Position numbers and translations under genes: made by a program
In this document: positions 1 through 28,845 of the stretch, in pieces
How the letters are laid out: every line of letters starts with the position of its first letter
Position numbering within the stretch: the first letter of the stretch is position 1
Notes under the pieces: generated by a model
What the model saw: only the letters and a program-made list of their open reading frames with translations
Database searches by the model: none
What the model was told of the DNA's origin: nothing
Source: a virus
DNA length: 28,845 nucleotides
Direction: 5' to 3' (one strand)
Virus record (IMG/VR): IMGVR_UViG_3300025097_002015
Span: 1 to 28,845 of that record

Positions 1-747
1 GGCAACGGTGTCTGGATCTCTGTTGGTCAAGCGGGAGAGTTGCACCGCTCCACGGATGGCGCGTCATGGACACGGATCGACCTATCCGCCACCGGCCAGA
101 ATGTTGCTGGCTGGACCAACACCGTCGAGATCTACGAGGTAGTCACAGATGGTGCCGGGAACTGGATGTGCTGCCAAGGCGCGAACATATTCGGCAGCAC
201 GGATGACGGTGCCACATGGGCACGGCTGGTTCAACTGGATGATGCTGGCGGACTAAACATCGGAGCCGGGTTCACGGCCACTTCGATGGCATACACTGCC
301 AGCCGATGGTCTGTGTATCTCTGGGCCAAGAGCCCGAACCGGACCCTGGTGTGCCATGCCGCAGCGGCGGATCCGGCTGCCTGGGCCATCTGCACAGTTG
401 ATGGCAGTCCCCCAAGCGGCCAAGCCCTGATTGGCAAGCTGGCCCGCCGCATGGCTGGTGGCGACGGTACGGTGATCATCACCTATGCCAACGCCATCTC
501 ACGGAGCACGGACGGTGGCCAGGATTGGACCCTAACCAACGGCACCCTGCCCCGGATGGACGCGCGCGATGTGGCCACCGATGGGCAGGGGAACTGGGTC
601 ATAGTCCACGACGCTGGCCGGATCTCCGTCAACACCAACGATGGGGCCCCCGGTTCCTGGGCCGAGCAGACCGGTGGCCAACTTCTATTCCCCAGCAGCA
701 CCGAGAACATCGAGGCCGTTGCCATGAATGTTCCGTTGCCCGTATAG
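1..747 (+). CDS. Asp-box (BNR-like) beta-propeller repeat protein, 5'-truncated; probable tail/appendage protein
   Basis: The reading frame is open from base 1, so the true start lies outside the window; the TTG at 40 is only an internal codon. The visible 248 residues hold about four repeats with an aromatic strand (GNWM, GNWV) followed by an Asp-box-like S-T-D-G/D-G-x-x-W turn (STDGASW, STDDGATW, STDGGQDW). This is the pattern of sialidase/Ycf48-type beta-propellers, common in phage tail and adhesin proteins. There is no catalytic signature, so a structural or receptor-binding role is inferred. The gene is visibly GC-richer, with G/C-ending codons, than its downstream relative and the rest of the contig. 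It ends 14 bp before the next gene, a second protein of the same architecture. The family is reasonably clear; the exact role is not. Confidence 0.7.
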   Translation, partial: GNGVWISVGQAGELHRSTDGASWTRIDLSATGQNVAGWTNTVEIYEVVTDGAGNWMCCQGANIFGSTDDGATWARLVQLDDAGGLNIGAGFTATSMAYTASRWSVYLWAKSPNRTLVCHAAAADPAAWAICTVDGSPPSGQALIGKLARRMAGGDGTVIITYANAISRSTDGGQDWTLTNGTLPRMDARDVATDGQGNWVIVHDAGRISVNTNDGAPGSWAEQTGGQLLFPSSTENIEAVAMNVPLPV

Positions 748-761
748 AGGTCGACACCATT

Positions 762-1898
762 ATGGCAATTAGTAAATTTAGCGGCATAGCTTGGGACGAC
801 ATAGCAGAAGTTGATGGCATTGCGAAAGCTAGCATTGCAGAAATTGGGGGCTCGGCCGCGCCGGCCACTGCTGGCGGCGCCACTACATGTGTTATTGGTT
901 CGCAAGATGGATACTTTGCTTGGTCCACAGGCTCGGCCGATGGTTGGGCCGCCAGCACATGGCATTTTTATAGAACCGCTAGAACCGCTGATGATGTTAA
1001 TGATCTTGATTATGGGTTAGATAATCTTGGCAATCCATTTTGGATGTGTACTATTAATAAAACCGCACGTCCTACCTATTATTCTACTTCATCGGTGCCC
1101 AAGACGGGTTCTAACTGGGGCGAACAGAATACTATCGGCAAAACCGGCTACGGCATAACATATGGTATCAACGCCAATGCTGGCATTGCAAACTGGGTTG
1201 TGACTGGAGATGATTGCAGAATAGCAGAAGTTACAAATAACCCGCCCGAAACAGCCGGCAACTGGACGAAAACGAACAGGATGACTAGCGGGTTCTCCTC
1301 TCGTGCAGAGGTACGAGATGTGGCCTTTAACAATGATGGTGATAACCCCATCTTTGTTGCTGTGACAAATAATGGTCGTATTGCTAGCAGCCCTTCAGCC
1401 GCCGATGGAACGTGGACGGTCAGACAAGCAGCTGGTGACACCGACACTGCCCTTTGGCGTGTAGTACACGGAAATGGGGTATGGGTTGCTTGTGGGTACT
1501 ACGGGAATATGAAGCATATGACCGGCTCGGCAAACGGTGAAACGTGGGGAACCATGAACTTGCCATCCGGCGATCCCACCAGGACGATGTATGGAGCAGC
1601 AAATGATGGCGGCAACAACTGGGTTATGGTTGGCGCCCTCGGATATGTTTGGAGAAGTTCAGATAATGCGGTGTCATGGACAGAATCACAAATAGCCAAT
1701 AGCGAGGACGGTAATTCAACTATATATGACGTGGCCTATGATGGTGCGGGAACATGGGTTGCCTGTGGTCAGGCCTCTGAAATATGGACAAGCACAGACA
1801 ATGGCGCCAATTGGACAAATTTAATTGACGTGGCCGGCGACTGGGCCTATGATGCATATCAAAATTTCATGGCTATCTCGTTTAACAGGATAGCATAG
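762..1898 (+). CDS. Asp-box (BNR-like) beta-propeller protein, probable tail/appendage protein
   Basis: The protein has 378 residues. The frame is open further upstream (ATG at 525), but that stretch is the +2 shadow of the preceding gene; ATG 762 starts a typical phage N-terminus (FSGIAWDDIAEVDGIAKASI) with two short I-x-x-V/I-D/G-G repeats, often found at the start of phage tail repeat proteins. About six propeller-type repeats follow, with strands such as NWVVTGDD, VWVACGYYG, NWVMVGALG and TWVACGQAS, each leading to an S-T/S-D-N-x-x-x-W turn (SSDNAVSW, STDNGANW). It resembles the upstream gene in design but is much more AT-rich. Likely a virion surface or tail component; no enzymatic motif is visible. 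Confidence 0.68.
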   Translation: MAISKFSGIAWDDIAEVDGIAKASIAEIGGSAAPATAGGATTCVIGSQDGYFAWSTGSADGWAASTWHFYRTARTADDVNDLDYGLDNLGNPFWMCTINKTARPTYYSTSSVPKTGSNWGEQNTIGKTGYGITYGINANAGIANWVVTGDDCRIAEVTNNPPETAGNWTKTNRMTSGFSSRAEVRDVAFNNDGDNPIFVAVTNNGRIASSPSAADGTWTVRQAAGDTDTALWRVVHGNGVWVACGYYGNMKHMTGSANGETWGTMNLPSGDPTRTMYGAANDGGNNWVMVGALGYVWRSSDNAVSWTESQIANSEDGNSTIYDVAYDGAGTWVACGQASEIWTSTDNGANWTNLIDVAGDWAYDAYQNFMAISFNRIA

Positions 1899-1937
1899 GA
1901 ACAATTAATACATGGCGTTGGAACGAGGTAATCAATT

Positions 1938-2015
1938 ATGAAAACAGTAACACAAGAAATCGCTGATTACGTTAATCAAATTATTTGTTTGCTTTCCCGA
2001 CAACATGTGTTATAA
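1938..2015 (+). CDS. possible 25-residue small ORF in the intergenic region
   Basis: A 26-codon frame (MKTVTQEIADYV...SRQHVL) lies in the 200-bp gap between the tail gene and the recombinase. It has a GAGG at 1925-1928 nine bases before the ATG, an acceptable ribosome site. Its stop overlaps the -10 box of the next promoter, so it would be read only on transcripts coming through from upstream. It may be a real small gene, the stub of a decayed gene, or chance. I recognise no family and there is no codon-level evidence at this length. Confidence 0.2.
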   Translation: MKTVTQEIADYVNQIICLLSRQHVL

Positions 2016-2016
2016 T
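1989..2016 (+). promoter_or_regulatory. sigma70-type promoter with extended -10, upstream of the recombinase gene
   Basis: A perfect extended -10 (TGT followed by TATAAT at 2011-2016) is preceded by a weak -35 (TTGCTT at 1989-1994) with a 16-bp spacer. An extended -10 tolerates a poor -35. The predicted start of transcription, about seven bases after the -10, falls near 2023, leaving an A-rich leader of about 80 bases before the recombinase ATG at 2103. Confidence 0.6.
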
Positions 2017-2022
2017 TAATAT

Positions 2023-2038
2023 GACATCGAGAGATGTC
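2023..2038 (+). other. perfect stem-loop at the predicted mRNA 5' end
   Basis: GACATC-GAGA-GATGTC forms a 6-bp stem with a 4-base GAGA loop (GNRA type). It starts almost exactly where transcription from the upstream extended -10 promoter should begin. It has no following U-run, so it is not a terminator. A 5'-terminal hairpin commonly protects mRNA from decay; that role is inferred here. Confidence 0.5.
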
Positions 2039-2102
2039 GCTTGTTAAAATAAAGAAAAGAAAAATAAAGACAAGTAACATAACAAAGATAAGGAGAAACG
2101 TT

Positions 2103-3227
2103 ATGGCAAAAGCCAAAGCGGGTCGTGTATCTATGCACGACCTAATGAAATTAGTGAATAAAAAAGCCGGCAGAGAGGTGGCCCATGATCTTACCGGTGA
2201 TAACCCAACAGAAGTAAAAGAATGGATTCCAACTGGCTCCCGCTGGCTTGATTCTATTGTTTGCAAGGGCCGCGTAGCAGGTATACCAGTAGGCAAGGTC
2301 ACAGAGATTGCAGGGTTACAATCCACCGGCAAATCATATATGGCAGCTCAGGTTGCGGCAAACGCCCAGAAGCAGGGCAAGCTTGTTGTTTATTTTGATT
2401 CTGAGTCAGCTATCGACCCAGATTTTTTAGAGCGCGCAGGGTGTGATCTAGAGCGATTAATGTACATTCAAGCTAGTTCCGTCGAGTTTGTTTTGGAGAC
2501 AATTGAAGAACTTCTTGGGGCGACTGATGATCAGTTAGTGTTTATTTGGGATTCTCTTGCCTTCACGCCCTCAGTTTCCGATGTAGAGGGAGATTTTAAT
2601 CCACAATCAACAGTTGCCACAAAGGCACGTATCCTTGCCAAGGGGATGTCAAAGCTTGTAATTCCGATTGCAGACAAGAAGGCGACATTCATTGTCTTAA
2701 ACCAGCTTAAGACAAATATTCCCCATGGCCCAATGGCGCGCCAAATTGCAATGACAACGCCTTATATTACACCCGGAGGCAAGGCAATGCACTACTCGTA
2801 TTCTTTGCGTATTTGGCTTACTGGCCGCAAAGCTAAGGCAGCTGCAGTGTTAGACGAGAAGGGTTTTAAAATTGGCTCTGAAGTTAAGGTGAAGCTAGAA
2901 AAGTCTCGCTTTGGCACAGAAGGCAGAAATTGTACTTTTCGTATTATGTGGGGAGTACAAGATATTGGTATTCAAGATCAAGAATCGTGGTTTGACGCTG
3001 TAAAGAGTTCAAAGCACTTGGCCTCTGCCGGCGCATGGTATACTCTTACAATGGGAGATTATACAAAGAAATTTCAACCATCTAAGTGGACCGAGCTTGT
3101 CAAAACTGATCCCGAGTTTCGTACAAAGATTTTGGAGCTTATGGACTTGGAGGTGGTGCAAAAATTCGATAAACGTGAAGGTACCGCCGCCGACTTCTAC
3201 GATGATGAAGAAACGGCTGCGAAGTAA
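2103..3227 (+). CDS. uvsX: UvsX/RecA-like recombinase
   Basis: ATP-dependent strand-exchange protein of 374 residues, within the usual size for RecA/UvsX. It would coat single-stranded DNA and drive recombination-dependent replication and repair of phage DNA. The Walker A motif is G-L-Q-S-T-G-K-S (residues 71-78); Walker B is the hydrophobic strand ending LVFIWDS. The RecA-core features VVYFDSE and a QLKTNI loop followed by TPGGKA are all present. The ATG at 2103 was chosen over the in-frame ATG 2034 because AAGGAG at 2090-2095 sits seven bases before it and the extra 23 residues are lysine-rich leader translation. The C-terminus is acidic (DDEE), as in many ssDNA-metabolism proteins. It is followed at 14 bp by a flap nuclease and then the helicase, so it opens a replication/recombination cluster. 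Whether to call it recA or uvsX needs a tree. Confidence 0.92.
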   Translation: MAKAKAGRVSMHDLMKLVNKKAGREVAHDLTGDNPTEVKEWIPTGSRWLDSIVCKGRVAGIPVGKVTEIAGLQSTGKSYMAAQVAANAQKQGKLVVYFDSESAIDPDFLERAGCDLERLMYIQASSVEFVLETIEELLGATDDQLVFIWDSLAFTPSVSDVEGDFNPQSTVATKARILAKGMSKLVIPIADKKATFIVLNQLKTNIPHGPMARQIAMTTPYITPGGKAMHYSYSLRIWLTGRKAKAAAVLDEKGFKIGSEVKVKLEKSRFGTEGRNCTFRIMWGVQDIGIQDQESWFDAVKSSKHLASAGAWYTLTMGDYTKKFQPSKWTELVKTDPEFRTKILELMDLEVVQKFDKREGTAADFYDDEETAAK

Positions 3228-3241
3228 TATAGGCGATCACA

Positions 3242-4231
3242 TTGAATAACAACAAAAGAGTATTAATTGTAGATGCCCTCAACATGTATCTGAGAGCCTA
3301 TATTGTAGATCCAAGCTTATCGCGCCATGGACAGCCCATAGGAGGTCTTAAAGGTTCTCTAAAGATTTTACAAAAGCTTGTAAGAACAACAAAGCCAGAT
3401 AATATTATAATAACATGGGATGGGCCGGATGGCTCCCGCAAGCGAAAAACCATGGACAAAAATTATAAGGCCGGCAGAAAGCCCATCCGGCTAAATCGCG
3501 CATTTCACAATCTCACAGATGACGAAGAAATGCAGAATAAAATTTGGCAGCAAAGCCGTCTAATCGAATATCTAAATGAAATGCCGATTATGCAAACTAT
3601 GTTGCCAGAGATTGAAGCGGATGATGTGATCTCTTATGTATGTAGCATGGAACACTACAAGGGCTGGCAAAAAATTATTGTTTCTAATGATAGGGACTTT
3701 ATGCAAGTTTGCGATGAAGAAACGGTTCTATGGCGCCCCACAAAGGACGAATTTTTAAACATAAATCGTATAGTAGAACAGACTGGTGTTCATCCAACCA
3801 ATATGGCACTCGCAAGAGCAATTATTGGCGATACCTCTGATAACCTCCCCGGCGTTAAGGGTGCGGGATTCGCCACGGTAGCTAAGCGATTAAGCTTTCT
3901 ATCGGAAGAAAAAACTTATACTATTGATGACGTAACTGGGTATTGCGCCGAGCAAGCAGAAAATAACAAATTAAAGTTTTTTTCTAATATTTGCGAGAAT
4001 AAAGATCTTATTGAACATAACTATAAAATGATGCAGTTATACGCTCCCCAGATGTCGATTCAGTCTAAAATGCAAGTTAAGGAATCTATAGAAAACTTTG
4101 AATTTACCTTTAATAAAACAGGTATTCTTAAGATGATGATTGATGATGGCTTTGGTGAACTAAATTGGGAAGATCTTAAAGTTCACTTAAACAAAGTCGT
4201 TAATGAGTGTGTTGACAATGCAGTCGAATAA
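3242..4231 (+). CDS. 5'-3' exonuclease / FEN-family nuclease (T4 RNase H-like)
   Basis: Structure-specific 5' nuclease of 329 residues, expected to remove RNA primers and 5' flaps at the replication fork. The metal-binding acidic residues of the FEN fold are all visible: D11 in LIVDALNMYLRAY, D60 in ITWDGPDGSRKRK, E125/D127/D128 in EIEADDV, D150 and D152 in SNDRDF, and D197/D200 in IIGDTSDNLPGVKGAG, the last leading into the helix-three-turn DNA-binding region. The start is a TTG, with AGG at 3231-3233 eight bases upstream; no ATG fits without losing the D11 strand. Its place between recombinase and helicase matches the role. No polymerase domain is fused, unlike bacterial PolA. Confidence 0.9.
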   Translation: MNNNKRVLIVDALNMYLRAYIVDPSLSRHGQPIGGLKGSLKILQKLVRTTKPDNIIITWDGPDGSRKRKTMDKNYKAGRKPIRLNRAFHNLTDDEEMQNKIWQQSRLIEYLNEMPIMQTMLPEIEADDVISYVCSMEHYKGWQKIIVSNDRDFMQVCDEETVLWRPTKDEFLNINRIVEQTGVHPTNMALARAIIGDTSDNLPGVKGAGFATVAKRLSFLSEEKTYTIDDVTGYCAEQAENNKLKFFSNICENKDLIEHNYKMMQLYAPQMSIQSKMQVKESIENFEFTFNKTGILKMMIDDGFGELNWEDLKVHLNKVVNECVDNAVE

Positions 4232-4245
4232 AGTTTGCGCTCGCC

Positions 4246-4273
4246 TTGACTTTAGGCCATCAGAGGTTATATT
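4246..4273 (+). promoter_or_regulatory. sigma70-type promoter for the helicase-RNR operon
   Basis: TTGACT (4246-4251), a 16-bp spacer and TATATT (4268-4273) give a good housekeeping-sigma promoter. The start of transcription would fall near 4280, about 18 bases before the helicase ATG. It lies in one of the few real gaps between genes. Confidence 0.55.
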
Positions 4274-4297
4274 TATTACACAGAAAAGAGGCGTAAG

Positions 4298-5689
4298 ATG
4301 CTTTCAGAAAAAGTAGACTTTGGAAGGTATGGCAAGACCTTTCAAGAAGGACTTGTTCAATTAATATTTGAGGACCGACCATTTGCGGATCAGATAACTG
4401 AAGTGCTCGACGTAAGCTTTTTAGAATTAGAATATCTACGTGTATTCGTTAGTAAAATTTTGCATTATCGTGCAAAATATGCTAAGCATCCATCGGCTGA
4501 GGCTCTAATCACCATTCTTCGCACCGAGCTTGACAGCGAAGACGAAGTAGTACAGCAGCAGGCCCGCGATTATTTTGCGCGCATACATTCAAAAGAAATC
4601 AGCGAAGTCGATTATATTAAAGAGACTTCATTAGAATTTTGTAGAAAGCAAAAATTAAAAGAAGCGATGATCGAGTCAGTAAATCTCTTGCAATCGTGCT
4701 CCTTTGACGAGATATCTACAGTAATCAACGACGCGTTAAAGCTGGGCTCAGACAACAATTTTGGTTATGATTATCTAGCTGATTTTGAAGAAAGATTCAA
4801 ACCCAAATTTAGAAAGCCGGTCACTACTGGATGGAACGAAGTTGACAATATATGTAATGGCGGCCTAGGCAAAAGCGAGCTTGGAGTTGTAATCGCCCCT
4901 ACCGGTGCCGGCAAGAGTATGGTTCTGGTGCACCTAGGGGCACAGGCCCTGCAAGAGGGCAAAAACGTTATTCACTATACCCTAGAATTACAGGACACAG
5001 TTGTCGCTTCGAGATACGATAGTTGTATTACTAGCTATCCACTTTCTGAATTGATTAATTTTAAAGATGATGTGTATGAACAAGTAAAAAATATCGATGG
5101 CAAACTAATCGTGAAAGAATATCCCACAAAATCTGCCACAACTAATACGATAAAAAACCACCTTTCAAAGCTTTTAAAGCGAGGGATTAGACCAGATGTG
5201 ATTTTAGTTGATTATGCGGATTTGTTGAAGCCCGTGATTGTGCGCAAGGAAAAGAGAAATGAACTGGAGTCTATATACGAAGAATTGAGGGCAATATCAC
5301 AACATTTTGAATGCCCAGTGTGGACAGCTTCGCAGACAAATCGCTCTGGTTTAAATGCCGAGGTGATCACGATGGAGCAAATTTCGGAAGCATTTAATAA
5401 GTGTTTTGTCGCAGATTTTATCTGCACAATTTCGCGAACTATTGAGGACAAACAAAAAAATCAGGGCAAAATGTTCATCGCCAAAAATAGAAATGGACCC
5501 GATGGGATGATCTACGACATATTTATGGATACATCGAATGTTAGTATTAGAATACTTCCAAAGAGGCCAGGCACCATAAACGCAAGCATCCCGATAAACC
5601 CGTTGCCTGTAACAGCCAAAGAACAGAGAAATATACTGCAGAGCAGATACGAAAAATTTAAAAATATAAAAAGGAACAGCGCAGAATGA
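4298..5689 (+). CDS. replicative DNA helicase, DnaB/T4 gp41-like
   Basis: Hexameric 5'-3' replicative helicase of 463 residues. The C-terminal RecA-like motor carries Walker A A-P-T-G-A-G-K-S (200-207), the H1a-like strand HYTLELQ, Walker B VILVDYADLL with D305, the sensor strand VWTASQTNRS, and the arginine-bearing FIAKNRNG segment. The N-terminal 170 residues are helical and acidic and differ from the bacterial DnaB N-domain, as is usual in phage gp41-type enzymes. No primase domain is fused. An AGAGG precedes the ATG. The gene overlaps the RNR start by ATGA, so translation is probably coupled. It presumably works with the DnaE-type polymerase further downstream; I see no separate primase or loader in the window. 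Confidence 0.9.
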   Translation: MLSEKVDFGRYGKTFQEGLVQLIFEDRPFADQITEVLDVSFLELEYLRVFVSKILHYRAKYAKHPSAEALITILRTELDSEDEVVQQQARDYFARIHSKEISEVDYIKETSLEFCRKQKLKEAMIESVNLLQSCSFDEISTVINDALKLGSDNNFGYDYLADFEERFKPKFRKPVTTGWNEVDNICNGGLGKSELGVVIAPTGAGKSMVLVHLGAQALQEGKNVIHYTLELQDTVVASRYDSCITSYPLSELINFKDDVYEQVKNIDGKLIVKEYPTKSATTNTIKNHLSKLLKRGIRPDVILVDYADLLKPVIVRKEKRNELESIYEELRAISQHFECPVWTASQTNRSGLNAEVITMEQISEAFNKCFVADFICTISRTIEDKQKNQGKMFIAKNRNGPDGMIYDIFMDTSNVSIRILPKRPGTINASIPINPLPVTAKEQRNILQSRYEKFKNIKRNSAE

Positions 5690-7650
5690 GAACAATTGAC
5701 AACATCAGAAAATTTAAATTATCAGACACATTTATTGAACAATATAGAGAAAAAGAGGTTCCGTGGGGCCCCCTTGGCTACGTTACATTTAAGAGAACAT
5801 ACGCTCGCCGCCTCAGCGAATTTGATTCTGCCGCGTCCGGCACTGAGGAGTGGTTTCAAACTTGCCGACGTGTTATCGAAGGCATGTTTAATATGCAGAA
5901 ACAACATGTGTTTCTTTTGGGCCTAGAGTGGAATGACAACAAAGCACAGAAGACTGCCAAAGACGCATATGATAGGCTTTTTAATTTAAAATGGACACCA
6001 CCCGGCCGCGGCCTTTGGATGATGGGTACAAAATTTATCGAAGAGCGCACGGCTGCTGGATTATTTAATTGTGCGTTTCGTTCAACAAAGGAATTGGCGT
6101 CAAAGGGAGGGTATTTATTTGCTTGGATGATGGACGCATTAATGGTCGGCATTGGCGTCGGCTTTGACACCCTAGGTGCTGGCACAATAGCCGTTAAAGA
6201 GCCTCAGTGCACAAACGATGTTCATGTTATTGACGATTCACGTGAAGGGTGGGTGAACTCTGTAAAATTATTGCTTGACGGGTATATATTCGGCGCTCAA
6301 GTCCCTAAGTTTGACTACTCGGCGATTCGCCCGGAGGGCGCCCTCATTAAAGGATTTGGAGGTACATCCAGCGGCGCCACGCCGCTCATTGAGTTGCACA
6401 AAAATTTAAAAGAGCTTTACAATAGTCGCATTGGACAACAAATCACATCTGTCGATATTGTAGATACAGAAAACCTTATCGGCCGATGTGTGGTGGCCGG
6501 GAACGTCCGGCGATCTGCAGCGCTAGCAATGGGAAATTATGATGATTTTCATTATTTAGAAATGAAAAATGATCAAGAAAAGCTTTATCACCATAGGTGG
6601 GGATCAAACAATTCCTTTAATGCAGTAGTGGGGATGGACTATACATGGCATGCCGAACAGAGTCAAAAAAATGGCGAGCCCGGATATATTTGGCTTGATA
6701 ATGCACGCACAAGAGGGCGAATGATTGATTCTCCCCGCGATGACGATAGAAATGTTATGGGGTTTAATCCATGTGTGGAACAGCAATTAGAAGACGCAGA
6801 GCTTTGTTGCTTAGTTGAAACTTTCCCTGCCAAACATGATACATTTGAAGACTATCTTAAGACTCTTAAAATTGCATATCTTTATGGAAAAACAGTAACA
6901 TTATCAAATACACACTGGCCCGAAACAAATGCAAAAATGCTTAAAAATCGTCGCATTGGCTTGTCTCAATCTGGAGTTATTCAGGCATTTAATAAACACG
7001 GTCGCCGAGAAATGTTTAATTGGTGCGACAAGGGATATGAACATGTTAAACAACTGGACGAAGAATATTCAGATTGGCTGTGCATTCCGAAGTCTATCCG
7101 CATGACCTCTATTAAGCCATCAGGGACCGTCTCGCTTTTAAATGGCTCAACGCCCGGAATCCACTTCCCGGAAGATGAATATTATATTAGAAGAATTCGG
7201 TTTTCAAAAGATAATGTAATGCTTAAATCTTTGGCAGAAGCAGGCTATAATATAGAAGATGACAAGTACTCTCCGAATACCGTATGTGTAGAATTTCCGG
7301 TACATGAGCCATATTTTCAAAAGGGAAAGCGCGACGTCTCAATGTGGGAACAACTTGAGATTGCCGCTCAATATCAACATTACTGGGCAGATAACTCAGT
7401 TAGTATTACAGTAACTTTTAAGCCAGAGGAGGCTCACCAAATCAAAAGTGCCCTAGAGATGTATGAAACTAGATTAAAGGCAGTTTCCTTTTTAAAATAT
7501 GAAAAAACTGGCTATGAACAGGCCCCTTATGAAGCAATTACGAAAGAAGAATATGAAGAAATGTCTTCGCGAATTAACCCTTTCGCCAGAATTATTTCAA
7601 ATGGTGGTGTTGGAACAAAGTTTTGCGATGGAGAATCTTGCACAATTTAA
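5686..7650 (+). CDS. nrdJ: adenosylcobalamin-dependent ribonucleoside-triphosphate reductase (class II, monomeric)
   Basis: Reduces ribonucleotides to deoxyribonucleotides using B12; 654 residues, shorter than the 739-residue Lactobacillus enzyme. The redox chemistry is visible: C129 in LFNCAFRST, the radical-site block F-N-P-C-V-E-Q with C363 and E365 (N361), and C374, eleven residues after C363, exactly the spacing of the C408/C419 pair in the Lactobacillus RTPR. The C-terminus ends F-C-D-G-E-S-C-T-I with C647/C652, the shuttle pair that passes electrons from thioredoxin. The LETF-type core and the PSGTVSLLNGSTPGIH substrate-binding loop are also present. It needs no separate beta subunit or oxygen. 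Translation starts inside the helicase stop (ATGA). A thioredoxin-like gene at 16.1 kb could supply the electrons. The host or medium must provide cobalamin. Confidence 0.93.
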   Translation: MRTIDNIRKFKLSDTFIEQYREKEVPWGPLGYVTFKRTYARRLSEFDSAASGTEEWFQTCRRVIEGMFNMQKQHVFLLGLEWNDNKAQKTAKDAYDRLFNLKWTPPGRGLWMMGTKFIEERTAAGLFNCAFRSTKELASKGGYLFAWMMDALMVGIGVGFDTLGAGTIAVKEPQCTNDVHVIDDSREGWVNSVKLLLDGYIFGAQVPKFDYSAIRPEGALIKGFGGTSSGATPLIELHKNLKELYNSRIGQQITSVDIVDTENLIGRCVVAGNVRRSAALAMGNYDDFHYLEMKNDQEKLYHHRWGSNNSFNAVVGMDYTWHAEQSQKNGEPGYIWLDNARTRGRMIDSPRDDDRNVMGFNPCVEQQLEDAELCCLVETFPAKHDTFEDYLKTLKIAYLYGKTVTLSNTHWPETNAKMLKNRRIGLSQSGVIQAFNKHGRREMFNWCDKGYEHVKQLDEEYSDWLCIPKSIRMTSIKPSGTVSLLNGSTPGIHFPEDEYYIRRIRFSKDNVMLKSLAEAGYNIEDDKYSPNTVCVEFPVHEPYFQKGKRDVSMWEQLEIAAQYQHYWADNSVSITVTFKPEEAHQIKSALEMYETRLKAVSFLKYEKTGYEQAPYEAITKEEYEEMSSRINPFARIISNGGVGTKFCDGESCTI

Positions 7651-7662
7651 AGGAGACCGAAT

Positions 7663-7941
7663 ATGTTTAAACCAGTTAATCGTTATGTGTTGGTTGAAGA
7701 TATCACAAAGAAAAAGGAACAAGAGACGCCCATGGGCATATTGTTGCCCGATGACTATAAGCCAACCGAAGAGAGATACGTATCTCTTAGAGTGATCGAC
7801 CACGCAGACGACATCCGTTTTCAGTTATCCACAGGTTCGATAATTATTGTTGATCGTAAGATGATCGAACAAATAACTGTGGATAATGGGAAATATTCTA
7901 TTGTACAAGATAATTATATTGTGGGCATAGTGAATGTTTAG
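7663..7941 (+). CDS. groES: GroES-like co-chaperonin (Cpn10)
   Basis: A 92-residue protein fitting the 10-kDa co-chaperonin: N-terminal strand KPVNRYVLVE, a mobile loop containing the hydrophobic tripeptide in PMGILLP that docks on GroEL, then the beta-barrel with GSIIIVDRK and a C-terminal strand YIVGIVNV. Phage co-chaperonins such as T4 gp31 replace host GroES to fold the major capsid protein. AAGGAG sits seven bases before the ATG, and the gene follows RNR at 12 bp. Its likely partner, a complete GroEL, is encoded about 12.4 kb downstream rather than next to it. Sequence conservation in this family is low, so the call rests on the loop, the fold pattern and the length. Confidence 0.75.
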   Translation: MFKPVNRYVLVEDITKKKEQETPMGILLPDDYKPTEERYVSLRVIDHADDIRFQLSTGSIIIVDRKMIEQITVDNGKYSIVQDNYIVGIVNV

Positions 7942-7953
7942 GATACAAAATGA

Positions 7954-8886
7954 ATGGATAAGAATTTTTATAATGAAGCCTCATCGGCAAAATTGGGATG
8001 GGAGCCTTCATGGTTCGGCGAAAGATTTTTTGATGATAAGCTAACAAGAGCAATTAAAAAATGGCAGAAGGCTCGGGGACTCTCCGGCGATGGTCTTTGC
8101 GGCCCGATGACTTTCCGTCGTTTGTGGACTGAGCGCCAACAACACATTGATGAGCATGTTCCCGACGATTGTCAATATTCAAATTATATTGTCTACAATG
8201 GCAGCTTCACGCCGATTGAGTGGGACAAGGTTGTTTTGTGGCCTGAGCGCGGCGGCTTAAAGACGCGCAAAGGCAATTACTACGACTATACCGGCCGCCC
8301 CAAAAGAAAAATTCGTTATTTTGTAAATCACTGGGATGTGTGCCTTTCCTCTACATCTTGTCAAAGAGTGTTAGATAAGAGAGGAATTTCTGTTCATTTT
8401 CTTATTGACAATGACGGCACAATTTACCAAACGATGGACATGCAACATGCTGCATGGCATGCCGGTTCCGAGAGGACTAACCGCCCTTCAGTCGGTGTAG
8501 AGATTACGAATGCATATTACACAAAATATCAGGAGCGATATGTGAAAAGCGGCCACGGCGAAAGGCCCATTATTGATGATGCATGGGTTCATGGCCACAA
8601 GCTTGATCCGTTTCTGGGCTTTTACCCGAAGCAGATCGAAGCTCTTAAGGCGCTTTGGAAAGCTATCCATGCGGCTGTACAAATTCCATATCAAACGCCT
8701 CTTAACCAATTTGGTAACACTTCGACCAAATACGAACAAGAGGTGGCCTATGGAAAATACGAAGGCTTTGTTAGTCATTATCACATAAGCAAAGGAAAGA
8801 TTGATTGCGCCGGCTTAGACATTAAGACACTTTTAGACGAAGTAAAATATGACATTGATATTCTAGATAAGATAAAAAACAGCTAA
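7954..8886 (+). CDS. N-acetylmuramoyl-L-alanine amidase (endolysin) with N-terminal peptidoglycan-binding domain
   Basis: A two-domain lytic enzyme of 310 residues. Residues 11-60 match a peptidoglycan-binding helical domain (FDDKLTRAIKKWQKARGL followed by DGLCGPMTFRRL). Residues 119-290 are an Amidase_2 domain: zinc ligand H126 in YFVNHWD, the HFLIDNDGTIYQ core strand, AWHAG and GVEI, then the closing motif S-H-Y-H-I-S-K-G-K-I-D-C with H277 and C285 eight apart, as in T7 lysozyme (H122/C130). It cleaves the bond between muramic acid and L-Ala at the end of infection. No signal peptide is visible, so it would need a holin, and I did not identify one. AGGA at 7940-7943 serves the ATG at 7954. 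An exported protease gene follows. Confidence 0.88.
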   Translation: MDKNFYNEASSAKLGWEPSWFGERFFDDKLTRAIKKWQKARGLSGDGLCGPMTFRRLWTERQQHIDEHVPDDCQYSNYIVYNGSFTPIEWDKVVLWPERGGLKTRKGNYYDYTGRPKRKIRYFVNHWDVCLSSTSCQRVLDKRGISVHFLIDNDGTIYQTMDMQHAAWHAGSERTNRPSVGVEITNAYYTKYQERYVKSGHGERPIIDDAWVHGHKLDPFLGFYPKQIEALKALWKAIHAAVQIPYQTPLNQFGNTSTKYEQEVAYGKYEGFVSHYHISKGKIDCAGLDIKTLLDEVKYDIDILDKIKNS

Positions 8887-8910
8887 TTTTAGACTTTCCC
8901 TAGTTATTAC

Positions 8911-9441
8911 ATGGGCTTACTCTTGGCTGTATTATTAAGCTGCTTTGTTCCTCAGCAACAGTCTTCGTATGCTGTTAAAAATATATCCGTTGTTGAAACA
9001 TTTGCAGTGGGCGCCCCAACCCAGAAGGCTGCTTGGAAGATGAAGCCCGCAATAAGAGTTTGCAGTAGCACAAAGCTCTCAATTATTAGAGTAGAGAGGG
9101 CGGTTAAATATTGGGAGATACTAGGATACGAATTCGATGGAATTGGCATGGATTATAATATAAACTGCACGCAGCCTAAATACGGCGAAATTATAATAAC
9201 ACTGCCAGAAGGCAATATCGATCCAGAGCACCTGGCCGCAACAAGAATTTATACAGTGACTGGAACATTAAACATTGCAAAGGCGAAAATTTTTATATAT
9301 CCCAAAGAAGTGCGCAAACAGAGAGTCGTAGAGCATGAAATAGGGCATGCTTTGGGGTGGATGCACTATAGTCAGAAATCTCACATAATGCACCCTATTT
9401 GGCATCTTGGCGGTTTTGGCGCATCCGGGCTAAGGAAATGA
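8911..9441 (+). CDS. matrixin-like zinc metalloprotease, predicted lipoprotein
   Basis: A 176-residue protein with the metzincin signature H-E-I-G-H-A-L-G-W-M-H (zinc ligands H142, H146, H152; catalytic E143) and the Met-turn SHIMHP with M160, as in matrix-metalloprotease-like bacterial and phage proteins. The first 11 residues form a short hydrophobic stretch ending L-L-S-C, a lipobox with C11 as the lipidation site, so it would be exported and membrane-tethered. The n-region is very short and lacks Lys/Arg. Upstream there is an in-frame stop seven codons away and no other start codon, so the start looks right, though no ribosome site is obvious. It sits between endolysin and envelope/sugar-type genes. 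It may act on periplasmic or outer-membrane proteins during lysis or exclusion; that is inference. Confidence 0.75.
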   Translation: MGLLLAVLLSCFVPQQQSSYAVKNISVVETFAVGAPTQKAAWKMKPAIRVCSSTKLSIIRVERAVKYWEILGYEFDGIGMDYNINCTQPKYGEIIITLPEGNIDPEHLAATRIYTVTGTLNIAKAKIFIYPKEVRKQRVVEHEIGHALGWMHYSQKSHIMHPIWHLGGFGASGLRK

Positions 9442-9442
9442 A

Positions 9443-10321
9443 TTGATTGAGTATGATAAAATAGTAATTGGTAGTTCATTATCGGCGGTTTTATATGCAT
9501 TCAACAACAAATATCCCATTTTTTTTGCCGAGGAGCGGCGGCCGTTTAGATTTGATTATTTCGAGCCAGCGTTGGACTTATCTTGTCTTAAAATTCCTGG
9601 AGCTGCAAAAAGTTTAACGACGTTTGAGGGCAAAAAGAAAGTTGGTGTTGCTAAGGAGTTGCTGTGGGAAAGGCTGCTTTTCTTATTGTCTCTTGATGGG
9701 AAAGTCCCGCTTTCAAACATGTGTCACAACATACGATATGCTGATGACTCGATAATCTGTTCAAATGAGTATTCTAAGATTGCGGAAATAAAGTTTAATG
9801 AATGTTTTTATTTTGGAGATTCGGCCGGTTTTGGCTTCACAAAAGAAAAAGTTCTTGCTAATAGGCGATATGTATGCTATGATTATATAGCATTTCATCG
9901 AGGTGGTAAGCACGATATCGATCATATAATGACGCAAGATGACTTTATTAATGAGACGTGGTTTTACTCTTCTGATAGAATCGATGGCAAAACACCAGTA
10001 AAAGACGCATGCGCAAGGTCAATTTTAACAGAGGAACAGCTTATAGATTTTAATTTTTCTGAGACCATGGCCAGATTTAAAGTTGTTAACGAGATGGAAA
10101 AAAGAGGCATGAAAAGCGTCTTCAATGGCTATAGTCCCACTGGGCGCCCAAAATATTATAAATTTAAAACATCGACGATTGAGCGCCAGAAGAGATGTCT
10201 ACAAGAAGAAGATTGTATTGAATCCGACAATCTAAAGGTGGCACAAGCCAGTGAATACGAATTGCTCACAGAGCTTAAGGAAGCCTCTTTTCAATATAAT
10301 CAATTTTTAGATAACTTATGA
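9443..10321 (+). CDS. unknown protein with Rossmann-like (FAD/NAD-binding-type) N-terminus
   Basis: A 292-residue protein I cannot name. It opens with a beta-strand and turn of Rossmann type (YDKIVIGSSLSAVLYAF) followed by FFAEER, the arrangement seen in dinucleotide-binding oxidoreductases, although the classic GxGxxG is replaced by G-S-S-L-S-A. The rest is aromatic and charged, with no catalytic motif I recognise. It starts at TTG with AAGGA at 9432-9436 seven bases upstream, two bases after the previous stop, and its own stop overlaps the next ATG (ATGA). The tight coupling to the nucleotidyltransferase-like gene suggests a shared pathway, perhaps modification of a glycan or of DNA. The function is uncertain. 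Confidence 0.5.
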   Translation: MIEYDKIVIGSSLSAVLYAFNNKYPIFFAEERRPFRFDYFEPALDLSCLKIPGAAKSLTTFEGKKKVGVAKELLWERLLFLLSLDGKVPLSNMCHNIRYADDSIICSNEYSKIAEIKFNECFYFGDSAGFGFTKEKVLANRRYVCYDYIAFHRGGKHDIDHIMTQDDFINETWFYSSDRIDGKTPVKDACARSILTEEQLIDFNFSETMARFKVVNEMEKRGMKSVFNGYSPTGRPKYYKFKTSTIERQKRCLQEEDCIESDNLKVAQASEYELLTELKEASFQYNQFLDNL

Positions 10322-11208
10322 GTAAGCATATTCACATGGCTGGAATAATACCTATTGCTAATTTTGAAGACAATTTTGGCATGGACTATCCTTCGTGTTT
10401 GTTGCCTGTGGACGCATCTTTTTCAATGATTCAAAAATCTGTATTTGAGTGCGCAATTGCAGGCTGTCAGACTATATGGATTGTCGCAGATGATGATATG
10501 GCTCCAATTATTCGAAAGAGAATTGGCGAATGGACATATGATCCGGTTTACTTTTATAGAAAAGAGAAGTTTTACAAAGACTTGAGAAAGGAAATTCCAA
10601 TATATTATGTGCCAATTCTGCCAAAAGACAGGCAAAAAAGAGATTCATATGGGTGGTCCGCGCTATTTGGGATGCATTCGGCATGGTACGTCGCCTATAG
10701 GCTATCAAAATGGGTTATTCCAGAAAAGTACTACGTATCTTTCCCGCATTCTGCGTTTAATATTTATACTTTGAGAAAGGAGAGGCCAAACATTTTGCAT
10801 CATAAAAATAATTTCTTTTTGGAATATGAAGGAAAAACTGTGAAGGATGATCAATTTTTATCATTTACTATGTTTGGCGAAGATTTTAAAAAATGTCGAC
10901 GGCACATTAACAAGGAAACAACCCGAACATATTATAATTTAGAAGAAGGTGAACAATATCCTTCTAAAAAGCTGCCTTTGCGCGAACGATGGTCTGCAAG
11001 GAAATTTGATTTTTCAACAATATTCTGTGAGATTGATGAGAAGAGTGCCACAAAAAAAGCTTTAGACTGGCATTATAATTTAAATGATTGGACCGGTTAT
11101 CGGGCGTACTTGGGGAGCGAAAACTTCATACAAAAGCCTGCAGACTCCTTGACAAAGCCCCACCATCATGATACATTATGTAATGATAGGGAGGACAATG
11201 ATGAGTAG
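10318..11208 (+). CDS. sugar-nucleotidyltransferase-like (GT-A fold) protein
   Basis: A 296-residue protein. The N-terminus resembles NDP-sugar pyrophosphorylases: A-G-I-I-P-I-A (in place of the usual AAGxGTR loop), then the substrate strand LLPVDASFSMIQKSVFECAIAGC and TIWIVADDD, where nucleotidyltransferases have LLPV/KP and hxIVT segments. I remember close relatives as conserved hypothetical proteins in marine myoviruses, including the motifs KEIPIYYVPI and DSYGWSALFG. The glycine-rich nucleotide loop is degenerate, so activity is uncertain. It is translationally coupled to the Rossmann-like gene and its last 8 bp overlap dnaE. The promoter for dnaE lies inside its 3' end. Confidence 0.55.
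   Translation: MSKHIHMAGIIPIANFEDNFGMDYPSCLLPVDASFSMIQKSVFECAIAGCQTIWIVADDDMAPIIRKRIGEWTYDPVYFYRKEKFYKDLRKEIPIYYVPILPKDRQKRDSYGWSALFGMHSAWYVAYRLSKWVIPEKYYVSFPHSAFNIYTLRKERPNILHHKNNFFLEYEGKTVKDDQFLSFTMFGEDFKKCRRHINKETTRTYYNLEEGEQYPSKKLPLRERWSARKFDFSTIFCEIDEKSATKKALDWHYNLNDWTGYRAYLGSENFIQKPADSLTKPHHHDTLCNDREDNDE
11149..11177 (+). promoter_or_regulatory. sigma70-type promoter for the DNA polymerase gene, inside the preceding CDS
   Basis: A perfect -35 (TTGACA, 11149-11154), a 17-bp spacer and TACATT (11172-11177) lie within the 3' end of the upstream gene. Transcription from here would start near 11184, just ahead of the AGGGAGG ribosome site, which independently supports the polymerase start at 11201 rather than the earlier in-frame ATG at 11168. 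Confidence 0.55.
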
Positions 11209-14200
11209 AAATCAATCTAACATTAAGTTTGTCGGACTACACGCGCATAGCGTGGCAGGTTCTATTTTTGATGCGATTGGGTATCCCCAAGCACATATGG
11301 ATTTTGCATATGAAAACGGATGTGATGCTTTGGCGCTTACTGATCATGGCAACATGAATGGCTTAGCATACCAAGTGCTTCATGCCAAGAAGATGCAAGA
11401 GGAAGGCAAGGAGTTCAAGCCCATTTTTGGATGCGAAGCTTACTTTATCCCTTCCATAGAAGAATGGCGAGGCGCCTACGAGAAGGCGATGGAAGACAAG
11501 AAGAAGGCTCGCTCAGTAAAGCGAGACGCAGCCTCGGGTGCCACAGTTGAAGACGAGGGCAATAGCAAAAAGACCCAAGATCTCCTCCGGCGCCGGCGCC
11601 ATCTCGTTCTTTTGGCACAAAACCAAACAGGATTGAGCAATCTTTTCAAGCTTGTTTCGGAAAGCTATAAAGCAGAGAATTTTTATCGTTATCCGCGAAT
11701 TGATTATGCCCTCCTCAAGAAATACAACGAAGGCATCGTAGCATCCTCAGCTTGTCTTGGGGGAGTATATGCTGGTAATTATTGGGAAAATCGCGATGAA
11801 GGTCATGACGCTGTTTTGGATGCAATGCGTGAGACAACAATGAACATGCAAGAAGTATTTGGTGACCGATGGTACGCCGAGATTCAATGGAACAACATCA
11901 AAGAACAACACGAACTTAATCAATATGTAATACAAGTTGCGCAAGAATTTGGTGTCAAAGTGATTACAACAGCCGATAGCCATTATCCTGGGCCGGATGC
12001 ATGGAAGGATCGCGAGCTTTATAAGCGCCTTGGTTGGCTCGGCCGTGGAAGACCCTCTTGGGCAGAAGAAGAATCACAGTTGCCCGACGGTGTTGAGGAA
12101 ATAGGATATGAACTATATCCAAAGAACGGAGATCAGATTTGGGAAAGCTACAAACATTATGCAGAATCGTGCGGCTTTGAGTATGATGACAATGTTGTTT
12201 TAAAGAGCATTGAAGAAACACATCGAATTGCTCATGAACGAATTGAGTCTTTCCTCCCCGACAACACAGTACGATTGCCTGAATTTGTTGTTCCGGCCGG
12301 CCACACCGCAACACAAGCCCTTGTTCAGTTTGCCTTGGAAGGACTCAAAGAAAGAGGCTTACACACAAATAAGCAGTATACTGATCGGCTCCAACGCGAG
12401 CTAAATGTCATCGATGAGCGAGGCTTTTCTAAGTATTTCTTGACAATGAAGGCCATTGTTGACGTGACAAACGAAATGATGCTGGCCGGACCCGGCCGCG
12501 GATCTGCAGCCGGCTCTCTGGTGGCATATGCGCTAAACATAACCCAAATTGACCCTATTAAACATGGCCTACTGTTTTCGCGTTTCCTGCGTTCAGACGC
12601 AACTGATTACCCTGATATAGATTACGATGTATCTGACCCCATGGTTCTTAAAGAAAAGCTTGTTGAGATGTGGGGTGAAGATGTTGTAGCGCCCATCTCT
12701 AATTGGAACACACTTCAGCTACGCTCTTTAATTAAAGATATCTCAAAGCTTTATGGGATACCATTTACTGAGGTTAACACTGTTACAAGTGTGATGATGC
12801 GCGAGGCAATGCCCTCGGCCAAACGCAAGCATGGTATCAAGGCCGGCGTCTATGCGCCCACTTGGAAGGAGGTGATGGAATTTTCTCCAACCCTGCAAGC
12901 ATATCTCAATAAATATCCGGCGGTCAAATCTCACGTTGAGGGCTTAGTGGGGCAGGTTCGCTCTTGCTCTCGTCATGCCGGCGGTGTTGTAATCGCAGAA
13001 GACTTGGGTGACAGTATGCCACTCATTAATTCTGGTGGCGTGCGCCAGACCCCGTGGTCAGAAGGACAAAATGTTCGCCACCTTGAGCCAATGGGTTTTA
13101 TTAAATTTGATCTTTTAGGTTTGGCTACACTAAAGATGATGGAGGTTTGTATTGAACACATCCTTCGTCGTCACTATGGGGTAGAAGAGCCAACGTTTAC
13201 GCAGCTGCGAGAATATTATAATAAGTACTTGCATCCAGATGTAATTAACATGGATGATCAGTCGGTCTATGAAAACATCTTTCATGCCGGAAAGTGGGCT
13301 GGTGTATTTCAGTTTACAGAACAAGGCGCTCAAAATTTCTGCAAAAGGGTGAAGCCCAAAAACATAATTGACATCTCAGCAATTACTTCCATTTTTCGTC
13401 CAGGCCCCCTCTCGGCTGGCGTCGATGCAGACTATGTAGAAGCAAAGAGCCACCCGCAATATGTATCATATCTTTCAGATGAATCTCGCGAGATCACAGA
13501 AGAAACTTTTGGCTTTCTGATTTTTCAGGAACAGATAGCTCTTCTCGCACATAAGCTTGGTGGCCTAACTCTTGATGAAGGAAACATGCTTCGCAAGGTT
13601 CTTACCAAAAAAGGAACCGGCAAGGGTGATGTTAAAAATAGGTTGAGAGTTAAATTTATTGACGGGTGCGACAGCAACGGTATTGCAAGAGACAGCGCCC
13701 AGGCACTCTGGGATAAGTTTGAATACTTCTCTGGTTATGGTTTTAATAAGTCTCACGCGGTTTCTTATAGTGTTATTTCATATCAATGCGCTTGGTTGCT
13801 AACTTACTATGAGTCGGAATGGATTGCTGCTTTTCTTGACAAAGAGCCTGAGTCTCGTAAAGAAAAGGCAATCAATATTGCAAAATCATTTGGATATAGC
13901 ATTGCGCCTGTTGATGTTAATAAATCTGGAAAGGTTTGGGAGATTGCGAAAGACAACAGGACGCTAATTCAGCCGTTGACCTCCATTAAAGGTTTTGGCG
14001 ATTCGGCACAAGAACAAATTTTAGACCACCGGCCTTTCGCCGATATTGAAGACCTCTTATTTCGTGAGGAGATTACATACTCCAAATTGAACAAAAAGGC
14101 TCTCGACGCTCTATGTCGAGCGGGCGCAATGGACAACCTAGTTGATGAACGTTTTACAGGCCGCAAACATTTTTGGTCAGCCGCAGTGGTCGACCGGCCC

Positions 14201-14632
14201 AAGAACAAAAAGAAATTTATCGAAAACATAGAAGCATATAGGCAAGAAGGAGACTTTACCGAAGAAGAAATAATCCACTTTAAAACCGAATTGACTGGCG
14301 TTTTTCCAATGAATTTGGTGATTAGCGCCGAGACAATTAGTCGGCTAAAGGAAAAGTATATCCCCCCCATTAGTGACTTCGATCCAGAACTTTGTGTTTG
14401 TTGGTTTATTCCTCGTAAAATTGTGCCAAGAAAAACCAAGAATGGTAAAAATTATTGGATTGTCGAAGTGATTGATTCAAATAATGAAACTGCTAAAATT
14501 CGCTGTTGGGGTGTTCGGCCCGAGAAAGATAAAATCTTTCTTAACCATCCATATATGGCAAAGCTGAAGTACGATGAACAGTGGGGCTTTTCGACTTATG
14601 CAATCGGAAAGACGTTTAAACTATTAAGATAG
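11201..14632 (+). CDS. dnaE: DNA polymerase III alpha subunit (DnaE-type replicase)
   Basis: Family C replicative polymerase of 1143 residues, close to bacterial DnaE length. The N-terminal PHP domain keeps the metal-ligand pattern: H14/H16 (LHAHS), D48/H49 (LTDHGNM), E79 (GCEAYF), H134, C185 (SSACLGG) and D259/H261 (TADSHY). The palm has G-R-G-S-A-A-G-S near 432-439, catalytic D472 and D474 in PDIDYD, and D637 in IKFDLLGL. Further on are SCSRHAGGVVIA, GVFQFTEQGAQ, FLIFQEQ, GYGFNKSHAVSYSVISYQ, a helix-hairpin-helix (IKGFGDSA) and an OB-like C-terminus. AGGGAGG at 11188-11194 fits ATG 11201 (ATG 11198 is adjacent); the in-frame ATG at 11168 lies upstream of the predicted transcription start. 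No DnaQ-type exonuclease is seen in the window. Confidence 0.93.
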   Translation: MSRNQSNIKFVGLHAHSVAGSIFDAIGYPQAHMDFAYENGCDALALTDHGNMNGLAYQVLHAKKMQEEGKEFKPIFGCEAYFIPSIEEWRGAYEKAMEDKKKARSVKRDAASGATVEDEGNSKKTQDLLRRRRHLVLLAQNQTGLSNLFKLVSESYKAENFYRYPRIDYALLKKYNEGIVASSACLGGVYAGNYWENRDEGHDAVLDAMRETTMNMQEVFGDRWYAEIQWNNIKEQHELNQYVIQVAQEFGVKVITTADSHYPGPDAWKDRELYKRLGWLGRGRPSWAEEESQLPDGVEEIGYELYPKNGDQIWESYKHYAESCGFEYDDNVVLKSIEETHRIAHERIESFLPDNTVRLPEFVVPAGHTATQALVQFALEGLKERGLHTNKQYTDRLQRELNVIDERGFSKYFLTMKAIVDVTNEMMLAGPGRGSAAGSLVAYALNITQIDPIKHGLLFSRFLRSDATDYPDIDYDVSDPMVLKEKLVEMWGEDVVAPISNWNTLQLRSLIKDISKLYGIPFTEVNTVTSVMMREAMPSAKRKHGIKAGVYAPTWKEVMEFSPTLQAYLNKYPAVKSHVEGLVGQVRSCSRHAGGVVIAEDLGDSMPLINSGGVRQTPWSEGQNVRHLEPMGFIKFDLLGLATLKMMEVCIEHILRRHYGVEEPTFTQLREYYNKYLHPDVINMDDQSVYENIFHAGKWAGVFQFTEQGAQNFCKRVKPKNIIDISAITSIFRPGPLSAGVDADYVEAKSHPQYVSYLSDESREITEETFGFLIFQEQIALLAHKLGGLTLDEGNMLRKVLTKKGTGKGDVKNRLRVKFIDGCDSNGIARDSAQALWDKFEYFSGYGFNKSHAVSYSVISYQCAWLLTYYESEWIAAFLDKEPESRKEKAINIAKSFGYSIAPVDVNKSGKVWEIAKDNRTLIQPLTSIKGFGDSAQEQILDHRPFADIEDLLFREEITYSKLNKKALDALCRAGAMDNLVDERFTGRKHFWSAAVVDRPKNKKKFIENIEAYRQEGDFTEEEIIHFKTELTGVFPMNLVISAETISRLKEKYIPPISDFDPELCVCWFIPRKIVPRKTKNGKNYWIVEVIDSNNETAKIRCWGVRPEKDKIFLNHPYMAKLKYDEQWGFSTYAIGKTFKLLR

Positions 14633-14648
14633 AAATTATATAAATCAC

Positions 14649-14677
14649 TTGACAGGCAGCTGATATCTTGATATATT
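14649..14677 (+). promoter_or_regulatory. sigma70-type promoter for the GapR-like/dUTPase/Dam operon
   Basis: TTGACA (14649-14654), a 17-bp spacer and TATATT (14672-14677), with an overlapping alternative TATTAT, lie in the 69-bp gap after the polymerase gene. The start would be near 14684, just before the strong AAAGGAGGG ribosome site. No terminator hairpin is visible between the polymerase stop and this promoter. Confidence 0.6.
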
Positions 14678-14701
14678 ATAGATGTAACAAAGGAGGGCTT
14701 A

Positions 14702-14959
14702 ATGGCCAACACAAACGAAGAGAAAAAGCAATACGTTAAGGAGTATATCCGCTCCCTTTCGGCTATTGAAGAGTGCATCGAACCTTATCAGGAGCAAAAG
14801 CGTGATCTGCGCTCAGAGTTCCGTGAGAATGGATGGCTCAACACGGACGAGATTCGCGCAGCAGTAAAGGCATATCGTCTTTATAAGCAAAAGTACAATA
14901 TTGATGAGGTAGTGGAGAATTTTACTCTTATCACCGGTGAGGAACCAGATGATAGTTGA
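14702..14959 (+). CDS. small helical protein, GapR/DUF2312-like
   Basis: An 85-residue, highly charged, helical protein. The pattern of an N-terminal coiled coil (EEKKQYVKEYIRSLSAIEEC), a K/R-rich junction (YQEQKRDLRSEF), then G-W-x-x-D-E-I-R-A-A-V-K-A-Y-R-L resembles the GapR/DUF2312 nucleoid-associated family, which tracks overtwisted DNA in alphaproteobacteria. That resemblance is by eye and tentative. It has one of the strongest ribosome sites in the window (AAAGGAGGG) and its own promoter, so it is probably well expressed. It overlaps the dUTPase start by 11 bp. It might organise or shield phage DNA during replication; that is inference. Confidence 0.55.
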   Translation: MANTNEEKKQYVKEYIRSLSAIEECIEPYQEQKRDLRSEFRENGWLNTDEIRAAVKAYRLYKQKYNIDEVVENFTLITGEEPDDS

Positions 14960-15407
14960 GTACGCAAAGGTGCGGGAGTCAGCCTTCGAGCCGAGCCGCG
15001 CAAACCCTTCAGATGCGGGGCTAGATGTATACTATTCACCGGAGAAACCCCACAACAAGATGTACATTGGAACGAGCACTAGCCGCGTTATCCCCACTGG
15101 TTTAAAGTTTGCGATTCCGCACGGTTATATGTTAGAGGTAAAGAATCGCTCTAGCGTAGCAGCTAAACGACAGTTGTTGGTGGGTGCATGTGTAATTGAT
15201 TCTGGATATGAGGGTGAGGTTTTTGTTAATCTTCACAATATAGGAGTAGAGAGTCAAACACTTAAACCCGGCGATAAGATTGCACAACTTGTCATGACGC
15301 CCGTGGTACATTTTCGACCATCCGAAACAACAGAAGCGACCCTATATAATTATCCCATGACTATTAGCAATAGGGGAGAAGGCGCGTTAGGGAGTACGGA
15401 TGAATAG
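14949..15407 (+). CDS. dut: dUTP diphosphatase (trimeric dUTPase)
   Basis: Hydrolyses dUTP to dUMP and PPi, keeping uracil out of DNA and feeding dTMP synthesis. At 152 residues it has the standard length. All five dUTPase motifs are in order: SDAGLDVYY (1), EVKNRSSVA (2), VIDSGYEGEVFVNL (3, with the catalytic Asp and Tyr base-pocket region), GDKIAQLVMTPV (4) and the C-terminal arm N-R-G-E-G-A-L-G-S-T-D (5). ATG 14949 is preferred to the in-frame GTG at 14937, because AGGA sits five bases before it and it starts at the first beta-strand. Its end overlaps the methylase gene by 8 bp. Confidence 0.95.
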   Translation: MIVEYAKVRESAFEPSRANPSDAGLDVYYSPEKPHNKMYIGTSTSRVIPTGLKFAIPHGYMLEVKNRSSVAAKRQLLVGACVIDSGYEGEVFVNLHNIGVESQTLKPGDKIAQLVMTPVVHFRPSETTEATLYNYPMTISNRGEGALGSTDE

Positions 15408-15873
15408 CGAGACTAAACTTGTAATGTTTTCATCCAAGACAGGAAATTGGGAAACACCTCAAGAATTTTTCGACAAACTAAATTGGAGATTTGGGCCATT
15501 TGATTTAGATCCATGCGCATCTGCATCGACCGCCAAGAGCGCCAAGTTTTTTACAGAACAGGATGATGGCTTGACACAAGAGTGGTCCGGCCATACTGCA
15601 TTTGTGAACCCCCCATATGGTCGTGGCATCGAGAAGTGGATTAAGAAAGCTTATGAGGAATCACGAAAGGAAAATACTAAAGTAGTAATGCTTCTTCCTG
15701 CACGAACCGACACAAAGTACTGGCATCAATATGTTATGAGAGCCGAAGAAGTATACTTTATAAAAGGTCGTTTAAAATTTGGAGATAGCGAGAATAGCGC
15801 CCCATTCCCATCAGCAGTTGTAGTTTTTGATGGTACCAACCAACCGCAGATATTTGGAGCCATGAATAGATGA
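15400..15873 (+). CDS. phage DNA N6-adenine methyltransferase (Dam family)
   Basis: A 157-residue SAM-dependent adenine methylase of the small phage Dam type. It has the SAM-side motif G-P-F-D-L-D-P-C-A-S and the catalytic motif N-P-P-Y-G, with the typical N-terminus NWETPQEFFDKL and the C-terminal strand PSAVVVF. Such enzymes methylate phage DNA to block host restriction; the site recognised cannot be read from sequence. It overlaps dut at its start and the next gene by ATGA, placing it in a nucleotide/DNA-modification operon. Another, degenerate methylase-like gene occurs at 22.7 kb. Confidence 0.88.
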   Translation: MNSETKLVMFSSKTGNWETPQEFFDKLNWRFGPFDLDPCASASTAKSAKFFTEQDDGLTQEWSGHTAFVNPPYGRGIEKWIKKAYEESRKENTKVVMLLPARTDTKYWHQYVMRAEEVYFIKGRLKFGDSENSAPFPSAVVVFDGTNQPQIFGAMNR

Positions 15874-16154
15874 ACCGTAAGGAACGCCGCAGAATGGAGA
15901 AGAGTATGGGTACAGAATCGACCGAAAAACTTGCCGAAAAAATTTTCCAGTTTAATCAGCTTCCGGAAGCATGCAACGCATGCACAAAAACATTTAACAA
16001 AAAAGATAAGGACATGGTACAATCGTGGTCAGTTGTTGTGAGACAAGAAGTGGTAAGATTGTTCTGTCCTGCCTGCATACAAAAAACAAAGGAGAGGATA
16101 GAAGATGTCAATAGTAGCAAGAATAGACAAGAAAAGTCTAATGATGATTCTTGA
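15870..16154 (+). CDS. small zinc-ribbon-like protein, unknown function
   Basis: A 94-residue protein with a basic N-terminus (NRKERRRMEK), a central C-x-x-C (CNAC, residues 36-39) and a second C-x-x-C (CPAC) about 33 residues on: a four-cysteine zinc-ribbon arrangement. The strand WSVVVRQEVVRLFCPAC connects them. It could bind nucleic acid or be a protein adaptor; I recognise it only as a type common in marine phage genomes. Its start overlaps the methylase stop (ATGA), and its last 50 bp overlap the thioredoxin frame, an unusually long overlap here. Confidence 0.6.
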   Translation: MNRKERRRMEKSMGTESTEKLAEKIFQFNQLPEACNACTKTFNKKDKDMVQSWSVVVRQEVVRLFCPACIQKTKERIEDVNSSKNRQEKSNDDS

Positions 16155-16470
16155 TGGAGGAGTCGGCGAGGAACACTCAGTCGTTATCAAATTTTATGCG
16201 CCTCATTGTCAATATTGTCTTAATTTGGCCGATTACTATAAAGAAATTGCCAATTCATATAATGATGTGCTATTTTATGCTTTTAATATGGAGGATGACA
16301 ATGGCGAGTTGGAACAAAAATATGGATTTTATGGAATTCCAACGCTCTTTCATATAAAGACAGGAGGCAAGAAGACCAAGGTTACTCTTATGCCTGACCC
16401 TGACGATCCAAATGAACATACATGGTATCGCACAAATGATATCAAAGAATTTATTGACAAACACAAATAG
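16105..16470 (+). CDS. thioredoxin-like protein
   Basis: A 121-residue thioredoxin-fold protein. It has the core strand VVIKFYAP, the redox pair C-Q-Y-C, the long helix after it, and the cis-proline motif GFYGIPTLF. A disulfide reductase of this kind could recharge the C-terminal cysteine pair of the phage class II ribonucleotide reductase; the link is inferred. AGGA at 16096-16099 precedes ATG 16105. An internal ATG pair at 16141/16144 would avoid most of the 50-bp overlap with the zinc-ribbon gene but would leave a short N-terminus. The C-terminal half has an extra loop (PDPDDPNEHTW) not seen in typical Trx. Confidence 0.85.
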   Translation: MSIVARIDKKSLMMILDGGVGEEHSVVIKFYAPHCQYCLNLADYYKEIANSYNDVLFYAFNMEDDNGELEQKYGFYGIPTLFHIKTGGKKTKVTLMPDPDDPNEHTWYRTNDIKEFIDKHK

Positions 16471-16478
16471 GAGAAAAA

Positions 16479-16718
16479 ATGTCGTTAAAGAATCTTGAAG
16501 CCGCACTAATGCAACTAAGTGCAAAGGCAACGGAGCATTACGCTGCAATCGAGCTTATAATCAATAATCCAGTTGCAATTTCTGAGCACACCAATCATGT
16601 TGATGAAATTATTCGGCGCGCAAAGCATATGGCCGAATGCGAAGAGGCATATGCTTCGCTGCATAAGCACTTCATTCAGGCCGCACAAGAAGACACCGAT
16701 GCAGCAGCAGAGCAATAA
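16479..16718 (+). CDS. small helical protein, unknown
   Basis: A 79-residue protein with no family I recognise. It appears all-helical and mildly acidic (SLKNLEAALMQLSAKATEHY; then an alanine-rich C-terminus). TAGGAG lies six bases before the ATG, a good ribosome site, and the gene fits tightly between the thioredoxin and IMPDH-like genes, so it is probably real. It may be a small structural or adaptor protein. Confidence 0.6.
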   Translation: MSLKNLEAALMQLSAKATEHYAAIELIINNPVAISEHTNHVDEIIRRAKHMAECEEAYASLHKHFIQAAQEDTDAAAEQ

Positions 16719-16719
16719 A

Positions 16720-17745
16720 ATGCTTGAAGCGTTAACCTATGATGATGTATTGCTGCAGCCACAATACTCAGAGATTCGCTCACGCGGCGATATAGACACT
16801 AGCACTGACCTGGGCAAGCTTATCAATTTAGGCATGCCTATTATTTCGTCACCAATGGATACGATTACCGGTGGACGGATGGCAGCTGCCATGACGCGAC
16901 ACGGAGGCCTGGGTATTGTTCATCGTTATAATACGGCAGAAGAGCAGATGTTGGAAATTATCAAAGCATATGAAAACAGCAACAACAAAATTATCGTTGG
17001 CGCCGCTGTTGGCACATCGGGTGATTATTTAGACCGCGCGCGCAGCCTTATAAGCGCAGGTGTTAATTTAATTTGTGTTGATGTTGCCCACGGACACCAT
17101 GTTTTAATGAAAGAGGCGTTATATAATTTGAGAAAAATGGCACCTAATCTTCATATTATGGCCGGCAACGTAGCTACGTTGGAGGGCGTTAACGATCTCG
17201 CCGATTGGGGCGCAGACTCTATTCGTTGCAATATTGGGGGTGGCTCAATTTGCTCTACAAGAACACAAACTGGCCATGGCCTTCCGGGCCTTCAAACTAT
17301 TTTTGAATGTTCAAAGACTGACCGCGATGTGAAAATTATCGCCGATGGCGGAATCCGAAACTCTGGCGACATTGTAAAGGCGCTTGCCGCCGGCGCAGAT
17401 GCTGTGATGTGTGGATCTCTTTTCGCCGGCACAAGTCAAACTCCTGGCAAAGTTTTCGAGGGAACTAATGGCGCAAAGTATAAAGTTTATAGAGGAATGG
17501 CTTCGAAAGAAGCACAGATTGAATGGCGCGGCAAATACTCTTCTTTCGAAGGCATATCAAGCCGCGCACCATATCGTGGCGATGTTCGCTTTATTCTGGA
17601 AGATCTTGAGCGCGGGATCCGCAGCGGGCTTTCCTATTCCGGCGCGCATAACCTCATAGATCTACAACGAAAGGCAAAATTTGTGCGTCAGACAACTGCT
17701 GGTTTGGGCGAAAGCATGACTCATATTAACACGAGGAAATGGTAA
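16720..17745 (+). CDS. IMP dehydrogenase / GMP reductase family protein without CBS domains
   Basis: A TIM-barrel purine enzyme of 341 residues. N-terminus [10 protein letters not shown], substrate-loop C178 in G-G-G-S-I-C-S-T-R, phosphate site [21 protein letters not shown], and MCGSLFAGT are all present. Between HRYNTAEEQ and the GAAVGT strand there are only about 20 residues, so the CBS module of ordinary bacterial IMPDH is absent and the length is that of GMP reductase. The downstream [14 protein letters not shown] and EGI...PYRGDV resemble IMPDH, but the flap is short, so the direction (IMP to XMP, or GMP to IMP) cannot be settled by eye. Earlier in-frame starts exist (16573, 16699), but they read through the upstream gene; ATG 16720 comes one base after that gene's stop and places LTYDD normally. 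It adjusts guanine nucleotide pools. Confidence 0.85.
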
Positions 17746-18086
17746 TGTCGGAGAATTTCGATAACTATGGAAAGGATCGAAAAAGGTTGATATTTAATAT
17801 AGCCGATCACGATCATGCTAAGTTAATTGTTCGTTTACGTCACAATTCACTAACACAAGCTGAATTCTTTAGGGCAGTTATCGATGGGGTTAATACGGGC
17901 GATCACAACATCTGTGCGTTCATTGAAGATTATCTTGCGGCAAAACAAAAATTAAGTAAACAAAAAATTAAAAAATCTCGACAAATTCGCGAACAGGGCG
18001 AACAGTTGATTGAAGACTTTGCTCTAACTGATAATGAGGTAGGGGACATTTTTGACTTAATCGCCGACGATCACCCAGACCTATGA
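17745..18086 (+). CDS. small basic/acidic protein, possibly ribbon-helix-helix DNA-binding
   Basis: A 113-residue protein. Residues around AKLIVRLRHNSLTQAEFFRAVIDGV look like a ribbon-helix-helix unit (beta-strand, then two helices), followed by a lysine-rich helix (KQKIKKSR) and an acidic tail (DIFDLIADDHPDL). This is suggestive of a small DNA-binding regulator but not proof. ATG 17745 overlaps the previous TAA and has GAGG eight bases upstream; the ATG at 17739 has only a 2-base spacing and was rejected. It overlaps the next, sigma-like gene by ATGA. I recall similar small proteins in marine T4-like phages. Confidence 0.55.
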   Translation: MSENFDNYGKDRKRLIFNIADHDHAKLIVRLRHNSLTQAEFFRAVIDGVNTGDHNICAFIEDYLAAKQKLSKQKIKKSRQIREQGEQLIEDFALTDNEVGDIFDLIADDHPDL

Positions 18087-18331
18087 AAAAAGATGGCCTA
18101 TTTGCATGTGCGCGTAAATGCATGAAAGAGCGAAAATGCTGCAACACATTGGAATGCCGGCATTATATTGAATACCCGGCTGACTACAATTGCACTTTGG
18201 TGGCTGTTTATGAAAATGGCCCAATGACGCTAAGGGAAGTTGCAAAGAGATTAAGCATATCTTTTGCGAGAGTAAAGCAGATAGAACAAAAGGCACTTAA
18301 CAAAATGAAGAAGAACACACTCATATCTTAA
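18083..18331 (+). CDS. sigma70 region 4-like helix-turn-helix protein with Cys-rich N-terminus
   Basis: An 82-residue protein. The C-terminal half, GPMTLREVAKRLSISFARVKQIEQKAL, is a clear match to the region 4 helix-turn-helix of sigma factors (the part that binds the -35 box and the beta flap). The N-terminal half has a cluster of cysteines (C9, C13, C19, C20, C25, C37, with H28) suggesting a bound zinc. Regions 2 and 3 are absent, so it cannot act as a full sigma. It may dock on host RNA polymerase or sigma and shift promoter choice, as sigma-appropriation proteins do; this is inference. It is the last gene of an ATGA-linked set and is followed by a weak hairpin. Confidence 0.7.
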   Translation: MKKDGLFACARKCMKERKCCNTLECRHYIEYPADYNCTLVAVYENGPMTLREVAKRLSISFARVKQIEQKALNKMKKNTLIS

Positions 18332-18348
18332 AATATTTTGTGTTCTTT
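18311..18348 (+). terminator. possible weak terminator hairpin after the sigma-like gene
   Basis: AAGAACACA (18311-18319) pairs perfectly with TGTGTTCTT (18339-18347) around a 19-base A/T-rich loop that contains the gene's stop codon. T-rich but interrupted sequence follows. The large loop and low GC make it a weak terminator at best; it could also act as an RNA-processing hairpin. Confidence 0.3.
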
Positions 18349-18399
18349 ATTGATTTTCACTACTATTTAATGTTGAGTTTTACTTTAAGGAGATTTACT

Positions 18400-19083
18400 A
18401 TGGCTCGAAAAACACTTTTAACTGAGGCTCAGATTCGAAGCTTCATAAAGCTTGCTAACATCGGCCCTGTTGGCGACACCAAGTTGCAAGAATGGTACGA
18501 TGAGGGTCTTGAGGAACAGGAAGAAGAGGAAGAGCTAGAAATGGATGATGAAGAAGAGCCCGAGCGGGTGGGCCATGGCGGCGGCCTGCCGGACATGGAC
18601 GCAGAGCTTGGCGGCGACGAAATGGAAATGGATGCAGAGCTTGGCGACGACGAGATGGATATGGATGCAGAGCTTGGCGCCCCTGACGAACTAGATGTGG
18701 GCCCAGGTGGCGACAAAGAGTCCGAATTCATGGATCTTGTACAACAGTTGGCTGATATGGTTGGCGTTGAGGTAGACATGGAAGGTGGCGCCGAAGGCGA
18801 AGAAGAAATGGGAGCCGATCTTGAAGGAGGTGAGGAAGCAGAAGAAGAGCTACCCCCCATGCCCGGAGAAGAAGAAGCTGGAATGGAAGCTGGAATGGAA
18901 GCCGGCGAGGAAGAAGAGGAAGAGGAACTCCCCGGGATGCGCGACAGCATGTACGAAAACACTGACAAGGTTGTCAACGAAGTTGCTCGTCGCGTTGCCG
19001 GCCGGCTAGCCAGCGAGAACAAAAAGACCAAGATGGTTAATGACTTGGCCGAAAGAATATTTAACCGCCTTACAACAAAGTAA
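18400..19083 (+). CDS. highly acidic repeat protein, possibly prohead core/scaffold
   Basis: A 227-residue protein. The N-terminus (MARKTLLTEAQIRSFIKLAN) and the C-terminus (VNEVARRVAGRLASENKKTK) are ordinary helical segments; the middle 130 residues are dominated by Asp, Glu, Gly and Met, with a three-copy 11-residue repeat of the form M-D-A-E-L-G-x-D-E-M-x. Acidic low-complexity bodies with structured ends recall T4 prohead core proteins, and the LLTE-type N-terminus is one I associate with marine phage structural or internal proteins; both are inference. ATG 18400 has AAGGAG seven bases upstream; the in-frame ATG at 18340 would add an aromatic-rich leader and has no ribosome site. It is followed by a promoter/terminator, so it is a separate transcription unit. 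Confidence 0.6.
   Translation: MARKTLLTEAQIRSFIKLANIGPVGDTKLQEWYDEGLEEQEEEEELEMDDEEEPERVGHGGGLPDMDAELGGDEMEMDAELGDDEMDMDAELGAPDELDVGPGGDKESEFMDLVQQLADMVGVEVDMEGGAEGEEEMGADLEGGEEAEEELPPMPGEEEAGMEAGMEAGEEEEEEELPGMRDSMYENTDKVVNEVARRVAGRLASENKKTKMVNDLAERIFNRLTTK
18595..18693 (+). repeat. 33-bp coding tandem repeat, three copies
   Basis: Units begin with ATGGA(C/T)GCAGAGCTTGGC at 18595, 18628 and 18661, a strict 33-bp period. Units one and two are nearly identical; the third keeps the first 18 bases and then diverges. They encode the 11-residue acidic repeat in the middle of the protein. Recent duplication by slippage or unequal exchange is likely. Confidence 0.8.
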
Positions 19084-19091
19084 AGTAAAAC

Positions 19092-19120
19092 TTGACAAAT
19101 CAAACGCAAACCATTATGAT
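19092..19120 (+). promoter_or_regulatory. strong sigma70 promoter for the membrane protein/clpP operon, abutting a terminator
   Basis: TTGACA (19092-19097), a 17-bp spacer and TATGAT (19115-19120) give a near-consensus promoter. The -10 ends exactly where the terminator hairpin begins, so the start of transcription (near 19127) lies inside the hairpin's 5' arm. New transcripts would lack most of that arm and escape termination. Confidence 0.7.
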
Positions 19121-19152
19121 AACCATCAGAGATCTCTGATGGTTATTTTTTT
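19121..19152 (+). terminator. intrinsic (rho-independent) terminator
   Basis: A perfect inverted repeat with 10-base arms (AACCATCAGA and TCTGATGGTT) around GATC at 19131-19134 is followed directly by ATTTTTTT (19145-19152). It lies 37 bp after the stop of the acidic-protein gene and should end transcripts coming from it. Confidence 0.75.
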
Positions 19153-19161
19153 GAGGAAGTT

Positions 19162-19569
19162 ATGGGCATTGAACAATATGCAATATACCTGTTAATTTTT
19201 ACATTCGGCTATGTTACGAGCCGCACATTTTATTTTTTTAGTAGTGTGCGACACTCAATTAGAACGCTAAAAATAATGCATGTGGTTGCATTGTCTATGT
19301 TGCTCAATTGTATTCAGGAATACGCGTACGTTGGGGCTAAAAAATTAGCTACATTAGAAAAATGTGGCGTGCTTCCTAGTGATAGAATATATAAGAATGC
19401 CGAGACCGCCCATGAAGAGATTGTTGATTCTTTTAAGAGGCGTAGTATCGCCTCGCTAATAGCGCTACACCCACAAGTTTTTAGGCCGATTTTACAGTTT
19501 GAGGATTGGAACTCGGCCATGGAATATCTGGAAAAAAACAAAAAAATTGTTAAATTGTTTTTAGCATGA
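19162..19569 (+). CDS. small membrane-anchored protein, unknown
   Basis: A 135-residue protein with an N-terminal hydrophobic helix (IYLLIFTFGYVTSRTFYFF) and a second moderately hydrophobic segment (IMHVVALSMLLNCI), then a soluble, charged helical domain ending in KIVKLFLA. No family is recognised. GAGG precedes the ATG at the usual distance, and the gene is read from the strong promoter just upstream. Its stop overlaps the clpP start (ATGA), so the two are translationally coupled; the membrane protein could recruit or regulate the protease, but that is only suggested by context. Confidence 0.6.
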   Translation: MGIEQYAIYLLIFTFGYVTSRTFYFFSSVRHSIRTLKIMHVVALSMLLNCIQEYAYVGAKKLATLEKCGVLPSDRIYKNAETAHEEIVDSFKRRSIASLIALHPQVFRPILQFEDWNSAMEYLEKNKKIVKLFLA

Positions 19570-20246
19570 AGAGAACTATGTTTAATAAAATTAAGAAGAA
19601 GATTTTAGACGCTGTGACTAAAAAATTATCAGCGCCGCCGAAGGACCCAGAGGATAAGGTAGAGAAGATTGTTTTAGTTGATCCATCTGCACTCGTCGCG
19701 CCAGAGGAGGAACCCGATATGAGAATCATCGGGCTCTTTACCGATGTTCAAGAAGAAAAAGTTGCTGAAATTGTACAAGCGCTTCTTTATCTAAATGAGG
19801 TAAACAAGAACGAAGAGAAACAGGAAGATCGTCAGCCAATTGAATTTTACATTTCAACTTATGGAGGCTCAGCCGATGACATGTTCGCTCTATACGACGT
19901 CATGAATCTTGTGAGAGAAGAAACTGAAATTCACACCATTGGCGTGGGGAAGGTTATGTCTGCCGGCGTTTTATTGTTGGCCGGTGGCACGCCCGGTAAA
20001 CGAAAAATTGGCAAAAATTGCCGCGTAATGATCCACAATGTGAGCGCCGGCGCTGCCGGCTCACTGCCAAATTTGGCAATAGAGCTTGAAGCAATTCAGC
20101 AGTTGCAAGAGGATTATGTTAATGCCTTGGTGTCGTGCACAAAGCTAACTCAGAAAAAACTTACAAAAATGCTAAATGAAAAAGTTAATATTTATCTTGA
20201 TGCCGAAGAAGCAGTGCGGCTTGGAATTGCTGATATTATTATATAA
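19566..20246 (+). CDS. clpP: ClpP-like serine protease homologue
   Basis: A 226-residue ClpP-fold protein. Residues 55-226 match ClpP: IGLFTDV, FYISTYGGSADDMFALYDVM, the nucleophile segment G-K-V-M-S-A-G with S132, PGKRKIGKNCRVMIHN with H157 (25 residues after the serine, as in E. coli S97/H122), and AEEAVRLGIAD. Counting back from the conserved Gly, the catalytic Asp (E. coli D171) aligns with N208 in VNIYLDAEEA; D212 is nearby but in the wrong place. The N-terminal 55 residues are an extra basic then acidic extension, not a ClpP propeptide I recognise. In phages such enzymes may act as prohead or regulatory proteases. No ClpX/ClpA is seen in the window, so it would need a host partner or act alone. 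Confidence 0.85.
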   Translation: MKRTMFNKIKKKILDAVTKKLSAPPKDPEDKVEKIVLVDPSALVAPEEEPDMRIIGLFTDVQEEKVAEIVQALLYLNEVNKNEEKQEDRQPIEFYISTYGGSADDMFALYDVMNLVREETEIHTIGVGKVMSAGVLLLAGGTPGKRKIGKNCRVMIHNVSAGAAGSLPNLAIELEAIQQLQEDYVNALVSCTKLTQKKLTKMLNEKVNIYLDAEEAVRLGIADIII

Positions 20247-20251
20247 ATAGA

Positions 20252-20280
20252 TTGACAATCTTTTGATAATGAGTTATAAT
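20252..20280 (+). promoter_or_regulatory. consensus sigma70 promoter for groEL
   Basis: Perfect TTGACA (20252-20257), a 17-bp spacer and perfect TATAAT (20275-20280) form the strongest promoter in the window. Transcription would start near 20287, leaving a leader of under 20 bases with a GAGGTG ribosome site. No CIRCE-like inverted repeat of the kind that controls host groEL is visible. Confidence 0.8.
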
Positions 20281-20303
20281 TATAATGTATGCATGAGGTG
20301 TAA

Positions 20304-21878
20304 ATGAGTAGAGCATATGATAGCAGGAATTCTCTGCAGCAAAAAATTATGAATGGGGCAAACACTCTTGTTGACAATGTTGCTTCCACACTCGGTCCCC
20401 GCGGCCGCAATGTTTTGCTGCAAGAAGCAGGCAAGGGCCCTTTTATTACCAAGGACGGTGTGACAGTTGCGCATTTTGTGCAGCTAGAGGATCCATTTGA
20501 AAATGCGTCTGCGCAGATTATTAAGCAAGCTGCAATTGAAACGAATAATGAAGCCGGCGACGGCACTACAACTGCAACAGTCTTGGCGCGCGCCATATTA
20601 CGAGAATCACAAAGATATATTGCTTCTGGCGCGTCCCCGATTGAATTACAAAGAGGTATTGATGCAACAGTTAAAGAAATCACAAAAAATCTTACAAATA
20701 TGGCAATCCCGGTTAAAAATGCTGAAGACATCACTCATATTGCCGCTATCTCAGCCAATAACGATGCTGCTATTGGAGGGCTTATTGCTCTTGCTGTTGA
20801 TCGCGTGGGCGAAGACGGATCTATTACAATAGAGGAGTCTCGTTCTTTAGAGACGTCCATAGATGTTACCGAAGGATTTAAAATTGAATCCGGATACTGT
20901 GCTGCAGCCTTTATTACAGATGATCGGCGCTCAGTCATGAACTATGAGGAACCACTTTTCCTGATAACAGACCATAAGATATCACAGGTAGAACCAATAT
21001 TGCCGATTCTAGAAATGATTGCACGGGAAGGCCGCCCCCTTATTATTGTCGCAGAGGATATCGAAGGACAAGCATTGGCAGCCTTGATTATGAATGCAAT
21101 ACGAGGTACCTTAAAGATTGCTGCCGTTAAGGCGCCTTATTATGGCGAAGAAAGAAGAAATCTATTAAGCGATCTCGCATTGTCAGTTGGAGCTACGTTG
21201 ATAGCGAGAGAAGAGGGCAAAAAATTGCAAGAGATAGAGCTTTCAGATCTTGGAACGGCCAAGCTTGTTGAAAGCAACAAATACTCGACCGTAATCGTGG
21301 GCGGCAAATGTGACTTTAAGGCCATTGATGAGCGCATAGAGGCTTTAAAAAATCAAATCAAACAAACCTCTTCGATTCAAGATTGCGAACAATTACAGGC
21401 GCGCGTTGTGCGCTTGTCTTCGGGTGTCGCGGTCATCTCAGTAGGAGGTTCTACCGAAGTTGAAATGACCGAACGCAAGCACCGCATTGAGGATGCCCTG
21501 GAGGCAGTAAGATCCGCCCAGGAAGAGGGTATCGTTGGCGGAGGTGGTGTTGCGCTCATTGAGGCAACAAAAAAGCTTTTAATCGAAACTAACCACTCAG
21601 AGCAAGCTCTCGGCGCGGTTATCGTAAAAGAAGCATGTAAAGAACCATTTCGCCAAATGGCACTCAATGCAGGAGAACCTCCGGATGTGTTGATTAAGAC
21701 AGTAATGGAGGCAGATGAGGGCATGGGCTGGGATTTTAGAAACAATGAGTTGGTCAATCTACTTGATAACGGTATTATCGATCCAGTTAAAGTTACCAAG
21801 GCTGCTCTTCAGAACGCTGCTAGCTGCGCTGGGACCCTAATTACTACTAATTTTGGCATTATACAGACAGGAGAATAA
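20304..21878 (+). CDS. groEL: GroEL-like chaperonin (Cpn60)
   Basis: A full-length 524-residue group I chaperonin. The equatorial ATP site is intact: TLGPRGRNVLL, KDGVTVA and G-D-G-T-T-T-A-T. The apical domain (residues around 190-370) contains LITDHKISQVEPILPILEMI and PLIIVAEDIEGQALA, with the aliphatic substrate/GroES-binding pattern; the C-terminal equatorial half has VGGSTEVEMTERKHRIEDALEA, GIVGGGGVAL and DPVKVTKAALQNAAS. The C-terminus stops at IIQTGE without the flexible GGM tail of bacterial GroEL. It would fold phage structural proteins or enzymes, with the phage GroES at 7.7 kb as a likely cap. It has its own consensus promoter. It is more divergent than a recent host copy would be. 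Confidence 0.95.
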   Translation: MSRAYDSRNSLQQKIMNGANTLVDNVASTLGPRGRNVLLQEAGKGPFITKDGVTVAHFVQLEDPFENASAQIIKQAAIETNNEAGDGTTTATVLARAILRESQRYIASGASPIELQRGIDATVKEITKNLTNMAIPVKNAEDITHIAAISANNDAAIGGLIALAVDRVGEDGSITIEESRSLETSIDVTEGFKIESGYCAAAFITDDRRSVMNYEEPLFLITDHKISQVEPILPILEMIAREGRPLIIVAEDIEGQALAALIMNAIRGTLKIAAVKAPYYGEERRNLLSDLALSVGATLIAREEGKKLQEIELSDLGTAKLVESNKYSTVIVGGKCDFKAIDERIEALKNQIKQTSSIQDCEQLQARVVRLSSGVAVISVGGSTEVEMTERKHRIEDALEAVRSAQEEGIVGGGGVALIEATKKLLIETNHSEQALGAVIVKEACKEPFRQMALNAGEPPDVLIKTVMEADEGMGWDFRNNELVNLLDNGIIDPVKVTKAALQNAASCAGTLITTNFGIIQTGE

Positions 21879-21879
21879 A

Positions 21880-22098
21880 ATGCAAGAAGGAGATTTGATT
21901 CACATACCCCAAGATGTTCTGTTATTCGACAAGAATAATATTTTTATTGATAAAACCAAGAAGCCGATAGTGGGGGTTTTTCTAAAAGAAACGCCAGTGG
22001 GTTCACCATGGCAGGCCGGCACATACACCGTTTATGCCAAAGGCCGCGAAGCGGTGGTGGCGAGAAGATGTGTGTACCCCATGGAGGAAGAATGTTAG
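21880..22098 (+). CDS. small beta-rich protein, unknown
   Basis: A 72-residue protein with a strand-rich pattern (GDLIHIPQDVLLF, KPIVGVFLKE, GTYTVYAKGREAVVARRCVYPM), suggesting a small SH3- or OB-like barrel. I recognise no family. AGGAGA at 21869-21874, inside the end of groEL, serves ATG 21880, one base after the groEL stop. The frame is open 9 codons earlier but those lie within groEL. It overlaps the next start by 7 bp, so it is part of the groEL-downstream operon. Confidence 0.55.
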   Translation: MQEGDLIHIPQDVLLFDKNNIFIDKTKKPIVGVFLKETPVGSPWQAGTYTVYAKGREAVVARRCVYPMEEEC

Positions 22099-22385
22099 TT
22101 AAATTAACCGAAGTGTGCAACACTGGCGCAGTTACTGCAAATGCTAAATATTCCTTGCGCGAAGTCTTTGTTAACCCGGAACATGTAGTGATGGTTCGTG
22201 AAGAGCGGCGTTTGCGAGAGTTAAATGAACAAGGGCGTCTGCCAAGCGATCTGGACCCGGACCACAGATTTTCGAAAATCATAATTGATCGAGGCAACAC
22301 CGGCACTGAAATAACTGTGGTTGGCGCGCCGGAGATTATCGAGTTGGCGCTTCAAAATAGCTCCAAACAACTTTTAAGGGGATGA
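22092..22385 (+). CDS. small protein, faintly FlbD-like, unknown function
   Basis: A 97-residue protein. The frame M-L-V-K-L-T-E-V, then VFVNPEHVVMV, then a TGTEITVVGAPEIIE end resembles the strand order of FlbD-type flagellar proteins (I-x-L-T...NP..I..I...VxE), but with a charged insert (REERRLRELNEQ) between; this is only a hint. GAGGAA precedes ATG 22092. The in-frame ATG at 22008 lies wholly inside the previous gene and was rejected. The stop is one base before the next ATG. Confidence 0.5.
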   Translation: MLVKLTEVCNTGAVTANAKYSLREVFVNPEHVVMVREERRLRELNEQGRLPSDLDPDHRFSKIIIDRGNTGTEITVVGAPEIIELALQNSSKQLLRG

Positions 22386-22386
22386 T

Positions 22387-22764
22387 ATGGGACAAAGGAT
22401 AACTATTCAGTATTCCGTCGAGGAGACGGAACTTAAGTATGAGACGTATAGGCTTCTTACTAATAGTCTAGCCCGGCTAACTTCGATTAATGCCGGCACG
22501 CCCGATGTTCAGAGTGTTTTAACAATCGGCACACTAAAAGAGGTAAACGCTTTACGCGAAGAGATGGCCCGAATCGATATCATGTTGGAAGATGTATCTG
22601 CTATAATTGATGGGTACGTTAGGTACGAGCACGGTGTTTTTTTAGGTGAGAGCACCGAGCTAGATGATTCTGTTCCCGCTGCAGCACCAGACATAGAAGG
22701 TCTTCAGCAGAAGCTGCAAGGCTTGAAACACGCCCTTCAAGAACCCAATGAAGTCTCCGATTAA
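22387..22764 (+). CDS. helical coiled-coil-like protein, unknown
   Basis: A 125-residue helical protein. It has an N-terminal strand (GQRITIQYSV), a long amphipathic segment (EETELKYETYRLLTNSLARL, then LKEVNALREEMARIDIMLED) and a second C-terminal helix rich in Q, L and K. It may be a small oligomeric accessory protein; there is no recognisable domain. AAGGGGA lies before the ATG. Its last 17 bp overlap the next gene. Confidence 0.55.
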   Translation: MGQRITIQYSVEETELKYETYRLLTNSLARLTSINAGTPDVQSVLTIGTLKEVNALREEMARIDIMLEDVSAIIDGYVRYEHGVFLGESTELDDSVPAAAPDIEGLQQKLQGLKHALQEPNEVSD

Positions 22765-23518
22765 AGATTTAAGATACGCCTCAAGGGCGTTAAGTGTGCT
22801 TAAGCGCATAATCCCTGCGGATAGTTCCGTAGAGTCGTTTTTGTTGTTTGCCGGCGATCTGGAGATCAACTTAGCAGAAGCCGGCCGCCAAGTCACCGCT
22901 CATACCAATAGATATGTAATTTATGATTTTTGGGTATCTTTGTTTGAAAGCCCATGGGTGCTTTCTGAAATGGCCCAATTTTTTTACCCGTTTGAAAGTC
23001 AAGAAGTTTTTAACGTATTTCAAAAAGATTATAGTAAAAAAAAGGATCCCTATATGCGCGCAGCCCTATTTTTTTTGTTAAATCGGTGTTCATCAAATGG
23101 AATGATATCTTCTGGAGATTTAGATCAAAAAAATTATACCCCTATGGCCCTGACTCACCTTGAAAGATTTAAACAAATTAATTTTGACGTTGTTTGCGAT
23201 CAGTCCGAGAACTTTTTAGCGAACGTTTCACAAATAAAAGATACTGATTTCATCTTTTTTCCAGTAGGAAAGTTTAGTTTCAATTTGTTAGAAGAAGGGA
23301 TTACCCGCGGCCAAGAAGAAACAACGATTTATCACAAAGAACTAAAAGAGACTGTAGATGCTCTTAAAACGCCCACAATCTTGAATTATGTATATCATCC
23401 GGGCGTCGTGCAACTTTACAGCGACTATGAGATGATTATGTTAGATAAATATGGAAAAGATACTTCTGACAAAACTAAAGCAAAGGAGCTTATAATTGCA
23501 AATTTCGGAATTAGTTAA
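22748..23518 (+). CDS. degenerate D12-class (Dam-like) DNA adenine methyltransferase homologue
   Basis: A 256-residue protein whose whole layout follows D12-class adenine methylases but whose catalytic motifs are altered. The motif I region reads FLLFAGDLEINLAEAG (29-45) and the NDxN-like step reads A-H-T-N-R-Y-V-I-Y-D-F-W (51-62). The central helix has RAALFFLLNRCSSNGMI (104-120), like the R/A-x-x-F-x-x-x-N-R-xxxNG block of D12 enzymes. Where DPPY should be there is F-P-V-G-K-F (171-176), followed by the D12-like tail TTIYHKELKETVDAL and HPGVVQLYSDYEMIML. It is therefore probably not an active methylase; it may bind SAM or DNA in another role. The ATG lies in the end of the previous gene with only a weak ribosome site. 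Confidence 0.6.
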   Translation: MKSPIKDLRYASRALSVLKRIIPADSSVESFLLFAGDLEINLAEAGRQVTAHTNRYVIYDFWVSLFESPWVLSEMAQFFYPFESQEVFNVFQKDYSKKKDPYMRAALFFLLNRCSSNGMISSGDLDQKNYTPMALTHLERFKQINFDVVCDQSENFLANVSQIKDTDFIFFPVGKFSFNLLEEGITRGQEETTIYHKELKETVDALKTPTILNYVYHPGVVQLYSDYEMIMLDKYGKDTSDKTKAKELIIANFGIS

Positions 23519-23846
23519 GGCATGCGCCCTCTTCACAGTGGCGCAGGCATGTGTGTGGTTTCAGTGTTATTCTCACTATGTGTGGGAATGGTGGCAAAAT
23601 AAGCCAATTCATGCGGCATTAGTATACGGGATTCCTGCTAGTATTTGTTTTTGGTATGGTACGCGCCTCGCAGTCGATGCCACCAGCGAAGCGTGGGCGG
23701 CGCGCCTATTAGGCTTTGGAATATCATATCTAACTTTTCCATTACTCACTTGGTGGCTTTTAAATGAAAGTATGTTCACGACAAAGACAATGATTTGTGT
23801 AGCTTTGTCGGTTATGATAGTAATGGTACAAATATTTTGGAGATAA
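23496..23846 (+). CDS. four-helix integral membrane protein, unknown
   Basis: A 116-residue, very hydrophobic protein with about four membrane-spanning helices (VKACALFTVAQACVWF; HAALVYGIPASICFWYG; LLGFGISYLTFPLLTWWLL; TMICVALSVMIVMVQIF), the size of a small multidrug-type or DMT-like unit; similar small membrane proteins occur in marine T4-like phages. It starts at TTG with a perfect AAGGAG at 23483-23488 seven bases upstream, inside the previous gene (23-bp overlap); no ATG serves. It might be a holin candidate or affect host membrane transport; nothing decides this. Confidence 0.6.
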   Translation: MQISELVKACALFTVAQACVWFQCYSHYVWEWWQNKPIHAALVYGIPASICFWYGTRLAVDATSEAWAARLLGFGISYLTFPLLTWWLLNESMFTTKTMICVALSVMIVMVQIFWR

Positions 23847-23847
23847 A

Positions 23848-24177
23848 ATGACAATAGTAGAAAAGCCTTGGGGCTTTGAATTAATTTGGGCACAAACGGA
23901 TAATTATGTCGGCAAGTTATTGCACATTGACGCACAACAAAGGCTTTCTCTTCAATATCATGAAATTAAAGAGGAAACTGTTTTTGTCACGCAAGGAATT
24001 CTTTTAAATTATGATGCCGGCGGGAATGTGCAAGCAATTCCCGCCGGCCAATCGTTACATGTTCAGCCTAATCAAGTTCATCGATTTGGCGCCGGCAAGA
24101 AATACGTTGAGCTTATTGAAGTGAGCACCCCATATCTTGATGATGTTGTTAGATTAGAAGATGACTATAAGAGATAA
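23848..24177 (+). CDS. cupin-domain protein, mannose-6-phosphate isomerase type II C-terminal-like
   Basis: A 109-residue single-domain cupin. It has the pattern of the sugar-phosphate isomerase cupins: E-K-P-W-G-F-E-L-I-W at the start, metal-site segment LQYHEIKEETVFVTQG with H and E in place, the HVQPNQVHRFGAG second motif, and the typical tail VELIEVSTPYLDDVVRLEDDY. It lacks the nucleotidyltransferase half of full ManC proteins. It may interconvert or bind a sugar phosphate for glycan modification of the host surface or virion; the nucleotidyltransferase-like protein at 10.3 kb could be in the same pathway, which is a guess. Confidence 0.75.
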   Translation: MTIVEKPWGFELIWAQTDNYVGKLLHIDAQQRLSLQYHEIKEETVFVTQGILLNYDAGGNVQAIPAGQSLHVQPNQVHRFGAGKKYVELIEVSTPYLDDVVRLEDDYKR

Positions 24178-24207
24178 TAAACTATTTATTACGTTGAGGA
24201 ATTAAAT

Positions 24208-27200
24208 ATGAGTGATTTTGCAACGGATAAGTGGTTTAAACATGTCCGAGAAGAATTGATAGTAGAGGGCTTGAGAGACATCGGTCTCCCCGAATATGTC
24301 GTCGATTTTATCGAAGAGGCAATGCCGTCTTCCCCGGAGAAGGCGAAGGTGTACACAGGCAATGGCTGGAAGAAAGCCTTCACGACGGATAACGTGCAGA
24401 ACCTTCAGTTTACTGCCGTTAATCATCTGATCGATCAGTACGGCGACTATGTGCAGAAGCAACCCAGCAGCGACGACCCCATTGCCCCCCTGCAAGCCCG
24501 AACCTCGACACCGTATGGGACTGCCGATGACGGCAGTTTCAAGCACGTAGAGTACGACGACGAGATGATAAAGCGCTCTGAGCAAGTTAAGTTCGTTATT
24601 CAAAACATCAAGAATGTGCTCGCCAAGCCGATGGGCACGTGGCCCAAGGCATTTAAGAAAGCCGTGAAGGCTTTGAGCAAAGCGGGAATTCCCAGCGAGA
24701 AAGTTGAATCCACCCAAGAATACTTTAAAGTACTTCTTCAGCAAGAGTTTCAAAATTGGTGGTACAGATACGATTTGCTGTTCGCATGGTTAAACTCTGA
24801 GCCCACCAACTATGAACTGATTAAAGGCGAAAAAAGCATGGTGGACGCCTACCGTGTTGCTCAAGATGACTTAAACAACAAAGAAGATCCCGACTTTATC
24901 ATACACACCTTTGAGGATGGCTCTTACTGGTACAATCTTGATGTGTCTAACTGCCCTGTTGAAGGCGAGCGCATGGGGCACTGCGGTGGCGACAATCGCG
25001 GCGTTCTTGTTTCTCTGCGCAAGAAGAAAGGCAAGCGCAAGGCATCCTCGTCTTATATCACGATGACTTGGGATGACGAGACCCTTTATCAGATCAAGGG
25101 GCGCTCTAACGATGCTCCCCCGGAGGAGACCTGGGATCACATCGATTGGTTCATTAAGAACATGAACATCAACTCAGTCCAAGAAAGCGGCGAGCACTCC
25201 AACGACTGGGATGGTTTCCGAGAGATGAATGACTATCTATCCTCACGAAACCGCGACGTTAGTTTTGCAGGCGCAGTTGATATTGAAGCCATTGACGAGA
25301 TGCTTAGTGAAATAGCAAACAACTACGATGGTGAACAAACGTCGATATCAGCAGAGTCCCAGGGACCAGAGGACCACGGCGGCGACGGCGCGTATGTATA
25401 CATGAGCGGCTATGCCAGCATGGAGATTGAACTTCGCTGGAAAGGCTTTAAAGAAGAAGAGGGTTTTTATATCCCGACACTGGGACCGAGGACCGCCACT
25501 TCGGATGCGACAACTGACGACAGCCTCAGCCCCATCCCGATTAACTCATGGGGCACCGATGCACGAGCGTTTGAGGATGAGTCGGGATTTGATACAATCG
25601 GCTGGGATCTTCCGGGCGACGACCCAGAAGTAGAGTGGTCGATCCAGATGAAAGAAAGCTCTTTCCCGCCAGGTTACGAGGGAGATATGGAGGCGTCCGG
25701 CCCCATGCTGGCAGTCCTTAGTGTAGAGTGGCGCCTCAGCCACCAAGAAGGCGTTGAAGATGCCGACGAGGCCGAGCGCCACTTTGAAGACTTTAGCGAT
25801 AACATGCAGCAGTTTGACAATGAATACGAGGAGAAACATGCCGAGGTGCGGGGCAATCTGGCACAGCACGGCTACATCGCCAAGACAACCTACGACCGTG
25901 ACCGCGAAGAAATGGCTGCATACGACATGGATCACTGGAAAGTGTGGAGCGAGAAATCAGGACTAGAGTTTTGGTTTAGACCACACAGACGGTCAGATAC
26001 TCTTATTAATAGCGGCGGAGATGCGGCACGCATCCCGATGGAAATTATGATGTGGGGACGCGATCCAGCCCGCGACCATCACATAGACGCGTTGTGGGTG
26101 AAGATCTTTGGTACATCTATCCTGCGTGGGAAGATGCAGTCACCTGACCTTAACCGCAACATGGCGAGAAACTTGGAGAAACTTTATGCAGAACAAGAAG
26201 CCTCTGATCCCGACCAAGAGCAGCTTCCCTTTAGTCAAGAGTACGATGCGCCTCCCCCACGCGCTGTGTTGGCGAAAGACTCGCGCTTCATCATTGAACC
26301 AGCAACGAGATTTGAGCGCTCCGGTGACGTTGGCGAAGGCTCATACCCCAACATGTCTATCAACTGGCGTTATACTATTGGTGTAGATCACACAGCATCG
26401 TCCGAGGAAGTACAGACAGTCAAAGATATTGTGAAGTATTTTAACGAGAACTCCGATATGGTTGAACTTGCCGCCATGCAGACGATCCGTGATGCGATGG
26501 AGGGGACGGCAGCGTTGGCAGATGCCACCAAAGCAGATGTTATGTCGGGCAAGTGGCCCAACATTGCCATTCGGCGCATTGATGATAAGTATGGTGCCGC
26601 GGCGTATGCCGGGGATGTCCATGCCGAGGCAATCATTCTGATTACCAAGTGGATAAAAGACAACTTCGATCAGATGAGTGAGCCAGAAAAATATGTAGCG
26701 TGGTTTAAATATCTGAAGCCGATCAAAGATGCTCACTTCAACATGGCTAGATCTGGAAACATTGAAATGGACGACGATGCCAACATTGGCATGCCCAAGA
26801 ACTGGGTAATAGAGGTGCAAGATCAGTTGAAGAAGATGAAAGCCTTCAGTGGAACCGTGAACAAGTATGGTGGAGTGCAGCCTGGCGAGACACTGAAAGG
26901 AACGATAGGAGAGCCCCAGCCCGTAGGAGAGTCGATGGAACAACAGATAGCAAGAATAGACAACCTCTTGCAGGAGAAGGATCCCAACTACGATCTTAGA
27001 ATTTACAGCATTAAAGTTGATCTTTCGATCCAGAAGCAGGTTGGTGGCGAAATCCAAGAGACGCAGACAGAGATCCGCGGAATTGAAGGCGTTACCACGG
27101 TGCGCACCCTAGGTGACACTAGTGATGTGGGCACTGCCGTTGTCGCGACATACGAAATTAAGTTTGAGCTTATTGGGGCCATTAGTCGCGTTAAATTTCG

Positions 27201-27735
27201 CGATGCAATCCTTATTCCCGGCTTAATGAAGATCAAGGGATTGAAAATACTGCGGATTTCTCCGATGCACAGAACAAATGTCCGCGGCACCATTAGAACC
27301 GTACGTGAATCTTTAATTAAAGAAGAGACCTTTGCTCCTTTTGGTGGTAAGGTAGGTGCCGCAGCCGGCACACGCATGCGGGGTCGTAGAATGGTTACTC
27401 CGCGAAAAATGCTTGATGATATTGCTACCGACTGGCGAGAAGGCGGCGTCATGTCCTATGATGCGGCCATGGACACCACAGATATGCGTTATCATGTCAT
27501 GTTGCCGGTGGAAGAATTGTTGCCTTATATATCACGTGAATTTCGTGCACCTAAAGACGCGTTTGATGGGATGTATCAAAATTTTATTAGCAATGGAGCG
27601 CAAGCCCCCGTATATGTTGCTATAGGAAAAAATGGCAGAGTAAAAGTAACAGGTGGAGAAGATATCATATGGTTTGCTAAGCGTAGCGGGTTAGAAGAGT
27701 TGCCCGTGTTTTTAAGTTACCAAAGTCAGGTATAA
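24208..27735 (+). CDS. 1175-residue multidomain protein with PcfJ-like MGHC core and ParB-fold-like C-terminal module
   Basis: Three parts are visible. Residues 1-230 are helical, with the conserved opening HVREELIVEGLRDIGLP. Residues 230-315 contain HTFEDGSYWYNLD, E-R-M-G-H-C-G-G with C259, VLVSLRKK and LYQIKGRSNDAPPEE, the pattern of the MGHC..SLRD..QIKG domain of phage and PcfJ-type proteins (by memory). Residues 330-1030 are a long, acidic, strand-rich region without a name. After VRESLIKEE (1032) a separate module of about 140 residues ends APVYVAIGKNGRVKVTGGED and WFAKRSGLEELPVFLSYQ, like a ParB-type fold with its GxHR changed to GGED. The middle is clearly GC-richer than its neighbours, and the end returns to the local composition. 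Its role may be structural or internal; unknown. Confidence 0.65.
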   Translation: MSDFATDKWFKHVREELIVEGLRDIGLPEYVVDFIEEAMPSSPEKAKVYTGNGWKKAFTTDNVQNLQFTAVNHLIDQYGDYVQKQPSSDDPIAPLQARTSTPYGTADDGSFKHVEYDDEMIKRSEQVKFVIQNIKNVLAKPMGTWPKAFKKAVKALSKAGIPSEKVESTQEYFKVLLQQEFQNWWYRYDLLFAWLNSEPTNYELIKGEKSMVDAYRVAQDDLNNKEDPDFIIHTFEDGSYWYNLDVSNCPVEGERMGHCGGDNRGVLVSLRKKKGKRKASSSYITMTWDDETLYQIKGRSNDAPPEETWDHIDWFIKNMNINSVQESGEHSNDWDGFREMNDYLSSRNRDVSFAGAVDIEAIDEMLSEIANNYDGEQTSISAESQGPEDHGGDGAYVYMSGYASMEIELRWKGFKEEEGFYIPTLGPRTATSDATTDDSLSPIPINSWGTDARAFEDESGFDTIGWDLPGDDPEVEWSIQMKESSFPPGYEGDMEASGPMLAVLSVEWRLSHQEGVEDADEAERHFEDFSDNMQQFDNEYEEKHAEVRGNLAQHGYIAKTTYDRDREEMAAYDMDHWKVWSEKSGLEFWFRPHRRSDTLINSGGDAARIPMEIMMWGRDPARDHHIDALWVKIFGTSILRGKMQSPDLNRNMARNLEKLYAEQEASDPDQEQLPFSQEYDAPPPRAVLAKDSRFIIEPATRFERSGDVGEGSYPNMSINWRYTIGVDHTASSEEVQTVKDIVKYFNENSDMVELAAMQTIRDAMEGTAALADATKADVMSGKWPNIAIRRIDDKYGAAAYAGDVHAEAIILITKWIKDNFDQMSEPEKYVAWFKYLKPIKDAHFNMARSGNIEMDDDANIGMPKNWVIEVQDQLKKMKAFSGTVNKYGGVQPGETLKGTIGEPQPVGESMEQQIARIDNLLQEKDPNYDLRIYSIKVDLSIQKQVGGEIQETQTEIRGIEGVTTVRTLGDTSDVGTAVVATYEIKFELIGAISRVKFRDAILIPGLMKIKGLKILRISPMHRTNVRGTIRTVRESLIKEETFAPFGGKVGAAAGTRMRGRRMVTPRKMLDDIATDWREGGVMSYDAAMDTTDMRYHVMLPVEELLPYISREFRAPKDAFDGMYQNFISNGAQAPVYVAIGKNGRVKVTGGEDIIWFAKRSGLEELPVFLSYQSQV

Positions 27736-27749
27736 CATACTTACTATGT

Positions 27750-28514
27750 ATGATAAGGTTCTTGAAATTAGTAAAGAAGCTTTTTTGGGGGTCCATTTCG
27801 GTAGCCCTGATTGGTTGTCTTATATTTGTAAGCGTTTATAGTAACAAATATTTAGCCCCACCGCGTCTACAATACGACAACAACATTAGCAATTTATATT
27901 CCAAGAATTATAAAAAGTCAGTTGCAAAATCGCGCTACAGTGCCGTACTTATAAACTCACCAGATCTTTTATTTCGCGTTTCATCGTTATCCGGCACATA
28001 TTTTATAGCAAATGGCGAGCCATATGTTATAACTGCCGCGCATGGAATTTCAGGGCCGTGTTTTTTAATGACAATATCTCACGAACAAAATTACCACGAT
28101 TGTGAAGAATATACAGTGATTGACAGATTAAATGATTATGCGATCATAAAACTATCAGAAAAAATACCAAATAGAGATCCGGTAAGAATTCCAGAGGACT
28201 TGCCCCGAGGCAGCCAATGGGCCGCGTCGTATTCAATATTAAATAAAATAATATACACAGGATATCCAAATTCGATTGGTCCTTTAACATTAAAGGGAGA
28301 TGTGGTAGGATATACTGGAGAAGATTATTTATATGTGTTTTCTCATGCATATATGGGCTCCTCTGGATCCGGCGTTTTTTCAACTAAAGGAAAATATATT
28401 GGCATAGTAACCGCCATTGATATTGGACAAACTGAGTATGGAGTTGATATATTAGAAAATGTTGTGCTTGTGACACCAGCTTTTAAAGTGGACTGGTCCG
28501 CCGTATTAGACTAA
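27750..28514 (+). CDS. membrane-anchored trypsin-like (S1) serine protease
   Basis: A 254-residue protein. One N-terminal membrane helix (residues 12-30, LFWGSISVALIGCLIFVSV) after a basic start (RFLKLVKK) gives an inside-out orientation with the catalytic domain exported. The chymotrypsin-fold triad is visible: H98 in V-I-T-A-A-H-G, D129 in NDYAIIKL, and S205 in M-G-S-S-G-S-G. Relatives in bacteria (HtrA-like, without PDZ) degrade or process envelope proteins. The start has no clear ribosome site and lies 14 bp after the giant gene; the neighbouring ATG at 27746 is out of frame. Together with the matrixin at 8.9 kb it is a second exported protease in the same phage. Confidence 0.82.
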   Translation: MIRFLKLVKKLFWGSISVALIGCLIFVSVYSNKYLAPPRLQYDNNISNLYSKNYKKSVAKSRYSAVLINSPDLLFRVSSLSGTYFIANGEPYVITAAHGISGPCFLMTISHEQNYHDCEEYTVIDRLNDYAIIKLSEKIPNRDPVRIPEDLPRGSQWAASYSILNKIIYTGYPNSIGPLTLKGDVVGYTGEDYLYVFSHAYMGSSGSGVFSTKGKYIGIVTAIDIGQTEYGVDILENVVLVTPAFKVDWSAVLD

Positions 28515-28536
28515 TTATATTAATTGAGGTAATTGA

Positions 28537-28845
28537 ATGAGTATTACAGATGATGTGGTAGAGCTTGCTATCGCCAGCACAGAACCAGAAGATCTAAAAC
28601 CAAAGCCGCCGCCACGACTGGCACCTAGGGGTATTAGAACATTTACGGTATGTCGCCAAAGCGACGAAACAGGAGTCAGCGGAGAAGGGGTTGTCATTGA
28701 GGGCGTTGAATTAGCGTCTGGTCATTGTATTATTCATTGGCTATACCCTCCCCCCCGAGGTGGCATCGCAATATTTGATTCACTGGAGGATTTTTTAAAA
28801 GTGCACGTGAAACCACACCCAACTAATAAAACAATTATTACGTTT
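28537..28845 (+). CDS. conserved phage protein, 3'-truncated
   Basis: 103 residues run off the window end in frame. After a proline-rich N-terminus (DLKPKPPPRLAPRG) comes TFTVCRQSDETGVSGEGVVI, then HCIIHWLYPPP and IAIFDSLEDFLKVHVKPHP, a compact beta-rich domain of the DETGVSG...W...S type that I have seen as a hypothetical protein in phages and some bacteria. GAGG sits about nine bases before the ATG. The function is not known. Confidence 0.55.
   Translation, partial: MSITDDVVELAIASTEPEDLKPKPPPRLAPRGIRTFTVCRQSDETGVSGEGVVIEGVELASGHCIIHWLYPPPRGGIAIFDSLEDFLKVHVKPHPTNKTIITF

Follow-up and report, generated by a model that had tools for sequence, protein, structure and literature searches.

The gene at 24208-27735 on the plus strand of the window, the 28,845-base IMG/VR virus record analysed here, is best read as encoding a large, late-expressed protein in a T4-like marine bacteriophage. 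The protein appears to have two constant parts, an N-terminal tag and a C-terminal module made of a ferredoxin-like domain, a linker, and a ParB-fold domain, with an exchangeable body between them. The preferred reading, to which we assign a probability of roughly 0.55, is that the product is packaged into the phage head, trimmed by a protease, and carries its body as exchangeable cargo. Comparison among relatives further indicates that phages of this group recombine at the locus, with bodies replaced while the ends stay. The open reading frame is intact, encodes 1175 amino acids, and has an ATG start preceded 7 nt upstream by a GAGGA ribosome-binding site. Features of the locus are collected in Table 1.

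Table 1. Features of the gene and its surroundings in the window.
Feature	Residues	Position	Strand	Details
Promoter-like motif AACTATTTAT		24180..24189	+	28 nt before start codon
N-terminal tag	1-20	24208..24267	+	ends I-V-E before G21; T4 gp21-type L/I-x-E motif
PcfJ-like domain	225-330	24880..25197	+	MGHCG and QIKGR; Pfam, structure, and profile matches
Rest of body	331-915	25198..26952	+	GC-rich, acidic; replaced or absent in relatives
Zone where near-identity to contig L002 fails		26883..26996	+	mismatches 26883, 26922, 26925, 26946; dense from 26963
Ferredoxin-like domain	926-1020	26983..27267	+	AlphaFold2 model, PDB matches
Disordered linker	1021-1065	27268..27402	+	pLDDT ~33
I-K-E within VRESLIKEE of the linker	1037-1039	27316-27324	+	L/I-x-E motif
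ParB/sulfiredoxin-fold domain	1066-1175	27403..27732	+	Foldseek matches
Trypsin-like protease		27750..28514	+	PF13365, E=4.9e-7; conserved beside the gene

The window protein has no match in Pfam or PHROG, no PDB match at E<=0.001, and no match when solved structures are searched by sequence. Its domains are described from an AlphaFold2 model (mean pLDDT 79, pTM 0.40) and from its relatives. The region containing MGHC (residues 256-259) and QIKG (residues 295-298) is a weak PcfJ-like assignment that draws on three sources. The PcfJ family PF14284 is matched by 9 of 22 relatives at E<=1 (best 0.0031), with none of the 22 above the Pfam cut-off and no match for the window protein itself; structure searches return annotated phage PcfJ-like proteins (A0A6J5KJN7, E=9.9e-5; A0A6J5KMI9, E=1.2e-3); and the domain profile finds a match in Salicola phage SCTP-2 (E=1.4e-12).

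At the other end of the protein, residues 930-1017 are modelled as strand-helix-strand-strand-helix-strand, and the PDB matches to this ferredoxin-like domain are SSo6206, MTH889-type proteins, and ribosomal protein S6 (probability ~1). Residues 1096-1172 are modelled as ParB/sulfiredoxin-like, and Foldseek matches this domain to ParB, PadC, Noc, KorB, and sulfiredoxin with probability ~1.00 and weak E-values of 0.08-0.5 for the ParB-type matches with the 1175-aa query. Structure matches also relate it to phage 'ParB/Sulfiredoxin' proteins. By sequence, one of 27 members matches ParB_N (E=0.017), and the Pfam family cut-off is not reached. The usual ParB motif is GERR. This nucleotide-binding box is missing from the alignment, where nearly all members have G(N/G)ED and the window protein has GNED, making nucleotide use by the ParB-fold domain doubtful.

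A scan of IMG/VR identifies nine full-length homologues with 42-89% identity, and a scan with the PcfJ-like domain yields 80 loci. All complete proteins from the latter share one layout of N-terminal tag, PcfJ-like domain, middle, ferredoxin-like domain, linker, and ParB-like domain; in the shorter members, the middle profiles give weak matches or none. A gp21-type prohead protease (Peptidase_S77, PF03420) is present in 13 of 14 relatives' records, the exception being a 24-kb fragment; the Gp23 capsid protein is present in 12 of 12. Since the long relatives (92-203 kb) carry both genes, the group can be considered T4-like. Gp23 in these relatives starts with MSSIIERLTEG or nearly so. Its nearest match is in an uncultured jumbo phage (53% identity), and among isolates it is closest to Microcystis phage Mel-JY01 (48%) and Flavobacterium phage immuto (47%). 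PcfJ-type and ParB-type copies are missing from the three cultured phages nearest by Gp23, namely Flavobacterium immuto, Microcystis Mel-JY01, and Rhodothermus RM378. A tblastn search over 50,697 phage records gave weak ParB-like matches, chance matches, or none, apart from Salicola SCTP-2, and a literature search of limited extent found no paper on such a protein.

The C-terminal module also occurs apart from its usual N-terminal partner. A ParB-like scan recovers 80 loci with 79 open reading frames carrying the ParB-like part, and among 71 distinct proteins that combine ferredoxin-like and ParB-like parts, 50 have a PcfJ body and 21 do not (in three of the 21, a contig end truncates the gene and the body is not visible). 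The forms lacking a PcfJ body include proteins of 1293-1676 aa with another N-terminal half (S-R-H-P-x-D-V-L-R-M-S-D...S-C-H), as well as two near-bodiless proteins, L161 (259 aa) and L185 (270 aa), that consist of tag plus module. In a tandem form of 1494 aa (L089:5548-10032), the tag-like start and the PcfJ-like domain each occur twice, with the second copy following LITEG. The initial annotation had proposed a portable C-terminal unit of 140 residues beginning at VRESLIKEE (residues 1032-1040, 27301-27327). Portability is borne out by these other N-termini, whereas the proposed extent is too small: the unit usually begins near residue 926 (26.98 kb) and includes the ferredoxin-like domain.

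Pfam and PHROG scans of the other bodies give no useful match. A structure model of the alternative body reaches pLDDT 75, and the BFVD entry A0A516LC34 matches models of both the PcfJ-type and the alternative bodies; a single family uniting PcfJ-type and 'SCH' bodies was nevertheless rejected as not significant (hhalign p=0.068). At L149:1187-5342, an alternative-body gene is apparently split into three consecutive open reading frames, through decay or sequencing error.

Nearly all module genes occupy the same slot within the fetched flanks: GroEL and a set of small genes precede it, and w23496/cupin borders it on one side and the trypsin-like gene on the other, downstream, side. Exchange therefore happens in place. 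The module is present as a single copy per record, at this locus in every long genome, and the idea that it labels multiple proteins within a genome was rejected on that ground.

When relatives are compared pairwise, body identity is a poor guide to tail identity (r ~0.47); within the body, the correlations are 0.73-0.83. The clearest case involves L058 and L064, whose flanking DNA is ~79% identical on both sides of the gene. Their proteins share 78% amino acid identity over residues 1-47 and 88-100% over the tail from residue 941, but the bodies are ~26% identical, with residues 330-893 mostly at 15-36%. The tail DNA of this pair is merely 77-86% identical, which makes assembly error untenable in that case. 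Tree topology agrees: in AU tests, an L058+L064 clade is rejected on body data (p=2e-35), and an L064+L071 clade is rejected on tail data (p=5e-4), the bodies of L064 and L071 being sisters. The proposal that domain recombination kept resident ends on an exchanged body thus stands for the relatives, with a larger module and a fixed locus; for the window itself it depends on one comparison that could reflect a chimera.

That comparison is with contig L002. The two contigs differ by one mismatch from 16208 to 26882 of the window (99.9% identity over 10.7 kb), after which identity drops through a zone of ~80 nt to ~46%, around the start of the module; the genes downstream of the break are syntenic but diverged. 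This junction is the sole direct evidence of a switch in the window itself. An AU test on the window and L002 tails does not reject their clade (p=0.55), so this pair rests on the identity jump and not on topology. Neither junction is seen in a third IMG/VR contig, leaving two explanations, natural recombination or a chimera created when either contig was assembled from the metagenome. A chimera in this pair would fit the position of the break in a conserved stretch, but an artefact sits less well with a divergence that climbs over ~80 nt and with similar exchanges among other relatives, where the DNA is diverged; it is a serious alternative, though the less probable one. Elsewhere in the window, a 28-nt palindrome at 19119-19146, possibly a terminator, matches L002 on both strands.

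Base composition changes along the gene. GC content is 0.50-0.55 across 24.3-26.7 kb of the window and is again 0.37-0.45 from 27.25 kb. At fourfold sites, GC is 0.66 for residues 1-224, 0.60 for 225-330, 0.53 for 331-640, 0.57 for 641-925, 0.56 for 926-1020, and 0.44 for 1021-1175; the body as a whole (residues 1-915) stands at 0.58 against a mean of 0.403 (sd 0.041) for 18 other window genes. The shift noticed in the initial annotation is therefore real, and the local norm is regained at about residue 1020 (27.27 kb), near the VRESLIKEE stretch at which the border had been placed. Its exact position is loose because the last segment has just 73 fourfold sites.

The same annotation took the GC-rich middle as a sign of foreign origin, and a recent import of the body would indeed account for a fourfold GC more than 4 sd above the other window genes. 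Full-length homologues with the same layout exist in about 50 relatives, however, and their composition is likewise non-uniform, the body being GC-richer than the neighbouring genes in 46 of 52 (Wilcoxon p=6e-8). A GC-rich body is therefore a standing property of the gene, the shift alone is no proof of import, and recent import is improbable as its cause. Repeated exchange or selection may be the source, and the GC-rich body cannot date an import in the window. A separate compositional change is seen at the left end of the window, where GC is 0.62 within positions 1-1000 compared with ~0.42 elsewhere; the switch falls at ~750-1000, within BNR-like repeat proteins (open reading frames 40-747 and 525-1898).

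Both ends of the protein carry candidate sites for a prohead protease. In T4, gp21 cleaves after L/I-X-E, and both ends of Alt are trimmed by it (PMC9026906). The N-terminal tag has the consensus M-D-I-S-T-x-x-W-F-x-Y-L-R-E-E-V-L-T-E followed by G, and [LI]xE[GA] is found there in 52 of 52 relatives, with x varying. The linker between the ferredoxin-like and ParB-like domains is poorly conserved in sequence, yet 64 of 73 linkers contain [LI]xE, against 17.9 expected by shuffling and 23.2 for stretches of the same length elsewhere in the same proteins. When linkers are grouped at 50% identity, the motif occurs in 18 of 19 clusters (4.5 expected), while the control spacings [LI]E, [LI]xxE, and Ex[LI] remain at chance level. 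Nine of the 73 linkers lack [LI]xE; in PcfJ-type linkers, [LIVM]xE is present in 52 of 52. Conservation of L/I-x-E at both ends suggests protease trimming and lends indirect support to a role in processing or packaging.

A genome-wide class of proteins with a W...LxE[GA] N-terminal tag was considered and rejected, with 1-2 proteins per genome, little above chance. The window also encodes, at 18340-19083, a very acidic 247-aa protein with RKTLLTEAQIRSFIKLANIG near its start, whose LTE followed by A suggests another prohead-protease substrate.

The region upstream of the gene contains a conserved promoter-like motif, [AT]CTATTTAT. Of 59 distinct 60-nt stretches upstream of family members, 50 carry it, compared with 0.13 expected by shuffling, and it mostly lies 24-33 nt before the start codon. 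Among 24 window genes tested, only this gene has it. In two long relatives, 12 of 34 occurrences lie 15-45 nt before an open reading frame start (<1 expected by arithmetic), and the CTATTTAT motif also precedes their genes for the tail sheath (PHROG E=1e-64), the tail tube (E=1e-26), and PhoH. [AT]CTATTTAT is thus a putative late promoter of the phage group. The T4-type late promoter TATAAATA is at chance level upstream of the gene, [AT]CTATTTAT being conserved instead. Candidate late promoters with CTATTTAT can be listed at the Table 1 position in the window and in L222, L225, L227, and L219.

A late-type promoter motif, a single copy in every long genome, and near-bodiless forms, whose existence implies that the ends alone seem useful, would also suit an ordinary structural protein of the virion, expressed late and located for instance in the head-internal core or neck, with a fast-diverging middle under selection and neither injection nor linker trimming. 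Fast divergence alone, however, is unable to yield different, tandem, and near-bodiless forms between conserved ends, or bodies ~26% identical in genomes ~79% alike, and L/I-x-E is conserved in linkers that are otherwise unconserved; such a structural role is unlikely.

The gene adjoins GroEL and ClpP genes and lies away from the capsid block. This neighbourhood, together with the PcfJ- and ParB-type folds, would be compatible with a non-virion enzyme that works inside the cell, on DNA or in anti-defence, with the L/I-x-E motifs coincidental. The promoter-like motif shared with tail genes, the enrichment of L/I-x-E sites, and GNED in place of the ParB GERR all point away from an enzyme of this kind, which we regard as quite unlikely. 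The neighbouring trypsin-like protease looks membrane-anchored and could also process the window protein.

Under the preferred reading of a packaged and trimmed protein, the two ends would carry it into the prohead core, and a gp21-type protease would cut after L/I-x-E in the N-terminal tag and in the linker. Like T4 Alt and the internal proteins, the trimmed body would then remain in the head and pass into the host together with the DNA. Several points count against packaged cargo: L/I-x-E is short and frequent, the linker motif could instead be a docking peptide, nine of the linkers lack it, the gene's neighbours are GroEL and ClpP and not capsid genes, and no similarity to Alt or a known internal protein was detected. 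A more tentative extension is that the tag and tail form a fixed-end delivery chassis able to load any body, which the protease frees to act in the host, with cassettes exchanged in an arms race. If the preferred reading is true, the group carries a natural packaging chassis of two constant ends and replaceable cargo, and the variable bodies at one locus point to a series of candidates for injected or anti-defence proteins. The targeting principle known from T4 would then hold for very large proteins too, and the site choice of the prohead protease in large cargo would become testable.

Among known systems, the T4 internal proteins have a short N-terminal propeptide ending in L/I-x-E, and diverse mature parts stand behind this conserved targeting end (PMC3012670, PMC9026906). 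The window protein resembles IPI, IPII, and IPIII in its N-terminal L/I-x-E end, here a motif match only, and in the presence of gp21 and Gp23 in its relatives. It differs in size (~130 kDa, compared with ~8-20 kDa in T4); the T4 proteins lack a C-terminal ferredoxin/ParB module, no sequence similarity was detected, and packaging is predicted here. T4 Alt is likewise large, and both of its ends are gp21 propeptides (PMC9026906), whereas two-ended trimming is predicted for the window protein, which has other domains and no match to an ADP-ribosyltransferase family. The likeness to Alt and the internal proteins is therefore best read as one of way of working, without detectable kinship.

PcfJ-like proteins (PF14284) share a C/H-centred motif and, after it, an SLR strand and QxKG, with distant profile and structure matches; the match is below Pfam cut-offs, and their other domains are absent. 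The ParB/sulfiredoxin likeness lies in the predicted fold of the last 110 residues, with GNED replacing GERR and a weak sequence match. The hypothetical protein gp31 of Salicola phage SCTP-2 (735 aa) has the PcfJ-like domain found by the profile and is probably the 735-aa BFVD structure match (E=1e-6); it differs in that a ParB profile finds nothing in the gene.
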